NCBI GenBank assembly: GCA_024637015.1
Contig: JAGXGE010000026.1
Location: forward strand, 62,001 to 126,000
Source of the DNA: Aequorivita sp.
GTDB taxonomy: Bacteria > Bacteroidota > Bacteroidia > Flavobacteriales > Flavobacteriaceae
Direction of reading: 5' to 3'
DNA length: 64,000 bases
In this document: positions 1 to 64,000 of the stretch, in pieces
Position numbering within the stretch: position 1 is the first letter of the stretch
Layout: each line of letters starts with the position of its first letter
Translations under genes and position numbers: made by a program
The notes under the pieces: model-generated
What the model was told of the DNA's origin: nothing
The model's input: the letters and a program-made list of their open reading frames with translations, nothing else
Database searches by the model: none

Positions 1-831
1 GAAATTCATTCTAAATATTTCGCGGCAGGAGCGGATATTGTTGAAACCAATACCTTTTCCAGTACCACCATTGCAATGGCAGATTACGATATGCAAGATT
101 TGGTTTATGAATTGAATTTCGAATCAGCCAAAATCGCGAAAAAGGTTGCTGAAGAATTCACAAAAAAAGAACCAAGCAAACCACGATTTGTTGCTGGAGC
201 AATGGGCCCAACCAATAAAACAGCGAGTATGAGTCCCGATGTGAACGACCCCGGTTTTCGCGCCATTTCTTTTGAAGAATTGCGAGTTGCATACAGGCAA
301 CAAGCTGAAGCCTTGATTGACGGTGGTGTGGATCTTCTTTTGGTCGAAACTATTTTTGACACTTTGAATGCCAAAGCAGCTCTTTTCGCAATTGATGAAA
401 TTAAGGAAGAACGAAATCTCGATATTCCAATAATGATTAGCGGGACAATTACCGATGCTTCAGGCAGAACACTTTCAGGCCAAACGGCAGAAGCTTTTTT
501 GATTTCAATTTCGCATATTCCACTGTTGAGTGTTGGTTTCAATTGCGCTTTGGGCGCCAAACAACTCACGCCTCATTTGGAAGTGATTGCAAACCGCACC
601 AATCTTGCCGTGAGTGCCTATCCAAATGCAGGTTTACCAAACGCCTTTGGCGAATATGATGAAAGTCCGGAGCAAATGGCTTCACAGATTCGTGAATATT
701 TGGACAAGCAGCTGGTAAATATAATCGGTGGCTGTTGTGGAACTACACCTGAACACATAAAAGCCATTGCCAAAATCGCTTCTCAATATAAACCCCGACC
801 TTTTTTTCAAACTGAAAATATTTCAATATGA
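1..831 (+). CDS. metH: Homocysteine S-methyltransferase module of split methionine synthase (N-terminus outside window)
   Basis: The frame is open from base 1 with no start, so the N-terminus lies upstream; 276 codons are visible. The family is a TIM barrel that binds homocysteine on a catalytic zinc and methylates it during B12-dependent methionine synthesis. The three zinc cysteines are visible: C182 (in FNCALGA, visible numbering) and C245-C246 (in [10 protein letters not shown]). It ends after this module, while the folate, B12 and activation modules are encoded separately at 2158-4923, a split usual in flavobacteria. The stop overlaps the next start (ATGA, 828-831), which implies translational coupling. 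The assignment is secure; only the start is missing. Confidence 0.93.
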
Positions 832-1769
832 TTCCCACAAAACAAGAAGTTGAAGAAGCTTGCGAACGTGTAAAACCATTTGTTCACAACACGCCGGTGC
901 TGAAATCTTCCTATTTAAACGAACTTTCTGGCGCCGAAGTTTTCTTCAAATGCGAGAATTTTCAAAAGATGGGGGCTTTCAAAATGCGAGGCGCTACCAA
1001 CGCAATTCTTCAACTTTCCGAAGCACAGAAACAAGCTGGTGTTGTAACACATTCTTCTGGAAATTTTGCCCAAGCCCTTTCATTGGCAGCTAAAAATCTT
1101 GGAGTGAAAGCATTTATAGTGATGCCCGAAAATGCTCCACAAGTAAAAAAAGAAGCAGTAAAAGGCTACGGTGGAATCATTACAGAGTCAGAGTCAACGC
1201 CAATTGCCCGTGAAACCGAAGCGAGCAGAATTCAAAAAGAAATAGGTGCCACGTTTATCCATCCTTCAAACGATAAAAATGTGATTCTTGGGAACGCAAC
1301 GGCAGCTGCGGAATTGCTTCAATCGCACCCCGATTTGGATTATATTTTCGCACCAGTTGGCGGTGGCGGATTGATTGCTGGGACTTCGCTTTCGGTAAAA
1401 TATTTCGGTATTGATTGCAAAACAATCGGTGGCGAACCTTTTGAGGTTGATGATGCTTATAGAAGTCTTCAATCTGGAAAAATTGAGTTCAATAAAACCA
1501 CAAACACCATTGCTGACGGATTGAAAACGTTTCTTGGGGATGTCAATTTTCCAATCATAAAGGAATTGGTTTCAGAAATTATAATAGTTGAAGAAACCGA
1601 AATCATTTCAGCAATGAAACTGATTTGGGAGCGGATGAAAATAATTGTAGAGCCTAGCAGTGCGGTTGCACTTGCAGCTTTACTTCGCGAAAAAGAACGA
1701 TTTAAAAATAAAAAAATTGGAATCATCATTTCCGGCGGAAATGTGGATTTAAGGAATTTACCTTTTTAG
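828..1769 (+). CDS. PLP-dependent threonine/serine dehydratase or serine racemase family protein
   Basis: This 313-aa protein is a fold-type II PLP enzyme. The Schiff-base lysine is K52 in GAFKMRGA, the substrate loop is SSGNFAQA, and the phosphate-binding glycine loop is GGGGLIAG near residue 178. The length fits the catalytic domain alone, without the C-terminal ACT-like regulatory domain of biosynthetic IlvA, so it resembles catabolic threonine dehydratase or serine racemase. The reaction would be deamination of Ser/Thr to pyruvate or 2-oxobutyrate, or Ser racemisation; sequence does not decide. It overlaps metH part 1 by four bases and lies inside the methionine operon, suggesting co-expression with serine/one-carbon metabolism (inference). 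Confidence 0.85.
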
Positions 1770-1786
1770 TTGATGGTTGATGGTTG
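1770..1786. repeat. Left arm of 17-bp inverted repeat around the S23-like gene
   Basis: TTGATGGTTGATGGTTG, a 7-bp-period tract directly after the dehydratase stop. Its exact reverse complement is at 2170-2186, just past the four-helix-bundle gene, so the two arms enclose that gene. Confidence 0.85.
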
Positions 1787-1804
1787 TTAGAATTTTAATG
1801 AATT

Positions 1805-2158
1805 ATGGAATATAGAGATTTGGATGTTTGGAAGTTTTCTAGAGAACTTGTTAATTCTGTTTATAAGTTGACAAAAAGTTTTCCAAAAGAAGAATTATAT
1901 GGATTGACCAATCAAATAAGAAGATGCGCGGTTTCAATTCCTTCAAATATTGCGGAAGGTTGCGGAAGAAGAACGTCAAAAGATACAATCCAATTTTTAT
2001 ATATTTCTCGGGGCTCTTTATATGAATTGGAAACGCAAATGTTTCTTGCGTTGGATCAAAATTTTATAAGTGAAAATCAATTGAATGAAATCAATTCTCA
2101 AATTGAAAGTTGTAAAAAATTGTTGAATGGATTTATAAATTATTACAAAAAATTATAA
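1805..2158 (+). CDS. Four helix bundle protein, S23 / 23S rRNA intervening-sequence family
   Basis: This 117-aa protein has the family hallmarks: an N-terminal [14 protein letters not shown] helix, the block [14 protein letters not shown], and the helix [16 protein letters not shown]. Relatives are encoded in intervening sequences of some 23S rRNA genes and as stand-alone genes in Bacteroidota; bAvd of diversity-generating retroelements shares the fold. The function is not known; nucleic-acid binding is often suggested. It sits between the dehydratase and the second half of methionine synthase, and a perfect 17-bp inverted repeat brackets it. Its stop overlaps the next start (TAATG, 2156-2160). 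Position and repeats suggest it is an insertion into the operon rather than a methionine gene. Confidence 0.85.
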
Positions 2159-4923
2159 TGAAAGCCCATCAACCATCAACCATCAACCAGCAACCAAAAT
2201 ACCTGAAATTAAGCGGTCTCGAACCCCTTATTATCACTCCCGAAAGCAATTTCATAAACGTGGGGGAGCGCACCAATGTAGCAGGTTCCAAGAAATTCCT
2301 TCGGCTGATTAAGGAACGAAATTTCGAGGAAGCCCTTTCCGTTGCCCGCGAACAGGTTGAAAATGGCGCGCAAATCATCGACATAAATATGGACGATGGA
2401 TTGATTGACGGCAAAGAAGCGATGGTGAAGTTTTTGAACCTCGTGATTGCCGAACCGGATATTTCGCGAGTTCCCATTATGATTGATAGCAGCAAGTGGG
2501 AAATTATAGAAGCCGGATTGCAGGTTGTGCAGGGAAAATGCGTGGTGAATTCCATCAGCTTAAAGGAAGGCGAAGCAGAATTCATCCATCACGCAAAACT
2601 CATAAAACGCTATGGTGCCGCTGTAATTGTGATGGCTTTTGATGAAATGGGCCAGGCCGATAATTACCAAAGAAGAATAGAAATTGCGAAACGCTCCTAT
2701 GATATTTTGGTAAATCAAGTAAAATTCGCCCCAGAGGATATAATTTTCGATTTGAACATTTTTCCCGTCGCCACAGGAATGGACGAGCATCGAAAGAATG
2801 CTATCGATTTTATTGAGGCAACGCGCTGGGTTCGTGAAAATCTACCGCACGTGAGTGTGAGTGGTGGCGTAAGCAATGTTTCCTTTAGTTTTCGTGGAAA
2901 TGACAGTGTGCGTGAAGCGATGCATTCTGTGTTTTTGTACCACGCTATTCAGGCAGGAATGAATATGGGTATCGTAAATCCTGCGATGCTGGAAATATAC
3001 GATGATATTCCAAAGGATTTGCTGGAACACGTGGAAGACGTAATGTTCGACCGTCGCGATGATGCTACCGAGCGATTGTTGGATTTTGCCGAAACAGTTG
3101 TAGGGAAATCAAAAGAAAGTAAAATTGACCTGTCTTGGCGAGAAGAACCATTGCAAAGTCGAATTACACGGGCTTTGGTAAAAGGAATTGATGAATTTAT
3201 TTTAGCCGATATTGAAGAAGCAAGGCAAAAGGCTAATAAACCGATTGAAGTAATAGAAGGCAATTTAATGGTCGGAATGAATGTGGTGGGCGATCTCTTC
3301 GGAAGTGGAAAAATGTTCTTGCCACAAGTAGTGAAATCGGCGCGGGTTATGAAAAAAGCGGTTGCGTATCTACTTCCATATATTGAGGAAGAAAAATTGA
3401 AAAATCCACAGATTGGTGACTCAAAAAATGCGGGGAAGGTTTTGATGGCAACAGTTAAGGGCGACGTTCACGACATTGGAAAAAATATTGTCGGCGTTGT
3501 TTTAGCGTGCAATAATTATGAAATCATCGACTTGGGGGTAATGGTTCCGCCAGAAAAAATAATTGCAGTTGCGAAAGAAGAAAATGTTGACGCCATTGGC
3601 TTAAGCGGATTGATAACACCTTCGTTGGACGAAATGGTTTTTTTGGCGAAGGAAATGCAACGGCAAAATTTTAAAGTTCCGTTGTTGATTGGTGGAGCTA
3701 CTACAAGCAAAGCACACACGGCGGTAAAAATTGATCCGCAATACAAGTGTGCCGTGGTGCATATAAATGATGCCTCACGGGCGGTTACGGTTGTTGGTGA
3801 TTTGCTGAAGAAGGAAACTTCGGTTCTGTATAAAGAGAATTTGAAAAGTGATTACGATACTTTCAGAAAAGACTTCTTGAAACGCCAACGTGTAAAAACC
3901 TATCTATCTCTTTCTGAAGCACGGAGGAACAAGTTTCAAATTGATTGGAATACTTCGGAAATAGTCAAACCTAACCAACTTGGAGTTCAGGTTATAAAGG
4001 ATTTCGATTTAAATCTATTAGTGGATTATATAGATTGGACACCTTTTTTCAGAAGTTGGGAATTGCATGGAAGGTATCCCGATATTTTAAAAGATAAAAT
4101 TGTTGGTGAACAAGCTTCGGAATTGTTTGTGGATGCACAAAAAATGCTTCAGAAAATAATTTCAGAAAAATTATTGGAGGCGAGAGCCGTTTTTGGAATT
4201 TTTAAGGCGAATACGGTTAACGATGATGATATTTTGATCCAAATCCCAAATCCCAAATCCCAAACCCCAAATTCGAAGAATGATTGTCAGTCTGAGCTTG
4301 TCGAAGACCCAAATTCCGTATTCCGAACCCTTCGCCAACAATCCAAAAAAGCAGAAGGAAAACCAAATATCGCTTTGGCCGATTTTATAGCGCCAAAAGA
4401 AACCGGAAAACAAGATTATTTAGGTTGTTTCTGCGTGAGTACAGGTTTTGGAACACAAGAATTGGCCTCAAAATTTGAAAAGGAACACGATGATTACAAC
4501 TCCATAATGGTAAAAGCTTTGGCAGACCGATTGGCAGAAGCGTTTGCGGAATACCTTCACAAAAAAGCACGAACCGATTATTGGGGCTACGCTTCCGAAG
4601 AGAAACTTAGCAACGAAGATTTAATTTCAGAAAAATATAAAGGCATTCGTCCCGCGCCCGGCTATCCAGCTTGCCCGGATCATTTGGAAAAACTTACTAT
4701 TTGGGAAATCTTGAAAGTGAAAAAAAACATTGGTGTTGAACTCACCGAAAGTTTGGCCATGTGGCCAGCGGCTTCGGTTTCAGGATATTATTTTGCAAAT
4801 CCCGAAGCCCGCTATTTTGGGCTCGGAAAAATTAAAGAAGACCAAATTGAAGATTTCGCAAAGCGAAAAAATATGAATTTAGAAGAAGCCACAAAATGGC
4901 TAAAACCAAATCTTGCAGACTAG
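2158..4923 (+). CDS. metH: Methionine synthase, folate-, cobalamin- and AdoMet-binding modules (second part of split MetH)
   Basis: A 921-aa protein holding the MetH modules missing from the first gene. The pterin-binding barrel begins near residue 20 ([14 protein letters not shown]), followed by the cobalamin cap and the B12 domain with DVHDIGKN (Asp-x-His-x-x-Gly, the His that ligates cobalt) and [11 protein letters not shown]. The reactivation domain carries [14 protein letters not shown]. With the upstream module it moves methyl from methyl-THF to homocysteine. Two oddities are visible: the first 15 residues are translated from the right arm of the inverted repeat, and about 29 residues (696-724) between the activation-domain strands are repeat DNA read in frame. 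No other start gives a full barrel, so 2158 is kept. It abuts metF. Confidence 0.93.
2167..2195. repeat. Right arm of the inverted repeat around the S23-like gene, translated as the MetH N-terminus
   Basis: A 7-bp-period tract of CATCAAC units. Bases 2170-2186 are the exact reverse complement of 1770-1786. The tract lies inside the coding sequence of methionine synthase part 2, whose ATG (2158) immediately precedes it. Confidence 0.85.
4243..4329. repeat. In-frame repeat insertion within metH (7-bp tract plus TGAGCTTGTCGAAG-type element)
   Basis: Bases 4242-4276 are five copies of a 7-mer close to AAATCCC. They are followed at 4286-4308 by a sequence containing TGAGCTTGTCGAAGAC, which I recall as a common interspersed repeat of Bacteroidota genomes. 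Together they encode 29 Pro/Asn/Ser-rich residues between DDDILIQ and [10 protein letters not shown], longer than the usual loop there. The reading frame is kept throughout. Confidence 0.75.
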
Positions 4924-5880
4924 ATGAAAGTAACCGAGCACATAAAAAACGGAAAGGGAAAAACACAATTTTCGTTCGAGATTTTACCGCCTTTAAAAGG
5001 TGAAAACATACATTCCATTTTTGAAAATATTGATCCGTTGATGGAGTTTCAACCGCCGTACATCAATGTTACTTATCATCGTGAGGAATATGTTTTTAAG
5101 GAATTGAAAGATGGTTTGATTGAAAAGAAAATCGTTCGAAAACGACCAGGAACGGTTGGTATTTGTGCAGCAATCCAAAACCGATATCACGTAGATGCTG
5201 TGCCGCACATTCTTTGCGGTGGGTTTACGAAGGAAGAAACCGAGAATTTTTTGATAGATCTTCAATTTTTGGGCATAGATAATGTAATGGCTTTGCGTGG
5301 TGATGCTGTGAAAAGCGAAACTTATTTCACTCCGGAAAAAAATGGTCACAAATACGCTTGTGACCTCGTTTCGCAAATAAATGAATTGAACAGGGGAATA
5401 TATTTGGACGATGAACTTCAAAACACTTTTCCAACCGATTTTTGTACAGGCGTGGCAGGGTATCCCGAAAAACATATGGAGGCACCAAGTAGTGAAAGTG
5501 ACGTTCATTTCCTTAAAAAGAAAATAAAAAACGGTGCAGAATACATTGTTACCCAAATGTTTTTTGATAATGAAAAATATTTCAAATTTGTTGAAAAATG
5601 CAGGGCTGAAGGAATTACAGTTCCAATTGTTCCTGGATTGAAACCGATTGCCGTGAAATCACATCTCAATCTAATTCCGCACCGATTTAAAGTAGATTTG
5701 CCTGATGCTTTGGTTATGGAAGTTGTGAAAGCCAAGGACAACAAAGCCGTTCGGCAAATTGGGATTGATTGGTGCGTGCAACAAAGCAAGGAACTTGTAA
5801 AAGAAGGTGTGCCATTTCTTCACTACTATTCCATGGGAAAAAGTAGCAATATTAAAGAAATCGCTTCGCAGGTATTCTAA
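4924..5880 (+). CDS. metF: 5,10-methylenetetrahydrofolate reductase
   Basis: This 318-aa FAD-dependent barrel reduces methylene-THF to methyl-THF, the methyl donor used by MetH. Family motifs include the early glutamate in FSFEILPP, NVTYHRE, and the FAD-binding stretch NVMALRGD near residue 120. The central YIVTQMFFDNEKYF and PIVPGLKPI are also typical. The length is normal for bacterial MetF (about 290-320 aa). It begins on the base after the metH stop, so it is the last gene of the methionine operon. No unusual feature was seen. Confidence 0.96.
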   Translation: MKVTEHIKNGKGKTQFSFEILPPLKGENIHSIFENIDPLMEFQPPYINVTYHREEYVFKELKDGLIEKKIVRKRPGTVGICAAIQNRYHVDAVPHILCGGFTKEETENFLIDLQFLGIDNVMALRGDAVKSETYFTPEKNGHKYACDLVSQINELNRGIYLDDELQNTFPTDFCTGVAGYPEKHMEAPSSESDVHFLKKKIKNGAEYIVTQMFFDNEKYFKFVEKCRAEGITVPIVPGLKPIAVKSHLNLIPHRFKVDLPDALVMEVVKAKDNKAVRQIGIDWCVQQSKELVKEGVPFLHYYSMGKSSNIKEIASQVF

Positions 5881-5900
5881 TATTGTCTTATTTTGTGGCA

Positions 5901-6998
5901 ATGTCCCGAACTGCTCTTTTATTATTTTTTTTCACCGTTTCTATTGTTTTTTCACAGGAAAAAAACAAAAAGGATTTCTTTGTAGACGCAAATTATTTCT
6001 ACGGGACTATTCTTAGGCATAACAAGGATATTTCACATTTGGTGAAAAACCATCCCGACGGTTTTATTATTGGTTTCAACCGAAAAACCTACGGGACTGA
6101 GAGTTGGCACCAAGAATATAATTACCCAGACTGGGGCTTTTCATTTGTGCATCAAAATGCACATTATGATGTTTTGGGTGAGAATTATGGTTTATATGGA
6201 CATTTCAATTTTTATTTTTTAAAGCGAAATATTTTCTTCCGAATAGGTCAGGGCATTGCATACAATACCAATCCGTTTGATTTTGAAACCAATTTTAAAA
6301 ACAACGCTTACGGCAGCGATTTTTTGAGTTCTACATATTTGATGCTGAACTACAACAAGCAACATCTTTTTAAAAACTTTGGGGTACAGGCAGGAATTGC
6401 TTTGGTGCACTATTCGAACGGAAATTTTAAAGCGCCGAATTCTAGCACCAATGCTTTTACTGTTAATGTAGGTTTGCAATATTCCGTTGCCGATGAAAAT
6501 ACTTCAAAATATATTTCAGATTCAATTCCAAATAAAGTTTCTGAACCTATAAAATATAATTTTGTACTTCGAGGTGGACTGAATGAAAGTGATTATTTGA
6601 ATCTTGGTCAACAGCCATTCTTTGTAATTTCAGGATTTGCCGACAAACGGGTAACCTATAAAAGTACACTTCAGTTGGGAGCAGATTTTTTTTATTTACC
6701 ATTTTTAAAAAGGGAAATAGAGTACATTTCTGTTGCCTTTCCAAACAGAGGTGTTAAAGGAAATGAAGATTATAAACGTGTTGGTGTTTTTGCTGGCCAT
6801 GAACTTCATATTAACAAATTGGCGATAGTTTCACAAGTAGGCTATTATATCTATTATCCATATGATTTTGAGGGTAGAACCTATTTTAGAGCTGGATTGA
6901 AATATTATGCAACAGATAAACTATTCGGAGCAATCACTTTAAAATCGCACGGCGCCAAAGTAGAAGGTGTAGAATTCGGGTTGGGAATTAGAATATAA
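5901..6998 (+). CDS. Outer-membrane PagL-like / acyloxyacyl hydrolase family protein, copy 1
   Basis: This 365-aa protein (ATG at 5901; in-frame upstream TTG/GTG codons at 5883 and 5895 would only extend the signal peptide) has a signal peptide ending near VFSQE and many alternating strands, as expected for an outer-membrane barrel. The block HYSNGNFKAPNSSTN resembles the His-x-Ser-Asn active site of lipid A 3-O-deacylase PagL, and such proteins are commonly named acyloxyacyl hydrolase. The position where PagL has its catalytic Glu appears to be Asn, so activity is uncertain. It is followed three bases later by a GIN-domain lipoprotein, and the whole pair is repeated downstream at 7782-9669. 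Confidence 0.75.
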   Translation: MSRTALLLFFFTVSIVFSQEKNKKDFFVDANYFYGTILRHNKDISHLVKNHPDGFIIGFNRKTYGTESWHQEYNYPDWGFSFVHQNAHYDVLGENYGLYGHFNFYFLKRNIFFRIGQGIAYNTNPFDFETNFKNNAYGSDFLSSTYLMLNYNKQHLFKNFGVQAGIALVHYSNGNFKAPNSSTNAFTVNVGLQYSVADENTSKYISDSIPNKVSEPIKYNFVLRGGLNESDYLNLGQQPFFVISGFADKRVTYKSTLQLGADFFYLPFLKREIEYISVAFPNRGVKGNEDYKRVGVFAGHELHINKLAIVSQVGYYIYYPYDFEGRTYFRAGLKYYATDKLFGAITLKSHGAKVEGVEFGLGIRI

Positions 6999-7001
6999 AT
7001 T

Positions 7002-7754
7002 ATGAAGAAACTCCTTTTTTTAGGGCTAATTTTTTTGATGCTTTCTTGCAATTCTGCAAACAGTTGGGATTGTTTGCAGGCGACAGGGAATTCCGTCACA
7101 AAAGAATATATTATTTCAGATTTTTCAAAAATTAGAATCGAAGACGATATTACGCTATACTTAAAACAAGGTGAAACCCAACAGGTGAAACTTGAAACTG
7201 GCGAAAACCTTTTGGGTGATATTTCCGTAACTATTGAAGAAAATACACTCGTAGTGAAAGATCACAATAGTTGTAATTTGGTTCGCGATTACGGAATTAC
7301 AAAAGTTTTTGTAACAGCGCCGAACATCACAGAAATTAGGAATAGTTCGGCTTACGATGTTATTGGAGATGGAATTTTGAATTTTCCAGCACTTACTTTG
7401 GTGAGTAATAGTACAGCTGGACCTGAAACAATCAGAAAGAGTGGCGATTTTTATTTGAATATTAAATGTGACGAATTTCGAGTATCCGCTAATGGACAAA
7501 GTGTTTTTTACATTTCGGGAACTACTCAAAAAGCCACTTTAAGTTTTGCCGATGAAATGCCCCGATTTGAAGGTAAAGATTTTTTAATAAATGAACTTAC
7601 TGTTTTTCAAAGAAGTGCAAATAAAATGATAGTAAATCCGCAACAAAGTATCGTCGGGAAAATCGTGGCAACTGGTGATATAATTAGCTTCAATAGGCCG
7701 TCATTGGTAGATGTAAAAGAATTATTTACAGGCAGGCTATTATTTGAAGATTAG
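7002..7754 (+). CDS. GIN-domain (DUF2807) lipoprotein, copy 1
   Basis: A 250-aa lipoprotein with lipobox LMLSC (Cys16). The body is the head-GIN (DUF2807) fold: a parallel beta solenoid seen as short repeated strands, with FSKIRIEDDITLYLKQGE and VFVTAPNITEIRNSSAYDV. The signature SWDCLQATGN just after the lipid anchor is shared with copy 2 at 8920. Such proteins are annotated as putative adhesin heads, with function unproven. The three-base spacing to the upstream barrel gene and the duplication of the pair suggest that the two act together at the outer membrane (inference). Confidence 0.8.
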   Translation: MKKLLFLGLIFLMLSCNSANSWDCLQATGNSVTKEYIISDFSKIRIEDDITLYLKQGETQQVKLETGENLLGDISVTIEENTLVVKDHNSCNLVRDYGITKVFVTAPNITEIRNSSAYDVIGDGILNFPALTLVSNSTAGPETIRKSGDFYLNIKCDEFRVSANGQSVFYISGTTQKATLSFADEMPRFEGKDFLINELTVFQRSANKMIVNPQQSIVGKIVATGDIISFNRPSLVDVKELFTGRLLFED

Positions 7755-7781
7755 TTTATCTTTACTGGCGTTGAAAAAAAT

Positions 7782-8891
7782 ATGAAGCAGCTTCTTTCCG
7801 TATTCACAATCCTAATTTTAAGTTTTCCGCTTTTTTCGCAGGAAAAAGAATTAAAACCTGTTTCGCTTGAGGCAGATTTTTTTTATGGAAGTGTTTTGGA
7901 GCACAACCCAGATATTGAGCATCTAATTTCGGGGCATCCCACTGGGTTTATTTTTTCTTTTAACAGAAAAACATACGGTTTTAATGAATGGGAGCGCCGT
8001 TATAATTATCCAGATTGGGGGGTTACACTCGCCTATCAGGACTTGGATAACGATTATTTGGGAAATGTGGTAGGTGTTTACGGACACCTTAATTGGTATT
8101 TTTTAAACAGAAATTTTATGGTTCGGGTTGGGCAGGGAATTGCCTATTCCGCAAAACCTTTTGACACACAATCTAACTATAATAATAATGCCTACGGCAC
8201 GCAGCTATTAAGTTCAACTTTTTTAAAAGGAAATTACGTGCGTGAAAACATTTGGAAGGGTCTTGGTCTTCACGCTGGGTTAACAATCATTCATTACAGT
8301 AATGCTAATTTCAAGGCTCCCAATAATAGCACAAACTCATTCTTGCTAAATGCAGGGGTAAGCTATCAATTGGATTATAAAGAATTTCCAGAATACATTC
8401 ATAAAGAAGATTCGCTCAGTAAAACACACGCCGAAAGATTTAAATACAATTTTGCTTTTAGAACTGGTTTGAATGAAAGTGATGTGGTGGGTCTTGGGCA
8501 AGAGCCGTTTTATGAATTGTCTTTTTTTGTAGATAAACGCTTGAATTATAAAAGTACACTTACTGCAGGAGTAGATGTTTTCTTTTCAACTTTTTTGAAG
8601 GAGTTGATAACCTATCGCTCAATAGCTTATCCTGAAGACGGACTTTCCGGCGATGAAGATTACAAACGTGTTGGCGTTTTTGTAGGCCATGAATGGCGTT
8701 TTAATCGGTTGGCGTTTGTTTCACAGTTGGGCTATTATGTTTATTGGCCATACGCTTTTGAAAATCGCGTTTACAATCGTTTGGGCTTAAAACGTTATTT
8801 CTTTGATGATAATTTATTCGCCTCCGTAACAGTGCATGCGCACTGGGCTAAAGCGGAAGCCGTGGAATTTGGAGTCGGTTATAGATTATAA
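7782..8891 (+). CDS. Outer-membrane PagL-like / acyloxyacyl hydrolase family protein, copy 2
   Basis: A 369-aa paralogue of the gene at 5901, clearly alignable throughout. Shared blocks include FNRKTYG, YNYPDWG, RVGQGIAYS, HYSNANFKAPNNSTN, GLNESD and DYKRVGVFVGHE. The signal peptide ends near PLFSQE. The His-x-Ser-Asn block is kept, and the putative acid position is again Asn. The ATG at 7782 directly precedes the signal peptide. It lies 27 bases after the first lipoprotein gene and is followed by the second one, so the cassette is a tandem duplication that has since diverged. Confidence 0.77.
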   Translation: MKQLLSVFTILILSFPLFSQEKELKPVSLEADFFYGSVLEHNPDIEHLISGHPTGFIFSFNRKTYGFNEWERRYNYPDWGVTLAYQDLDNDYLGNVVGVYGHLNWYFLNRNFMVRVGQGIAYSAKPFDTQSNYNNNAYGTQLLSSTFLKGNYVRENIWKGLGLHAGLTIIHYSNANFKAPNNSTNSFLLNAGVSYQLDYKEFPEYIHKEDSLSKTHAERFKYNFAFRTGLNESDVVGLGQEPFYELSFFVDKRLNYKSTLTAGVDVFFSTFLKELITYRSIAYPEDGLSGDEDYKRVGVFVGHEWRFNRLAFVSQLGYYVYWPYAFENRVYNRLGLKRYFFDDNLFASVTVHAHWAKAEAVEFGVGYRL

Positions 8892-8919
8892 CAACTCTAT
8901 TTTTTTAGAAATAATAAAT

Positions 8920-9669
8920 ATGAAAAATATAATTTACGTTTTACTGATTCTTCTTTTTGCCGGATGCGATTCGGAAAATGGTTGGGACTGTATACAAAAG
9001 GCTGGTGATATTGTGGAAACGGAATTCACTGTGCAGCCATTTACAAAAATACTTGTTTGGGAACGAATCCAACTTTTTGTTAAGCAAGGTGACGAACAAA
9101 AAGTGGTTGTTGAAACTGGCGAAAATTTAATGAACGATGTTGAAGTTTCGGTTACAGATGGAAAGCTTGAAATCCACAATAACAATTCTTGTAATTTAGT
9201 ACGTGATTATGGGTTGACAAAAGTGTACGTTACTGTTCCAAATATTACTGAAATTCGCAGTAGTAGTGGGCTTTCAGTGGAAAGTATTGGAGTACTTCGG
9301 TATCCATCTTTGACTCTTTTGTCTGAAGACCAACAAAACGAGGACGAATACCATACTGACGGCGATTTTAAAATGAATCTGGACGTTGGACACTTGAATG
9401 TTGTAGCCAATGGTCTTTCTAAATTTTATTTGAGCGGAAGCGCCACAAGTGCCAGTTTTGGTCTGTATGCAAGCGATTGCAGAATTTTTTCTGAAAATTT
9501 AATCGTTCAAAATCTATCTTTTTTTCACAGAAGTACGGGAGAAATGGTAGTGAATCCACAACAAGCCATTAGAGGTAAAATAGTGAGTTTGGGCAACGTG
9601 ATTTCAAAAACAAGACCACCAATTGTTGAGGTAGAGGAATTGTACCGCGGGAAACTTATTTTTGAATAG
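8920..9669 (+). CDS. GIN-domain (DUF2807) lipoprotein, copy 2
   Basis: This 249-aa paralogue of the gene at 7002 starts at the ATG at 8920, which directly precedes a lipoprotein signal (LLFAGC, Cys16); an earlier in-frame ATG would fuse unrelated residues from the end of the upstream gene. It shares GWDCIQKAGD after the anchor, SCNLVRDYGLTKVYVTVPNITEIRSSSG in the solenoid (read as two adjacent blocks), and the C-terminal pattern MVVNPQQAIRGKIV. Its 3' end overlaps the convergent gldA by 14 bases. The substrate or binding partner is unknown. Confidence 0.8.
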   Translation: MKNIIYVLLILLFAGCDSENGWDCIQKAGDIVETEFTVQPFTKILVWERIQLFVKQGDEQKVVVETGENLMNDVEVSVTDGKLEIHNNNSCNLVRDYGLTKVYVTVPNITEIRSSSGLSVESIGVLRYPSLTLLSEDQQNEDEYHTDGDFKMNLDVGHLNVVANGLSKFYLSGSATSASFGLYASDCRIFSENLIVQNLSFFHRSTGEMVVNPQQAIRGKIVSLGNVISKTRPPIVEVEELYRGKLIFE

Positions 9670-10555
9670 TAAGCTCGCTGAAAAGCTTTTCCAAAGTAGT
9701 GTTTTTTTGGTGTAGTTGAAGTATTTTCAAACCATTGTCATGCGCAAAATCGAACACTTTTCCACGCATATCCTGTTCGGTTTCAAAATAAAGCTGATAA
9801 ACAAAACCAATTGAGTTTTCTATCTTTTCAATTTTTGGAAGCTGTTGAAGCGCCACTTCCTCAACACGGTAATCAAATTCAACTTCAATAATTTGTTGCT
9901 TTTTGTTTTTTAAGTCTGAAAGTTTTTTATCAAGAACAATTTCACCTTTATTAATAATAATAACGCGGTCGCAAATGGCTTCAACTTCCTGCATAATGTG
10001 TGTGGAAAGCAAAACTGTTTTTTCCTTTCCAACATTTTTTATGAGTTGACGAATTTCAATCAATTGATTTGGATCCAAACCTGTTGTTGGCTCATCGAGA
10101 ATTAAAACTTCAGGGTTGTGCAACAAAGCATTTGCAAGCCCAACACGCTGGCGGTATCCTTTTGAAAGTTGGCCGATTTTTTTATTCGCTTCTGGCGTCA
10201 ATCCTGTTTTTTCTATGATGCTTTCTACTTCAGATTTTGAAATATTGTAGATTCCCGCATTAAAAAGAAGATATTCGCGAACATACATATCCAAGTAAAG
10301 TGGGTTGTGTTCGGGTAGATAGCCCACACTTTTTTTAACGGCAATATCATCTTTGTTTACTTCAAAACCGTTCACGATTGCCACACCCTTCGAGGCCGGC
10401 AGATAAGTTGTCAAAATTTTCATCATTGTGGATTTTCCCGCGCCATTTGGACCCAGAAAACCAACAATTTCACCTTTTTCAATGGAAAATGAAACGTTAT
10501 TCAGCGCTTTTTGTTCGCCGTAGGTTTTGGTGATATTTTCTACTTTTATCGACAT
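9656..10555 (-). CDS. gldA: Gliding motility ABC transporter ATP-binding protein GldA
   Basis: A 299-aa ABC ATPase with Walker A GPNGAGKST (residues 35-43), signature LSKGYRQRVGLA, Walker B VLILDEPTTGLD and switch His in STHIMQEV. The C-terminal about 90 residues after KGEIVLDKKLSDL match the GldA-type extension. In Flavobacterium johnsoniae, GldA works with the membrane proteins GldF and GldG, which are not in this window. The gene stands alone, convergent with the lipoprotein at 8920 and divergent from the aromatic leader. A TAGCTTTG -7 element precedes it (10569-10576, minus). Confidence 0.9.
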   Translation of the reverse strand: MSIKVENITKTYGEQKALNNVSFSIEKGEIVGFLGPNGAGKSTMMKILTTYLPASKGVAIVNGFEVNKDDIAVKKSVGYLPEHNPLYLDMYVREYLLFNAGIYNISKSEVESIIEKTGLTPEANKKIGQLSKGYRQRVGLANALLHNPEVLILDEPTTGLDPNQLIEIRQLIKNVGKEKTVLLSTHIMQEVEAICDRVIIINKGEIVLDKKLSDLKNKKQQIIEVEFDYRVEEVALQQLPKIEKIENSIGFVYQLYFETEQDMRGKVFDFAHDNGLKILQLHQKNTTLEKLFSELTIQK

Positions 10556-10568
10556 ATTTTTATAAAAA

Positions 10569-10576
10569 CAAAGCTA
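10569..10576 (-). promoter_or_regulatory. -7 promoter element of gldA
   Basis: TAGCTTTG on the minus strand matches the Bacteroidota consensus TAnnTTTG and lies 13 bases upstream of the gldA ATG. No clear -33 TTG was seen at the usual distance. Confidence 0.45.
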
Positions 10577-10667
10577 CATAAATTTCTTCCGAAGTGATTC
10601 CACTCTTCAATTTTAAATTTTTCATAAAACGTTTTAAAAATCACATTTATTGGCTAATTTAGCCGCT

Positions 10668-10733
10668 ATGAATGCAAAAAGTAATTACAATTTTTCCAAA
10701 GCTTGGTGGCATATGTTCAATACCATTCGCTAA
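10668..10733 (+). CDS. Aromatic leader peptide of the DAHP synthase operon
   Basis: A 21-codon reading frame starting ATG at 10668 and ending TAA at 10731-10733. It contains Tyr-Asn-Phe, then Ala-Trp-Trp-His-Met-Phe; the tandem Trp codons are at 10704-10709. Immediately downstream are overlapping hairpin options and an intrinsic terminator, then the DAHP synthase gene. This is the architecture of ribosome-mediated attenuation: stalling at scarce Trp (or Tyr/Phe) codons would favour the antiterminator. Trp-codon leaders before aromatic genes are known in bacteria; whether this one is already catalogued cannot be told here. Confidence 0.8.
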   Translation: MNAKSNYNFSKAWWHMFNTIR

Positions 10734-10734
10734 A

Positions 10735-10790
10735 GGGATTATTGTATTTTTAAATATACTTTGAAAAGTCCCATTTTTGGGACTTTTTTT
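10735..10790 (+). promoter_or_regulatory. Attenuator: antiterminator and intrinsic terminator upstream of DAHP synthase
   Basis: The terminator stem is AAAAGTCCC (10764-10772) with GGGACTTTT (10779-10787) and a T run to 10790. A competing antiterminator pairs GGGATT (10735-10740), directly after the leader stop codon, with AGTCCC (10767-10772), the 5' arm of the terminator. A ribosome resting at the leader stop would hide 10735-10740 and allow termination; one stalled on the Trp pair 25 bases earlier would leave it free for antitermination. Confidence 0.78.
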
Positions 10791-10804
10791 ATGAAATTGA
10801 ATTT

Positions 10805-11887
10805 ATGGAAAACAAAAAAGAATTACGCAATTGGTTAGATGCTTTTGGTTTAAACCATCCACTTGTTATCGCTGGGCCATGCAGTGCAGAAACCGAAGAA
10901 CAAGTACTGAAAATTGCACATCAGCTGAAAGATACGGATACTTCGGTTTTACGTGCCGGAATTTGGAAACCACGAACCCGTCCCGGAAATTTTGAAGGCG
11001 TTGGTGCTTTGGGTTTAAAGTGGCTTCAGAAGGCAAAGGAAGAGACAGGGTTGCTCACAACAACTGAAGTTGCAAACGCCAATCACGTAGATTTAGCGCT
11101 AAAACACGATGTAGATATTTTATGGATTGGTGCCCGCACAACCGTTTCGCCATTTATTGTTCAAGAGATTGCAGATGCCGTAAAAGGAACAGATAAAATT
11201 GTTCTGGTGAAAAATCCAGTAAATCCAGATTTGGCTTTGTGGCTTGGAGCTGTGGAGCGTTTTTATGAAGCTGGAATTATTAAACTTGGCGTTATTCACC
11301 GCGGATTTTCTACCTATGAAAAAACACGTTACCGCAATAACCCAGAATGGCAAATTCCGATTGATCTTCAAAACACATTTCCTGATCTGCCCCTTATATT
11401 GGATCCTTCGCACATTGCGGGTAGGCGCGATATAATTTTTGAACTTTGCCAAACAGCGCTCGATTTAAACTATGACGGTTTAATGGTAGAGACCCATTTT
11501 GATCCTGACAATGCATGGAGTGATGCCGAACAGCAAATTACGCCAGCTACGTTAGAGAAAATGACGGTTGATCTTAAAATTCGAAAAGTGGAAGGCGATG
11601 AGGTTGAATTCAACAATCAATTAAATACAATGCGTACACAGATTGATTTAATTGACGATCAAATAATGGACATGTTAGGCAAGCGAATGAAAATTGTGGA
11701 TAGTATAGGCGCTTTAAAAAAGAAGAACAACGTTGCAATCCTTCAAGTAAAACGTTGGAATGAAGTGTTGGGACGTATGATTTTAGAAGGCGAAGAGAAT
11801 AAACTTAGCGAAGAGTTTGTGCTAAAAATTTATAAAGCAATTCACCAAGAATCTATTAACCATCAAAAAAAGGTTATTAATGAATAA
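10805..11887 (+). CDS. Bifunctional 3-deoxy-7-phosphoheptulonate synthase / chorismate mutase (type II)
   Basis: This 360-aa protein joins two activities of aromatic synthesis. Residues 1 to about 260 are the DAHP synthase barrel (GPCSAET, AGIWKPRTRPGNFEG, KNPVNPDL, ILDPSHIAGRR). Residues about 270-355 are an all-helical AroQ-type chorismate mutase (MRTQIDLIDDQIMDMLGKRM). This domain order is usual in Bacteroidota. It condenses PEP with erythrose 4-phosphate and converts chorismate to prephenate. A Tyr/Phe/Trp leader and attenuator precede it. The next gene, rsgA, follows after a short gap and may be co-transcribed. Confidence 0.93.
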   Translation: MENKKELRNWLDAFGLNHPLVIAGPCSAETEEQVLKIAHQLKDTDTSVLRAGIWKPRTRPGNFEGVGALGLKWLQKAKEETGLLTTTEVANANHVDLALKHDVDILWIGARTTVSPFIVQEIADAVKGTDKIVLVKNPVNPDLALWLGAVERFYEAGIIKLGVIHRGFSTYEKTRYRNNPEWQIPIDLQNTFPDLPLILDPSHIAGRRDIIFELCQTALDLNYDGLMVETHFDPDNAWSDAEQQITPATLEKMTVDLKIRKVEGDEVEFNNQLNTMRTQIDLIDDQIMDMLGKRMKIVDSIGALKKKNNVAILQVKRWNEVLGRMILEGEENKLSEEFVLKIYKAIHQESINHQKKVINE

Positions 11888-11908
11888 AAAGTTTTGCAAC
11901 TTTGTGGC

Positions 11909-12856
11909 ATGAAAGGCCTTGTCTATAAATCTACCGGAAGCTGGTACAGCGTGAAAGCTGAGAACGGCAATTTTTACGATTGCCGCATTAAAGGCAAGTT
12001 TCGTATTGGTGGGATCAAAAGCACTAATCCAGTAGCTGTGGGTGATCATGTTGGTTTTGAAATTGAAAAAAAAGGCGATGAAACCGTTGGGGTAATTTCA
12101 CATATTGATGAGCGTGATAATTACATCATCCGCAAATCTGTTAATCTTTCCAAACAAACACACATTATTGCCGCCAATATTGACATTGCGTTTCTTTTGA
12201 TAACCTTGAACAATCCACCAACATTTACTACTTTCATCGATAGGTTTTTGGTTACTGCGGAAGCATATCACATTAAAGCTGTGCTTCTTTTCAACAAAAT
12301 TGACACATACAACGAAGATCAATTACTAGAAATAAAACTTCTTGCAGCACTTTATCGAAAAGTTGGCTATGAGTGCATCGGAATTTCTGCAATCACAGGG
12401 AAAAATATCGATAAGGTGAAAGCTTTGATGCAGGATAAAGTTACCATGTTTTCAGGCCATAGCGGGGTGGGAAAATCTACATTAATCAATGCTTTGGAAC
12501 CTGGACTGGGTTTAAAAACTTCAAAAATCTCCGAACAACATTTACAGGGCCAACACACCACCACTTTTGCAGAAATGTTCGATCTTTCTTTTGGGGGACA
12601 AATAATTGATACCCCAGGGATCAAAGGCTTCGGAGTGGTTGAAATTGACAAAGAAGAATTGGGAGATTATTTTCCAGAGTTTTTTGAGTTGAAAGAAAAT
12701 TGTAAATTCAACAATTGTCTGCATCTGGAAGAACCGCAATGTGCGATAAAAGAAGCACTAGAAAACGAAGAATTAGCGTGGTCTCGCTATAAAAGCTATT
12801 TACAGATTTTAGAAGGGGAGGAAGAACATTTCCGAAAAGATATTTACGAAAAATAA
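11909..12856 (+). CDS. rsgA: Ribosome small-subunit-dependent GTPase A
   Basis: A 315-aa circularly permuted GTPase that checks late 30S maturation. An N-terminal OB fold is followed by the G motifs in permuted order: NKID (G4), then GHSGVGKSTLINAL (G1), then DTPG (G3). The C-terminal zinc finger is visible as CKFNNCLHLEEPQC. The ATG at 11909 is preferred; an in-frame TTG at 11894 lies only seven bases after the upstream stop. It is probably in one transcript with DAHP synthase and dtd. Confidence 0.94.
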   Translation: MKGLVYKSTGSWYSVKAENGNFYDCRIKGKFRIGGIKSTNPVAVGDHVGFEIEKKGDETVGVISHIDERDNYIIRKSVNLSKQTHIIAANIDIAFLLITLNNPPTFTTFIDRFLVTAEAYHIKAVLLFNKIDTYNEDQLLEIKLLAALYRKVGYECIGISAITGKNIDKVKALMQDKVTMFSGHSGVGKSTLINALEPGLGLKTSKISEQHLQGQHTTTFAEMFDLSFGGQIIDTPGIKGFGVVEIDKEELGDYFPEFFELKENCKFNNCLHLEEPQCAIKEALENEELAWSRYKSYLQILEGEEEHFRKDIYEK

Positions 12857-12930
12857 TGTTCATAGTTTAGTGTTCAAGATGCAGTATTTTAATATGAAAC
12901 AATGTCCACACCTTCAATAAAAGCCTATAA

Positions 12931-12970
12931 TCCAACAATCTAAGAGTCTAACAATCCAATTATCTAAATG
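12931..12970. repeat. 8-bp-period tract abutting the dtd start codon
   Basis: Five consecutive 8-mers of the form TCYAANNN: 12931, 12939, 12947, 12955 and 12963. The last unit contains the dtd ATG (12968-12970). A similar three-unit tract precedes the dnaG start at 28929-28952. The period is not a multiple of three, so the tract is non-coding. Confidence 0.75.
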
Positions 12971-13420
12971 CGCGTTTTAATCCAAAGAGTAAAAAAAGCA
13001 TCCGTAACCATTGAAGGAAAAATTTTTTCCGAAATAAATCAGGGGCTGCTCATATTTTTGGGAATTGAAGCCGAAGATAACCAAGAGGACATAAGCTGGT
13101 TAGCGGGAAAAATTGCCCGTTTACGGATTTTTTCTGATCAAAATGATGCGATGAATCTTTCTATTCAGGATATAAAAGGCGATTGTTTGGTTGTTAGTCA
13201 ATTTACACTTCACGCAAATACCAAAAAAGGGAACCGACCTTCATTCATAAATGCCGCAAAGCCTGAAATCGCTATTAAACACTACGAAAATTTCATACTT
13301 CAATTGGAAAAAGAAATTGATAAAAAAGTGTGTACAGGCTCATTTGGAGCTATGATGGATATTGCTTTGGTGAACGATGGTCCCGTTACTATTTGGATTG
13401 ATTCAAAAAAAAGAGAATAA
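12968..13420 (+). CDS. dtd: D-aminoacyl-tRNA deacylase
   Basis: A 150-aa protein of the DTD family, which removes D-amino acids (and glycine mischarged on tRNA-Ala) from tRNA. Both family motifs are present: SQFTLHANTKKGNRPSF (the SQxT motif) and the C-terminal NDGPVT, equivalent to NxGPVT. The start MRVLIQRVKKASVTI is canonical. The length is normal. It lies 111 bases after rsgA, with an 8-bp repeat tract occupying the last part of that gap and reaching into the start codon. Confidence 0.95.
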   Translation: MRVLIQRVKKASVTIEGKIFSEINQGLLIFLGIEAEDNQEDISWLAGKIARLRIFSDQNDAMNLSIQDIKGDCLVVSQFTLHANTKKGNRPSFINAAKPEIAIKHYENFILQLEKEIDKKVCTGSFGAMMDIALVNDGPVTIWIDSKKRE

Positions 13421-13483
13421 TTTCTTTAACTTTCTTTTAACCTTTCGGAAATTTTATATATTGCCAAGCCATAAAATGTATCC

Positions 13484-15385
13484 ATGAAAAAGACTTTTTG
13501 CTTAGCAATTCTACTTTGCTCAGCACATATTTTTTCCCAACAGGACTATTCTATAATGTCCATTCCCAAAGAACTGACCGAATATTCAAATAGTGTTTTG
13601 ATAGATGAATTAGTGGAAATTGATGTTACAGATGTTGGCAAAATGAAGGAAAAAGCGCATCGGGCTATAGCTGTTTTTAACAAGCTTGGTGATGAAGATA
13701 CCAATCTTTATGAATATTATAATGAAAACTCGCGGGTAAAGGATGTTGAAGTGCGAATCTATAATGCCTTGGGAAAGGAAATTGAGCACTTCAAAAAGAA
13801 AGATTTTATGGACGTGAGCCGAACAGGCAATAATATGTACATGGATTCGCGAGCGTTGTATTTAAAATATACCCCCACAACCTATCCTTATATTGTTGTT
13901 TATGATAGTGAAACTGAAACTGGTGATTCTGCATTCATAGGTCCGTGGTATCCATTGAGCGGATATTCCGAAAGCACCCAAAAAAGTGTTTTAAAAATTA
14001 AGTATGATCCATTGAATAAACCAAAATACAAGCCTAAAAACTTGGATGGTTTTGATATAACAATTTCGGAAACTCCTGAAGAAATCACTTTTTCGGCATC
14101 AAATCTTACTACAATTCGTTATGAAGAGCATAGTCCTTCACCTAGCGATATTTTTCCAAACGTAACAATCGCTCTTGACAATTTCCGGTTGAAAGGTACT
14201 TCTGGCTCGGGAAAGGATTGGCAACAATTTGGGACTTGGATGGACAAAAGCCTACTCTCAGATGTTCGTGATTTGCCGGAAGGCACTTTAGCAAGAATAA
14301 AAAGCCTTGTTGCAAATGAAACGACCAATGAAGGAAAGGCACGCAAAATTTATCAATACCTCCAAGATAAAGTACGTTATGTAAGCATACAAATAGGTAT
14401 TGGAGGTTGGAAGCCTATGCTTGCTTCCGATGTTGACAAACTGAGTTATGGCGATTGCAAGGCATTGACAAATTATACAAAAGCTATGCTTGAAGCTGTT
14501 GGCGTTCCTTCCTATTATACCATATTGTATGGTGATACCAGTGAAAGAAATATTGTTTCGGATTTTTCATCGCTACAAGGAAACCATATGATTTTGGCCA
14601 TTCCCGATGGTGAAGAAATAACATGGCTGGAATGTACAAGTCAAGATGCCCCTTATGGCTTTATTGGCGATTTTACCGATGATAGGGATGTATTGATTAT
14701 TACGCCCGAAGGTGGGAAAATTGCACATACAAAAGTTTATAAAACCGAAGAAAACTCCCAAGAAAATAGCTCCAAAGTAAAAGTTGATAAAGATGGAAAC
14801 GTAACTGCTAGTTTTCAAGGTATTTCGAAGGGGCTTCAGTATGACGACAAGTATTTGCTTCCGAAGGAAAAAAAGGAAGATCTGGACGAAATATACAAAA
14901 ACAGATGGAGCTACATCAATGGTTTTTCCATTACAGATGTGAAATTGAATAACGATAGAGAAGAAGTGGTTTTCACTGAAAATTTATCGCTAAGCATCCC
15001 CAATTATGCAAATGCTGTGGGCAAGGATTATCTTTTCTGTGCCAATATTTTCAACCAAAACCAATACATTCCCCCGCGTATTGAAAAGAGAAAACAAAAT
15101 CTTTTCATAGGAACCGGTTTTGTGGATGTTGATACGGTAGAAGTTGAAATACCTGAAAATTTCAGTATTGATGGACTTCCGGGAACAACTATTTTGGAAA
15201 CCAAATTTGGAAAATATGAGATGGATTTCAGTAAAACTTCAGATAATAAATTAATCTACAGTCGAAAAATACTCATTAACAAAGGCGAATACCCTCCTTC
15301 GGAATATGAAAACTATCGTGATTTTTTACGCTCCATTGCGAGGCTGGATAAAACAAAAATACTTTTAAAACAAAACGCTCAATAA
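13484..15385 (+). CDS. Secreted DUF3857 / transglutaminase-like protein, with catalytic Cys and His
   Basis: This 633-aa protein has a signal peptide ending near HIFSQQ. The N-terminal DUF3857 beta domain is followed by a transglutaminase-like core (about residues 280-400) and a C-terminal DUF3858-type region. The core keeps Cys325 (in YGDCKALTNY) and His368 (in GNHMIL); the third position, in WLECTSQ, is Glu rather than Asp. The family is common in Bacteroidota and its substrates are unknown; protein cross-linking or cleavage in the envelope is possible. A paralogue without the Cys and His follows 13 bases later. Confidence 0.8.
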   Translation: MKKTFCLAILLCSAHIFSQQDYSIMSIPKELTEYSNSVLIDELVEIDVTDVGKMKEKAHRAIAVFNKLGDEDTNLYEYYNENSRVKDVEVRIYNALGKEIEHFKKKDFMDVSRTGNNMYMDSRALYLKYTPTTYPYIVVYDSETETGDSAFIGPWYPLSGYSESTQKSVLKIKYDPLNKPKYKPKNLDGFDITISETPEEITFSASNLTTIRYEEHSPSPSDIFPNVTIALDNFRLKGTSGSGKDWQQFGTWMDKSLLSDVRDLPEGTLARIKSLVANETTNEGKARKIYQYLQDKVRYVSIQIGIGGWKPMLASDVDKLSYGDCKALTNYTKAMLEAVGVPSYYTILYGDTSERNIVSDFSSLQGNHMILAIPDGEEITWLECTSQDAPYGFIGDFTDDRDVLIITPEGGKIAHTKVYKTEENSQENSSKVKVDKDGNVTASFQGISKGLQYDDKYLLPKEKKEDLDEIYKNRWSYINGFSITDVKLNNDREEVVFTENLSLSIPNYANAVGKDYLFCANIFNQNQYIPPRIEKRKQNLFIGTGFVDVDTVEVEIPENFSIDGLPGTTILETKFGKYEMDFSKTSDNKLIYSRKILINKGEYPPSEYENYRDFLRSIARLDKTKILLKQNAQ

Positions 15386-15398
15386 TTAACACCAACTA

Positions 15399-17417
15399 AT
15401 GAAAACAAATATACTTACAGCAATTACAGTTTTGTGTTTTCTGAATATTTCAGTTGCCCAAAATTATAAATTCGGAAAAGTTTCCAAAGAAGAATTGATC
15501 CAAAAACAACATCCCACAGATACCACGGCAGATGCCGCAGTGCTTTACAGAGAAATAAAAACTGAGTTTCAATACACACAGGACGCTGGTTGGTATATGG
15601 TAACTGACTACTTTGAGCGTATAAAAATTTATACTAAAGAGGGTTTTGACTGGGCAAATGAAACTATAGATCTTTATACAGGGAATGGAGAAGACAAGCT
15701 TATAGGTCTAAAAGGCTATACATATTATTTAGGAGCCGATGGAAAAGTGGAAGAAGTAAAACTGAAAAACGACGGTATTTTTGAGGAGGAAACCACCAAA
15801 TATCTTTCGCAAACAAAAATTACGATGCCCGATGTGCGGGAGGGTTGTATTATTGAATATAAATACACAATCAATTCTCCTTTTATTTTTAACATTGATG
15901 AGTTTAAATTTCAGGAGACCATTCCTGTTGATAAGGTAAAAGTGGTTTTCTCATCTCCCGAATATTTTGCCTATAAGACACACCAACGAGGATGGATTCC
16001 TTATAAAGTTGATGCGAAATCTCAAGATAGAACAATGACTTACCGGCAGACAACTCAGGACTTGACCGCATTACATGGTCCTGGAATCCCTGAAACTACC
16101 ACTAGGGAGGTAAAATTTAAAGAAGATGTTTATACCGTAGAATTGGATAACGTTCCCGCAATCAAGGAGGAGGCTTATGCCGGAAATATAAACAATTATG
16201 CTACCTCACTTCAGTTTGAAATGAGCTATATGGATTTTCCTGGAAGCCCTTTAAGAACTTACTCGACCACTTGGGAAGATGTTTCCAAAGGTATTTATAA
16301 AGTTGATTTGTTTGGAGCAGAGTTAGAGCGAAATAATTATTTTGAAGATGATTTAAAAAATCTCTTGAATGGAGTGAGCAATCCTGAAGAAAAGACGGCG
16401 CGTATTTTTTCATATGTTGTAAACAAAATGAGTTGGAATGGCATTAATGGATATTACACCAACGAAGGGGTTAAAACAGCCTATAAAAAAGGCTCCGGTA
16501 ATGTAGCAGACATAAACCTAATGCTAATAGCTATGTTGCGCTATGCAAACTTGCATGCCAACCCTGTTTTGGTGAGCACTACCTCACATGGAATTCCATT
16601 GTTCCCAACCCGAAATGGTTTCAATTATGTTATTGCTGCAGTAGATTTGCCTCAGGGGACCCTGCTTCTAGATGCGACAAGCAAAGATGCAGAAATAGGT
16701 GTTTTAAAATCCAGCATAATGAACTGGCAAGGGCGAATTATAATGAAAGATGGCTCTTCTGACTGGGTTTCTTTAACCCCGCAAACTCCTGCTGTAAAGA
16801 GCGCAATGGTAAATGCCGAAATCAAGTCAGATATGACGGTTTCTGGAAAAGCACAAAATAGATACACTGGCAACTATGCCTTTTATTACCGAACAGAGTT
16901 TAAAAGCTTAAACGAGGACGCACAGCGAAAAGCAATAGAAAAAAACAGTAATCAAGTAGAACTTACGGCACTTCATTTTGAAAATCTGGAAACTGTTGGA
17001 AAACCGGTTTCCCTGGAATATGATTTTGAATCGTTGGACGCGGTAGAAGATGTGGCAGGTAAATTATATTTTTCACCAATGGTTTTTTTGGCTACAAAGG
17101 AAAGTCCCTTTAAACCTGAAACCCGTCAATATCCAATAGATTTTGGCTTTCCTATGAAGGATCGATACATCATAAATATTGCTTTGCCCGAAGGATATAA
17201 AGTTGAGTCGATGCCTGAAAATGCAGTTTTCAGTTTAGGCGAAAATACTGGGAGCTACCGTTATTTAATTTCACAAATAGGCAATAAACTACAGCTATCA
17301 GTGGAGTTTTCCATAAATAAATCTTTCATCGGTGCAGAAGAATATGGAAACCTAAAAAAATTCTTCGAACTTTTGATAGCTAAGGAAAACGAAAAAGTTG
17401 TACTTTCAAAGGCATAA
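15399..17417 (+). CDS. Secreted DUF3857 / transglutaminase-like protein, likely inactive paralogue
   Basis: A 672-aa paralogue of the preceding gene with a signal peptide ending near SVAQN and the same domain order. In the transglutaminase-like core the nucleophile is replaced by Val369 (GNVADIN), the His by Tyr410 (GFNYVIAAV), while Asp425 (LLDATS) remains. It is therefore probably a non-catalytic fold, perhaps a binding partner of its neighbour (inference). It ends by overlapping the next gene at TAATG (17415-17419), so it is likely translated together with the pyrophosphohydrolase despite their different roles. Confidence 0.8.
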   Translation: MKTNILTAITVLCFLNISVAQNYKFGKVSKEELIQKQHPTDTTADAAVLYREIKTEFQYTQDAGWYMVTDYFERIKIYTKEGFDWANETIDLYTGNGEDKLIGLKGYTYYLGADGKVEEVKLKNDGIFEEETTKYLSQTKITMPDVREGCIIEYKYTINSPFIFNIDEFKFQETIPVDKVKVVFSSPEYFAYKTHQRGWIPYKVDAKSQDRTMTYRQTTQDLTALHGPGIPETTTREVKFKEDVYTVELDNVPAIKEEAYAGNINNYATSLQFEMSYMDFPGSPLRTYSTTWEDVSKGIYKVDLFGAELERNNYFEDDLKNLLNGVSNPEEKTARIFSYVVNKMSWNGINGYYTNEGVKTAYKKGSGNVADINLMLIAMLRYANLHANPVLVSTTSHGIPLFPTRNGFNYVIAAVDLPQGTLLLDATSKDAEIGVLKSSIMNWQGRIIMKDGSSDWVSLTPQTPAVKSAMVNAEIKSDMTVSGKAQNRYTGNYAFYYRTEFKSLNEDAQRKAIEKNSNQVELTALHFENLETVGKPVSLEYDFESLDAVEDVAGKLYFSPMVFLATKESPFKPETRQYPIDFGFPMKDRYIINIALPEGYKVESMPENAVFSLGENTGSYRYLISQIGNKLQLSVEFSINKSFIGAEEYGNLKKFFELLIAKENEKVVLSKA

Positions 17418-17743
17418 TGGATATAAAAAACGCACAAAAAGCAGTTGATAACTGGATACAGGAACATGGCGTTCGCTATTTCAACGAGCTGACTAATATG
17501 GCGCAGCTCACGGAAGAAGTGGGCGAGGTGGCGCGCATCATTGCTCGTCGCTACGGTGAACAAAGCGAAAAGGAAACCGACAAAAACAAAGATTTGGGCG
17601 AAGAGCTTGCCGATGTTATTTTTGTGGTGCTTTGTCTCGCCAATCAAACCGGTGTTGATCTTGAGGAAGCATTCAAAAAAAAGTTGGATCTTAAAACCAA
17701 GCGTGATCACGATAGGCATCACAGTAACCAAAAGCTGAAATAA
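17417..17743 (+). CDS. MazG-like nucleotide pyrophosphohydrolase
   Basis: This 108-aa all-helical protein has the MazG metal-binding pattern: LTEEVGEVARII (ExxE after residue 30) and, further on, ELADVIFVVLCLAN (the second acidic pair). Members hydrolyse nucleoside triphosphates to monophosphates, often non-canonical ones. The length fits the single-domain subgroup. Its start overlaps the stop of the upstream transglutaminase-like gene, and the small membrane protein follows directly after its stop. Confidence 0.9.
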   Translation: MDIKNAQKAVDNWIQEHGVRYFNELTNMAQLTEEVGEVARIIARRYGEQSEKETDKNKDLGEELADVIFVVLCLANQTGVDLEEAFKKKLDLKTKRDHDRHHSNQKLK

Positions 17744-17986
17744 ATGTTCAAAAGAGTAATAAACACAAAAGGTTTTTGGAAATCGGTCTTTTCATTGGCC
17801 ATTGCTTTCGCTGTGCTTTTTACATTTATAAAATGGGCGATAGAAGGTTTTGAAATGGCATATTTCACTGAAAGAAATCCAGTAATGTTTATACTTACAA
17901 TTCTGCTAGCTGGTTTTGTTTATGGCTTTTTTGTAACCTTTGGAAAATTTAGGGGTAAGTTGAAAGAAAATGATTCTGGACGATGA
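17744..17986 (+). CDS. Small two-helix membrane protein of unknown function
   Basis: An 80-aa protein with two predicted membrane helices (about residues 14-30 and 45-65), a basic N-terminus and a basic C-terminal tail (GKFRGKLKEN). I do not recognise the family beyond similar small proteins in the same place in flavobacteria. It begins right after the pyrophosphohydrolase stop and overlaps aroA by four bases (ATGA, 17983-17986), so it is firmly part of the operon. Confidence 0.65.
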   Translation: MFKRVINTKGFWKSVFSLAIAFAVLFTFIKWAIEGFEMAYFTERNPVMFILTILLAGFVYGFFVTFGKFRGKLKENDSGR

Positions 17987-19227
17987 AGGCCATTCTTAAA
18001 CGGGGAGACTTTCCTTTAAAAAATGCAGAAATTAAAATTGGAGGCTCCAAAAGCGAATCGAACCGTTTGTTGATTCTACAAGCGCAATTTCCGAATATTA
18101 CTATTGAGAATCTTTCCGAAAGTGATGATACCTCCGTGCTTCAAAAAGGCCTGAAATTAACAAAAGAAATAGTCGACGTTCACCACGCTGGAACGGCCAT
18201 GCGTTTTCTGACTGCTTATTTTGCGGCAAAAGAAGGGGCAGAAATAATACTTACCGGAAGTCAGCGTATGCAGGAACGGCCCATCGGAATTTTGGTGGAC
18301 GCATTAAGAAGATTAGGTGCAGATATTAAATATCTTAAAAGGGATGGTTTTCCGCCATTAAAAATAAAAGGTAAATCACTTCAGAAAAATGAAGTTATAA
18401 TCAAAGCCAGTGTTAGCAGTCAGTATGTTTCAGCACTTATGCTTGTTGCACCTTTGTTTCCCAACGGTCTTAAAATCTCCTTGGAAGGAAAATCCACTTC
18501 AGTGCCTTATATTGAAATGACGCTTTCATTACTTAAAAGAATTGGGGTAAAAGGCAATTTCAACAAAAATGAAATTACAATTTTTGCCGCAAAAAATGTT
18601 GAAGAAACTGTTTTAATTGTTGAGTCAGATTGGAGCTCGGCGTCCTATTTTTATAGTTTAGTTGCTCTTTCAGAAAGTTTTGAAATAACTCTCGGAAGTT
18701 TTTCAAAAGAAAGTCTGCAGGGCGATTCGGCTTTGGTACGGATTTACGATTCCTTGGGGGTTAAAACTATTTTCAATATTTCTGAAAACACCATTTCACT
18801 TTCAAAAAAACATACAGAACTCCCAGATTCACTTTTGCTCGACCTGTCAGACACTCCAGATTTGGCGCAGACCATTGCCGTAACCTGTTTTGGATTGGGC
18901 ATTGGGTGCAAGCTTACGGGTCTTCACACTTTAAAAATTAAGGAAACGGACAGGCTTTTGGCTTTAAAAAACGAATTGGAAAAACTCGGTGCTACCATTC
19001 AAGTGGACAACAATTCATTAAATCTTGAAAAAGCAATTCAGATTTTTGAAAATAAAACAATTGAAACCTATCAAGATCACCGTATGGCTATGGCTTTCGC
19101 GCCCCTCGCTGTAAAAACTAATCTCATTATAAATGATGCCGAAGTAGTTTCAAAATCGTACCCCCGTTTTTGGGAAGATTTGCAAAAAACTGGCATTAAA
19201 TGTGAGTTTGTGGATTCCTTAAAATAG
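17983..19227 (+). CDS. aroA: 3-phosphoshikimate 1-carboxyvinyltransferase (EPSP synthase)
   Basis: This 414-aa enzyme of the shikimate pathway transfers enolpyruvate from PEP to shikimate 3-phosphate. Visible motifs are GGSKSESNRLLIL (substrate-binding Lys, Ser and Arg), HAGTAMRFLTAY (the LxxGNAGT-type PEP loop in divergent form), QERPIGILVDALRRLGA, SSQYVSALML, and IKETDRLLALKNELEKLGA (the KESDR-type motif). The form is shorter and more divergent than E. coli AroA, as usual in Bacteroidota. It is coupled to the upstream membrane-protein gene by a 4-base overlap. Confidence 0.94.
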   Translation: MKAILKRGDFPLKNAEIKIGGSKSESNRLLILQAQFPNITIENLSESDDTSVLQKGLKLTKEIVDVHHAGTAMRFLTAYFAAKEGAEIILTGSQRMQERPIGILVDALRRLGADIKYLKRDGFPPLKIKGKSLQKNEVIIKASVSSQYVSALMLVAPLFPNGLKISLEGKSTSVPYIEMTLSLLKRIGVKGNFNKNEITIFAAKNVEETVLIVESDWSSASYFYSLVALSESFEITLGSFSKESLQGDSALVRIYDSLGVKTIFNISENTISLSKKHTELPDSLLLDLSDTPDLAQTIAVTCFGLGIGCKLTGLHTLKIKETDRLLALKNELEKLGATIQVDNNSLNLEKAIQIFENKTIETYQDHRMAMAFAPLAVKTNLIINDAEVVSKSYPRFWEDLQKTGIKCEFVDSLK

Positions 19228-19298
19228 CTATTTGGTTTCTTTCTTCTAGCTTCCAACACTCAGCAATACACATTTCTAAATAATAAACAGTCATTTAC

Positions 19299-19330
19299 TT
19301 GACAACGCCTATTTGGAGGTTGTATATTTG
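19299..19330 (+). promoter_or_regulatory. Promoter of queA (-33 TTG and -7 TATATTTG)
   Basis: TTGACA at 19299-19304 and TATATTTG at 19323-19330. The 21-base gap between TTG and TAnnTTTG fits the Bacteroidota promoter pattern. The queA ATG is 33 bases after the -7 element. This is the best-formed promoter seen in the window. Confidence 0.7.
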
Positions 19331-19362
19331 CACCCTTTTAAAATCTAAAGACGCAACGAATT

Positions 19363-20418
19363 ATGGGAATGAAACTTTCAAATTTCAGCTTTAACCTTCC
19401 AGAGGAATTATTAGCCGAATATCCAGCACCAAACCGTGACGAATCACGCCTGATGGTCCTTAACAGAAAAACTAAAACCATTGAACACAAAATGTTCAAG
19501 GATCTTATTGATTACTTTGAAGAGGATGATGTGTTGGTAACCAATAATACCAAGGTTTTTCCTGCGCGTTTATTCGGGAATAAAGAAAAAACAGGTGCGC
19601 GGATCGAGGTTTTCCTTTTGAGAGAATTAAATTCTGAAACCCGTCTTTGGGACGTTTTGGTTGATCCAGCACGAAAAATAAGAATAGGGAACAAGCTGTA
19701 TTTCGGCGATGACGAGACTCTTGTGGCTGAAGTTATAGACAATACCACTTCCCGCGGAAGAACACTTCGTTTTCTTTTTGACGGCTCTTATGAAGAATTT
19801 CGAAATAAATTGACTGAATTGGGTGAAACGCCACTTCCAAAATATATAAAAAGAGAAGTAGAGCCGGAAGATGCAGAGCGCTATCAAACTATTTTTGCAA
19901 AGAATGAAGGAGCCGTAGCTGCCCCAACAGCTGGTCTACATTTCTCGAAGCATCTTTTAAAACGCCTTGAAATTAAAGGTATAAACATTGCAGAAGTTAC
20001 ACTTCACGTAGGTTTGGGAACTTTCAGCTCTGTTGAGGTTGAAGATCTTTCAAAACACAAAATGGACTCTGAAGAAATGAGCATCCTACAAGACGCTGTA
20101 GATACTATAAACACAGGTATAAAAAAGAAAAAACGTGTTTGCGCAGTGGGAACAACTGCGATGCGTGCTTTGGAAAGTTCAGTGTCTTCAAACCATTCAC
20201 TTAATCCATATACAGGGTGGACAAATAAATTTATTTTCCCCCCTTATGATTTCAGTATTGCAAACGCAATGGTTACCAATTTTCACACTCCAAAATCTAC
20301 TTTGTTAATGATGGTTTCCGCCTTTGCGGGTCATGATTTTATAAAGGAAGCATACGCTGAAGCGATTAAAGAAAAATACAGATTTTATACTTATGGCGAC
20401 GCAATGTTGATTATCTAA
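19363..20418 (+). CDS. queA: tRNA preQ1(34) S-adenosylmethionine ribosyltransferase-isomerase
   Basis: A 351-aa queuosine-pathway enzyme that moves the ribosyl part of AdoMet onto preQ1 in tRNA. Family blocks are [71 protein letters not shown] and [19 protein letters not shown]. The length is normal. The ATG at 19363 follows a good promoter; an in-frame ATG six bases later is an alternative. A terminator hairpin closes the unit at 20439-20464. Confidence 0.96.
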
Positions 20419-20438
20419 TAAATATAACTTAAACCCTA

Positions 20439-20466
20439 AAAATCCTGATGTCAATCAGGATTTTTT
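20439..20466 (+). terminator. Intrinsic terminator after queA
   Basis: AAAATCCTGAT (20439-20449) pairs fully with ATCAGGATTTT (20454-20464) around a 4-base loop, with a T run following. Confidence 0.85.
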
Positions 20467-20479
20467 ATTTTCTAAGCGT

Positions 20480-20534
20480 TTGGTTTTCAAATGTCAAAAT
20501 AATAATTTACCTTAGTCTTTCATTTGAAAACCAA
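20480..20534. repeat. Perfect 14-bp inverted repeat upstream of the T9SS protease
   Basis: TTGGTTTTCAAATG (20480-20493) and CATTTGAAAACCAA (20521-20534) are exact reverse complements separated by 27 bases. The right arm ends 12 bases before the protease ATG. There is no T run after the right arm, so it is not a standard terminator. It could be an operator or a 5' UTR hairpin. Confidence 0.7.
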
Positions 20535-20546
20535 TCGGCTGTCTGA

Positions 20547-22205
20547 ATGAAAAAGACTATACTTTTCTTCATTTTTTGTCTTGCTTTTTTCTCTGCCTTC
20601 TCACAAGGTGGTGGGGGCGACTTGCCTGAAAGCTGGGGTCTTAATTTAACTGAACAGCCCAACGTTGTCCGTCTTCCTGCTTTAGATTTTGAATTGATAA
20701 TACAGCAGGACAGCATTAACGATTTAGACAAAAGCATGCCTTGGCGTTATGGAATTGAAAGATCCGTTACTCTAAATATGCAACAAGGAGGCCTTTGGAT
20801 TGTTTTGCCGGATGGCGGAAAAATTTGGCAAGCAGTTATAAAATCACCTAGAGCATTGAATCTTAGTGTAAATTTTGACGATTACTATTTGCCACATGGT
20901 TCACGTCTTCAGCTTTACAATCAAGATCATACTGATATTACAAACACCTATACCAATTCTCAAAATAGAATGGATGGAGCTATAGGTACTTGGTTTGTTG
21001 AAGGAGATATCATTTGGGTAGAATATTATCAGCCTCCGGGAGTGCAAGGCTCACCTAGACTTCAGATTAATAGTGTTATTCACGGTTACAGAATGGGAAG
21101 GGTAAATATGCTATTTGAAGAAAACCGTGGTTTAAATGATTCCGGAGAATGTAATTATGACGTAAATTGCCCCATTGGCAGTGATTTTGATTCAAAAAAG
21201 GATTTAGTTAAAAAGACAGTTGCATTGTTGAATTTAGGCAATGGATATTTATGCTCTGCTGCCTTAGTGAACAATACTACGAATGACAAAACCCCGTATC
21301 TGCTAACCGCAAACCATTGCTTGGAAAACAGTAACCCCAGTCTTTGGACTATTCGGTTTAACTGGGTAAGCCCTGTTCCGGTTTGTGGAACAGGCGATGA
21401 AAGTGGAGATCTACAAACCAATTTTACCATTAGCGGGGCAGAATTAAGAGCAAATAATAGCAAAAGTGATTTTGCATTGGTAGAGCTTTTTGATCAGATT
21501 CCGGAATCTTGGGATGTTGCTTTTGCCGGTTGGGATAATTCAGACAACAATCCATTATATGAAGTGGGAATCCACCATCCGAACGGAGATATTATGAAAA
21601 TATGCCGTGATGATTCTGGAGCCCAAAAAATAGATGCCAATGGCACTCAAGTTTGGTTAATTGGCGGAGGAACACACGGTAATGGTAATGGCTGGGAAAT
21701 AGGTACAACTGAAAGCGGATCTTCGGGTTCTCCTTTATTTGACGAAAATGGAAGAATTATTGGACAGTTATACGCTGGGCAATCTGCCTGTGACGGTTTA
21801 GAGAACAACCACGATTATGATATTTATGGTAGGTTAGGTGTTTCTTGGGACACCGGAACAACCCCCGAATCCCGTTTAATGGATTGGTTGGATCCAGGCA
21901 ATTCTGGACACACTACGTCAGAAACACTTCAAAATCTTTTGAATACTCCAGATTTTGAACTTCTTGGTGACCTCAAAATTTATCCGAATCCTGCAAGCAC
22001 TTCCATTACTGTTATGAACAATAGATATCCGCATTTGTCCTTTCAGATGATAAATGTAATAGGGCAACGTATACACTCTGGATCATTGGCCAATACTATG
22101 AACACCATTGCTGTTGATAATCTTGCAGAGGGTGTTTATTTTCTTTATTTATTAGATGAAGACAGTAAAGACAGTATCACAAAAAAAGTAATAATTAAAA
22201 AGTAA
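20547..22205 (+). CDS. Secreted trypsin-like serine protease with T9SS C-terminal sorting domain
   Basis: A 552-aa protein with a signal peptide ending near SAFSQG. An N-terminal pro-region of about 200 residues is followed by a chymotrypsin-fold domain with His257 (LTANHC), Asp308 (SDFALVEL) and Ser393 (SGSSGSP). The surroundings resemble lysyl endopeptidase-type enzymes, but specificity cannot be read with confidence. The last about 80 residues are a type A T9SS domain (LKIYPNPAST, then NLAEGVYFLYL and VIIKK). It is probably exported through the outer membrane by the gliding-linked secretion system. A perfect 14-bp inverted repeat lies just before the start. Confidence 0.88.
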   Translation: MKKTILFFIFCLAFFSAFSQGGGGDLPESWGLNLTEQPNVVRLPALDFELIIQQDSINDLDKSMPWRYGIERSVTLNMQQGGLWIVLPDGGKIWQAVIKSPRALNLSVNFDDYYLPHGSRLQLYNQDHTDITNTYTNSQNRMDGAIGTWFVEGDIIWVEYYQPPGVQGSPRLQINSVIHGYRMGRVNMLFEENRGLNDSGECNYDVNCPIGSDFDSKKDLVKKTVALLNLGNGYLCSAALVNNTTNDKTPYLLTANHCLENSNPSLWTIRFNWVSPVPVCGTGDESGDLQTNFTISGAELRANNSKSDFALVELFDQIPESWDVAFAGWDNSDNNPLYEVGIHHPNGDIMKICRDDSGAQKIDANGTQVWLIGGGTHGNGNGWEIGTTESGSSGSPLFDENGRIIGQLYAGQSACDGLENNHDYDIYGRLGVSWDTGTTPESRLMDWLDPGNSGHTTSETLQNLLNTPDFELLGDLKIYPNPASTSITVMNNRYPHLSFQMINVIGQRIHSGSLANTMNTIAVDNLAEGVYFLYLLDEDSKDSITKKVIIKK

Positions 22206-22226
22206 ACCATAATTCTATTTATTGGT

Positions 22227-22258
22227 AAGCCTCTATTCTGAAAAGGAAGGGGCTTTTT
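22227..22258 (+). terminator. Probable terminator after the T9SS protease
   Basis: AAGCCTC (22227-22233) pairs with GGGGCTT (22249-22255) including one G-T pair, followed by a short T run. The loop is 15 bases long, so this is a moderate call. Confidence 0.55.
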
Positions 22259-22272
22259 ACTTTAAAATAAAG

Positions 22273-22280
22273 TAGTTTTG
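22273..22280 (+). promoter_or_regulatory. -7 promoter element of rlmN
   Basis: TAGTTTTG matches TAnnTTTG. It ends only four bases before the rlmN ATG (22285), which would give a leaderless or nearly leaderless transcript. Confidence 0.45.
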
Positions 22281-22284
22281 CAAA

Positions 22285-23325
22285 ATGGTTTCAGAAAAAA
22301 AAGACATAAGGGCACTTTCAAAAGAAGAACTTCGAAGTTTTTTCGAACGCATTGGCGATAAAGCCTTTCGGGGAACGCAAGTTTACGAATGGCTTTGGAG
22401 CAAAGGCAGTCACAGTTTCGATGAAATGACAAATCTTTCAAAGGAAACACGTGCACATTTGAACGAAAATTTCGTCATCAATCATATAAAGGTTGATCAT
22501 CTTCAAAAAAGCGCTGATGGTACTATAAAAAATGCAGTAAAACTTCACGACGATTTTATTGTTGAATCTGTCTTGATTCCAACGAAGAAAAGGACCACTG
22601 CTTGTGTTTCGTCCCAAGTGGGCTGTAGTTTAGATTGTACGTTCTGCGCGACTGCAAAGTTGAAAAGAATGCGAAATCTAAACCCTGATGAAATCTACGA
22701 TCAAGTAGTCGCAATCGATAAAGAAAGTCGCCTATACCATGACAAACCGCTCTCAAACATTGTTTTTATGGGAATGGGAGAGCCGCTTATGAATTATAAA
22801 AACGTTCTGGAATCTATTGAAAAGATTACCTCTGATGAAGGCCTTGGTATGTCTCCCAAAAGAATTACGGTTTCCACTTCCGGAGTGCCGAAAATGATAA
22901 AAAAATTGGCTGATGACGAAGTGAAATTTCACCTTGCCGTGTCTCTTCATTCCGCAATTCAAGAAACACGGGAACAGATTATGCCTTTTGCAAAAAGCTT
23001 TACCTTGCCCGATTTGAGGGAATCGTTAGAATATTGGTATAGCAAAACCAAACGTAAAATAACCTATGAATACATAGTTTGGAAAGGCATCAATGACAAA
23101 TGGATAGATATGGAAGCATTGGTTACTTTCTGCAAATATGTACCGTGTAAAGTAAACATTATTGAATACAACCCCATTGACGATGGCCATTTTCAGCAAG
23201 CTTCTTCAACAGTAATCGATGATTACATTCAAGCTTTAGAGCACAACCGAATACCAGTGACTGTTCGCCGAAGCAGAGGAAAAGACATTGACGCTGCCTG
23301 CGGGCAGTTGGCTAATAAGCAATAA
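22285..23325 (+). CDS. rlmN: 23S rRNA (adenine(2503)-C(2))-methyltransferase
   Basis: This 346-aa radical-SAM enzyme methylates A2503 of 23S rRNA (and A37 of some tRNAs). The iron-sulfur cysteines are C114, C118 and C121 in GCSLDCTFCATAK. GMGEPLMN is the AdoMet-binding GGE-like motif, and the C-terminal AACGQLANK supplies the conserved catalytic Cys. The N-terminal HhH-like region (LRSFFERIGDKAFRGTQVYEWLW) is typical. The gene is monocistronic, with a bidirectional terminator behind it. Confidence 0.96.
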   Translation: MVSEKKDIRALSKEELRSFFERIGDKAFRGTQVYEWLWSKGSHSFDEMTNLSKETRAHLNENFVINHIKVDHLQKSADGTIKNAVKLHDDFIVESVLIPTKKRTTACVSSQVGCSLDCTFCATAKLKRMRNLNPDEIYDQVVAIDKESRLYHDKPLSNIVFMGMGEPLMNYKNVLESIEKITSDEGLGMSPKRITVSTSGVPKMIKKLADDEVKFHLAVSLHSAIQETREQIMPFAKSFTLPDLRESLEYWYSKTKRKITYEYIVWKGINDKWIDMEALVTFCKYVPCKVNIIEYNPIDDGHFQQASSTVIDDYIQALEHNRIPVTVRRSRGKDIDAACGQLANKQ

Positions 23326-23327
23326 AA

Positions 23328-23354
23328 AAAAGAGCGGCCAAAAGCCGCTCTTTT
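23328..23354. terminator. Bidirectional terminator between rlmN and the convergent T9SS gene
   Basis: AGAGCGGC (23331-23338) pairs with GCCGCTCT (23344-23351) around a CAAAA loop. An A run on the left and a T run on the right make it work in both directions, serving both convergent genes. Confidence 0.88.
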
Positions 23355-23375
23355 CAATTCAATATAAAATGTAAA

Positions 23376-24260
23376 TTAGTTTTTTACGATTTTAAAAGAC
23401 TTGCTTGTGCCGTCAATAGAAACAGTAGCAATGTAAACTCCAGACTGTAATCCAGAAAGCTCAACAGTTTCGTTGTTGTTGTTTAGTTTTTGAGAAACAA
23501 CCTGTTGTCCCAACATATTGTAAAGAGCAACATTCTCCATTGAAGTGTTTGCTGAAAGGTTCAATTGGTTGTTTGCTACAAAATAGTTGAAACCTTGGAA
23601 AACTGCATCATTAACTCCCAATACATCAGCGGTAACTTTAAAGTCATCTACTTGGAAACCAAATTGGTCAGCACCTACATGGTTAATTGCGATGTAAACA
23701 TCCTGTCCAGCATATTGATCAAGGTCAACAGTAAATTCTTCCCAATTAATGGCTTGAGGAACTAAGCCTGTTTCAAGTGCTGAAAAGTTATTTGGATCCG
23801 TATCAACAGTTGAAATTAAAATATTAAAAGTTTCTTCCGAATATGTAGCATCAGCTGCTTTAGCCCAAAAAGACAAAAGGTTTCCAGCTGTTCCAAGTGT
23901 CATTTGTGGAGAAATTAGCCAATCGTTGTTAGCATTAGTTGTTCCATCTGGCACAGCAGCAAAAGAAGTCATTGCCTTAACACCACTGTATGCAGTCCAA
24001 TCAGAATCGGCAGTTGGATCTAATGGAGGGCTTGTTGCTGTTGAGTTAAATACGATAAAAGCTCCTGTGTATCCAGAATTGTCAAATGTAATACCCGTGA
24101 AACCATACGTTGGTAAAAGATCAAGATCAACTAAGGTCCAATCTCCAACATTTTCAATTATGAAGTCATCGTAAGCTTCAAAGTCGTCTTCAAAAATAGT
24201 AGTCTGTGCATTCATAGCAAAGCCAGCAAATAATGCGGCCAATAATGTAATTTTTTTCAT
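23376..24260 (-). CDS. Secreted choice-of-anchor J domain protein with T9SS C-terminal domain
   Basis: A 294-aa protein with a signal peptide cleaved near MNAQTT. The middle about 170 residues form a jelly-roll-like domain of the choice-of-anchor J kind (FEDDFEAYDDF, NNDWLISPQM, LSFWAKAAD, DVYIAINHVG, GFQVDDFKV), a type often linked to surface binding of glycans or protein. The last about 70 residues fit a type A T9SS domain (VALYNMLGQQVVSQ, LQSGVYIATV, SFKIVKN), without the common YPNP motif. It is transcribed alone. Ligand and role are unknown. Confidence 0.82.
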   Translation of the reverse strand: MKKITLLAALFAGFAMNAQTTIFEDDFEAYDDFIIENVGDWTLVDLDLLPTYGFTGITFDNSGYTGAFIVFNSTATSPPLDPTADSDWTAYSGVKAMTSFAAVPDGTTNANNDWLISPQMTLGTAGNLLSFWAKAADATYSEETFNILISTVDTDPNNFSALETGLVPQAINWEEFTVDLDQYAGQDVYIAINHVGADQFGFQVDDFKVTADVLGVNDAVFQGFNYFVANNQLNLSANTSMENVALYNMLGQQVVSQKLNNNNETVELSGLQSGVYIATVSIDGTSKSFKIVKN

Positions 24261-24581
24261 TGTAATTATTAATTAGGGATTAAAAAATGATTTTTTCAAA
24301 AATAAGGCTACATCCTTTTTTTTGTAGGGTTTCGAAAGATTTTAACGCCTTTTTTAAAATCCTCAGAATATTGTTGAAATATTAAATTATCTATTTTTTT
24401 ATTAACAGCCTTTTTAAAGCATTCTATTTTTTGATTGCAATTGCTTGCCTATTTTGTTATACATCTTTAAACCGTTGTTATAAAAAAATGTTAAATGCAT
24501 AGTTCAGTCTTCAGAAAACAAACAAATCTACTTGGCTGACGCATTAAAACCATCATCCAATTTTAACTATCTTTGAGCCTT
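24261..24581. other. Intergenic region between divergent genes (321 bases)
   Basis: AT-rich and without a coding frame or RNA gene that I can support. It should hold the promoters of both flanking genes: TATTTTTG on the minus strand (plus coordinates 24297-24304) for the T9SS gene and TATCTTTG (24568-24575) for the polyprenyl synthase. Two imperfect direct repeats resembling TTAACRGCCTTTTTTAAA lie near 24341 and 24402. Nothing else stands out. Confidence 0.6.
24568..24575 (+). promoter_or_regulatory. -7 promoter element of the polyprenyl synthase gene
   Basis: TATCTTTG matches TAnnTTTG and ends six bases before the ATG at 24582, again pointing to a very short leader. The nearest upstream TTG is too far away to count as a -33 element. 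Confidence 0.45.
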
Positions 24582-25559
24582 ATGAAGATAGTTTCTCAAA
24601 TCAAACTTCCCATTGAAAAGGAAATGGAGCTTTTCGAAAAAAAGTTCTCTGACTCCATGTCTTCAAAAGTTTCACTTCTAAACAGAATTACACATTACGT
24701 AGTAAACCGAAAGGGAAAACAGATGCGCCCCATGTTCGTTTTTCTTATTGCGAAAATGACAGGCGATGGCGAAGTGAATGAACGAACCTATCGTGGCGCT
24801 TCGGTCATCGAGCTAATTCACACAGCAACCTTGGTTCACGATGATGTTGTAGACGATAGCAACCGCCGCCGTGGTTTTTTCTCCATAAATGCACTTTGGA
24901 AAAACAAAATTGCCGTGCTTGTGGGCGATTACTTATTATCCAAAGGATTATTGCTTTCTATAGATAACGATGATTTTGATCTACTTAAAATAATTTCTGT
25001 CGCCGTTCGCGAGATGAGCGAAGGTGAGTTGCTTCAGATTGAAAAGGCCCGAAGCCTAGATATTACTGAAGATGTTTATTTTGAAATAATCCGCCAAAAA
25101 ACAGCAACTTTAATAGCTGCCTGTTGTGCTATGGGTGCCAGATCCGTAATGGCTTCGGATGAAGAAGTTGAAAAAATGCGCAAGTTCGGTGAACTTATCG
25201 GGATTGCTTTTCAAATAAAGGATGACCTTTTTGATTATGGTAACGAGCACATCGGCAAACCCACAGGGATAGATATTAAGGAGCAAAAAATGACGCTACC
25301 TTTAATATATGCATTAAATAATTCCACTTCCGAAGAAAAAAAATGGGTTATCAATTCCGTTAAAAATCACAATAAAGACAAACAACGTGTTAAAGAGGTT
25401 ATCACTTTTGTGAAAGATAATGGCGGCCTGGATTATGCTGTTACAAAAATGAAGGAATATCAACAAGAAGCTCTTCACCTATTGGAAACCTACCCCGCTT
25501 CACCCTACAAAGAATCACTGGAGCTGATGGTGAATTATGTTATTGACCGAAAAAAGTAA
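24582..25559 (+). CDS. All-trans polyprenyl diphosphate synthase
   Basis: This 325-aa class I prenyl synthase carries both aspartate-rich motifs: HDDVVDDSNRRRG (first, DDxxD) near residue 82 and QIKDDLFDYG (second) near residue 210, plus GKQMRPMFVFL for IPP binding. It elongates the isoprenoid side chain, most likely for menaquinone in this group; the chain length is not decided here. The ATG at 24582 is taken; a TTG at 24573 would place the start inside the promoter element. Confidence 0.92.
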   Translation: MKIVSQIKLPIEKEMELFEKKFSDSMSSKVSLLNRITHYVVNRKGKQMRPMFVFLIAKMTGDGEVNERTYRGASVIELIHTATLVHDDVVDDSNRRRGFFSINALWKNKIAVLVGDYLLSKGLLLSIDNDDFDLLKIISVAVREMSEGELLQIEKARSLDITEDVYFEIIRQKTATLIAACCAMGARSVMASDEEVEKMRKFGELIGIAFQIKDDLFDYGNEHIGKPTGIDIKEQKMTLPLIYALNNSTSEEKKWVINSVKNHNKDKQRVKEVITFVKDNGGLDYAVTKMKEYQQEALHLLETYPASPYKESLELMVNYVIDRKK

Positions 25560-25563
25560 ATAA

Positions 25564-25596
25564 GTGAATTTGTGAATCTGTGAATTCGTGAGTTTG
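25564..25596. repeat. 8-bp-period tract upstream of the ECF sigma operon (left arm of an inverted pair)
   Basis: Four 8-mers beginning GTGAATTT. Bases 25565-25577 (TGAATTTGTGAAT) are the exact reverse complement of 27146-27158, downstream of the two-gene sigma unit. The tract lies between two genes and is non-coding. Confidence 0.75.
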
Positions 25597-25699
25597 TTTT
25601 TTCAAATTGAAACTTGAAACAAGAATTTTTTTCCCCTCAGGCAACCATTCTTCAAAAACCTGCGTCTATTAAAATAGAGGCACAAACAGCAAAGCTTGC

Positions 25700-26266
25700 G
25701 TGAAGATTATATCGTTACATAAAAACTATTCAAAATTAATTGAGAAAGCTTCCGGCGGTGATCGACGAGCGCAGCACCAATTGTTTGAGATGTTTTCGCC
25801 AAAAATGCTGGGAGTTTGCAGGCAGTATTTAAAAAACAATGATTTGGCAGAAGAAGTGATGCTTTCTGGGTTTTTGAAAATGTTCACTCACTTAAACGAT
25901 TTCAAAAACGAAGGTAGTTTTGAAGGTTGGGTTCGCAGGATAATGGTGAACGAAAGTATTTCTCAACTTCGGAAAGACAAAAAGCTACATTTCATTTCTG
26001 AAACTGAAATAGAGAACACGGCCGAACATTCCACTTACATTGAAACGGAGTTGGAAACAGCGGAAATTCAAAAAATGATAGACAGCTTGCCAGACGGTTA
26101 CAAAACAGTTTTTGTGCTCTATGCAGTTGAAGGTTATAAACACGGTGAGATTGCAGAGTTATTGCAGATAAGCGAGAACACTTCAAAAACACAACTTTTT
26201 AAAGCCCGGAAAATGCTGCAAAACATGGTAAAACAACAAAACAATTTAAGTTATGGCACCCTATAA
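25700..26266 (+). CDS. ECF-type RNA polymerase sigma factor
   Basis: A 188-aa sigma-70 family protein with only regions 2 and 4. Region 2 spans about residues 22-90 (HQLFEMFSPKMLGVCRQYLKN, read in blocks, to GWVRRIMVNESI), and region 4 about 120-175 (LPDGYKTVFVLYAVEGYKHGEIAELL as adjacent blocks, then TSKTQLFKARKML). It starts with GTG at 25700, which gives the N-terminus expected for this flavobacterial group. It overlaps the next gene by 14 bases, the usual arrangement for a sigma factor and its membrane-bound regulator. Confidence 0.92.
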   Translation: MKIISLHKNYSKLIEKASGGDRRAQHQLFEMFSPKMLGVCRQYLKNNDLAEEVMLSGFLKMFTHLNDFKNEGSFEGWVRRIMVNESISQLRKDKKLHFISETEIENTAEHSTYIETELETAEIQKMIDSLPDGYKTVFVLYAVEGYKHGEIAELLQISENTSKTQLFKARKMLQNMVKQQNNLSYGTL

Positions 26267-27077
26267 ACTGGAAGACAACATCCGCGAAAAGCTAGAAGCG
26301 AGGGAAATGAAACCTTCCGCAGAGGCTTGGAAAAAATTGGAAACACAATTGGAGGCAAAACAGCCCAAAAATAAAATAGTGGGTTGGTATTATGTTGCCG
26401 CAAGTTTTGTGGGACTGCTCATTTTGGCTTCGGTTTTCCTTAGTAGAAACAATACTGAAGTGAACAACCAAATAGTGGATGAAAATTTGGAACAGCAAAA
26501 TATTGAAACTGAATCTGAAATTATTCCGAATAATTCTGAAGCTGAAAGCATTGCTTCTGAAACCAATAATTCAGAAAAAATTGAAACTAATGTTTCCAAA
26601 AAAGAAACTGAAAAGAAACAATCAAATTCGGTTCAACTAAAACCACTTCCGCAGAAAAAGTCTGCAATTGATAAAAAGATTGAAAAGGCGGATGCCATTG
26701 CAAAAGTTACGAATGCCGAAATGCCACAAGCTGTAAAAAAGGAAAAGCCAATTAAATCCGAGATGTCTTCCCAGACCTTAACAAAAATAGAAGAAGATAA
26801 AATCTTTAACACTAAAGTGGACGAAGTAGTAGCCTCGGTAAAAAAGCTTCAAGAAAATAATACAGAAGTATCCACAACCGAAGTGGAGGCATTACTTAAC
26901 AGCGCCCGGCGTGAAATACAGACCCAACGTATACTAAACAGTCCAAAAGTAGATGCTACGGCATTGTTGCAGGATGTAGAGTGGGAGCTCGAAAAAAGTT
27001 TTCGTGACAAAGTGTTTGACGCCCTTGGAGAAGGGTTTCAAAAAGTGCGGACTGCCGTTACGGAAAGAAATGATTAA
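26253..27077 (+). CDS. Single-pass membrane protein, probable anti-sigma partner
   Basis: This 274-aa protein has a cytoplasmic N-terminus of about 45 residues (YKLEDNIREKLEAREMKPS), one membrane helix near 46-65 (YYVAASFVGLLILASVFL), then a long Glu/Asn/Lys-rich segment and a conserved C-terminal helix region (EVEALLNSARREIQTQRIL). The overlap with the ECF sigma gene and the topology suggest an anti-sigma factor, but no known anti-sigma domain is recognised, so the role is inferred from context. The next gene encodes an outer-membrane protein, a possible target or signal partner. Confidence 0.68.
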   Translation: MAPYKLEDNIREKLEAREMKPSAEAWKKLETQLEAKQPKNKIVGWYYVAASFVGLLILASVFLSRNNTEVNNQIVDENLEQQNIETESEIIPNNSEAESIASETNNSEKIETNVSKKETEKKQSNSVQLKPLPQKKSAIDKKIEKADAIAKVTNAEMPQAVKKEKPIKSEMSSQTLTKIEEDKIFNTKVDEVVASVKKLQENNTEVSTTEVEALLNSARREIQTQRILNSPKVDATALLQDVEWELEKSFRDKVFDALGEGFQKVRTAVTERND

Positions 27078-27125
27078 TCAATGAATAATTAATAATAAAA
27101 ACTCTTCCAACACCAATAAAATATT

Positions 27126-27160
27126 ATTCATTCACAAGCTCACTCATTCACAAATTCATC
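27126..27160. repeat. Short-period tract downstream of the ECF sigma operon (right arm of the inverted pair)
   Basis: A tract of ATTCATTCACAAGCTCAC-like units; ATTCACAAATTCA (27146-27158) is the exact reverse complement of the left-arm sequence at 25565-25577. Further ATTCATC units continue to about 27180. Confidence 0.7.
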
Positions 27161-27197
27161 AATAAAAAATTCATCATTAATCAAAAATCAAACAGTT

Positions 27198-28268
27198 ATG
27201 AAATTAATTACAATCACTATCGCCCTTTCTTTATGGCTATTTACGGCAATTTACGCACAGGCGCAGGAAATGGACCACGACACCCAAACAGCTGTGGAGC
27301 TGCTAACGGAATTAAAAGAAAAAATAATTCAGGAAGAAAAAGATGCCCTTTTGGCTGATGTTGAAAACATCAATGCCCGTTTGGAAAATCAAGCAATTAC
27401 AAATGAAGGGGCCGAAACATTAAAGCAGGAAGCTGCAGAAAGGCACGCTCTTAATATTGAAAATCGACTTGCTATCATTGACAATAAAGTAGCACTGTTA
27501 AAACGTAATGGAAGTGTTGAAGAAGACGAAGACAGCGGTATGGTTATTCGTATTGGTTCCAGTGGCAAAAATAATGAGAATGACAATGTTCTTTATATCG
27601 GCCCGAAAGACAAAAAGCGCAAATATGACCGCCGCACTACCTCAGACCTCGTTTTCGCATTCGGTTTAAACAACGTAATTACAAAGGGAGAATCTTTGCA
27701 GGACTCAGACTTTAAGGTTGGAGGTAGTCGCTTTGCAGAGTTAGGATGGGCTTGGAAAACACGTGTTTTCAAAAACACCAATTGGTTACGGGTTAAGTAC
27801 GGGGTTTCTTTTCAATTTAATGGTTTGAAACCAACAGGCAACCGTTTTTATGTAGATAATGGTTCAGAAACTGTACTTCAGGAATACCCGCTAAATCTAG
27901 ATAAATCAAAATTCAGAATGGACAATTTGGTGGTGCCAATCCATTTTGAGTTTGGTCCTTCCAAAAAAGAAGAACATGATGGCTACTTTCGCTATAACAC
28001 AGAAAACCAAATAAAAGTAGGACTTGGTGGTTATGCAGGTATCAATTTGGGCGCTCGTCAAAAACTAAAATTTGAAGAAGATGGCGAAGACCATAAGTTA
28101 AAGCTAAAAGCAGATTACAATACAAATAATTTCATCTATGGATTAAGTGGATACATTGGCTGGCAAGGTGCAGCTGTATATGCCAAATACGACTTAAACA
28201 CAATCTTTAAAAACAATTCCGTGGATCAGCGCAACGTTTCTCTCGGTCTGCGTTTTGATATGGATTAG
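27198..28268 (+). CDS. Outer-membrane beta-barrel (porin-family) protein with N-terminal coiled coil
   Basis: A 356-aa protein with a signal peptide ending near YAQAQE. Residues about 30-105 are helical and charged (ELLTELKEKIIQEEKDALLA in heptad-like pattern), followed by an acidic linker (GSVEEDEDSG). From about residue 140 onward it is strand-rich with an aromatic C-terminal strand (NVSLGLRFDMD), as in eight- to ten-stranded barrels. It lies 120 bases after the sigma unit and may be its target or part of the same operon. No enzymatic motif was seen. A strong terminator follows. Confidence 0.72.
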   Translation: MKLITITIALSLWLFTAIYAQAQEMDHDTQTAVELLTELKEKIIQEEKDALLADVENINARLENQAITNEGAETLKQEAAERHALNIENRLAIIDNKVALLKRNGSVEEDEDSGMVIRIGSSGKNNENDNVLYIGPKDKKRKYDRRTTSDLVFAFGLNNVITKGESLQDSDFKVGGSRFAELGWAWKTRVFKNTNWLRVKYGVSFQFNGLKPTGNRFYVDNGSETVLQEYPLNLDKSKFRMDNLVVPIHFEFGPSKKEEHDGYFRYNTENQIKVGLGGYAGINLGARQKLKFEEDGEDHKLKLKADYNTNNFIYGLSGYIGWQGAAVYAKYDLNTIFKNNSVDQRNVSLGLRFDMD

Positions 28269-28296
28269 CCAAATACCTTTTCATTATAGATTGTTT

Positions 28297-28337
28297 AAAA
28301 CCTGCACATTTTTTATTTTGATGTGCAGGTTTTTTTA
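28297..28337 (+). terminator. Intrinsic terminator after the outer-membrane barrel gene
   Basis: AAAACCTGCACAT (28297-28309) pairs perfectly with ATGTGCAGGTTTT (28321-28333), with a T run to 28337. Confidence 0.9.
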
Positions 28338-28390
28338 TTACATTTATATCAGACAAAAACTGAGCGTTCCAACATCATAATTCTTAAACT

Positions 28391-28777
28391 ATGAAAAGAG
28401 ACCTCAGCAAACAAAACCTAAAACTAAAAATTCAGTTAAATAAAGGTTTAAACATTCCTTCGATAATTTCAGACAGTTGCTTCGTTAAAGACATAGATGA
28501 TCAGCACTACCTTATTTCATTGGATCTATCCAGGGGCAAAAGCGTCAATGCCAAAGATTACGAAACCCTCAATAACAGTTTCGACGCTCTTGAGCAAATA
28601 GAAATAGCAGATGACAATGCCATAAAAAATTTTAAAAAACACTACATCTATAGATACGGTAGCAACCAAGGCTTCTCTTTAAAAAATGTGCCCGTAAACC
28701 TAATTATGGACTACACTCGCTCCATCACCTGCAACATAGAGGTAGAAAATGTATTAAAGCTTTCAAAAATTAGTTAG
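28391..28777 (+). CDS. Hypothetical protein, family not recognised
   Basis: A 128-aa protein without a signal peptide or membrane helix, basic at the N-terminus (MKRDLSKQNLKLKIQLNKGL). It has a mixed helix/strand pattern and two cysteines (C37 in DSCFVKD and one in SITCNIEV). It stands alone between two terminators, so it is an independent transcription unit. The composition is like that of its neighbours, which argues against recent transfer, but I know no relatives. It may be a lineage-specific cytoplasmic protein. Confidence 0.6.
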   Translation: MKRDLSKQNLKLKIQLNKGLNIPSIISDSCFVKDIDDQHYLISLDLSRGKSVNAKDYETLNNSFDALEQIEIADDNAIKNFKKHYIYRYGSNQGFSLKNVPVNLIMDYTRSITCNIEVENVLKLSKIS

Positions 28778-28802
28778 TACGATAACTACCCAGTTATTGA
28801 AG

Positions 28803-28840
28803 AAACCCCGCAAACCTTTTAGTTGTGGGGTTTAATTTTT
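28803..28840 (+). terminator. Intrinsic terminator after the orphan gene
   Basis: AAACCCCGCAA (28803-28813) pairs with TTGTGGGGTTT (28823-28833) with one G-T pair, followed by a T-rich stretch. Confidence 0.8.
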
Positions 28841-28928
28841 TTATGATGTATATAATAATAGGGCTTTTTTCTCTTTTAAACTCTAAGCCTTAAACAATAA
28901 AGAAATCCCTATTTTTACACAACCAAAA

Positions 28929-28952
28929 TCAAACAATCTAAAGATCCAACTT
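28929..28952. repeat. 8-bp-period tract abutting the dnaG start codon
   Basis: Three 8-mers, TCAAACAA, TCTAAAGA and TCCAACTT (28929, 28937, 28945), of the same TCNAANNN type as before dtd. The last base of the third unit is the first base of the TTG start codon. Confidence 0.65.
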
Positions 28953-30910
28953 TGATATCTAAAATCACCATAGACAACGTTTTTGAAACCGCCAGGGTAG
29001 AGGAGGTTATTGGAGATTTTGTACAATTGAAGAAATCTGGAAGCAACTTTAAAGGGTTGAGTCCTTTTACAGATGAGCGCTCGCCAAGTTTTATGGTGAG
29101 TCCCGTAAAGCAGATTTGGAAAGATTTCAGTAGCGGAAAAGGAGGGAATGTAGTTGCTTTTTTGATGGAGCACGAACACTTTACTTATCCCGAAGCCATA
29201 AAATATCTGGCAAAAAAATACGGTATTGAAGTAGATGAAACCGAACAGACTGCTGAAGACAAAGAGCAGGCAAACGAACGTGAAAGTTTATATTTGGTAA
29301 GCGAATTCGCAAAGGATTATTTTCACAGCACATTATTAAAAACCGAGGAAGGCAAAGCCATCGGCCTTTCTTATTTTAAGGAACGTGGATTTACTGACGA
29401 AACCATTAAAAAGTTTGAGCTAGGTTATTCGCCTGATTCTTGGGATGCTTTTACCAGCCATGCAATCAAAAAAGGCTACAAGCTAGAGTTTCTTGAAAAA
29501 ACAGGGTTATCTATAGTAAAAGAAGAAAAACAATTCGACCGTTTTAAGGGAAGGGTAATGTTCCCAATCCTCAGTATGAGCGGTCGCACACTTGGTTTTG
29601 GCGGGCGTATTTTAACTTCCGATAAAAAAGCGGCAAAATATTTAAACTCTCCCGAAAGCGATATTTACCATAAAAGTAAAGTGCTTTACGGCATTTTTCA
29701 TGCTAAACAGAGCATTGCCAAAGAAGACAATTGCTATTTAGTGGAAGGCTATACCGATGTTATTCAATTTCACCAAACGGGCATTCAAAACGTAGTTTCT
29801 TCTTCGGGAACGGCTTTAACTTCGGAACAAATTAGGCTGATAAATAGGCTTACCAAAAACATAACTGTTCTTTTTGATGGGGATGCGGCTGGGCTTCGTG
29901 CGTCACTCCGCGGTATTGACTTGATTTTGGAGCAGGGAATGAACGTGAAAATCTGCACCTTTCCCGAAGGAGAAGACCCAGACAGTTTTTCACGCAAAAA
30001 CTCGTTGCAGGAACTCACACTTTTTTTGGAGGAAAATTCCAAAGATTTTATCACTTTTAAAGCTTCACTGCTCGCTTCCGATGCTAAAAATGATCCTATA
30101 AAAAAGGCTGAAACCATACACGATATGGTACATAGTATCGCCAAAATCCCCGATGTTATTAAACGTGAAGTATATATAAAGGAATGTTCGCGAATTATGG
30201 ATATTTCGGAACAGGTACTTTTTAATACACTTGCACAGATTTTTCAAAAGGAGCGAAAGGATGCTTCAAAAAAAGCTGAAACGCCAAGAGAGGCGTTTGA
30301 GGTTGTTTCCTCAGAAAAAAAGATTGAAAAAGTAGATGTGCAGTTTCAGTTAGAGCAGAAAATAATTGAATTATTACTGCTTTATGGCAATGTGGAAGAG
30401 GATTTTGAAGAATTAATTCTTGAAGCAAACGATAAAGGTGAAATTTCATTAAAGCCAGAGATTCACAAATCGCGTGTTTACGAGAAAATATTTTTGGATC
30501 TGCAGGAAGACGAAATAGAGTTTACTAACCAAGAATTTAAAGATTTATATTACGAAGTGGTAAACCGTTTTACCCAAAACCCAGAGGCCAAAGCGGAAAC
30601 TTTCATCAATGAACTAAAGCCGGAAATGGCATCTGCAATTACTCACGTTTTGATGGAAGAGGAAAGGTATATACTCCACAACTGGGAACGGAAGGAAATT
30701 TATGTAAAGGAAAAAGAACAGACTATAGCCCAAATAGTAAGTGAAACCATTCTAAACCTTCGCAGGCATTTGGTTTCCCAAAAAATAAATGAACTCTCCG
30801 AAACCATGATGCAGGAAAACAATTCCGAAAAGGAGACGGGTCTGCAGGAAATAGTGGATTATATTAGTCTAAAAAAAGTGCTTTCCGAAAAACTGAACAG
30901 AGTTTTATAA
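28952..30910 (+). CDS. dnaG: DNA primase, form lacking the zinc-finger ligands
   Basis: This 652-aa primase makes RNA primers at the replication fork. The N-terminal zinc-binding domain is recognisable (LKKSGSNFKGLSPF, SPSFMVSPVKQIWKDFSSGKGGN in adjacent blocks), but the four zinc ligands (Cys/His/Cys/Cys in E. coli) are Ser37, Thr40, Asp58 and Ser61. The RNA polymerase core follows (LGFGGR), with TOPRIM motifs EGYTDVIQ and FDGDAAG, then a helical C-terminal helicase-binding region. It starts with TTG, giving the N-terminus MISK usual in flavobacteria. An 8-bp repeat tract abuts the start. A convergent regulator gene begins on the next base. Confidence 0.93.
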   Translation: MISKITIDNVFETARVEEVIGDFVQLKKSGSNFKGLSPFTDERSPSFMVSPVKQIWKDFSSGKGGNVVAFLMEHEHFTYPEAIKYLAKKYGIEVDETEQTAEDKEQANERESLYLVSEFAKDYFHSTLLKTEEGKAIGLSYFKERGFTDETIKKFELGYSPDSWDAFTSHAIKKGYKLEFLEKTGLSIVKEEKQFDRFKGRVMFPILSMSGRTLGFGGRILTSDKKAAKYLNSPESDIYHKSKVLYGIFHAKQSIAKEDNCYLVEGYTDVIQFHQTGIQNVVSSSGTALTSEQIRLINRLTKNITVLFDGDAAGLRASLRGIDLILEQGMNVKICTFPEGEDPDSFSRKNSLQELTLFLEENSKDFITFKASLLASDAKNDPIKKAETIHDMVHSIAKIPDVIKREVYIKECSRIMDISEQVLFNTLAQIFQKERKDASKKAETPREAFEVVSSEKKIEKVDVQFQLEQKIIELLLLYGNVEEDFEELILEANDKGEISLKPEIHKSRVYEKIFLDLQEDEIEFTNQEFKDLYYEVVNRFTQNPEAKAETFINELKPEMASAITHVLMEEERYILHNWERKEIYVKEKEQTIAQIVSETILNLRRHLVSQKINELSETMMQENNSEKETGLQEIVDYISLKKVLSEKLNRVL

Positions 30911-31543
30911 TCAATTAAATTGAAACATCCGTGCTTGGTTAATCAAATCAGCCAAGCTCGTAACATTTAGTTTTTTCAAAAGGCGTGTTTTGTATGTGCT
31001 TACTGTTTTTTCATTTATTTCAAGAAGTGTAGCAATGTCTTTGTTGCGTTTGCCGTTGGATAGCAGATTCAGCACTTCAATTTCACGTGCAGAAAGTTTT
31101 TTATAACGACCTACAATAGTATTATCATTTATGGCTTTGTTGTTTAATGCGGCAGCAAGTTCCTCGTTCAAAAATACTCCACCCATCGCTATTCGTTTAA
31201 TAGCTTGAAGAAATACTTCTTTTGAGGATGTTTTTGGAATATAGCCAGCTGCACCAGATTTTATGGAGCGCAGTGCATAAATTTCTTCCGGGTGTGATGA
31301 AAAAATGGCAATTCGAGTTTTAGGAAACTCTTCACGTATGCTTCGCAGCGCATGAAAACCATTGATTTCGGGAATGTCAAGCTCTAAAATCAAAATATCT
31401 GGACGTTCTTTTTCTAAACATTTCAGTAATTCTGAACCTCTTGCTACTTTACCGACTATTGTATAATCGTTTGTGCTATTTAGCAAAACAGCAATCCCTT
31501 TTCTGGTTATTGGATGGTGGTCTGCAATTACAACTTTTTTCAT
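30911..31543 (-). CDS. NarL/LuxR-type response regulator with an atypical receiver
   Basis: A 210-aa protein with a receiver domain (1-120) and a C-terminal LuxR-type HTH (about 145-205: LSAREIEVLNLLSNGKRNKDIATLL as adjacent blocks). The receiver keeps Lys in GYIPKTSS and Ser in AIFSSHP, but the phospho-acceptor position is Glu54 (ILELDIPEING) rather than Asp, and the acidic pair is Asp8-His9 rather than two acids. It may therefore act without phosphorylation, or be permanently in an active-like state (inference). No sensor kinase gene is nearby. It ends on the base after dnaG, convergently. Confidence 0.88.
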   Translation of the reverse strand: MKKVVIADHHPITRKGIAVLLNSTNDYTIVGKVARGSELLKCLEKERPDILILELDIPEINGFHALRSIREEFPKTRIAIFSSHPEEIYALRSIKSGAAGYIPKTSSKEVFLQAIKRIAMGGVFLNEELAAALNNKAINDNTIVGRYKKLSAREIEVLNLLSNGKRNKDIATLLEINEKTVSTYKTRLLKKLNVTSLADLINQARMFQFN

Positions 31544-31707
31544 CTTATTGTATTTATAGATTTTTCAACATATAAAAACTTCAGACCTGGGGAGATATTA
31601 AGTTTTATAAACGTAATATTAATACTACATTTTGGATATATAAAATCTTAGGGAGAAGAATAATAAACCTTTCGTTTAATGGTTAAATTATTCGATAAAT
31701 TACAATA

Positions 31708-32496
31708 CTACTTCAGTTCTTTGGGGATTTCGCAAACGGGAATAGGAACCATTTTGTGCTGATTGGCTTTGTTCAGTTTATTATAAATATCAAAAACCAT
31801 TTGTTGTCTTCCGGAAAAATCTGAACTGGTTTTACCAGTCTCTTTCATCTTCATGGCCCATTCCAATTCGTCATAGCTTGCGCCAATTTGGTCTTCATCG
31901 GTTCGGTCATCGCCCCATAATCCATCGGTTGGTGCTGCTTCTATGATTTCTTTATTAACTCCCAAATGCTTGGCAATTTTATACACTTCACTTTTCATTA
32001 AATCGGCAATAGGACTTAAATCAACACCGCCGTCACCATATTTTGTATAAAAACCCACACCAAAATCCTCTACTTTATTTCCGGTACCTGCCACCAAATA
32101 TTTGTGTAGGGCGGCAAAATAATAGAGTATTGTCATGCGCAAACGCGCGCGAGTATTTGCGAGTGACATAAAACGATCTTCTTCTTTTTCAACTTTTGGC
32201 AGTGCGTCAATCATTGAATCAAAAACCGGGGTAAGGTTTACCTCAATTTTTATAACGTTTGGAAAATTATCTTTTAACCAAGATATATGATTAAATGCAC
32301 GACTAACCTGAGAGGGAGCTTGATGTATTGGCATTTCAATACATACCAGGTCAAGCCCAGTTTTTGCGCATAAAGCTGAGGTTACGGCAGAATCAATGCC
32401 CCCGCTGATGCCAATTACAAAGCCATCCATTTTTGCATTTACTGCATAGGTTTTTAACCAATTTACAATATGATCTATTACTTTTTCGGTCTGCAT
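31708..32496 (-). CDS. nadE: Ammonia-dependent NAD+ synthetase
   Basis: This 262-aa enzyme makes NAD+ from deamido-NAD+, ATP and ammonia. The PP-loop is GISGGIDSAVTSALC (residues 28-42), and GTGNKVEDFGVGFYTKYGDG (adjacent blocks) and LSPIADLMKSEV are typical. There is no glutaminase domain, so ammonia is the nitrogen source. It is transcribed alone, divergent from gldB, with a 194-base gap between them that includes the gldB leader. Confidence 0.95.
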   Translation of the reverse strand: MQTEKVIDHIVNWLKTYAVNAKMDGFVIGISGGIDSAVTSALCAKTGLDLVCIEMPIHQAPSQVSRAFNHISWLKDNFPNVIKIEVNLTPVFDSMIDALPKVEKEEDRFMSLANTRARLRMTILYYFAALHKYLVAGTGNKVEDFGVGFYTKYGDGGVDLSPIADLMKSEVYKIAKHLGVNKEIIEAAPTDGLWGDDRTDEDQIGASYDELEWAMKMKETGKTSSDFSGRQQMVFDIYNKLNKANQHKMVPIPVCEIPKELK

Positions 32497-32524
32497 TTTC
32501 TGTGTTTTTAATCTTTTATAATAA

Positions 32525-32532
32525 TACCTTTG
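32525..32532 (+). promoter_or_regulatory. Possible -7 element of the gldB-gldC operon
   Basis: TACCTTTG matches TAnnTTTG. If used, the gldB transcript would have an about 155-base leader, unusually long for this genome, containing the hairpin options at 32569-32660. Confidence 0.35.
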
Positions 32533-32568
32533 CAGCGCAAAAGTTGCTAAAGATAAAATTAATTAAAA

Positions 32569-32660
32569 GGAATGGCGTTAACCAACAATAACATTTTTTC
32601 TAATATGAAATGCCCTTTAGCAAATTGTAAATTAACTCAAATTTGTAATTTGGGCATTCC
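32569..32660 (+). promoter_or_regulatory. Possible folded 5' leader of gldB
   Basis: AATGCCC (32609-32615) can pair with GGGCATT (32652-32658), while GGAATGGC (32569-32576) can pair with most of GGCATTCC (32653-32660). The two stems share the right arm and are mutually exclusive. No known riboswitch class is recognised. Confidence 0.3.
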
Positions 32661-32690
32661 AACTTCCTATTTCTCAAATATTATGTACAG

Positions 32691-33647
32691 ATGAAATATT
32701 GCGTATTGTTTCTTTTTGGTGTTCTCCTTTTTTCCTGCAACAATGAAAGCAAAGTTGAAACGGAAATTGAAAAAATTCCAATGGATGTTGAAATAATTCG
32801 TTTCGACAAAGAATTTGCAAATGCTAATCCGGCAGACCTTCCAAAGCTTAAAGCTGAATACCCGGCTTTTTTTCCGAAGCAATACAGCGATAGTATTTGG
32901 GTGGAAAAATTGATTGACACACTCCAAGATCAACTTGAAAGTGAGGTAGTAAAAAAGTTTCCAAATGATGAAAAATTGGATGCTGTGCTTGTTCCGTTGT
33001 TTCAGCATATAAAATACTATTTTCCAAAATTTCGGACTCCCGTTGTTGTAACAACAACTTCAGACGTAGATTATCGCAATAAAGTTATTCTTGCGGATAG
33101 TATGCTGGTAATTGGTCTAGACAATTATTTGGGTAATGAACATCGTTTTTACGAGGGTATTGATAAATATATTTCAAAGGAAATGAAGCCTTCGCAAATT
33201 GGTCCAGATGTGGCTGATACCTATGCAAGACAATACATAAAACCGCCAAGCAAGGCTACTTTTTTAGGACAAATTATATATTATGGCAAAGAACTTTACT
33301 TGAAGGATCTTTGGCTTCCCAATATTTCTGATGCCGAAAAAATAGGTTACACCGAAGAAGAATTTCAATGGGCTGAGGAAAATGAAGAATATATGTGGCG
33401 CTATTTTGTGGAGAAGGAATTACTTTATAGCACAGAGCCCAAGCTTGGTGCACGATTTATAAGTCCTGCGCCATTTTCAAAATTCTATCTCGACATTGAC
33501 AACGAATCCCCAGGAATGTTGGGTCGTTATTTGGGATGGAAAATTGTGCGTGCATATATGGAAAATAACGATACAGACGTTCAGCAATTAATGATTACAG
33601 ATGCTGACGAATTATTTACAAATTCAAAATACAAACCAAAGAAATAA
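32691..33647 (+). CDS. gldB: Gliding motility lipoprotein GldB
   Basis: A 318-aa lipoprotein with lipobox LLFSC (Cys16). The body matches the GldB family: IRFDKEFANANPADLPKLKA (read in blocks), YPAFFPKQYSDSIW, and GKELYLKDLWLP. GldB is required for gliding in Flavobacterium johnsoniae; it is an envelope protein whose biochemical role is unsettled. It overlaps gldC by one base (TAATG), forming a two-gene operon. GldA is encoded elsewhere in this window. Confidence 0.93.
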   Translation: MKYCVLFLFGVLLFSCNNESKVETEIEKIPMDVEIIRFDKEFANANPADLPKLKAEYPAFFPKQYSDSIWVEKLIDTLQDQLESEVVKKFPNDEKLDAVLVPLFQHIKYYFPKFRTPVVVTTTSDVDYRNKVILADSMLVIGLDNYLGNEHRFYEGIDKYISKEMKPSQIGPDVADTYARQYIKPPSKATFLGQIIYYGKELYLKDLWLPNISDAEKIGYTEEEFQWAEENEEYMWRYFVEKELLYSTEPKLGARFISPAPFSKFYLDIDNESPGMLGRYLGWKIVRAYMENNDTDVQQLMITDADELFTNSKYKPKK

Positions 33648-33985
33648 TGGCAATAAAACATACTTCTGAAATAAAACTAAACATAGGTCTTGACGAAAAC
33701 AAAATTCCCGAAACCATTCGTTGGACTGCCGAAGACGGCGGTGTTTCAAACGAAGAAACCAAGGCAGTAATGCTTTCTGTTTGGGACAGTAAAAAAAAGG
33801 AATCGCTTAGAATAGATTTATGGACAAAAGACATGCCTGTGGATGAAATGAAAATCTTCTTTCACCAAACTTTGAGCGCTATGGCTGATACGTTTCAACG
33901 CGCTACAAATGATGATAAAATGAGCGCCACAATGCGCGATTTTTGTGATTATTTTGCTGAAAAATTAGAGTTGAAGAAGGAATAG
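33647..33985 (+). CDS. gldC: Gliding motility protein GldC
   Basis: This 112-aa soluble protein matches GldC throughout (TSEIKLNIGLDENKIPETIRW as adjacent blocks, WTKDMPVDEMKIFFHQTL, MSATMRDFCDYFAEKL). Its loss impairs but does not abolish gliding in F. johnsoniae, and it is always next to gldB. Its start overlaps the gldB stop by one base. It converges on engB with a six-base gap and no visible terminator. Confidence 0.93.
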   Translation: MAIKHTSEIKLNIGLDENKIPETIRWTAEDGGVSNEETKAVMLSVWDSKKKESLRIDLWTKDMPVDEMKIFFHQTLSAMADTFQRATNDDKMSATMRDFCDYFAEKLELKKE

Positions 33986-33991
33986 CAAAAA

Positions 33992-34603
33992 TTAGAATTC
34001 AGAAGATTGAATTGAGTTGTTAAGTTCATCAATATAATTTAAAACTTCATCCCTTCCTGAAGAATCACTCGCTGAAGTGATAAAATAAGGCGGCATTTCT
34101 TCCCAGGTTTCTAGCATTTTATTACTGTAGGCCTCAATGTTTCGCTCCAAAGCTTTTGGTTTCAACTTGTCTGCTTTTGTAAAGATTATGTTGAAAGGAA
34201 TTCCACTTTCTCCCATCCATTGCATAAATTCCATATCTATGGGCTGAGGTTCGTGACGGCAATCTACCAAAACGAAGGAGAGCACCATTTGCTCTCGCTT
34301 TTCAAAATAATCAGTAATAAATTTCTGAAAAACTTTCTTGCTGCTTTTTGAAACGCGAGCGTAACCATAACCCGGCAAATCAACCAAATACCAGTTTTTG
34401 TTGACTAGGAAGTGATTAATGAGTTGTGTTTTTCCCGGTCTCCCTGAGGTTTTTGCCAAACTTTTGCGCAACATCAACATATTGATCAGGGAAGATTTTC
34501 CCACGTTACTTCTGCCAATAAAAGCGTATTCCGGCAAACGGTCTTTTGGACATTTGGCAACATCACTGTTGCTCATCACAAATTCCGCAGATTTTATTTG
34601 CAT
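33992..34603 (-). CDS. engB: Ribosome biogenesis GTP-binding protein EngB/YsxC
   Basis: A 203-aa single-domain GTPase for 50S assembly. G1 is [14 protein letters not shown] (residues 31-44), G3 is [11 protein letters not shown], and G4 is [25 protein letters not shown] (adjacent blocks) is typical. The N-terminal start [19 protein letters not shown] is canonical. It lies downstream of the hydrolase gene at 34658 on the same strand, 54 bases away, and the two may be co-transcribed. Confidence 0.95.
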
Positions 34604-34657
34604 TGTTTTTAGTTATGAATTGTTTGGAAAAATACGTTCTTTAGAAACCAGAGTCTG

Positions 34658-35422
34658 TTAGTACCCTCGTTTTTCCAACCAGGAATTAAGCAATTCGTTA
34701 AATTCATCTGGGTGCTCCATCATGGCTGCGTGACCACATTTGTCTATCCAGTATAGCTCAGAATCTGGTAAAAGTTCATCAAATTCTATTGCGACTTCCG
34801 GTGGGGTAACATTGTCGTTTTTCCCCCAAATGATACAGGTTGGGGTATGCATTTTCGGCAAATCCTTCGCCATATTATGCCTAATGGCGCTTTTAGCTAT
34901 GGCTAGGGTTCGTATCAATTTGTTTCGGTCGTTTACAGTTTCGTAAACATCGTCCACAATCTCTTTGGTAGCAACGGCTGGGTTGTAGAAAACGTTTTCA
35001 GCTTTGTGTTTTATATATTCGTAATCGCCGCGTTTGGGATAGCTTTCGCCCATGGCACTTTCGTACAGCCCCGAACTTCCAGTGATTATCAACGCCTTTA
35101 CCTTTTCAGGATACATTTTTGTGCACAACAAACCGATATGACCGCCTAGAGAGTTTCCTAAAAGAATTACTTCTTCATAGCCCAAATGGTCAATAAACTG
35201 TGAAACGTATTTCGCAAAATTTTTCACGTTGGTACGTAACAGCGTCATTTTATAAATGGGCAACTCTGGAATTAGAATTTTGTAGCCTTTTGGCGGAAAG
35301 AAATTAGCAACCCCATCAAAATTACTCAACCCGCCCATAAGACCGTGAAGGATGATTATTGGAGTGCCTTCACCTATTTCTAAATATGAAAATTTTCCTT
35401 CTTTTTTTAAGTTTTCCGACAT
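34658..35422 (-). CDS. Alpha/beta hydrolase
   Basis: This 254-aa alpha/beta-hydrolase has the oxyanion region HGLMGG, the nucleophile elbow GNSLGG (Ser), and a late His in CGHAAMMEHPDEF. Such proteins are esterases or lyases; the substrate is not known. The family member in this position in flavobacteria is a generic cytoplasmic hydrolase. The ATG at 35422 is chosen over the TTG at 35437. It diverges from mraZ. Confidence 0.88.
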   Translation of the reverse strand: MSENLKKEGKFSYLEIGEGTPIIILHGLMGGLSNFDGVANFFPPKGYKILIPELPIYKMTLLRTNVKNFAKYVSQFIDHLGYEEVILLGNSLGGHIGLLCTKMYPEKVKALIITGSSGLYESAMGESYPKRGDYEYIKHKAENVFYNPAVATKEIVDDVYETVNDRNKLIRTLAIAKSAIRHNMAKDLPKMHTPTCIIWGKNDNVTPPEVAIEFDELLPDSELYWIDKCGHAAMMEHPDEFNELLNSWLEKRGY

Positions 35423-35447
35423 GCTTGGTTGGTGCAATTTAGAATGA

Positions 35448-35455
35448 CAAAAGTA
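35448..35455 (-). promoter_or_regulatory. -7 promoter element of the alpha/beta hydrolase gene
   Basis: TACTTTTG on the minus strand matches TAnnTTTG, 25 bases upstream of the ATG at 35422. Confidence 0.4.
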
Positions 35456-35519
35456 AACAAAATTATTTCATATGGTCTATTTAAAACTAGGCATTGTTGT
35501 TTGCTATTTCAAATCAACG

Positions 35520-35581
35520 TTATCTACAAAGTGGTAAAACTTATCAACAAAGTGGTAGGATGTGGTAAATTGTGGTAAAAG
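35520..35581 (+). promoter_or_regulatory. Probable MraZ operator: in-phase GTGGTA repeats upstream of mraZ
   Basis: GTGGTA occurs at 35531, 35552, 35562 and 35572, spaced 21, 10 and 10 bases, that is, on one face of the helix. The first two lie in a 17-base direct repeat, TTATCNACAAAGTGGTA (35520-35536 and 35541-35557). MraZ of other bacteria binds TGGG-type repeats of about 10-base period upstream of its own gene; the last three units here match that layout. A -7 element follows directly. Confidence 0.72.
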
Positions 35582-35586
35582 TTACA

Positions 35587-35594
35587 TATATTTG
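35587..35594 (+). promoter_or_regulatory. -7 promoter element of the dcw operon
   Basis: TATATTTG, matching TAnnTTTG, six bases after the last GTGGTA unit and 32 bases before the mraZ ATG. The operator array occupies the place where the -33 element would be, so bound MraZ should block this promoter. Confidence 0.6.
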
Positions 35595-35626
35595 AAATAA
35601 CAAATTGCAAACAGGAAATTTCCACA

Positions 35627-36100
35627 ATGCTCAATCTAATAGGCACATACGAATGTAAAGCAGACGTAAAGGGACGCGTCATGGTGCCTGCTCCATTAAA
35701 AAAGCAGTTAGCGGCGGCGGCGCCCGAAGGGTTTGTGATTAAGCGTGCCGTATTTCAGCCTTGTTTGGAAATGTACCCGATGAAAGAATGGGATGCCTTA
35801 ATGCAGAAAATGAGCGAACTCAACCGCTTTAGTAGGAAAAATAATGATTTCATTAGAAGATTTACTGCTGGAGTGAAAACCGTAGAGCTTGATGCTACAG
35901 GTCGTTTGTTGATTCCTAAAGACCTGATTTCTTTTGCAGGCATTAGTAAGGAAATAGTAATCTCTTCCGCAATAAATATTGTGGAAATCTGGGACAAAGA
36001 TAAATACGAGCAGGCCATTGATGATGCTGCGAATGATTTTGCTGATCTGGCCGAAGAAGTAATGGGGAACAAAAGTAATGATGGTGATGGAATATCATAA
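35627..36100 (+). CDS. mraZ: Transcriptional regulator MraZ (division/cell wall cluster)
   Basis: A 157-aa protein with two AbrB-like MraZ repeats: IGTYECKADVKGRVMVPAPL (residues 4-23) and VKTVELDATGRLLIPKDLI in the second half. MraZ forms ring-shaped oligomers that bind short direct repeats and usually represses its own operon. It is the first gene of the dcw cluster and is preceded by a matching repeat array. It overlaps rsmH by 23 bases. Confidence 0.95.
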   Translation: MLNLIGTYECKADVKGRVMVPAPLKKQLAAAAPEGFVIKRAVFQPCLEMYPMKEWDALMQKMSELNRFSRKNNDFIRRFTAGVKTVELDATGRLLIPKDLISFAGISKEIVISSAINIVEIWDKDKYEQAIDDAANDFADLAEEVMGNKSNDGDGIS

Positions 36101-36983
36101 TGCGGTTTTGCTGAACGAAACTGTCGAAGGACTAAATATAAAACCTGATGGCGTTTATGTGGATATTACTTTCGGCGGCGGAGGGCACTCCCGAGAAATA
36201 TTGAATCGATTAGGGCCAAACGGAAAACTCATTGCTTTTGACCAAGATAAAGATGCTTTGGAAAACGCAATTGAAGACCCGAGGTTTCTTCTCATTAATC
36301 AAAACTTTCGGTTTTTGAAACAATTTTTGAGATTCAATGGCTATAAAACTGTCGATGGAATTTTGGGTGATTTCGGTGTTTCATCACATCAGTTTGATGT
36401 TGCCGAAAGAGGTTTTTCAACACGCTTTGAGGCTGATTTGGATATGCGTATGAATCGTGACACAAACTTTTCGGCATACACGGTTGTAAATAAATATGAA
36501 GAAGTGCAATTGCGAAACGTGCTTTCAAGTTATGGCGAATTGAGAAGCGCTGCTGGGATGGCGCGTGTAATTGTTGAAGCAAGGCAGGAAGAAAAAATAA
36601 AGACTAGCGAACAGCTTAAGAAAGTGTTGAGCAGATTTCTACCGGCACATAAAGAAAATAAAATTCTGGCCCAGATCTATCAAGCTATTAGGATTGAAGT
36701 GAACAAAGAGTTGGAAGCATTGAAGGAATTTTTGCTTCAAACAAACGAAGTTCTGAAATCTGGCGGAAGAATTAGCTTGATAAGCTACCATTCTTTGGAA
36801 GACAGATTGGTAAAGCGCTATATCCGCAACGGGATGTTTGAAGGCGAACCAGAAAAAGATGTATTTGGGAGAGTGGAAGTGCCTTTCAAAGCAGTAGGAA
36901 AATTTATAATTCCTTCTAAAGAAGAAATAAAAAAGAACAACCGCGCCCGAAGCGCAAAGCTTCGTATTGCTGAGAAAATATAA
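36078..36983 (+). CDS. rsmH: 16S rRNA (cytosine(1402)-N(4))-methyltransferase
   Basis: This 301-aa AdoMet-dependent enzyme methylates C1402 in the ribosomal P site. Motifs are YVDITFGGGGHSREIL (AdoMet loop), GILGDFGVSSHQFD, DMRMNRDT, and the C-terminal ISYHSLEDRLVKR. Three possible starts lie close together (36078, 36081, 36087); the last gives the family-typical MEYHN and would shorten the overlap with mraZ. It is the second gene of the cluster, with ftsL starting one base after its stop. Confidence 0.95.
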   Translation: MMVMEYHNAVLLNETVEGLNIKPDGVYVDITFGGGGHSREILNRLGPNGKLIAFDQDKDALENAIEDPRFLLINQNFRFLKQFLRFNGYKTVDGILGDFGVSSHQFDVAERGFSTRFEADLDMRMNRDTNFSAYTVVNKYEEVQLRNVLSSYGELRSAAGMARVIVEARQEEKIKTSEQLKKVLSRFLPAHKENKILAQIYQAIRIEVNKELEALKEFLLQTNEVLKSGGRISLISYHSLEDRLVKRYIRNGMFEGEPEKDVFGRVEVPFKAVGKFIIPSKEEIKKNNRARSAKLRIAEKI

Positions 36984-36984
36984 A

Positions 36985-37305
36985 ATGAAAGACGGTTTTT
37001 ACAATATTATAAAGGGAAAGTTTTTGGTAAGTGACGATGCGCTGAAAAACTGGCGTTTCATCATTTTTCTTTCAGTCTTGGCCTTGGTAATGATTGGCAG
37101 TTCACACACTGCAGATAAAAAAGTGCATAAAATTTCAAAGCTTAATGCAGAAGTAAAAGAATTGAAAAGCGAATATGTGGATGTTCGAATGCTGCTAATG
37201 CAAGCCAGAATGGAAAGCAAAATAATAATCGCAATGGAAAATCGCGGTCTGCAACCGTCTGGAACACCACCCAAAAGAATCATGATAGTTAAAAAAAAGA
37301 ACTAA
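36985..37305 (+). CDS. ftsL: FtsL-like cell division protein
   Basis: A 106-aa bitopic protein: a short cytoplasmic N-terminus, one membrane helix near residues 23-40 (FIIFLSVLALVMIGSS), then a coiled-coil periplasmic part (ISKLNAEVKELKSEYVDVRM in blocks). Position between rsmH and ftsI and this topology identify the FtsL-like divisome linker of Bacteroidota. The ATG at 36985 follows the rsmH stop; an in-frame TTG at 36967 would overlap rsmH and is less likely. Confidence 0.85.
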   Translation: MKDGFYNIIKGKFLVSDDALKNWRFIIFLSVLALVMIGSSHTADKKVHKISKLNAEVKELKSEYVDVRMLLMQARMESKIIIAMENRGLQPSGTPPKRIMIVKKKN

Positions 37306-37331
37306 AAAAATTAAAGAACTGATAACTGAAA

Positions 37332-39332
37332 ATGGCTTGTGAAGAAAAAAACATATTGAACCGTTTGTACATCGTTGCCGGATGTATGTTTCTCTTCGCG
37401 CTTGCTATTAGCATCAAGTTAATGAATATTCAGTTTGTAGATGGTGAAAAATATCGCGAACTGGCAAAGGAAAATACTACTAAAAACTTCGTGATTCCGG
37501 CCAATCGCGGAAATGTTTATGCGGATGATGGCAGTCTTTTGGCTACTTCCGTTCCGAAGTATGACATTCGTTTTGATGCTGTAACGGTTTCTTCCGAAGA
37601 TTTCAAAGAAAACTTGCAACCACTTTCCGAAGGCTTGAGCAAAATGTTTGGAAAACCGGTTTCCTATTACCAAAATATGTTTCGAAAAGCCCGCGCAGAT
37701 AAAAACCGCTATCTGTTGGTGGTTAAAAACTTGGGCTATTCAAATTATATTAAAGTGAAAAACTTGCCCCTTTTTCGAAAAGGACCCTACAAAGGTGGCA
37801 TTATCGTGGAGCAGCGCACCGTACGGGAACATCCCATTGGGCAAATTGCACAACGCACCGTTGGCGACGAAGCGTTTGACCGTCCTGGCTATTATGCCGT
37901 AGGTCTTGAAGGTGCATTCAATGATTTATTGACCGGAAAGGAAGGCCATCGTTTAAAGCAAAAAATCGCTCAGGGCCAGTGGAAACCGGTTTACGATGAA
38001 AACGAAATTGAACCACAGGATGGCTTCGATATTATTTCAACGATAAACGTAAATATTCAAGACATTGCGCATCACGCATTGCTGAAGCAATTGGAATACT
38101 ACGAAGCCGAACACGGAACGGTAATCGTAATGGAAGTGGCCACCGGCGAAATAAAAGCAGTTTCAAATTTGGGCCGCACTTCAGATGGAACTTATTATGA
38201 AAAACTAAACTACGCTATCGGTGAATCCCATGAACCTGGATCTACTTTTAAAGTTATGGCCTTTATGGCTGCTTTGGAAGACAAGGTTATTGATACCAGT
38301 TCCGTAATTGATACTGGAAATGGCAGAAAATTATTTTATGGAAGGCCTATTAATGACTCGCATCGCGGAGGCTTTGGAAAAATTTCTGCCGCACGAGTTT
38401 TGGAAGTTTCTTCAAACATTGGAATGGCCACAATAATAAATGACAATTATTCTAAAAACCCAAATAAATTCATCGATCGTTTAAAAAGCTGGCACTTAAA
38501 CGAAAAGACTGGAGTGGCAATTAAAGGGGAAGGAAAACCGATGATTCCCGAGCCGGGCGATAAAAAATGGAGCAAGAATGCGTTGCCTTCAATGGCGTAT
38601 GGCTATAATTTACGGTTGACACCTTTACAAACACTTACCTTTTATAACGCTATTGCAAATCACGGTGTAATGGTGAAGCCCCGCTTCATCAAAGAAGTGA
38701 GGGCTTGGAATGAAAAGTTAACAACTTACGATACGAAAGTTATAAACCCCAAAATATGTTCAGGCGAAACCTTGAAGCAGGTACGGGAAATTCTAAAAAA
38801 CACTGTGAAGCGTGGCACTGGAAAATCACTCTATTCTCCAGATTTTTCAATGGCTGGAAAAACAGGAACGGCACAAACTGAATACTGGATGCCAGACTGG
38901 AAAAGCAACCGGCGCTATATTTCTTCGTTCGCAGGATTTTTTCCAGCGGAAAATCCTAAGTATTCCTGCATTGTGATTATTCATAAGCCAAGTACCAAAA
39001 AAGGGTTTTATGGAGCAGATGTTTCCGGACCGGTTTTCAAAAGAGTTGCACAAAAAATATTTACTGATTCTCCAAATATTGATTCTGTAGAAGGAGTGGA
39101 AAAAACCGATCCAGTTATTGAAAAAGATTTTGAAAAGTATTACGCAAAGTTGCAGCAACCTGCCAGAACCATTCCTAACGTTACTGGAATGGCAGGAATG
39201 GATGCTGTTTCATTATTGGAAAATCTTGGGATGAGAGTACAGGTTGTGGGCAATGGAACTGTTTCTAGCCAATCCATAAAATCTGGCGAAAATCTTAAAA
39301 AAGGACAACTAATAACCTTGAATTTATCGTGA
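37332..39332 (+). CDS. ftsI: Class B penicillin-binding protein, FtsI type, with C-terminal PASTA domain
   Basis: A 666-aa septal transpeptidase. The N-terminal membrane anchor (residues 9-30) is followed by the pedestal domain (IPANRGNVYADDGSLLA) and the transpeptidase domain with Ser304-x-x-Lys307 (GSTFK), SSN in EVSSNIGMA, and KTGTAQ. A single PASTA domain ends the protein (TIPNVTGMAGMDAVSLLENL in blocks), usual for flavobacterial FtsI. It cross-links septal peptidoglycan together with FtsW. The stop overlaps the GTG start of murE. Confidence 0.95.
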   Translation: MACEEKNILNRLYIVAGCMFLFALAISIKLMNIQFVDGEKYRELAKENTTKNFVIPANRGNVYADDGSLLATSVPKYDIRFDAVTVSSEDFKENLQPLSEGLSKMFGKPVSYYQNMFRKARADKNRYLLVVKNLGYSNYIKVKNLPLFRKGPYKGGIIVEQRTVREHPIGQIAQRTVGDEAFDRPGYYAVGLEGAFNDLLTGKEGHRLKQKIAQGQWKPVYDENEIEPQDGFDIISTINVNIQDIAHHALLKQLEYYEAEHGTVIVMEVATGEIKAVSNLGRTSDGTYYEKLNYAIGESHEPGSTFKVMAFMAALEDKVIDTSSVIDTGNGRKLFYGRPINDSHRGGFGKISAARVLEVSSNIGMATIINDNYSKNPNKFIDRLKSWHLNEKTGVAIKGEGKPMIPEPGDKKWSKNALPSMAYGYNLRLTPLQTLTFYNAIANHGVMVKPRFIKEVRAWNEKLTTYDTKVINPKICSGETLKQVREILKNTVKRGTGKSLYSPDFSMAGKTGTAQTEYWMPDWKSNRRYISSFAGFFPAENPKYSCIVIIHKPSTKKGFYGADVSGPVFKRVAQKIFTDSPNIDSVEGVEKTDPVIEKDFEKYYAKLQQPARTIPNVTGMAGMDAVSLLENLGMRVQVVGNGTVSSQSIKSGENLKKGQLITLNLS

Positions 39333-40792
39333 TATTATTAAAAGACATATTGTATAAAGTTACCATCGAAAGCGTCGTAGGAAGCACTTCCGTGGCAATA
39401 AACAATCTGGAGTTTGATTCGCGAAAAGTTTCTTTAAATGATGTTTTTATTGCGGTAAAGGGAACTCTTTCAGACGGGCATCAGTTCATTAAAAAGGCAG
39501 CTGACCAAGGAGCTTTAGCTATTATTTGCGAAACGTTACCTGAAAATATTGTGAATGGAATTACATATGTCCAGGTTTTAGATTCACACAAGGCATTGGC
39601 CATTATGGCTGCTAATTACTTCGGAAACCCTTCAGAAGAATTAAAACTTGTTGGAATAACAGGAACTAATGGGAAAACAACTGTTTCTTCTTTATTATAT
39701 CAACTTTTCAAAAAAGCCGGATTGGAAGCTGGTTTGCTTTCTACAGTAAAAATAATGGTTGGTGATACTGAATATAAAGCAACGCATACTACGCCAGATT
39801 CATTGACAATAAACAAGTATCTGCGTGAAATGGTGGATGCTGGAGTGGAATTTTGTTTTATGGAAGTAAGTTCCCATGGAATTCATCAAAATCGCACAGA
39901 AGCACTTCATTTTGTGGGTGGTGTTTTCACAAACCTTTCACATGATCATTTGGATTATCACAAGGATTTCGCGGAATACCGCGATGTAAAAAAAATTTTT
40001 TTTGATGAATTGCCGAAAACTGCTTTCGCATTGGTAAATGTGGACGATAAAAACGGTCTGGTAATGCTTCAAAATACGAAAGCGAAAAAACAAACCTACG
40101 CCTTAAAAACCTACGCAGATTATAAAGCTCAAGTTTTGGAAAGCCAATTTACAGGGCAACTTTTGAAAATAAACAGTCAGGAACTGTGGGTAAAATTGAT
40201 AGGTGGTTTCAACGCTTATAATTTGTTAGCAATCTTCGGAACTGCGAAACTTTTAGGATTGAAGGAACTTGAAATTCTTCAAATTATGAGCTCTTTGGAT
40301 AGTGTAGGCGGACGTTTTCAGTATTTGATATCTGAAAAGAAAATCACCGCAATTGTAGATTACGCGCACACACCAGATGCATTGAAAAATGTTTTAGAAA
40401 CCATAAACAGCATACGAACAGGTAATGAAGAAGTAATTACAGTTGTAGGCTGTGGCGGCGATCGAGATGCGCAGAAACGCCCGGTGATGGGAAACATCGC
40501 GGCTTCGTTGAGTACAAAAGTGGTTTTTACCAGCGACAATCCACGAACCGAAAATCCAGAAAAAATTATTGAGCAGATTGAAACAGGTGTGTCTGCAGAA
40601 CATTATAAAAAAACAATTTCAATCACAAATAGAAAGGAGGCCATTAAAGCTGCCTGCCAAATGGCGCAAGGAAATGACATCATTTTGATTGCCGGAAAAG
40701 GACACGAAACCTATCAGGAGATAAACGGAGAGCGCTTTGATTTTGATGATTTTAAAATAGTAAACCAACTTTTAGCAACCCTAAACAAATAG
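39329..40792 (+). CDS. murE: UDP-MurNAc-L-Ala-D-Glu:meso-diaminopimelate ligase
   Basis: This 487-aa Mur ligase adds the third amino acid of the stem peptide. The ATP loop is GITGTNGKTTVSSLL (near residue 108), followed by THTTPDSL and MEVSSHGI. The motif DNPR in FTSDNPRTENP marks specificity for meso-diaminopimelate rather than lysine. It begins with GTG in a GTGA overlap with the ftsI stop (39329-39332), with no other good start, so the two are translationally coupled. Confidence 0.95.
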   Translation: MILLKDILYKVTIESVVGSTSVAINNLEFDSRKVSLNDVFIAVKGTLSDGHQFIKKAADQGALAIICETLPENIVNGITYVQVLDSHKALAIMAANYFGNPSEELKLVGITGTNGKTTVSSLLYQLFKKAGLEAGLLSTVKIMVGDTEYKATHTTPDSLTINKYLREMVDAGVEFCFMEVSSHGIHQNRTEALHFVGGVFTNLSHDHLDYHKDFAEYRDVKKIFFDELPKTAFALVNVDDKNGLVMLQNTKAKKQTYALKTYADYKAQVLESQFTGQLLKINSQELWVKLIGGFNAYNLLAIFGTAKLLGLKELEILQIMSSLDSVGGRFQYLISEKKITAIVDYAHTPDALKNVLETINSIRTGNEEVITVVGCGGDRDAQKRPVMGNIAASLSTKVVFTSDNPRTENPEKIIEQIETGVSAEHYKKTISITNRKEAIKAACQMAQGNDIILIAGKGHETYQEINGERFDFDDFKIVNQLLATLNK

Positions 40793-40795
40793 CCA

Positions 40796-42028
40796 ATGCT
40801 TTATTATCTCTTTGAATATTTGGATAAAACATACGATTTACCGGGCGCAGGGTTGTTCAATTTCATTACGTTTCGGGCTATTTTGGCGGTTATTCTTTCA
40901 CTTTTTATCGCTTCAGTTTACGGAAAAAAAATAATCAATTATTTAAGAAGAAAACAAGTTGGTGAATCTATTCGTGACCTAGGTTTAGAAGGCCAAAATG
41001 AAAAAGCTGGAACCCCAACTATGGGTGGGATTATTATAATTCTTGCCACACTGGTTCCGGTTTTGCTCTTTGCAAAACTTGAAAATATTTATGTAATGCT
41101 CTTGATAGTTGCCACGCTTTGGATGGGAACAATCGGTTTTATTGATGATTACATCAAAAAATTCAAAAACGACAAACAAGGTTTACCAGGAAAATTTAAA
41201 ATTATCGGTCAAGTTGGCTTAGGAGTTTTCGTAGGCGCCACAATGTATTTTCATCCAGATATTGTTGTTCAACGAACTATCTCAGACCCGGGAATGGAGA
41301 CTGAAATAATAGCAAAAGGACCAACCAATGAATTTTATGTTAAGGACAAAGCGATGCTAACCACTATTCCTTTCGTAAAAGAAAACGAGTTCAATTATTC
41401 TGAACTTATAAGTTGGGCTGGCGAAAATTATCAAAGTTATGTGTGGTTGATTTTTATTCCAATCGTAATTTTTATTATCACCGCAGTTTCAAATGGCGCC
41501 AATCTTACTGATGGAATAGATGGACTCGCTGCGGGAACTTCGGCAATTATTGGAGTTACGCTCGCGCTTTTTGCTTGGGTTTCGGGCAACGTGATTTTTT
41601 CTGACTACCTCAATATTATGTATATCCCAAATACGGGAGAGATGACCATTTTCATCACTGCATTCGTCGGAGCGCTTATCGGGTTTTTGTGGTATAATGC
41701 TTATCCCGCACAAGTGTTTATGGGCGATACGGGAAGTTTGACCATTGGCGGAATTATCGCCGTAATCGCCATTGCAGTTCGGAAAGAATTATTGATACCA
41801 ATTCTTTGCGGGATATTTCTGATGGAAAATCTTTCGGTGGTTTTGCAGGTGGGTTGGTTTAAATACACTAAGAAAAAGTTTGGTGAGGGAAGACGCATTT
41901 TCAGAATGTCGCCGCTTCATCATCACTATCAAATAAAGGGTTTTCACGAAAGTAAGATTGTAACGCGGTTTTGGATTGTGGGAATTTTTTTGGCAATTAT
42001 AACAATCGTAACACTAAAAATTAGATAA
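40796..42028 (+). CDS. mraY: Phospho-MurNAc-pentapeptide transferase
   Basis: A 410-aa integral membrane enzyme with about ten helices that makes lipid I. The catalytic aspartates are visible in GFIDDYIK (DD pair near residue 118) and [13 protein letters not shown], with the His-rich loop MSPLHHHYQ. The stretch around residues 155-200 ([14 protein letters not shown] and onward) is a longer periplasmic loop than in E. coli, as in other Bacteroidota. It sits three bases after murE and two bases before murD. Confidence 0.95.
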
Positions 42029-42029
42029 A

Positions 42030-43367
42030 GTGAAACAACGGTTGGTGATTTTAGGCGGAGGCGAAAGCGGAGTTGGAACTGCCATTTTGGGCAAAAAGAA
42101 AGGTTTTGAAGTTTTTGTTTCAGACTTTGGGAAATTAAAAGAAAATTACAAACAAGTTCTTATAAATAATGAGATTGAATGGGAAGATGAAGGCCATTCC
42201 GAAGAAAAAATCCTTTCAGCAGATCTTGTGATGAAAAGTCCGGGAATTCCCGATATGGCGCCCATCATTAAAAAGCTGCACGAGAAAGGAGTGAAGGTGA
42301 TTTCTGAAATTGAGTTCGCTTCAAAATATACGAAAGCAACAATTGTAGGAATAACAGGAAGCAACGGAAAGACCACCACCGCAAGTTTAACTTACGAATT
42401 GCTGAAAAACGGAGGATTGAATGTGGTCCTGGGGGGAAACATTGGGAAGAGTTTTGCGGAACAAGTATCCGAAGAAAAGTATGAAAACTTTGTACTAGAA
42501 TTGAGCAGTTTTCAACTTGATGGTATTGAAACTTTTGCGCCACACATCGCAGTTTTGACCAATTTAAGTCCGGATCATTTAGACAGATATGATTACAAAT
42601 ATGAAAATTATATCGCTGCAAAATTCAGGATAACGATGAACCAAACCTCGCAGGATTATTTTATTTATGATGCCGACGATGTTGAAATTATAAAATGGCT
42701 TTCGAAAAACCCAATAAAATCGCAACCGCTGCCTTTTTCAACCAAAAAAGAACTGAATCAGGGAGCTTTCAAAAGAAACAACGAAATAATAATAACAATA
42801 GATAACAATCAATTTACTATGCCAATTGCAACAATAGGAATCCAAGGAGAACACAATGTAAAAAACGCAATGGCCGCTTCAACGGTAGCCACTTTATTAA
42901 GAATTAGAAAGCAGACAATTCGTGAGAGTTTGGAAGGATTTCAAGGTGTTGAACACAGACTTGAAAAAGTTTTGAAAATCAACAACGTAATGTATATCAA
43001 CGATTCCAAGGCTACGAACGTAAATGCAACATTTTTTGCGTTGGACAGTATGGAAAACCCAACCGTTTGGATTTTAGGTGGGGTGGACAAAGGAAACGAC
43101 TACAGCGAACTTTTACCATTGGTAAACGAAAAAGTAAAGGCAATAATCTGTTTAGGGGTAGATAATGAAAAAATCATTAACGCCTTTGGAAACGTTGTTG
43201 ACACGATAATTGAAACAGATTCTATGGCAATGGCCGTAAAAGTTGCATACAAGTTGGCTGAAAGAAATAACACCGTTCTTCTTTCACCAGCCTGCGCAAG
43301 TTTTGATTTATTTGAAAACTACGAAGACCGCGGCAGACAGTTTAAGGAAGCAGTTAGAAATCTATAA
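42030..43367 (+). CDS. murD: UDP-MurNAc-L-alanine:D-glutamate ligase
   Basis: This 445-aa Mur ligase adds D-Glu to UDP-MurNAc-Ala. The ATP loop is GITGSNGKTTTASL (near residue 108), with LGGNIGKSF, LELSSFQLDG, TNLSPDHLDRYD and NDSKATNVNAT. The start is GTG at 42030 (KQRLVILGGGESGVGTAILG follows in blocks). It lies one base after the mraY stop. The length is normal. Confidence 0.95.
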   Translation: MKQRLVILGGGESGVGTAILGKKKGFEVFVSDFGKLKENYKQVLINNEIEWEDEGHSEEKILSADLVMKSPGIPDMAPIIKKLHEKGVKVISEIEFASKYTKATIVGITGSNGKTTTASLTYELLKNGGLNVVLGGNIGKSFAEQVSEEKYENFVLELSSFQLDGIETFAPHIAVLTNLSPDHLDRYDYKYENYIAAKFRITMNQTSQDYFIYDADDVEIIKWLSKNPIKSQPLPFSTKKELNQGAFKRNNEIIITIDNNQFTMPIATIGIQGEHNVKNAMAASTVATLLRIRKQTIRESLEGFQGVEHRLEKVLKINNVMYINDSKATNVNATFFALDSMENPTVWILGGVDKGNDYSELLPLVNEKVKAIICLGVDNEKIINAFGNVVDTIIETDSMAMAVKVAYKLAERNNTVLLSPACASFDLFENYEDRGRQFKEAVRNL

Positions 43368-43393
43368 TTTTTTAAGTAACAAGATATTTTCTA

Positions 43394-44584
43394 GTGAAAA
43401 ACATTTTTCAATACATACAGGGCGATAGAGCAATTTGGGGGATAGTGGGCCTTTTGGCGCTGTTTTCCTTTTTGCCAGTTTATAGCGCGAGCAGCAATCT
43501 TGCGTACTTGTACGGCGATGGAAGTACACTGCCGTATCTGTTTAAACATTTTGCACATTTAGTATTGGGTTTTGCCATTTTGTATGGTGTACACAAAATT
43601 CCGTATCACTATTTCAGGGGACTGTCGATTATTGCAATTCCTGTAATTATTTTGCTATTAATAATAACGATGGCCGAAGGCACCACAATTGAAGGGGCCA
43701 ATGCTAGCCGTTGGATTCGTGTTCCTTTTGTAGGTGTCACGTTTCAGACTTCCACTCTGGCGGGTGTGGTTTTGATGACTTATGTTGCGCGCTATTTGTC
43801 ACGAATAAAGGACAAAGCTGTTACTTTCAAAGAAACACTTTTGCCGCTTTGGGTTCCTGTATTTATTGTGCTAGCCTTAATTTTGCCAGCCAATTTTTCT
43901 ACGACTGCTATTTTCTTTTCAATGATTGTGATGTTGGTTTTTATAGGCGGTTATCCTTTAAGATATCTGGGAATTATACTTGGCGCAGGCTTGATTTTTC
44001 TAACACTTTTTGTGCTGGGAGCGAAGGCATTTCCCGGTGTTTTCCCGAACCGTGTAGATACTTGGATCAGTCGTGTTGAAAGTTTCAGTGATAATAAAGA
44101 CACTGAAGCAGATTATCAAATAGAAAAAGCGAAAATAGCAATCGCCTCTGGTGGTGTAACTGGTTTGGGTCCTGGTAAAAGCGTTCAGAAGAACTTTTTG
44201 CCACAGTCTTCCTCAGATTTTATATATGCAATAATCGTTGAGGAATTTGGGCTTTTTGGAGGTTTGTTTTTAATGTTGCTTTATCTGTTTTTGCTTTTCA
44301 GAATTGTGGTAGTCGCACATAAATCAACGTCTATTTTTGGAAAATTACTCGTCATTGGCGTTGGTCTACCCATTGTTTTTCGGGCAATGATAAATATGGC
44401 AGTTGCCGTGGAACTATTTCCGGTAACGGGTCAAAACTTACCATTGATAAGTAGTGGAGGAACCTCCATATGGATGACGTGTTTGGCATTGGGAATGGTT
44501 TTAAGCGTAAGTGCAAAAAGAGAAATAGTTGTAAAAGAAGAGAAGGAAGAAAACCCATTGGATATTTTAAGCGAAGCAATTTGA
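43394..44584 (+). CDS. ftsW: Lipid II polymerase FtsW
   Basis: A 396-aa SEDS-family membrane protein with about ten helices, the septal glycosyltransferase partner of FtsI. Typical features are [20 protein letters not shown] (read in blocks), the extracellular loop with a conserved Asp, [16 protein letters not shown], and [16 protein letters not shown]. The start is GTG at 43394, 26 bases after murD. The basic/acidic tail ([17 protein letters not shown]) ends in a TTGA overlap with murG. Confidence 0.95.
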
Positions 44585-45675
44585 AACATAAATTCATCAT
44601 ATCAGGCGGAGGAACCGGAGGTCATATTTACCCGGCGGTTGCTATTGCTAACGAATTAAAAATTCGTTTCCCCGATGCTGAATTTTTGTTTGTGGGTGCA
44701 AAGGATAGAATGGAAATGGAAAAGGTACCACAGGCAGGTTATAAAATTAAAGGTCTTTGGATTTCAGGTTTACAAAGAAGTTTATCACTTCAAAATTTGG
44801 CATTTCCCTTAAAACTCGTTTCTAGTTTGCATAAATCCCAGAAAATCCTAAAGGGTTTCAAGCCTGATGTTGCAATAGGAACTGGCGGCTATGCCAGTGC
44901 TCCGTTACTTCGAATGGCAGCGTTACGAGGAGTTCCTTGTCTAATTCAAGAACAGAACAGCCATGCTGGAATCACAAACAAGTGGCTGAGTGGTAAAGTT
45001 CAAAAAATATGCGTGGCTTACGGAGGGATGGAAAATTTTTTCCCTTCAGAAAAAATAAAACTTACAGGCAATCCCGTACGGCAGGATTTACTGGAGATTT
45101 CTTCAAAAAAGGAAGAGGCAATGGCTTTCTTCAATTTGAAAAAAGATAAAAAAACACTTTTGGTTTTGGGCGGAAGTTTGGGTGCTCGACGCATAAACCA
45201 ATTGATTGAAAAATCACTACCTTTTTTTGAAATGAACACTTTACAAGTCATTTGGCAATGCGGAAAATATTACGAAGAAACTTATAAAAACAAAGGAACC
45301 TATACCGTGCAGGTTCATGCTTTTTTAAACCGAATGGATTTGGCATACGCCGCAAGTGACTTTATAATTTCAAGAGCTGGAGCACTTTCCGTTTCAGAAT
45401 TGTGTTTGGTTGGGAAGCCTGTTATTTTTATTCCGTCACCCAATGTGGCTGAAGACCACCAGACCAAAAACGCAATGGCCATTTCAGAAAAAAATGCAGC
45501 GTTGTTGATTAAAGAAAGTGAACTGGATTCCAAATTTGAAAATGAATTTTCAGCATTGATTTCTTCTGAAGAAAAACAAAAGATGCTTTCGGAAAACATT
45601 AAAAAATTGGCCAAACCAAATGCTACAAAAGATATAGTTGAAGAGATTGAAAAATTATTGAAAACTAAAAATTGA
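44581..45675 (+). CDS. murG: UDP-GlcNAc:lipid I GlcNAc transferase
   Basis: This 364-aa GT28 glycosyltransferase makes lipid II. The N-terminus [20 protein letters not shown] (blocks) carries the glycine-rich loop; later [24 protein letters not shown] and [18 protein letters not shown] are all typical. The start is TTG at 44581, overlapping the ftsW stop TGA (44582-44584). An upstream in-frame ATG at 44470 would add 37 unrelated residues read through ftsW and is rejected. Confidence 0.95.
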
Positions 45676-47027
45676 AAGATTTAAACCAAATACAAACCTT
45701 ATACTTCGTCGGTATCGGCGGCATTGGGATGAGTGCGCTTGCACGGTATTTCAAAATGCATGGCAAAGCTGTGTTTGGGTATGATAAAACTTCAACGGAT
45801 TTAACAGAAGAATTGATTGCTGAAGGAATTCCAGTGACTTTCAGTGATGAAATTTCGGAAATTCAAAAAATGTCACTTTCAAAAGAAAGCGTTTTGGTGG
45901 TTTACACCCCTGCAATTCCTAAGGGTAACAAAATATTGAATCATTTCTTTTCCGAAGAATTTCAAATAGTAAAACGTGCAGAACTTTTAGGTGAAGTTTC
46001 AAAACACACACTTTGTCTCGCCGTCGCTGGAACGCACGGAAAAACAACAACATCTGCTATTTTAGGTCATTTATTGGTAGAATGCAACATGCCGGTAACT
46101 GCTTTTTTGGGTGGAATCGCGGAGAATTACAATTCAAATTTTATATACAAAGGCAGCGAAATAACCGTAGTGGAAGCAGACGAATTTGACCGTTCATTTC
46201 TTAAGTTACGTCCAGATATTGCTTGTATAACCTCTATGGATGCAGACCATTTGGATATTTATGGAGATGCTGCGGAAATAGAAAACGCTTTTAGAGCTTT
46301 TGCGAGGTTGGTTGAAAAAGATGAAAACGTTTTTATTAAAAAGAATCTTCCGTTGGATGGAATGACCGTTGCAGTTGAAGAACAAGCAGATTACGAAGCG
46401 CAGAATGTAAAAATAAAAGACGGGGCATATATTTTCGATTTGAAAACCCCAAATGGAATTTTGGAGAATTTGACTTTCAATCTTCCTGGTCACCATAATC
46501 TTACAAATGCCATTATGGCTTTGGGCATGGCAATTTTAGCAGGCTCCCCAACCGATTGCCTGTCCAAAGCATTGGCATCTTTTAAAGGTGTGAAACGTCG
46601 ATTTTCATATAAAATTAAATCAGAGAATTTGGTTTTGATAGACGATTACGCGCATCATCCCACAGAAATTGACGCATTATTTCAAGCAGTGGATGAAATG
46701 TATCCGAATGATCACAAACAGATTGTTTTTCAGCCGCATCTTTTTAGTAGAACAAGAGATTTTGCAGAAGGTTTTGCCAAAAGTCTTTCACAATTTGACG
46801 AAGTAGTATTGTTAGATATTTACCCTGCGCGAGAAGAACCCATTGAAGGAATTACTTCAGAATGGCTTTTAAATCAAGTAAATGCGCAACATAAAAGATT
46901 GGTGTTTAAATCAGCTTTACCTGAAGTATTATTGAAATCGAAATGCAGGATAAAACTACTGGTAGGTGCCGGAGACATTGGTGCCGAAGTAAATAAACTA
47001 ACCCAAAAATTGAAGAATGAAGCGTAG
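45672..47027 (+). CDS. murC: UDP-MurNAc:L-alanine ligase
   Basis: A 451-aa Mur ligase adding L-Ala, the first stem residue. [14 protein letters not shown] (UDP-binding), [14 protein letters not shown] (ATP loop near residue 118), [12 protein letters not shown] and [13 protein letters not shown] are diagnostic. It again starts with TTG in a TTGA overlap with the upstream stop (45672-45675). It is followed by ftsQ, whose ATG lies 11 bases inside its end. Confidence 0.95.
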
Positions 47028-47733
47028 TATGGAAATCATGAAATTTATTTTCTTGCTTGGGTTGATGGCATTCCTTTTCAGCTTTACCAAAAAGCGAAAC
47101 GATGCCCGGAAAATCACAAAACTGGACGTTGAATTTATAGATGAAAACAGCCCATTTATTACCTACAAGTCAGTTAATAAATTGTTGATACAAAATCAAG
47201 AGAAGGTTACGAGCATAGGTAAAGAAACTTTAGTTTTGAAGAAGATGGAGCAGAGACTACGGGAAAACCCTATGGTTCGTGATGCTCAGGTCTATGTATC
47301 GGTTGACGGTACTTTGGGGGCAAAAATTGAACAGCGCAAACCTATTGGCAGGGTGTCTGCTTCTCCGGATTATTATTTAGATGCAGACGGGAAAAAGATG
47401 CCTTTGTCCGATGTTTATTCTGCGAGAGTGCCGATAATTACGGGAACTTCAAAAAATAATTTCAACGAAGTTACCTTATTGATGCTTAAAATTGAGAAAG
47501 ATGAATTTATGAGGAGCAGCGTGGTAGGTATAAACCGAAAACCAGATGGAGACATTGAGTTGGAGCTTCGAAAAGTGAATTTTAAAGTACTTTTTGGAAA
47601 ACCGGAAAACATTGAGAAAAAGTTTCAAAACTTTAAAGCGTTTTATAAAAAAACAAAACAAGACAGTACGCTATATGGGTACAATATGGTAAATCTGAAA
47701 TTTGACAGTCAGGTAATCGCCACAAAAAAGTAA
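47017..47733 (+). CDS. ftsQ: Cell division protein FtsQ
   Basis: This 238-aa bitopic divisome protein has a short cytoplasmic tail, one membrane helix (about residues 5-22), then a POTRA-like region and a beta domain typical of FtsQ/DivIB (MVRDAQVYVSVDGTLGAKIEQRKP in blocks, SPDYYLDADGKKMPL). Sequence conservation is low in this family, but position between murC and ftsA is decisive. In-frame ATGs at 47029 and 47038 are alternative starts. Confidence 0.9.
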   Translation: MKRSMEIMKFIFLLGLMAFLFSFTKKRNDARKITKLDVEFIDENSPFITYKSVNKLLIQNQEKVTSIGKETLVLKKMEQRLRENPMVRDAQVYVSVDGTLGAKIEQRKPIGRVSASPDYYLDADGKKMPLSDVYSARVPIITGTSKNNFNEVTLLMLKIEKDEFMRSSVVGINRKPDGDIELELRKVNFKVLFGKPENIEKKFQNFKAFYKKTKQDSTLYGYNMVNLKFDSQVIATKK

Positions 47734-47737
47734 GGCC

Positions 47738-49096
47738 ATGGAAAACGAAAATATTGCTGTAGGATTGGATATTGGAACTACCAAGATAGTTGCGATGATT
47801 GGTAGAAAAAACGATTATGGCAAAATGGAAGTATTGGGAATCGGAAAAGCGAAAAGCCTTGGGGTACACCGTGGCGTTGTGAATAATATTACCCAAACCA
47901 TTCAGTCCATTCAGCAGGCGGTTCAGGATGCTGAAACTTCTTCAGGGATGAAGATAAAGGAAGTGGTTGTTGGTATTGCAGGTCAGCACATACGAAGTTT
48001 ACAGCACAGCGATTACATTACGCGTCCTAATGGTGAAGATGTTATTAGTGAAGCAGATATTGACAGGCTTTGCAATCAAGTCCACAAGTTGGTAATGCTT
48101 CCTGGTGAAGAAATATTGCATGTATTGCCACAGGATTTTAAAGTTGACGGACAAGCTGAAATAAAGGAGCCTATCGGAATGTACGGCGCGCGTTTGGAAG
48201 CTAATTTCCACGTGGTTGTTGGGCAGGTTTCTTCTATCAGAAATGTGGGAAGATGTATCAAAAGTGCAGGTTTGGAACTTTCAGCAATTACTTTGGAGCC
48301 TTTGGCTTCGGCAAAAGCAGTTTTGAGCCAAGAGGAAAAAGAAGCAGGAGTTGCTTTAATTGACATAGGAGGGGGAACGACGGATTTGGCTATTTTCAAA
48401 GATGGAATCATACGTCACACTGCTGTAATTCCCTTCGGCGGAAATGTGATTACCGAAGACATAAAAGAAGGTTGCTCGATCATTGAAAAGCAGGCAGAAC
48501 TTTTAAAGATAAAATTCGGCTCAGCTTGGCCAGGTGAAAACAAAGACAACGAAATAGTTTCTATTCCCGGGCTTCGCGGAAGGGAACCGAAAGAAATAAG
48601 TTTAAAAAATCTTTCAAAAATAATCCACGCACGTGTAATTGAGATTATCGAGCAGGTTTATATGGAAATCAAAAATTACGGACACGAGGATCAAAAAAAG
48701 AAGCTTATTGCAGGAATAGTACTTACTGGAGGTGGAGCGCAGCTTCAACATATAAAACAACTAGTTGAATACATCACTGGAATGGACACCCGTATCGGTT
48801 ATCCGAACGAGCATTTGGCTGGTGATAGCGATTCAGAAACAACCAGCCCAATGTATGCAACCGCAGTTGGTCTTGTACTGAACAGTTTGGAAAGCAAAGA
48901 AAAATCTTCATTAATGAAACGTTTTTCGGACGAAGAAACTGCACAAGAGAAAGAGGAGACAGCTGACGCAACAGAAGCTGATCAAGACATTGAAAAAAAG
49001 AGAGAAAAATCCAAGGAAAAAGAACAAAAGACATCGAAAAAATTTTTTGATAAATGGGCGGAAAAATTCAAAGAGTTTCTGGATAACGCCGAGTAA
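47738..49096 (+). CDS. ftsA: Cell division protein FtsA
   Basis: A 452-aa actin-like ATPase that anchors FtsZ to the membrane. Motifs include VGLDIGTTKIVAMIG (phosphate 1), the 1C domain, ALIDIGGGTTDLAIF (phosphate 2) and GIVLTGGGAQLQHI (adenosine). After about residue 390 it has a charged Glu/Lys-rich linker and ends in a short amphipathic helix (FFDKWAEKFKEFLDNAE), the membrane-targeting sequence. It lies four bases after ftsQ and 41 before ftsZ. Confidence 0.96.
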   Translation: MENENIAVGLDIGTTKIVAMIGRKNDYGKMEVLGIGKAKSLGVHRGVVNNITQTIQSIQQAVQDAETSSGMKIKEVVVGIAGQHIRSLQHSDYITRPNGEDVISEADIDRLCNQVHKLVMLPGEEILHVLPQDFKVDGQAEIKEPIGMYGARLEANFHVVVGQVSSIRNVGRCIKSAGLELSAITLEPLASAKAVLSQEEKEAGVALIDIGGGTTDLAIFKDGIIRHTAVIPFGGNVITEDIKEGCSIIEKQAELLKIKFGSAWPGENKDNEIVSIPGLRGREPKEISLKNLSKIIHARVIEIIEQVYMEIKNYGHEDQKKKLIAGIVLTGGGAQLQHIKQLVEYITGMDTRIGYPNEHLAGDSDSETTSPMYATAVGLVLNSLESKEKSSLMKRFSDEETAQEKEETADATEADQDIEKKREKSKEKEQKTSKKFFDKWAEKFKEFLDNAE

Positions 49097-49137
49097 TAAA
49101 AAATTGAAAAAAGAAAAGGACCACAAATAGAAAAAAT

Positions 49138-51102
49138 ATGAGCAGCAAAACAGAATTTGACAACATTTCATTCGATCTGCCGAAAAACCAATCCAACGTA
49201 ATCAAGGTTATTGGTGTAGGAGGTGGAGGAAGTAACGCCATAAACCATATGTTCAGTCAGGGCATAAAGGGAGTTGACTTTGTAATATGTAATACAGATT
49301 CACAAGCATTGGAGAATAGCCCGGTGCCAATCAAAATTCAGTTAGGCGTGTCACTAACGGAAGGTTTGGGTGCAGGTGCAAACCCTAAGGTTGGCGAGCA
49401 GTCTGCTGTGGAAAGTATGGAAGAGATTCGCAGCATGCTTACCACAAATACCAAAATGATTTTCATTACTGCCGGAATGGGCGGTGGTACAGGTACTGGT
49501 GCAGCACCAATCATTGCGAAAATGGCGAAGGATATGGACATTCTTACTGTGGGGATTGTAACTATTCCATTCCAGTTTGAAGGAAAGACTAGAAATGACC
49601 AAGCCCATATTGGTGTTGAAAAACTGCGTCAAAATGTGGATTCTTTGGTGATAATCAATAACAATAAATTACGTGAAGTATATGGAAATCTAGGCTTTAA
49701 GGCAGGTTTCTCAAAAGCTGACGAAGTTTTGGCCACCGCTGCTCGTGGTATTGCCGAAGTAATAACACATCACTATACTCAAAACATTGACCTTCGTGAT
49801 GCCAAAACCGTACTTGCTAATAGTGGTACCGCCATTATGGGAAGCGCTACGGCCTCTGGAGCCAATAGAGCAAAAGAAGCCATTGGAAGAGCCTTGGATT
49901 CACCATTGCTGAACGACAATAAAATTAAAGGCGCCAAAAACGTCTTACTACTTATCGTTTCTGGAACAGATGAAATCACCATTGATGAAATTGGTGAAAT
50001 CAGTGATCACATCCAGGACGAAGCTGGCCACAGCGCAAACATCATTATGGGTGTGGGTGAAGAGGAAAGTCTTGAGGGCTCTATTTCAATTACCGTTATT
50101 GCAACGGGGTTTAACGTTGAGCAACAAAACGAAATAGTAAATACAGAAACAAAAAAAATAATCCACACTTTAGAAGATGAACAAAAGGCGGAGCAAAACC
50201 TTACGCCAAAAGCTACAGTTACGTCAGTGCGTTTGCCTGAGAAGCCTTTGAATGTAGTGCCTGAGGCCAAACCCCACATTGTGAAGCACACCCTTTTTGA
50301 TGACTCGGAAATTGAGGAAAAATCTCCCTTTGATGGTTATATCAAAACTTCGGAATTGCTAAAAAACTTAAATGTTTCTTACGAAGAGGTTGAAGTTGAA
50401 AACATTCAGGAATTCACCCAAGTGGAAATCAATAAAATAAATGTAAACGAATTTGTGATCCTTGAGGCGCCAAAAAAGCAGGAAGAAGAAAAGAAGCGTG
50501 TTTCAGAAGATGATTCAGAAGAACAGATACTGATGTTTGATCTTCCAATAAATTCTTCTAAAAAATCGTCAGAAAGCGAAAAAAAGGAAGACACAGTCTT
50601 CTTTAACCTTGAAGAAATTGAAGTTCAAGATCACGTTGAAATTATACCTATAACAGAAGTTTCCGGTGAGGGAATTAAACGTTATAGCTTGGACGATTAC
50701 CAAGAAGTTGAAAACCGTTTGAACAATGCAAAGCCTTCAAAAGTAGTTGCTGAAGAAATGGAAGATGAAGAAATTGTTTTTGAAAAAAGAACCGTTTCAG
50801 AGCCAAATACAAACGATGAAGAAGTTCAAAGCCAGGGAGACCCACTGAACTCTCCAATCTCAAAAATTTTGAGTGATCGTACCGAAGAGCGCAAAAGAAA
50901 AATGAAGGAGTTCAATTATAAATTTAAGAATAGTCCTTCGCGTATCGATGAGATTGAAAAGCAGCCTGCATACAAACGTATGGGCATCGATCTGAACGAG
51001 GCCAAAAATGAAACCAATATTTCGAGAACTTCCGTGAATACGGATGACGATGAGATTGAGTTGCGTAAAAACAATTCATTTCTACATGATAATGTAGACT
51101 AA
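49138..51102 (+). CDS. ftsZ: Cell division protein FtsZ with long acidic C-terminal region
   Basis: This 654-aa tubulin homologue forms the division ring. The GTPase domain (about 1-325) has GVGGGGSNAINHM and the tubulin signature GGGTGTGAAPIIA near residue 116. After it comes an acidic linker of about 250 residues rich in Glu, Val and Lys, much longer than the about 50 residues in E. coli but usual for flavobacteria. The C-terminal end has a conserved segment (PAYKRMGIDLNEAK) and NNSFLHDNVD. It is the last gene of the cluster and is followed by a terminator. Confidence 0.96.
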   Translation: MSSKTEFDNISFDLPKNQSNVIKVIGVGGGGSNAINHMFSQGIKGVDFVICNTDSQALENSPVPIKIQLGVSLTEGLGAGANPKVGEQSAVESMEEIRSMLTTNTKMIFITAGMGGGTGTGAAPIIAKMAKDMDILTVGIVTIPFQFEGKTRNDQAHIGVEKLRQNVDSLVIINNNKLREVYGNLGFKAGFSKADEVLATAARGIAEVITHHYTQNIDLRDAKTVLANSGTAIMGSATASGANRAKEAIGRALDSPLLNDNKIKGAKNVLLLIVSGTDEITIDEIGEISDHIQDEAGHSANIIMGVGEEESLEGSISITVIATGFNVEQQNEIVNTETKKIIHTLEDEQKAEQNLTPKATVTSVRLPEKPLNVVPEAKPHIVKHTLFDDSEIEEKSPFDGYIKTSELLKNLNVSYEEVEVENIQEFTQVEINKINVNEFVILEAPKKQEEEKKRVSEDDSEEQILMFDLPINSSKKSSESEKKEDTVFFNLEEIEVQDHVEIIPITEVSGEGIKRYSLDDYQEVENRLNNAKPSKVVAEEMEDEEIVFEKRTVSEPNTNDEEVQSQGDPLNSPISKILSDRTEERKRKMKEFNYKFKNSPSRIDEIEKQPAYKRMGIDLNEAKNETNISRTSVNTDDDEIELRKNNSFLHDNVD

Positions 51103-51127
51103 GTGATACCTTTTCACTTAAAGCAGG

Positions 51128-51162
51128 GCCCGAATTTCAGTTTTGATTTCGGGCTTTTTTTT
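51128..51162 (+). terminator. Terminator of the dcw cluster after ftsZ
   Basis: GCCCGAA (51128-51134) pairs with TTCGGGC (51148-51154), followed by eight T residues. Confidence 0.85.
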
Positions 51163-51255
51163 GAGGGAATATTTTTGATTCCAATAATCTAAATTTTACT
51201 GTTTCGAGTTTCCGCATTATTAAGTATCTTCGCACTCTATAAAAAACACACAGAA

Positions 51256-51705
51256 ATGAGCTTACAGGAAAAGGTAATGGAGGCGATGAAAACCGCGATG
51301 AAAGCAAAAGACACACAATCTTTAGAGGCGTTGCGTTCGGTAAAATCTGCACTGCTTTTGGCACAGACAGAAACTGGCTCTAAGGCAGAATTGACCGAAG
51401 ATGAAGAAATAAAATTACTTCAAAAACAGGTTAAGCAAAGAAAGGACAGTGCTGCTATTTATGAACAGCAAAACCGCCTAGACCTTGCTGAACCAGAATT
51501 GATTCAAGCAAAAGTAATAGAACAGTTTTTGCCACAACAGTTAAGCAAAGAAGAAGTAAGTAAAATTGTAAATGAAATAATTGCCGAAACCGGAGCGTCA
51601 TCAATGGCAGATATGGGAAAGGTAATGGGGTTGGCTAGCGCAAAGCTTGCGGGAAAAGCTGATGGTAAAACCATTTCAACAGTAGTAAAATCTAGATTGT
51701 CTTAA
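51256..51705 (+). CDS. GatB/YqeY domain protein
   Basis: A 149-aa protein of the YqeY family, related to the tail domain of GatB that contacts tRNA in the amidotransferase. Typical features are the all-helical N-terminal part (MKTAMKAKDTQSLEALRSVK in blocks), VIEQFLPQQLS, and the C-terminal MGKVMGLASAKLAGKADG. The stand-alone form is widespread and its exact job is unknown; a link to aminoacyl-tRNA metabolism is presumed. The tRNA-Arg gene starts 12 bases after its stop, probably on the same transcript. Confidence 0.9.
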   Translation: MSLQEKVMEAMKTAMKAKDTQSLEALRSVKSALLLAQTETGSKAELTEDEEIKLLQKQVKQRKDSAAIYEQQNRLDLAEPELIQAKVIEQFLPQQLSKEEVSKIVNEIIAETGASSMADMGKVMGLASAKLAGKADGKTISTVVKSRLS

Positions 51706-51717
51706 AATAGTTTTAAT

Positions 51718-51791
51718 GGCCGCGTGGCGCAACTGAATAGCGCATCAGATTTCGGCTCTGAGGGTTGGGGGTTTGAATCCCTTCGCGGTCA
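51718..51791 (+). tRNA. tRNA-Arg(UCG)
   Basis: A 74-base cloverleaf. The acceptor GGCCGCG pairs with CGCGGTC (one G-T), with discriminator A. The D stem is GCGC/GCGC and the anticodon stem TCAGA/TCTGA, with loop TTTCGGC giving anticodon TCG (51752-51754) for CGA-type arginine codons. The T arm has loop TTTGAAT. CCA is not encoded. The T stem contains two G-T pairs, slightly weak but acceptable. Confidence 0.92.
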
Positions 51792-51800
51792 CGAATAAAC

Positions 51801-51854
51801 GAAAAGGATGAAAAAACTTTCTTGAGCTTGCTCAGAACTTTTTTCATCCTTTTC
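51801..51854 (+). terminator. Long hairpin terminator downstream of tRNA-Arg
   Basis: GAAAAGGATGAAAAAA (51801-51816) pairs with TTTTTTCATCCTTTTC (51839-51854), continued inward by TTCTTGAGC against GCTCAGAA with one bulged base. The total stem is about 24 bp, longer than a typical terminator. Confidence 0.7.
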
Positions 51855-52056
51855 ATTTTCAAAGCGGAGCTTTGAGGGATGCGCGAAGCGAACCCGCTTT
51901 TATGTATTTAAATATTTTTTTGAATTACCTTTTAGAAGACAAAAGATAAACTCAATAGCCATTAAAAATGTGTTAATTAGCAGAACATTAATAGCTATAG
52001 TGGCTATCAATATTTAACTTTATTGTTTAAATAAATTTAATTTAAAAATCAAAGTT

Positions 52057-52422
52057 ATGTTTACCATTGTTAATGAACTTCCCGAAGATATTTTAGGAAT
52101 CGTTATATCGGGGAAAACCACTAAAGAAGATTACGATCAACTCAATCCACTACTAGAGAAACATAAAATAATTCACGGAACTATTAAGTTTTTTGTTGAA
52201 ATAGACGAGTTGAATTATACAGCAAAAGCTATGTGGGAAGATTTTAAAGTAGGCCTCCACTATTGGCGAGATATTAAAACTGTCGCCATAGTTACAGACA
52301 AAGAATGGTTGGAAAAATCCATTGAGGCTTTTGGTTCAATTATTCCAGGAATGAAAACGAAGGGTTTTGAATTTGACGAACGCCAAGAAGCCTTAGAATG
52401 GTTAAAAAAGCAAAAAGCTTAA
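52057..52422 (+). CDS. STAS/SpoIIAA-like domain protein
   Basis: This 121-aa cytoplasmic protein matches the SpoIIAA-like family (DUF3478-type) with a STAS-like alpha/beta fold: GIVISGKTTKEDYDQLNPLL (blocks), IKFFVEIDEL, MWEDFKVGLHYW, TVAIVTDKEWLEKSIEAFGS (blocks). Members are found in many bacteria and bind lipids or act as small regulators in some cases; no function is assigned here. The gene stands alone with an about 265-base upstream gap after the tRNA, containing a 7-bp inverted pair at 51955-51961 and 52001-52007. Confidence 0.8.
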   Translation: MFTIVNELPEDILGIVISGKTTKEDYDQLNPLLEKHKIIHGTIKFFVEIDELNYTAKAMWEDFKVGLHYWRDIKTVAIVTDKEWLEKSIEAFGSIIPGMKTKGFEFDERQEALEWLKKQKA

Positions 52423-52432
52423 TCGATTTTTC

Positions 52433-52873
52433 TTAAACGCCAAATTGTTTTAAATGATGATCCAGATGTTTGTACTGCATCTGACCCCATTGTTGTGGTG
52501 TAAATTTTCCAAAAAGTGGGTGTGGGTCCCATTGTGTCTTGTTTTTCTTTGTGTGAAATTCGTCCACTAACTTTTCAAGTTCAGCTTGTTCGGTTTCAAA
52601 ATTCTTGTTTTCCGAAATTTTGAAAGACTTTGCAGTAGGCAAATTCTGCCGCCAAGGTTTGTCGTTATAAAGCGATTTTTTGAAAAGAAACGCTAAAGGG
52701 AAAAACTGCTTTTTCACATTTCCTTTTCCAAGCGAAATATTTAAGGGGAGCTGACAATGATGAAGCATCTGGGACACATCCATCTTTCCCCATTTTCGTT
52801 GGCTTTCTGAAGTCAGTGTATTTAGTCTGTCCTTTATTTCTGTCAAAGATTCAGCCTCAAAAAGTGATTTCAT
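52433..52873 (-). CDS. DUF1569 (DinB-like) family protein
   Basis: A 146-aa protein of the DinB/YfiT-like four-helix group. The family pattern is MDVSQMLHHCQLPLNISLGK (blocks) with the first His pair, and HPLFGKFTPQQWGQMQYKHLDHHLKQF (blocks) carrying the later histidines, a likely metal site. No function is established. The ATG at 52873 fits the family; a TTG at 52900 would add nine residues. It converges on the STAS-like gene with a 10-base gap. Confidence 0.85.
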   Translation of the reverse strand: MKSLFEAESLTEIKDRLNTLTSESQRKWGKMDVSQMLHHCQLPLNISLGKGNVKKQFFPLAFLFKKSLYNDKPWRQNLPTAKSFKISENKNFETEQAELEKLVDEFHTKKNKTQWDPHPLFGKFTPQQWGQMQYKHLDHHLKQFGV

Positions 52874-53004
52874 TTTTAAAGATTTAAGTTTAAGAAACAA
52901 ACTTATTGATTAAAATTTGAAAATCAACAAGCTGTAAAATTGTTTTTAAAAAAATTATGCGGTTTCGGCATTCCTCGTTACCTTTATAAAAAAGCCATTA
53001 AATA

Positions 53005-53700
53005 ATGGAAGAACATACTTCTTTTTCCATAAAAAACTGGAACGAAGACGACCGCCCGCGTGAAAAGTTGCTATTGAAAGGACGCATAGCTCTTAGTGAT
53101 GCCGAGCTAATTGCAATCCTTATTGGTTCAGGCAGCCGCAACGAAAGTGCTGTTTCCTTGAGCCAGCGAATTCTGGCTTCAGTTGACAATAATTTAAGCG
53201 AACTAGGAAGACTTTCCATTCCTGAATTAATGGAATTCAAAGGCATAGGCGAAGCCAAAGCAATAAGTATAGCTGCAGCAATGGAACTGGGGCGAAGAAG
53301 AAGAACGGGTGAAGCCTTGGAGCGAAAAAAAATTACTTCAAGCAACTCTGTTTTTGAATATGTGCAGCCCATTATTGGCGAACTTCCACACGAGGAATTT
53401 TGGATATTGTATTTGAACAATTCAAACAAAATCATAAAAAGCGCCCAGCTAAGTAAAGGTGGAATAACCGGAACGGTGGTAGATGTTCGGTTAGCTTTTA
53501 AGGAAGCATTGCAGCTAGGTGCTGTGGGTATTATTTTGGCTCACAATCATCCATCTGGAACCTTGAAGCCCAGCCAAGCAGATATTCAGCTTACCAAAAA
53601 ACTGAAAGTGGCAGGAGATAGCTTGGACATAAAAGTGCTGGATCACCTCATAATTACTGAAAAAGCGTACTTTAGCTTTGCCGATGAAAATATGCTGTAA
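53005..53700 (+). CDS. radC: JAB/MPN domain protein RadC
   Basis: A 231-aa RadC protein. The N-terminal HhH region (LSELGRLSIPELMEFKGIGEAKA, blocks) is followed by the JAB metalloprotease-like domain with GGITGTVVDVRLAFKEAL (blocks) and the metal motif HNHPSGTLKPSQAD (HxH then Asp). The old link with DNA repair is not supported in E. coli; the function remains open. It is followed six bases later by the deacetylase-like gene, likely co-transcribed. Confidence 0.94.
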   Translation: MEEHTSFSIKNWNEDDRPREKLLLKGRIALSDAELIAILIGSGSRNESAVSLSQRILASVDNNLSELGRLSIPELMEFKGIGEAKAISIAAAMELGRRRRTGEALERKKITSSNSVFEYVQPIIGELPHEEFWILYLNNSNKIIKSAQLSKGGITGTVVDVRLAFKEALQLGAVGIILAHNHPSGTLKPSQADIQLTKKLKVAGDSLDIKVLDHLIITEKAYFSFADENML

Positions 53701-53706
53701 TCCTAT

Positions 53707-55002
53707 ATGATTTTAATTTATACCCAAAAACTCACACCCCGAATTTCCTATATCTTTAAGCATATTTGCTTACGTATTTTGGGGGTTGATGTTTTGTTCA
53801 CATCCGTTATTGAGGAGTTTATTTCACATACTGGTCCTAAAATTTCTTACGGGAAAAAGCCTTTGGGAAACGAACTTTTCTTCCAAAGTTATGGTCTTTT
53901 GGAACAACAAGGTTTTGAGTCTATTGAAATAACTGTAAAAAAATGGGGAGACACGTTTGGTTTTTTTTCGGTTTCAACCCAAAGCCATTTGCCTTTTGAT
54001 ATCTTTTCTGCCAGTTTTTATATGATTTCACGCTATGAAGAATATCTGCCGCACGTAAAAGATGAAACAGGGCGTTTTATGGCTTCTGAAAGCCTAGCAT
54101 TCAATGAGGGATTTCTTCATCAACCAGTTGTGGATATTTGGACATATATTTTCAAGGAAAAACTTTTAGAAGCTTTTCCCGAGATGATTTTTCCAGAAAA
54201 AAAACTAACTGTTCACCCCGTAATCGAGGCTGCCCAGCCTTATGCCTACAAACAAAAAGGTATTTTCCGTTCTTTTGTGGGCTATGTAAATAATTTTTTT
54301 CAAGGGAAGTTCCGAAACATTATAGCTCGCACTCAAGTAATATCGGGATTAAAACGCGATCCCTTGGACACCTTTAAATGGATTGTAAACAAAGCCACAA
54401 GAAGCAAGTTTAACCTTACCGTTTTCTTTCTTTTGGGAAATTCATTAATCTTTGACGAAAGTATGAATACCCATAGGCAGAAGTTTAAAATGCTTATAAA
54501 GTATGTGTCTGATTATAAAGAAGTGGGGCTTATATTCTCATTTAGCGCATTGGGTAATTATGAAATGCTGAAAAGCGAAAAACGCCGAATGGAGGAAATT
54601 ACAAACCGTTCTTTAGGTAGTTCCATGAATTCTGAATATTTGGTAAATTTACCTGATATATACCGCCATTTAGTAGAGCTGGAGGTGAAAAAAGATTATA
54701 CGATGGTTTTTCGTGATACGGTTGGCTTTCGCGCCGGCACTTGCACACCTTTTCTTTTCTATGATTTAGATTACGAAATTAAAACACCTTTGGTGGTTCA
54801 TCCAGTAGCGATGACCACCTCCGCTTTTCAAAAGAAATATGCATCTGATATTGAAAAAACGGTAAACAGTACTATTGCTGCTGTAGCTAAAGTTAATGGA
54901 ACTTTCACGATGATTTTTTCAAACAAGGATTTTGCTTCCACGGAAAACAATAAAGTTTGGCGGAACATATTTTCTGAAAAATTAGATGAATATGCCCAAT
55001 AG
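53707..55002 (+). CDS. Polysaccharide deacetylase-family protein (tentative)
   Basis: This 431-aa protein resembles the polysaccharide-deacetylase-like proteins with an N-terminal DUF7033-type domain commonly found next to radC in flavobacteria. Recognised patches are PFDIFSASFYMISRYEEYLP, FNEGFLHQPVVDIW, and YRHLVELEVKKDYTM ahead of GFRAGTCTPFLFYDL. It lacks a signal peptide. The metal-binding pattern of classical NodB deacetylases is not clear to me, so activity is uncertain. It overlaps the next gene by 17 bases. Confidence 0.65.
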   Translation: MILIYTQKLTPRISYIFKHICLRILGVDVLFTSVIEEFISHTGPKISYGKKPLGNELFFQSYGLLEQQGFESIEITVKKWGDTFGFFSVSTQSHLPFDIFSASFYMISRYEEYLPHVKDETGRFMASESLAFNEGFLHQPVVDIWTYIFKEKLLEAFPEMIFPEKKLTVHPVIEAAQPYAYKQKGIFRSFVGYVNNFFQGKFRNIIARTQVISGLKRDPLDTFKWIVNKATRSKFNLTVFFLLGNSLIFDESMNTHRQKFKMLIKYVSDYKEVGLIFSFSALGNYEMLKSEKRRMEEITNRSLGSSMNSEYLVNLPDIYRHLVELEVKKDYTMVFRDTVGFRAGTCTPFLFYDLDYEIKTPLVVHPVAMTTSAFQKKYASDIEKTVNSTIAAVAKVNGTFTMIFSNKDFASTENNKVWRNIFSEKLDEYAQ

Positions 55003-55681
55003 TAATATTACGGATGTTTTTTTTGACTTAGACCACACCCTTTGGGATTTTGACAAGAATTCTGCGTTGGCGTTTGAGCGAGTTTTTCAAAAGCATAAAA
55101 TTGATTTATCTGTGACCGATTTCTTAAAAGAATACGAACCCATTAATTTAATTTATTGGAAAAAATACAGGGAAGAAATGGTGACAAAAGAGCAACTTCG
55201 AAGAGGCAGACTCAACGAGGCTTTTGATCTTTTCAACATAAAGTTCCCAATTGAAACAATAGATACATTAGCAACTTGCTACATTGAAGAACTTCCTATA
55301 GACAACCACCTTTTTGTAGATACAATTGAAATTCTTGAATATCTTTCAAAAAAATATAATCTTCACATAATTACCAACGGTTTTGAGGAAGTACAGCATC
55401 TCAAGCTTAAAAATAGTGACATAAAAAAGTATTTTGCATCAATTACCACTTCCGAAGAGGTAGGGTTAAAGAAGCCCAATCCTGTTATATTTGAAACTGC
55501 TCTTATAAAAGCTTCAACCGTGCCACAAAAAAGTATAATGATTGGCGACAGTTTTGAAGCTGATATTGTTGGAGCAGAAAATGTTGGAATGCATACTTTG
55601 TTTTTTAATTACAGAAATGAAATTGTGGCTGAAACTTATATTGCTATTAATAAACTTTCGGAAATTAAAAGGTATTTGTAG
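54986..55681 (+). CDS. YjjG-family HAD nucleotidase
   Basis: A 231-aa HAD hydrolase with motif I FFDLDHTLWDF (Asp nucleophile and DxD), motif II in IITNGFEEVQ, motif III Lys in VGLKKPNP, and motif IV GDSFEADIVGAENVG. The pattern matches noncanonical pyrimidine nucleotidase YjjG, which dephosphorylates nucleoside monophosphates such as dUMP. The start at 54986 overlaps the upstream gene; an ATG at 54992 is the alternative. Confidence 0.88.
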   Translation: MNMPNSNITDVFFDLDHTLWDFDKNSALAFERVFQKHKIDLSVTDFLKEYEPINLIYWKKYREEMVTKEQLRRGRLNEAFDLFNIKFPIETIDTLATCYIEELPIDNHLFVDTIEILEYLSKKYNLHIITNGFEEVQHLKLKNSDIKKYFASITTSEEVGLKKPNPVIFETALIKASTVPQKSIMIGDSFEADIVGAENVGMHTLFFNYRNEIVAETYIAINKLSEIKRYL

Positions 55682-55731
55682 TAATAATCCTGCATAAGTA
55701 TACGTTAACCACAAGTAAATTATCCCCACTT

Positions 55732-56277
55732 ATGAATAAAACCCTATCCCTACCTATCTTTGCGGTATGCGTATGCCTTTTTTTTACAGCTTGTATACAG
55801 GATACCGATTTTGACCAAGCCGAGGATATTGCCCTTACTCCGGTTGTTGAGCTGGATTTGATTTATTTCAACCTTCGGGCAAGTGATTTTTTTGATACAA
55901 TAAATTCCAACCCAATCCTTACTGTTCGTGATACTACTGAAATTAAATTTTTGGATGATAGTAGCTTACAGGAAAGCCTGAAAAGAGCAGAATTCTATTT
56001 TAGGTTTACTAATAGTATTCCACGAAGTTTTCAAGTAGATTTTCAATTTTTAAGTGAAACGAACGATACAACATACGTTTCGGGAACTTCTGTTTCCGAA
56101 GGCACCTCAACCACGCCAGTTATTACAGAATTTGTTGAAAATGTTGAAGGAGATGATATCTTGCAACTTACTAAGGCAAATAAGGTTGTGGTTTCGGTAA
56201 CCATACCTTCTTCTGATGAAAATTTGGAAGGTATATTGAATCTAAAATCCAAAACCACCTACTTTTTGGAATACTAA
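55732..56277 (+). CDS. Lipoprotein of unknown function
   Basis: This 181-aa protein has a lipoprotein signal with Cys21 (FFTACIQD). The rest is strand-rich with acidic patches and no recognised domain (LRASDFFDTINSNPILTVRD in blocks, FRFTNSIPRSFQVDFQFL). It is followed four bases later by a DUF5723-type outer-membrane protein and then a further secreted protein, so the three probably form one envelope operon. The spelling of the signal suggests the outer membrane. The function is unknown. Confidence 0.7.
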   Translation: MNKTLSLPIFAVCVCLFFTACIQDTDFDQAEDIALTPVVELDLIYFNLRASDFFDTINSNPILTVRDTTEIKFLDDSSLQESLKRAEFYFRFTNSIPRSFQVDFQFLSETNDTTYVSGTSVSEGTSTTPVITEFVENVEGDDILQLTKANKVVVSVTIPSSDENLEGILNLKSKTTYFLEY

Positions 56278-56281
56278 TACC

Positions 56282-57697
56282 ATGCGAAATTTTTTAACTA
56301 TCATACTATCCCTTTTGGGCTTTATTGCTATTTCTCAAAATAAGCAAATACTCTATGGTCTTGATGACGTTCCCCAGTCATTAATGCTCAACCCTGGAAT
56401 GAAAGTGACCCAAAAAAAACACTATGGAATTCCTTTTTTGTCCCAAATACACTTTAATGGAGGTTCGTCGGGAGTATCAGTTTATGACATTTTTAAAGAT
56501 GGAAATGACAATATAAACGACCGGATAACTAAAAAAATATTCGAAATGAAGAATACTGATTTCTTCACGGCCACACAGCAGTTAGAACTTATCAATTTTG
56601 GATGGCGCGCAAAGAATGAAATATATTTTTCAGGAGGGATCTATCAGGAATTTGATTTTATAGCCTACTTCCCAAGAGATATGGCAATTCTTGCTTGGGA
56701 AGGAAACCGTGATTATTTGAACTATGAATTCGATTTGGGAGAAATAAGCACGACCGGTGATTTTATGACCGTTTATCATTTTGGGGTGAACAAACAGATT
56801 ACCGATAAACTAACAGTAGGAGCGCGGATTAAAGTATATTCCAGTATGTTTAGCTATAGAAGTGTTAATAATGCGGGGACCTTCGTAACCACCTTGGGCG
56901 ATGAAAATGCTGAAAATATTTACGAGCACACGGTTCGAAATGCTGATGTTTCAGTAGAAACCTCTGGCTATGCTTCTTTGCGGGAACTCGATGGTGCTTC
57001 GCAGGTTACAAGTGAAATTTTGGGACGTGCTTTTTTTGGGGGCAACCTTGGAGTAGGAGTGGACTTGGGTTTCACTTATAATATTAGTGAAGCATTGACA
57101 CTTTCTGCAAGTGCACAAGATGTTGGAGCTATTTTTCACTCAAAAGATGTTGAAACTTATCGTGCCCACGGCGATTATACGTTGAACGGAATAAACCTAG
57201 TTTTCCCTCCATTGAATCAAGGTGAATCTACATTTCCTTACTATAATAATCTAGAAGATGAAATAGAACGCGAAATCCCTATTGATACACTTCACAATTC
57301 ATATACACAGTTTCGTCCCGTAAAGATAAATGCTGGATTGAGCTTTGGTTTTGGTAAGTTTAACTCCTCTGGCGATTGTGATTGTTTGAATATGGGCGGA
57401 GGCACACTTCATAAGCAAAACGTGGGACTTCAATTTTATTCTATACTTAGACCGAAGGGTCCCCAAATGGCTGGGACACTTTTTTATCACAGAAGGCTTA
57501 CGGATTATCTTTCAGCTAAGGCAACCTATACCGTAGATTCCTATTCGTTTTCCAATGTTGGGCTTGGTGTTTCGGCAGATATTGGGAAATTTAATGTGTA
57601 TATCGCAGCGGATAATCTGATAAAGTATAGCAATTTGGCAAAAGCAAAAAGTGTATCTTTACAATTAGGTTTTAATATTATAATTGACGAAGAATGA
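56282..57697 (+). CDS. DUF5723-family outer-membrane protein
   Basis: A 471-aa protein with a signal peptide ending near AISQN and a strand-rich body typical of an outer-membrane beta barrel of the PorP/SprF-like superfamily (LNPGMKV, FGVNKQITDKLTVGARIKVY in blocks, NISEALTLSASAQDVGAIF in blocks, NVYIAADNLIKYSN). Its family has no settled function. It overlaps the next gene by four bases (ATGA), showing tight coupling with the small lipoprotein before it and the protein after it. Confidence 0.8.
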   Translation: MRNFLTIILSLLGFIAISQNKQILYGLDDVPQSLMLNPGMKVTQKKHYGIPFLSQIHFNGGSSGVSVYDIFKDGNDNINDRITKKIFEMKNTDFFTATQQLELINFGWRAKNEIYFSGGIYQEFDFIAYFPRDMAILAWEGNRDYLNYEFDLGEISTTGDFMTVYHFGVNKQITDKLTVGARIKVYSSMFSYRSVNNAGTFVTTLGDENAENIYEHTVRNADVSVETSGYASLRELDGASQVTSEILGRAFFGGNLGVGVDLGFTYNISEALTLSASAQDVGAIFHSKDVETYRAHGDYTLNGINLVFPPLNQGESTFPYYNNLEDEIEREIPIDTLHNSYTQFRPVKINAGLSFGFGKFNSSGDCDCLNMGGGTLHKQNVGLQFYSILRPKGPQMAGTLFYHRRLTDYLSAKATYTVDSYSFSNVGLGVSADIGKFNVYIAADNLIKYSNLAKAKSVSLQLGFNIIIDEE

Positions 57698-58491
57698 CAC
57701 GATTTTTACTACTTTCCATTTCGTTATTTTTGGCGACTAATGCAATTTCACAGAATACAAATCTGAGTGATTATAGCTACGTTGTTATTCCTGAACAATT
57801 TGATTTTTTGAAGGGACGAGATCAGTTTCAAATAAACTCTATGTCAAAATTTTACTTCGAAAAAAGTGGATTCAATGCTTATTTGGCAGATTCGGCTCCA
57901 AATGCCAATCGGTGTGATGGACTATATGCAAATGTAGAAGAGCTTAAAAGTATTTTAGGGACGAAACTCCAAATAGTATTAAAAGACTGTAACGATAACG
58001 AAATATACAGAAGCCAAGAAGGAAGAAGCAAGTATAAAGAATATGATAAGACATATCAAGATGCGCTTAGAAAAGCATTTAGTAGTATTGAAGCATTGGG
58101 TGTGAATCAAAAAAATGTGGTGCTTTTAAGCAATAGGGCCAGCAATACTTCAGTTTCTAAACAAACAAAACCAAATTCAGAAGATACTGAACTAACAAAA
58201 CCAAAAGTTTCAAGAATTTCAGGGAATCTGCTTCCCGATGCAAAATTTTCAAACTATTCCAGTAACGGAAAAACATTTCTGCTTAGAAAAACCACAGAAG
58301 GTTATTCTTTATATGAAGAATCCGCCAGTTCTGAAGATGGACTTTTGCTAAAAGGAAAAATAATCGTGATGGATAAAGTGGTTAAGTATATGGATACTTC
58401 CGGAATTGTTTCTGATGCTGCTTTTGATCCTTCGGGAAATCTAATTATTAAGGATGGTTCTTCTACAACTATCTATCTGTTGCAAAGCTAA
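57694..58491 (+). CDS. Secreted hypothetical protein, third gene of the envelope operon
   Basis: This 265-aa protein has a signal peptide ending near NAISQN and a central Ser/Thr/Lys-rich linker (about residues 155-175) between two folded parts. The first part includes YVVIPEQFDFLKGRDQFQIN (blocks) and a region with DCNDNEIYRSQEG; the second, LLPDAKFSNYSSNGKTFLLR (blocks), is strand-rich. I do not recognise the family. The coupling to the DUF5723 gene suggests a periplasmic partner. Confidence 0.7.
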   Translation: MTRFLLLSISLFLATNAISQNTNLSDYSYVVIPEQFDFLKGRDQFQINSMSKFYFEKSGFNAYLADSAPNANRCDGLYANVEELKSILGTKLQIVLKDCNDNEIYRSQEGRSKYKEYDKTYQDALRKAFSSIEALGVNQKNVVLLSNRASNTSVSKQTKPNSEDTELTKPKVSRISGNLLPDAKFSNYSSNGKTFLLRKTTEGYSLYEESASSEDGLLLKGKIIVMDKVVKYMDTSGIVSDAAFDPSGNLIIKDGSSTTIYLLQS

Positions 58492-59765
58492 AAGTTGTAT
58501 TTTTCTTTCCAAAGCTGTTTTAGATAATTTTTCAGTGCGTTTTCTTTTGGATTATTCCCGGGTTTATAAAACGTAGTTCCTTTTATTTCTTCGGGTAAAA
58601 ATTCGTGCGGAACAAAATTGCCTTCATACTTGTGTGCATACTCATATTCCTTTCCGTAGCCTAATTGCTTCATAAGCTTCGTTGGGGCGTTTCTGATGGA
58701 CAAAGGCACTGAGAGGTCGCCTGTTTGCCGAACGGTTTGTTGCGCTTCGCCAATGGCTTTATAGGAAGCGTTGCTTTTATGGGAGGTTGCCAAATAAATA
58801 GCACATTGGCTCAAAATTATTCGTGCCTCCGGATAGCCAATGGTATTGACGGCCTGAAAGGTACTGTTCGCTAAGACCAAAGCGGTCGGGTTTGCATTCC
58901 CAATATCTTCAGAAGCGAGAATGACCATTCTGCGCGCGATGAATTTTATGTCTTCACCGCCTTCAATCATTCGGGCTAACCAATATACGGCTGCATTAGG
59001 ATCACTGCCTCGAATTGATTTTATAAAAGCCGAAATGATATCGTAATGTTGTTCACCAGTTTTGTCATAAAGCACTGTGTTTTTTTGTGCTTTTTGCATT
59101 ACTAGCTCGTTGGTGATTGAAACTTTGTCGCTGCTTTCCGAAAGAATAACCAGCTCCAATATATTTAGAAGTTTCCTTGCATCACCGCCTGAAAGCCTTA
59201 TTAACGCTTCAGTTTCCTGCAGTTTTACTTTTTTGGAAGATAGAAGCTTGTCTTCCTTTATGGCCTTTTTAAGCAGAGTTTCCAAATCTTCGCGGCTAAA
59301 AGCTTCCAAAACATAAACCTGACACCGAGATAAAAGTGCAGGAATTATTTCAAAACTAGGATTTTCAGTAGTAGCTCCAATAAGTGTTATCCAGCCTTTT
59401 TCAACAGCACCGAGCAGCGAGTCCTGTTGCGATTTACTGAAACGATGAATTTCATCAATAAAAAGAATTGGGTTTTTTGTGGAAAACAGAGTGTCGCTTT
59501 TCTTTGCTTTCTCAATCACTTCTCTAACTGCGGCCACACCGCTGTCTACTGCGCTTAACGTATAAAAAGGTCGTCCGCTTTCATTGGCAATTATGTTTGC
59601 GAGCGTGGTTTTTCCCGTTCCCGGTGGTCCCCAAAATAGCATGGAGGGAATCATTCCGGTCTTTAATTGGGAAGTAAGTGAACCCTTTGGACCAACCAAA
59701 TGTTGCTGACTTAAATATCCTTCAAGAGTATTGGGACGTATTCGTTCGGCGAGAGGTGCGTTCAT
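58488..59765 (-). CDS. rarA: Replication-associated recombination protein A (AAA+ ATPase)
   Basis: A 425-aa AAA+ ATPase of the clamp-loader superfamily (RarA/MgsA/WRNIP1), acting at stalled replication forks. Walker A is GPPGTGKTT (residues 45-53), Walker [11 protein letters not shown], sensor 1 GATTENPS, and the C-terminal tetramerisation region has [21 protein letters not shown] (blocks) and [10 protein letters not shown]. The length is normal. It overlaps the end of the convergent gene by four bases. A -7 element lies eight bases before the ATG. Confidence 0.96.
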
Positions 59766-59772
59766 ATATTTA

Positions 59773-59780
59773 CAAAATTA
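59773..59780 (-). promoter_or_regulatory. -7 promoter element of rarA
   Basis: TAATTTTG on the minus strand matches TAnnTTTG and lies seven bases from the ATG (59765), giving a near-leaderless transcript. A TTG (minus) 26 bases further up is slightly too far for a standard -33. Confidence 0.4.
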
Positions 59781-59855
59781 CAATTTTAATAAATCGGTTT
59801 CACTGACAATTTATCATAAATTTGATTTTGGGTTTGTTTTTGTAATTAAGTGTTT

Positions 59856-60608
59856 ATGTCAAATCAGTTGAAATTTTCTAATTCGGTTATCCTATATCCT
59901 TTGCTTTTTGTAATGGTACTTTGGATAGTTTTTTGGGTAGAAAGTGTTTTTGGGTATAATTTCAATTCTTATGGAATTTACCCCAGAAAGTTAGAGGGCT
60001 TACGTGGTGTAATTTTTAGTCCATTTATTCACGGCAATTTAGAACATCTATTTAACAATTCTGTTCCTTTATTTGTCTTGACCGCTGCGCTATTTTATTT
60101 TTATAGAAATGTACGTTGGAAAGTTTTGTTTTTTGGTCTTTTGTTGACAGGTATAGCCACTTGGTGCATTGGTCGGGCATCTTTACATATTGGTGCAAGT
60201 GGGGTAATATACTTACTTGTGGCTTTTTTATTTTTTAGGGGAATCTTTTCCAAACAGTTCCAACTTACTGCACTGGCATTGGTTGTTGTCTTTCTTTATG
60301 GTGGAATGCTTTGGTATGTGTTTCCTGTAAATCCTGATATTTCTTGGGAAGGACATCTTTCAGGTTTTTTTGTTGGAATTTTGTTTGCATTTATATACAA
60401 GGAAATTCCTATTGAAAACAAAAAGTATGATTGGGAAAAAGAAGATTACAACCCTGAAAATGATCCATTTTTAAGACAGTTTGATGAAAATGGTAATTTT
60501 ATTGAATTGCCAAAGGAACTTCCGAAAGAGGAAAACATCGAACGAAAACCTCTTGGAATTAAAATAATATATAGCTTAAAAAAGAATCCCGACAATAAAG
60601 CTGAATAA
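59856..60608 (+). CDS. Rhomboid-family intramembrane serine protease
   Basis: This 250-aa protein has about six membrane helices. The rhomboid features are HGNLEHLFNNSVPLF (the HxxN region), GASGVIYLL (GxSG with the serine nucleophile) and WEGHLSGFFVG (the catalytic His). It should cleave membrane proteins within or near the bilayer; the substrate is unknown. A soluble acidic and basic tail of about 60 residues follows the last helix. The ATG at 59856 is preferred over the GTG two codons upstream. It converges on rlmB with one base between. Confidence 0.88.
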   Translation: MSNQLKFSNSVILYPLLFVMVLWIVFWVESVFGYNFNSYGIYPRKLEGLRGVIFSPFIHGNLEHLFNNSVPLFVLTAALFYFYRNVRWKVLFFGLLLTGIATWCIGRASLHIGASGVIYLLVAFLFFRGIFSKQFQLTALALVVVFLYGGMLWYVFPVNPDISWEGHLSGFFVGILFAFIYKEIPIENKKYDWEKEDYNPENDPFLRQFDENGNFIELPKELPKEENIERKPLGIKIIYSLKKNPDNKAE

Positions 60609-60609
60609 A

Positions 60610-61350
60610 TTATAAGCGTCTTTGGCGTGTTACTTCATAAAGGAATGCTCCGCAGGCTACAGACACGTTTAATGAATTTATTTCTCCGAGTAGAGGTAAT
60701 GAGGCTTTTTGATCTACCAAGCTCAAAACAGATTTAGAAACTCCTTTATCTTCAGAACCCATGATGATAGCCAATGGAGCGGTTAAGTCTAAAGAATATA
60801 TTTCCGATTGGGTTTTTTCAGTAGCGGCAATAGTGGTAATTCCTGACCCTTGCAGATAAAAAATAGCGTCTTTTATATGCTCTACTTTACAAATTGGAAT
60901 TTTAAAAATAGCGCCTGCTGAGGTTTTTACTGTATCGCCGGAAACAGGTGCGCCTCCTGTTTTTTGTATAATAACGGCATCAACACCGGTACATTCAGCT
61001 GTACGTAAAATAGCTCCAAAATTACGAACATCAGTTATTTGGTCTAGAATTAGAAACAGTGGTGTTTTTTTGCTTTCCAAAGCTTTTTCAACTACATCTT
61101 CCAATGAATGGAAAGATACTGGCGAGGTAACTGCAACAATCCCTTGGTGATTTCCTTTTGTAAGTCTGTTTAGTTTTTCAAAAGGAACAATGCTTACGGG
61201 AATATTTTGTTTCTCAAGATCTTTAATAAGGCTTTCAATTTTGTCGCTATCAACACCTTTTTGAATAAAGACTTTATCAAAAACAATTTTTGAAGACAGT
61301 GCTTCCTTTACGGGGTAAATTCCGAAGATGGTCTTTGTTTTATCTCGCAT
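60610..61350 (-). CDS. rlmB: 23S rRNA 2'-O-methyltransferase (RlmB/TrmH SPOUT family)
   Basis: A 246-aa SPOUT methyltransferase. An N-terminal L30e-like substrate-binding domain (IFGIYPVKEALSSKIVFDKVFI in blocks) precedes the knotted domain with DQITDVRNFGAILRTAECTGVD (blocks; motif 1), AIIMGSEDKGVS (motif 2) and INSLNVSVACGAFLYE (motif 3). The family methylates G2251 of 23S rRNA in E. coli. It is transcribed alone; TACCTTTG (plus coordinates 61390-61397) is the likely -7 element. Confidence 0.93.
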   Translation of the reverse strand: MRDKTKTIFGIYPVKEALSSKIVFDKVFIQKGVDSDKIESLIKDLEKQNIPVSIVPFEKLNRLTKGNHQGIVAVTSPVSFHSLEDVVEKALESKKTPLFLILDQITDVRNFGAILRTAECTGVDAVIIQKTGGAPVSGDTVKTSAGAIFKIPICKVEHIKDAIFYLQGSGITTIAATEKTQSEIYSLDLTAPLAIIMGSEDKGVSKSVLSLVDQKASLPLLGEINSLNVSVACGAFLYEVTRQRRL

Positions 61351-61389
61351 AATTTAAGCTTTAGTACTTCAATTTAAATTTATTGTTTG

Positions 61390-61397
61390 CAAAGGTA
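61390..61397 (-). promoter_or_regulatory. -7 promoter element of rlmB
   Basis: TACCTTTG on the minus strand matches TAnnTTTG, 39 bases upstream of the rlmB ATG. Confidence 0.4.
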
Positions 61398-61431
61398 AAG
61401 AGAATAACGAATGTATTTCACATAAATAGGT

Positions 61432-61470
61432 AGTAAAAAAAAAGCACCCCTTATCGATAAGGGGTGCTTA
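61432..61470 (-). terminator. Terminator of the SusC/SusD operon
   Basis: A 26-base perfect palindrome (61443-61468, arms AGCACCCCTTATC and GATAAGGGGTGCT). On the minus strand it is followed by a long T run, so it ends the operon leading to 61491. Confidence 0.9.
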
Positions 61471-61490
61471 AGTAAATTGATTGTTATAAA

Positions 61491-61919
61491 TTAATTTTTA
61501 ACACCAACAAGAGATCTACCTCCAGAAACTACATTTGCTTCTCCTTGGATTGCAAGACGGAAAAAACGTCTTGTGTCATCTATAGAATTGTCTATAGCAG
61601 TAACACCAATCTTTGCTTCACGTGTATTTGCTGGAAATGTAACTGTACTTTCAAAAGTATAATTTTCAGGCGCAGTTGGTAATGTATCTACCGGTATAGT
61701 AATAACCGTGAAAGTTCTTGCAGAACTTGATATATCAGATACAAAAAGCGAAACGCTATCCGTTTTTGAACCTCCTTCAGGAATATTATTAAGGTTCTTA
61801 GTAGGCGTAATAAAACCTACTACCGTTTTACGATCAGTGTTATAGTCATCATAGGTTTCACAAGAAACAGCAACTAGGGCTATGGTGAGTATAACAAGTA
61901 ATATATTAACTTTTTTCAT
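61491..61919 (-). CDS. Small surface lipoprotein of the SusC/SusD operon
   Basis: This 142-aa lipoprotein has its lipid Cys20 (VAVSCETYDDY), with acidic residues after it as in surface-exposed Bacteroidota lipoproteins. The body is strand-rich (FVSDISSSARTFTVITIPVD in blocks, FPANTREAKIGVTAI), resembling a single Ig-like or Calx-beta-like domain of the DUF4843/SusE-like kind; the family is not certain. It lies 20 bases downstream of susD and is the last gene before a strong terminator. A likely role is ligand binding at the cell surface. Confidence 0.7.
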   Translation of the reverse strand: MKKVNILLVILTIALVAVSCETYDDYNTDRKTVVGFITPTKNLNNIPEGGSKTDSVSLFVSDISSSARTFTVITIPVDTLPTAPENYTFESTVTFPANTREAKIGVTAIDNSIDDTRRFFRLAIQGEANVVSGGRSLVGVKN

Positions 61920-61939
61920 TTTGATAGATTTTAAAATTA

Positions 61940-63376
61940 TTAATACCCAGGATTTTGTGAAAGATTTGGATTTAAATCCATAGCACTTAATGGTATTGGC
62001 AATTGAAACTTATTGCTACTTGCAGGTAATGCTAATTGATCAGAAGCAGTTCCTGTGCCATCGGCCAAATCACCAAAACTTTCACGTTCTACAGGTTGTC
62101 CCCATCTCTTTAAATCGAAGAAACGCTGAGATTCAAATGCGAATTCCAATCTTCTTTCTAAACGTATTGCATCACGCAAAGCTGTTCCGGTTTCACCACT
62201 TGGAGGAGAAGTATATCTTTTGCTCCTTACGGCATCAAGAGCAGTTCTTGCTGGACCTTCTTGACCTAAGTTATAATGCGCTTCTGCCATGTTCAAATAC
62301 GCTTCAGCAGATCTGAAAATTTTCATGTCTACTTGACCGTTTGATTGTCCTGGTCTACCAAAAAGCTTCTTTATTGCATTAAACTGCAGATTGTCAGAAT
62401 TGTTTGCAGCTTGAAATGTGTATGCTTCTTTTCTAATATCATCGTTAGAATATAATTGGAATAATTCATACGAAACAACATATTCTGGAATAAGGTTAGT
62501 AAGACCACCTTGGCTCCAAGCAACACCAATATTTAATCCTAAAATTGGTAATTGATTTGGGATATAGAAGGCTACACCATCGCGGCTTGTATCTTCCCAT
62601 ACATCTACAACGTTTGCACGTGAAGCTACAGGAATAGATATGCCATTAGCTGTATTTATAGCATTTTGCCATTGTCCCATATATAAATATACACGAGATA
62701 ATAATATTCTCACAGCGTCTTTACCCATTCTACCTTCATCGTTAGAGTCATTGATATCCGCCAAAGCATCTGTCAAATCCAGCACAATTTTATCATACAC
62801 AGCCCCAACAGTTTCTCTTGCGGGTTCAATAAGTGGGTCTGGTTCAGTTACGTAGGCAATACCTAAACTTCCATTAGCATCACCAGACTGGGTCGGTATC
62901 TTACCAAAAAACGTTACTAAATCAAAATTCGCCAATGCTCGTAGTGCTTTTGCCTCAGCCACAATGTTTGCTTTATTTTCACCTTCGTAGGTTTCACTTT
63001 TAGATAAAAGTATGTTAGCGCGATATATTAATTGATACGCGCGTTGATACAAACCTCCCATTGGTTCATCAGATGCTCCATATTGCCAGTTATGCAATGT
63101 CCTTCTACTACCACGTCCTCGTTGTGCAAAAGTTACATTGTCTGATAATACATCAGGTGCATCAAGCATTCCTCCACCATCGCTTCCGCCATAAAAGGGT
63201 CCGAAAGTTAAAGTTCTATATACCCCACGAATGGCATTCTCATAATCAGTAGCCGTTACGTAAGCATTTTCAGTACCAAATTCATCAAAGGGTACTTGAT
63301 CCAGTTCTTTATCACAGGAAGTAAAACCTCCTATGATTAGTGCTAAAACTGTTATTTTATAAAATATATTTTTCAT
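61940..63376 (-). CDS. SusD/RagB-family nutrient-binding outer-membrane lipoprotein
   Basis: A 478-aa SusD-type lipoprotein (Cys21 in GGFTSCDKELDQVP), the substrate-binding lid over its SusC channel. Features are the helical TPR-like half (AYVTATDYENAIRGVYRTLT in blocks, YQLIYRANILL, AEAKALRALANFDLVTFFG in blocks) and the C-terminal SusD signature RRLEFAFESQRFFDLKRWG. The ATG at 63376 fits the signal peptide; an earlier ATG at 63409 would overlap susC. The ligand is likely a glycan or peptide but is not readable here. Confidence 0.93.
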   Translation of the reverse strand: MKNIFYKITVLALIIGGFTSCDKELDQVPFDEFGTENAYVTATDYENAIRGVYRTLTFGPFYGGSDGGGMLDAPDVLSDNVTFAQRGRGSRRTLHNWQYGASDEPMGGLYQRAYQLIYRANILLSKSETYEGENKANIVAEAKALRALANFDLVTFFGKIPTQSGDANGSLGIAYVTEPDPLIEPARETVGAVYDKIVLDLTDALADINDSNDEGRMGKDAVRILLSRVYLYMGQWQNAINTANGISIPVASRANVVDVWEDTSRDGVAFYIPNQLPILGLNIGVAWSQGGLTNLIPEYVVSYELFQLYSNDDIRKEAYTFQAANNSDNLQFNAIKKLFGRPGQSNGQVDMKIFRSAEAYLNMAEAHYNLGQEGPARTALDAVRSKRYTSPPSGETGTALRDAIRLERRLEFAFESQRFFDLKRWGQPVERESFGDLADGTGTASDQLALPASSNKFQLPIPLSAMDLNPNLSQNPGY

Positions 63377-63395
63377 TTTACTTTTTTTTTTAGAA

Positions 63396-64000
63396 TTAGA
63401 AACTAACATCCAAACCTACTTGGAATGATTTAGTGTTTGGATAGCTATATAAAGTAGCTTCACCGGGAGCCACCGACTGTGCAAAAGAAATAGTTTCGCC
63501 AGATGAAAGACCTACTTCTGGATCACCCCAAAACTTAGTGAAGGTCAAAAGGTTTTGTCCTTGAGCATAAATTCTTAAAGAGCTTATTGGAGTTTTTTCC
63601 AAATACTTGTTTGGGAAACTATAAGATAATGTTACGTTACGCATACGAATATAGTCACCTTTTTCAAGCCATCTGTCAGAGTTTCCTGTAGCAGTTGCAT
63701 CCTCAGTGGCATATATTGGACTTGGCAATACACCAGTATCTCCAGGTTGTTGCCAATAATTGAATGCACCTACCGATTGATTGTCAGATATTGCCAATCC
63801 ATCAGACTCACGATCACTTCTCACATAGTTATTGATCCAGTTTCCAGCTTTGAAAACAAAATCTGTACGAAGACCGAAACCTTTATAGGTTATGTTTGAG
63901 AAAAATCCACCTTCTTTATCAGCAATAGTTGATTTACCTTGGAATACACGGTTGTCGTTTTCATCTGTAGGTAAGTCTGAAGCAAAATATGTGTTGCCAT
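63396..64000 (-). CDS. SusC/RagA-family TonB-dependent receptor (C-terminal part; rest outside window)
   Basis: The C-terminal 201 codons of an outer-membrane TonB-dependent channel. Typical for SusC are NWINNYVRSDRESDG, the penultimate region DYIRMRNVTLSYSFPNKYLEKT (blocks), ISSLRIYAQGQNLLTFTKFWG (blocks), DPEVG, and the last strand SFQVGLDVSF ending in an aromatic residue. The frame is open to the window edge. It is followed 19 bases later by susD, so the pair forms one uptake complex. Confidence 0.93.
   Translation of the reverse strand, partial: GNTYFASDLPTDENDNRVFQGKSTIADKEGGFFSNITYKGFGLRTDFVFKAGNWINNYVRSDRESDGLAISDNQSVGAFNYWQQPGDTGVLPSPIYATEDATATGNSDRWLEKGDYIRMRNVTLSYSFPNKYLEKTPISSLRIYAQGQNLLTFTKFWGDPEVGLSSGETISFAQSVAPGEATLYSYPNTKSFQVGLDVSF

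Follow-up and report, generated by a model that had tools for sequence, protein, structure and literature searches.

A putative Trp-responsive attenuator before aroG in Flavobacteriaceae, probably recoded from a pheA leader with Phe, Tyr and Trp codons

Classical ribosome-mediated attenuators, such as the trpL, pheA and pheST leaders of E. coli, combine a short leader ORF carrying tandem regulatory codons with mutually exclusive antiterminator and terminator hairpins and a biosynthetic gene downstream. The aroG leader described here is built in the same way, but it differs from them in its position at a DAHP synthase gene, in its probably leaderless mRNA and in its likely descent from a sensor of three aromatic amino acids. 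The closest systems described in Bacteroidota are the Bacteroid-trp leader (RF01692), a Trp leader of this phylum (Weinberg et al. 2010, PMC2864571; Trp leaders in Bacteroidota are also named in PMC6414381), and a structured 5′ element upstream of pheA in F. psychrophilum, which occurs in other Flavobacteriaceae genera and has no Rfam match (PMC9723704). Its authors see strong indications that amino acid operons are preceded by leader-peptide attenuators. Likened by its description, the F. psychrophilum pheA element is probably the same ancestral element as the one treated below, to which the present account adds, relative to the available portion of that paper, the codon content, the aroG-only form and the change on loss of a pathway branch. 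No paper on such an aroG leader, or on recoding after loss of a pathway branch, was found among the open-licence matches listed.

The locus lies in a window of 64,000 nucleotides (the whole stretch of DNA analysed) from a genome of Flavobacteriaceae near Aequorivita, the aroG of which is 97-98% identical to the closest Aequorivita records. The preferred reading, to which a probability of roughly 0.8 is given, is that a pan-aromatic pheA leader was recoded to Trp on loss of the Phe/Tyr branch and now acts as a ribosome-mediated attenuator, switching aroG on at low charged tRNA-Trp. The parts of the locus are:

9656-10555, minus strand: gldA, divergent, the syntenic anchor beside the leader, seen in pheA-bearing and pheA-less relatives
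10655-10662, plus strand: −7 promoter-like box TAATTTAG, TAnnTTTG-like, 5 nt upstream of the leader ATG
10668-10733, plus strand: leader peptide ORF MNAKSNYNFSKAWWHMFNTIR (ATG at 10668, 21 codons, TAA at 10731-10733), from sequence reading
10704-10709, plus strand: tandem Trp codons 13-14, the putative stall site, kept in 10/10 window-type leaders
10735-10740, plus strand: antiterminator 5′ arm GGGATT (arm A), 1 base past the stop codon, from covariation and fold
10744-10759, plus strand: inner GUAU/AUAC helix within the antiterminator, predicted by fold alone
10763-10790, plus strand: intrinsic terminator hairpin and U tract, from fold and a looser scan (−14.6 kcal/mol)
10767-10772, plus strand: AGTCCC (arm B), common to antiterminator and terminator, from reading and covariation
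10805-11887, plus strand: aroG, fused DAHP synthase/chorismate mutase, the putatively regulated gene (best NCBIfam match NF009239)

Direct reading agreed to the base with the coordinates, leader codons, GGGATT, AGTCCC and terminator of the original prediction. The regulatory candidates in the leader are Tyr7, Phe9, Trp13-Trp14 and Phe17, and the terminator consists of GAAAAGTCCCA-TTTT-TGGGACTTTTT, with its stem at 10763-10788 and the T run extending to 10790. The match of aroG to NF009239 scores 197 bits, under the curated cut-off of 279. In the loci laid out, gldA was found beside the leader in 8/9 and was not seen in the remaining one (L030). On the other side of gldA in the window (5907-9666) lie two tandem copies of a unit encoding a PagL-type lipid A deacylase and a DUF2807 (head GIN) protein. 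A 15-codon out-of-frame ORF, MKLNLWKTKKNYAIG (10791-10838), begins just past the U tract and overlaps the 5′ end of aroG; L083-L088 have ORFs like it, and this one is possibly due to chance.

The box upstream of the leader matches five of the six fixed positions of TAnnTTTG, the −7 consensus (PMC9723704). At least five positions are matched in 92/94 leaders, although the mean of 5.0 is to be set against a shuffled mean of 4.4, which makes the match weak when taken by itself; the sequence TACTTTAG was found in 42/94 leaders. Because the −7-like box lies only 5 nt before the ATG, the leader mRNA is probably leaderless, with the transcript probably starting at or adjacent to the leader ATG.

Folding of the 165-nt region gave −41.9 kcal/mol, compared with −27.3 (sd 3.3) for 200 shuffles (z −4.4). 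In the window fold the predicted antiterminator (−8.4 kcal/mol) is weaker than the terminator (−14.6 kcal/mol), so timing, not stability, would decide between them. A simple consensus promoter/terminator scan was discarded as evidence, having failed to list this terminator, which was identified by the fold and the looser scan.

A total of 127 non-redundant aroG loci were classified by upstream genes and leader. A leader followed by a terminator was detected by script in 34/36 sufficiently long loci that have pheA and tyrA upstream, and in 31/31 loci with pheA only; the two missed (L040 and L059) match the leader model and their leaders are present on reading, giving 67/67 pheA-first loci. Among loci in which aroG comes first, 27 have a leader containing Trp codons (W-leader) and a terminator, and 12 valid loci are without a W-leader. 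L263 (genome G142), where the contig ends inside aroG, was left out of the latter class, and two of its members (L033 and L106) keep the terminator behind an ORF devoid of Trp codons.

The three arms of the switch (A and B in the antiterminator; B and C in the terminator) shift together between loci, as GGGAU/GUCCC/GGGAC, GAGAC/GUCUC/GAGAC or GGGAC, AGGAU or AGGAC/GUCCU/AGGAC, and GGGUU/AACCC/GGGUU, with the core variants GUCCC, GUCUC, AAUCC, AACCC and GUCCU changing in step. In a set of 67 different A/B/C triples, each of the five core columns has standard B:C pairing in 67/67; for A:B the column counts are 55, 62, 65, 67 and 65. These raw counts are biased to pairing because arm A was taken as the best fit per region and arms B and C came from a hairpin scan. 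The fair control for arm A is comparison with foreign and shuffled partners: in 89/91 leaders it had a better fit to its own arm B than, on average, to foreign arm Bs of a different core (up to 30), and the fit of arm A to its own arm B exceeded the average of 30 shuffled regions in 88/91 (L079, with no core by the pattern used, and L033 and L106, lacking Trp codons, are omitted). Covariation and fold energies together describe an antiterminator and a terminator that exclude each other through one common arm, and the window element is very probably a transcription attenuator. Compensatory changes in the stems, proposed as a check on the original prediction, are thus present, and its placing of attenuation at the DAHP synthase gene appears well supported by the conserved leader, the terminator, the covarying antiterminator and the stall geometry.

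The antiterminator core of the window lies 25 nt past the last Trp codon and 1 nt past the stop codon. With the usual ribosome footprint, a ribosome stalled at Trp would leave arm A free and one at the stop codon would cover it, and the spacing of stall site and stop codon in the window is as expected for an attenuator on this footprint. The distance from last Trp codon to core is 24-25 nt in 31/31 pheA-aroG leaders and 21-26 nt in 24/27 W-leaders, the exceptions being L256 and L257 (32 nt) and L030, for which the assignment of arm A is ambiguous (score 10, distance −3). The spacing varies widely among full-operon leaders, with a median of 27 and a range of −13 to 63 (n=33).

Sequence shows the parts of the locus, their covariation, the codon differences and which genes each genome has or lacks; stalling, termination and a response to Trp we infer as follows. 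Scarcity of charged tRNA-Trp would stall the ribosome at Trp13/Trp14, so that arm A (10735-10740) would be available for pairing with arm B (10767-10772); with arm B so occupied the terminator would not form, and RNA polymerase would read into aroG. With enough Trp, the ribosome would reach the TAA at 10731 and cover arm A, allowing the terminator to form.

That Trp is the amino acid read is suggested by the codons that recur and by the gene content of the genome. In ten 21-codon leaders of the window type, W13, W14 and H15 are present in 10/10, Y7 and F17 in 8/10 each and F9 in 5/10. Tandem Trp codons occur in 22/27 W-leaders before aroG (followed by His in 16/22), with a single Trp codon in the other five (L009, L010, L011, L012 and L108), and in 0/65 script-found pheA-first leaders. 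The frequency in W-leaders exceeds chance, as only 35/5795 short ORFs starting with ATG in the loci of relatives, real leaders among them, have the tandem pair. The conserved Trp codons expected in other flavobacteria are accordingly found in the window type and beyond it, and leaders of other pheA-less lineages, e.g. MKNAFHIWWHYTN, MYNHSLYWWHLFKL, MKTTHRNTSTIWWHIDQR and MIYNNTWWSYSKFYPNR, have only Trp codons in common. The window's own genome gave no match to PF00800 (pheA) or PF02153 (tyrA) and has trpE and trpC, so that Trp is the only recognisable aromatic amino acid product of aroG; the leader ORF thus carries codons for the end product.

The same genome has a Bacteroid-trp leader before trpE (L152, 1296-1414; peptide MNTITTNTWWWKNLRKTS, three Trp codons, 66.9 bits), and since the trp operon has its own Trp leader, a shortage of Trp would be expected to open both leaders. 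Both are of the Trp type, but the aroG leader differs from RF01692 in gene, peptide and arms. RF01692 is absent among the 19 Rfam matches at E ≤ 10 for window positions 10600-10860, while it is matched by the trpE leaders of L152 and L148, so the Bacteroidota trp-leader families, which had been suggested as the place to look, account for the separate trpE leaders and not for the aroG leader. At the gathering score, Rfam detected only a tRNA in the whole window, with no T-box or other cis-element, and the best sub-threshold match for the aroG leader is Phe_leader (25.8 bits, cut-off 55). Rfam was consequently rejected as a family source for this leader.

According to the original prediction, the leader appeared able to sense all three aromatic amino acids, with Tyr7, Phe9 and Phe17 also stalling ribosomes usefully. 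Stalls at any of these codons would, on the footprint given above, also free arm A, and Y7 and F17 each recur in most window-type leaders; against this stand the limitation of codons common to other pheA-less lineages to Trp, the recurrence of F9 in just half of the window-type leaders, the lack of a pheA or tyrA match in the genome, and the runs of Phe/Tyr codons, not single ones, carried by pheA-bearing relatives. Sensing of all three is therefore unlikely for the window leader, where the Tyr and Phe codons could contribute weakly, and the description suits the pheA leaders of its relatives instead. Less probable again is an action mainly on translation or reinitiation at aroG and not on transcription termination: leader genes, including those of Bacteroidetes, have been proposed to raise downstream translation (PMC4833913), but reinitiation needs no terminator, and a U-tract terminator with covarying arms accompanies 27/27 W-leaders and 65/67 pheA-first loci by script. 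The intergenic DNA is AT-rich, and the simple scan turns up 0.6 terminator-like sites in each shuffled version of an 801-base region, which might allow a chance ORF before an ordinary terminator with no regulation, but conservation across many genera with covariation and fixed geometry makes this highly improbable.

The preferred reading, attenuation by Trp in a leader derived from that of pheA, draws on relatives in which pheA is retained. In these, a leader precedes pheA at the same site beside gldA. Its core is TYYNWFYFFF or alike where pheA, an aminotransferase gene and tyrA are present, and FNFWFFYF or alike with pheA only; mean numbers of Phe/Tyr/Trp codons per leader are 4.35/4.06/1 with pheA and tyrA (n=34), 5.81/1.84/1 with pheA only (n=31) and 1.22/0.93/1.81 in W-leaders before aroG (n=27). 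Contrasts within genera have the same form: WW leaders in G099 and G290 (no pheA) against FFSFWYFYF in G404 (pheA), and a one-Trp leader in G127 (no pheA) against YFNFWFFYF in G304 (pheA).

A pheA-leader model was built exclusively from 24 pheA-aroG leaders. When full-operon loci were searched with it, 24/24 were recovered at E < 1e-3, one as a partial match. In the window, the best of 13 matches is at 10654-10796 (full length, 26.0 bits, E 0.0031), ahead of the next (E 0.01) by only about 3-fold, a modest margin. Among 25 W-leader loci searched, 20 were matched at full length at E ≤ 1 (15 at E < 0.05) and L004 in part, with no match in L030, L031, L246 and L248; for the weaker W-leaders, homology is argued from the arms, the promoter box and synteny. 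Intermediate leaders, FNFNNLWQFYF or FNIINLWQFYF, are found in two pheA-less Aequorivita species (L011 and L012) and score 111-114 bits with the same model. In an alignment of leaders, rows L108 and L115 were on the wrong strand and were ignored. In A. sinensis and A. xiaoshiensis (L011/L012, also L092/L093), aroG begins 146-147 nt after the end of the terminator, a gap ~130 nt longer than that of the window. Four of the five trp leaders searched scored 20-24 bits, like the weaker W-leaders, and a distant relation to them is possible, but an origin of the aroG leader as a copy of the trpE leader is disfavoured by synteny, the promoter box and L011/L012. A model match of modest score, gldA synteny and the common promoter box place the window leader with the pheA-operon leaders.

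The direction of change, which we infer from these comparisons, would run from a leader with Phe, Tyr and Trp codons before pheA, in a pheA-aminotransferase-tyrA-aroG or pheA-aroG operon, to the present form. On loss of the Phe/Tyr genes, the run of Phe/Tyr codons would have decayed, while the Trp codon would have kept its distance of ~25 nt to the antiterminator and been joined by a second Trp codon in most lineages.

Presence of the leader was compared with that of pathway genes. In 28 genomes of the genus, pheA is present in 11 and tyrA in one, as a weak match; in the family, pheA was not found in 20/149 genomes and in 30/395 more complete genomes (the two sets overlap). A total of 50 genomes without pheA came to light (17 in the genus, then 18 and 15 more), of which 40 are informative, the ten not counted having no aroG match (G018, G083, G105, G162, G376), a contig edge (G088, with tyrA still upstream, and G142) or aroG behind another pathway gene (G285, G347, G354). 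For G290, G291, G319, G347, G354, G376, G381, G386, G400 and G401, pheA-less status was assigned by elimination, and their number agrees with the ten expected. A break in the TIGR00564 scores, with values of 6e-113 or better on one side and 5e-87 or worse on the other, served to distinguish trpE from paralogues; none of the 149 genomes reaches the curated cut-off of this model, and PF04715 was used for most of the genus; trpC is missing in 11/11 tested genomes without trpE and present in 8/8 others tested.

A W-leader precedes aroG in 23/27 pheA-less genomes with trp genes (12/12 in the genus, 11/15 outside) and in 2/13 without them, three of the latter 13 (G049, G081 and G115; 82-88% complete) being assigned by absence of trpE alone (Fisher p 3.5e-5, not corrected for kinship). 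The sequence before aroG in G386 is short, as the end of an unrelated gene on the same strand lies 24 nt upstream. The 27 W-leader loci include L031 and L248, from trp-less genomes, and L010 and L030, which lie outside the genome-wide check for pheA and trp genes. No leader was found before aroG in four pheA-less genomes with trp genes (G068, G381, G400 and G319). Where Aequorivita genomes lack trp genes, the terminator is retained but the Trp codons are gone (G013, G024), or the terminator is itself decayed (G005), and tandem Trp codons are kept despite the lack of trp genes in G016 and, in another genus, G275. The best reading of this pattern is that the Trp leader tends to decay once Trp synthesis is lost. 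A W-leader forecast in advance for three genomes was present in G059 and absent from G068, with a contig edge in G088, and the forecast of none in seven trp-less genomes held for 6/6 with sequence (contig edge in G142). Genomes found later (G271, G284, G290, G291 and G401) have WW leaders.

Generalisation to one attenuator that follows metabolic capacity throughout Flavobacteriaceae is favoured, with less assurance than the reading of the window itself. Such an element would read Tyr, Trp and Phe with pheA and tyrA present, be Phe-rich without tyrA, read Trp alone once pheA is lost too and decay without Trp synthesis, keeping its stall register and three-arm switch, and would have followed this course several independent times. 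The mechanism is ordinary and the evolutionary series unusual, with three-aromatic, Phe-rich, intermediate, Trp-only and decayed leaders in one family, so that a change in specificity of a ribosome-based sensor becomes testable by codon swaps between real relatives. If true, this would be a natural series for how an RNA sensor switches ligand, the entry enzyme of the pathway would join the trp operon as a target of attenuation in Bacteroidota, and the leader sequence may help to recognise Flavobacteriaceae that are auxotrophic for Phe/Tyr and for Trp.

Recoding to Trp probably happened several times, judging from leaders and tree. A quick tree was made from 126 aroG+rsgA rows, two linked genes; it has several long branches, and L036 (70 nt upstream) was dropped from it. 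Strictly independent contrasts on its starred (well-supported) branches number four, none contrary and too few for significance; the best tree gives nine. A single origin of the Trp-type leader, followed by spread with or without aroG through recombination, would be the alternative, an unlikely one but the most credible of those considered. Leaders of the window, Altibacter lentus and L112 all have 21 codons and GGGATTATTGT in common, and in L031 (G016) a window-like KAWWHM leader precedes an aroG of the pheA-bearing Aequorivita clade (mean identity 93.8% to that clade versus 83.4% to the window clade), with no clear clade preference in its gldA and rsgA. Such a pairing of leader and aroG from different clades looks like recombination, which probably takes place and makes it uncertain how many conversions there were. 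Against a single origin, W-leaders of G059/G271, G275, G099/G290 and the window clade are unlike one another in peptide and arms, L011/L012 clearly represent intermediate stages of the pheA leader, and the W-leader class needs 10 changes on the tree, 7 of them forced by starred branches, although this count alone is compatible with spread.

Repeated recoding on loss of the Phe/Tyr branch, the reading preferred here, leaves aroG with a chorismate mutase domain in genomes without recognisable pheA. Decay of this domain after pheA loss was looked for in the 27 W-leader species at 24 columns conserved in pheA-bearing species, and 25/27 have no deviation. In the window the domain (11591-11884, the 3′ part of aroG) is conserved though the genome has no pheA/tyrA match. 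Its retention could alternatively reflect an unrecognised route to Phe. In the P. gingivalis enzyme, the isolated synthase domain has about a tenth of the kcat (PMC12202928), and a need of DAHP synthase for the chorismate mutase domain is a likely reason for its retention.
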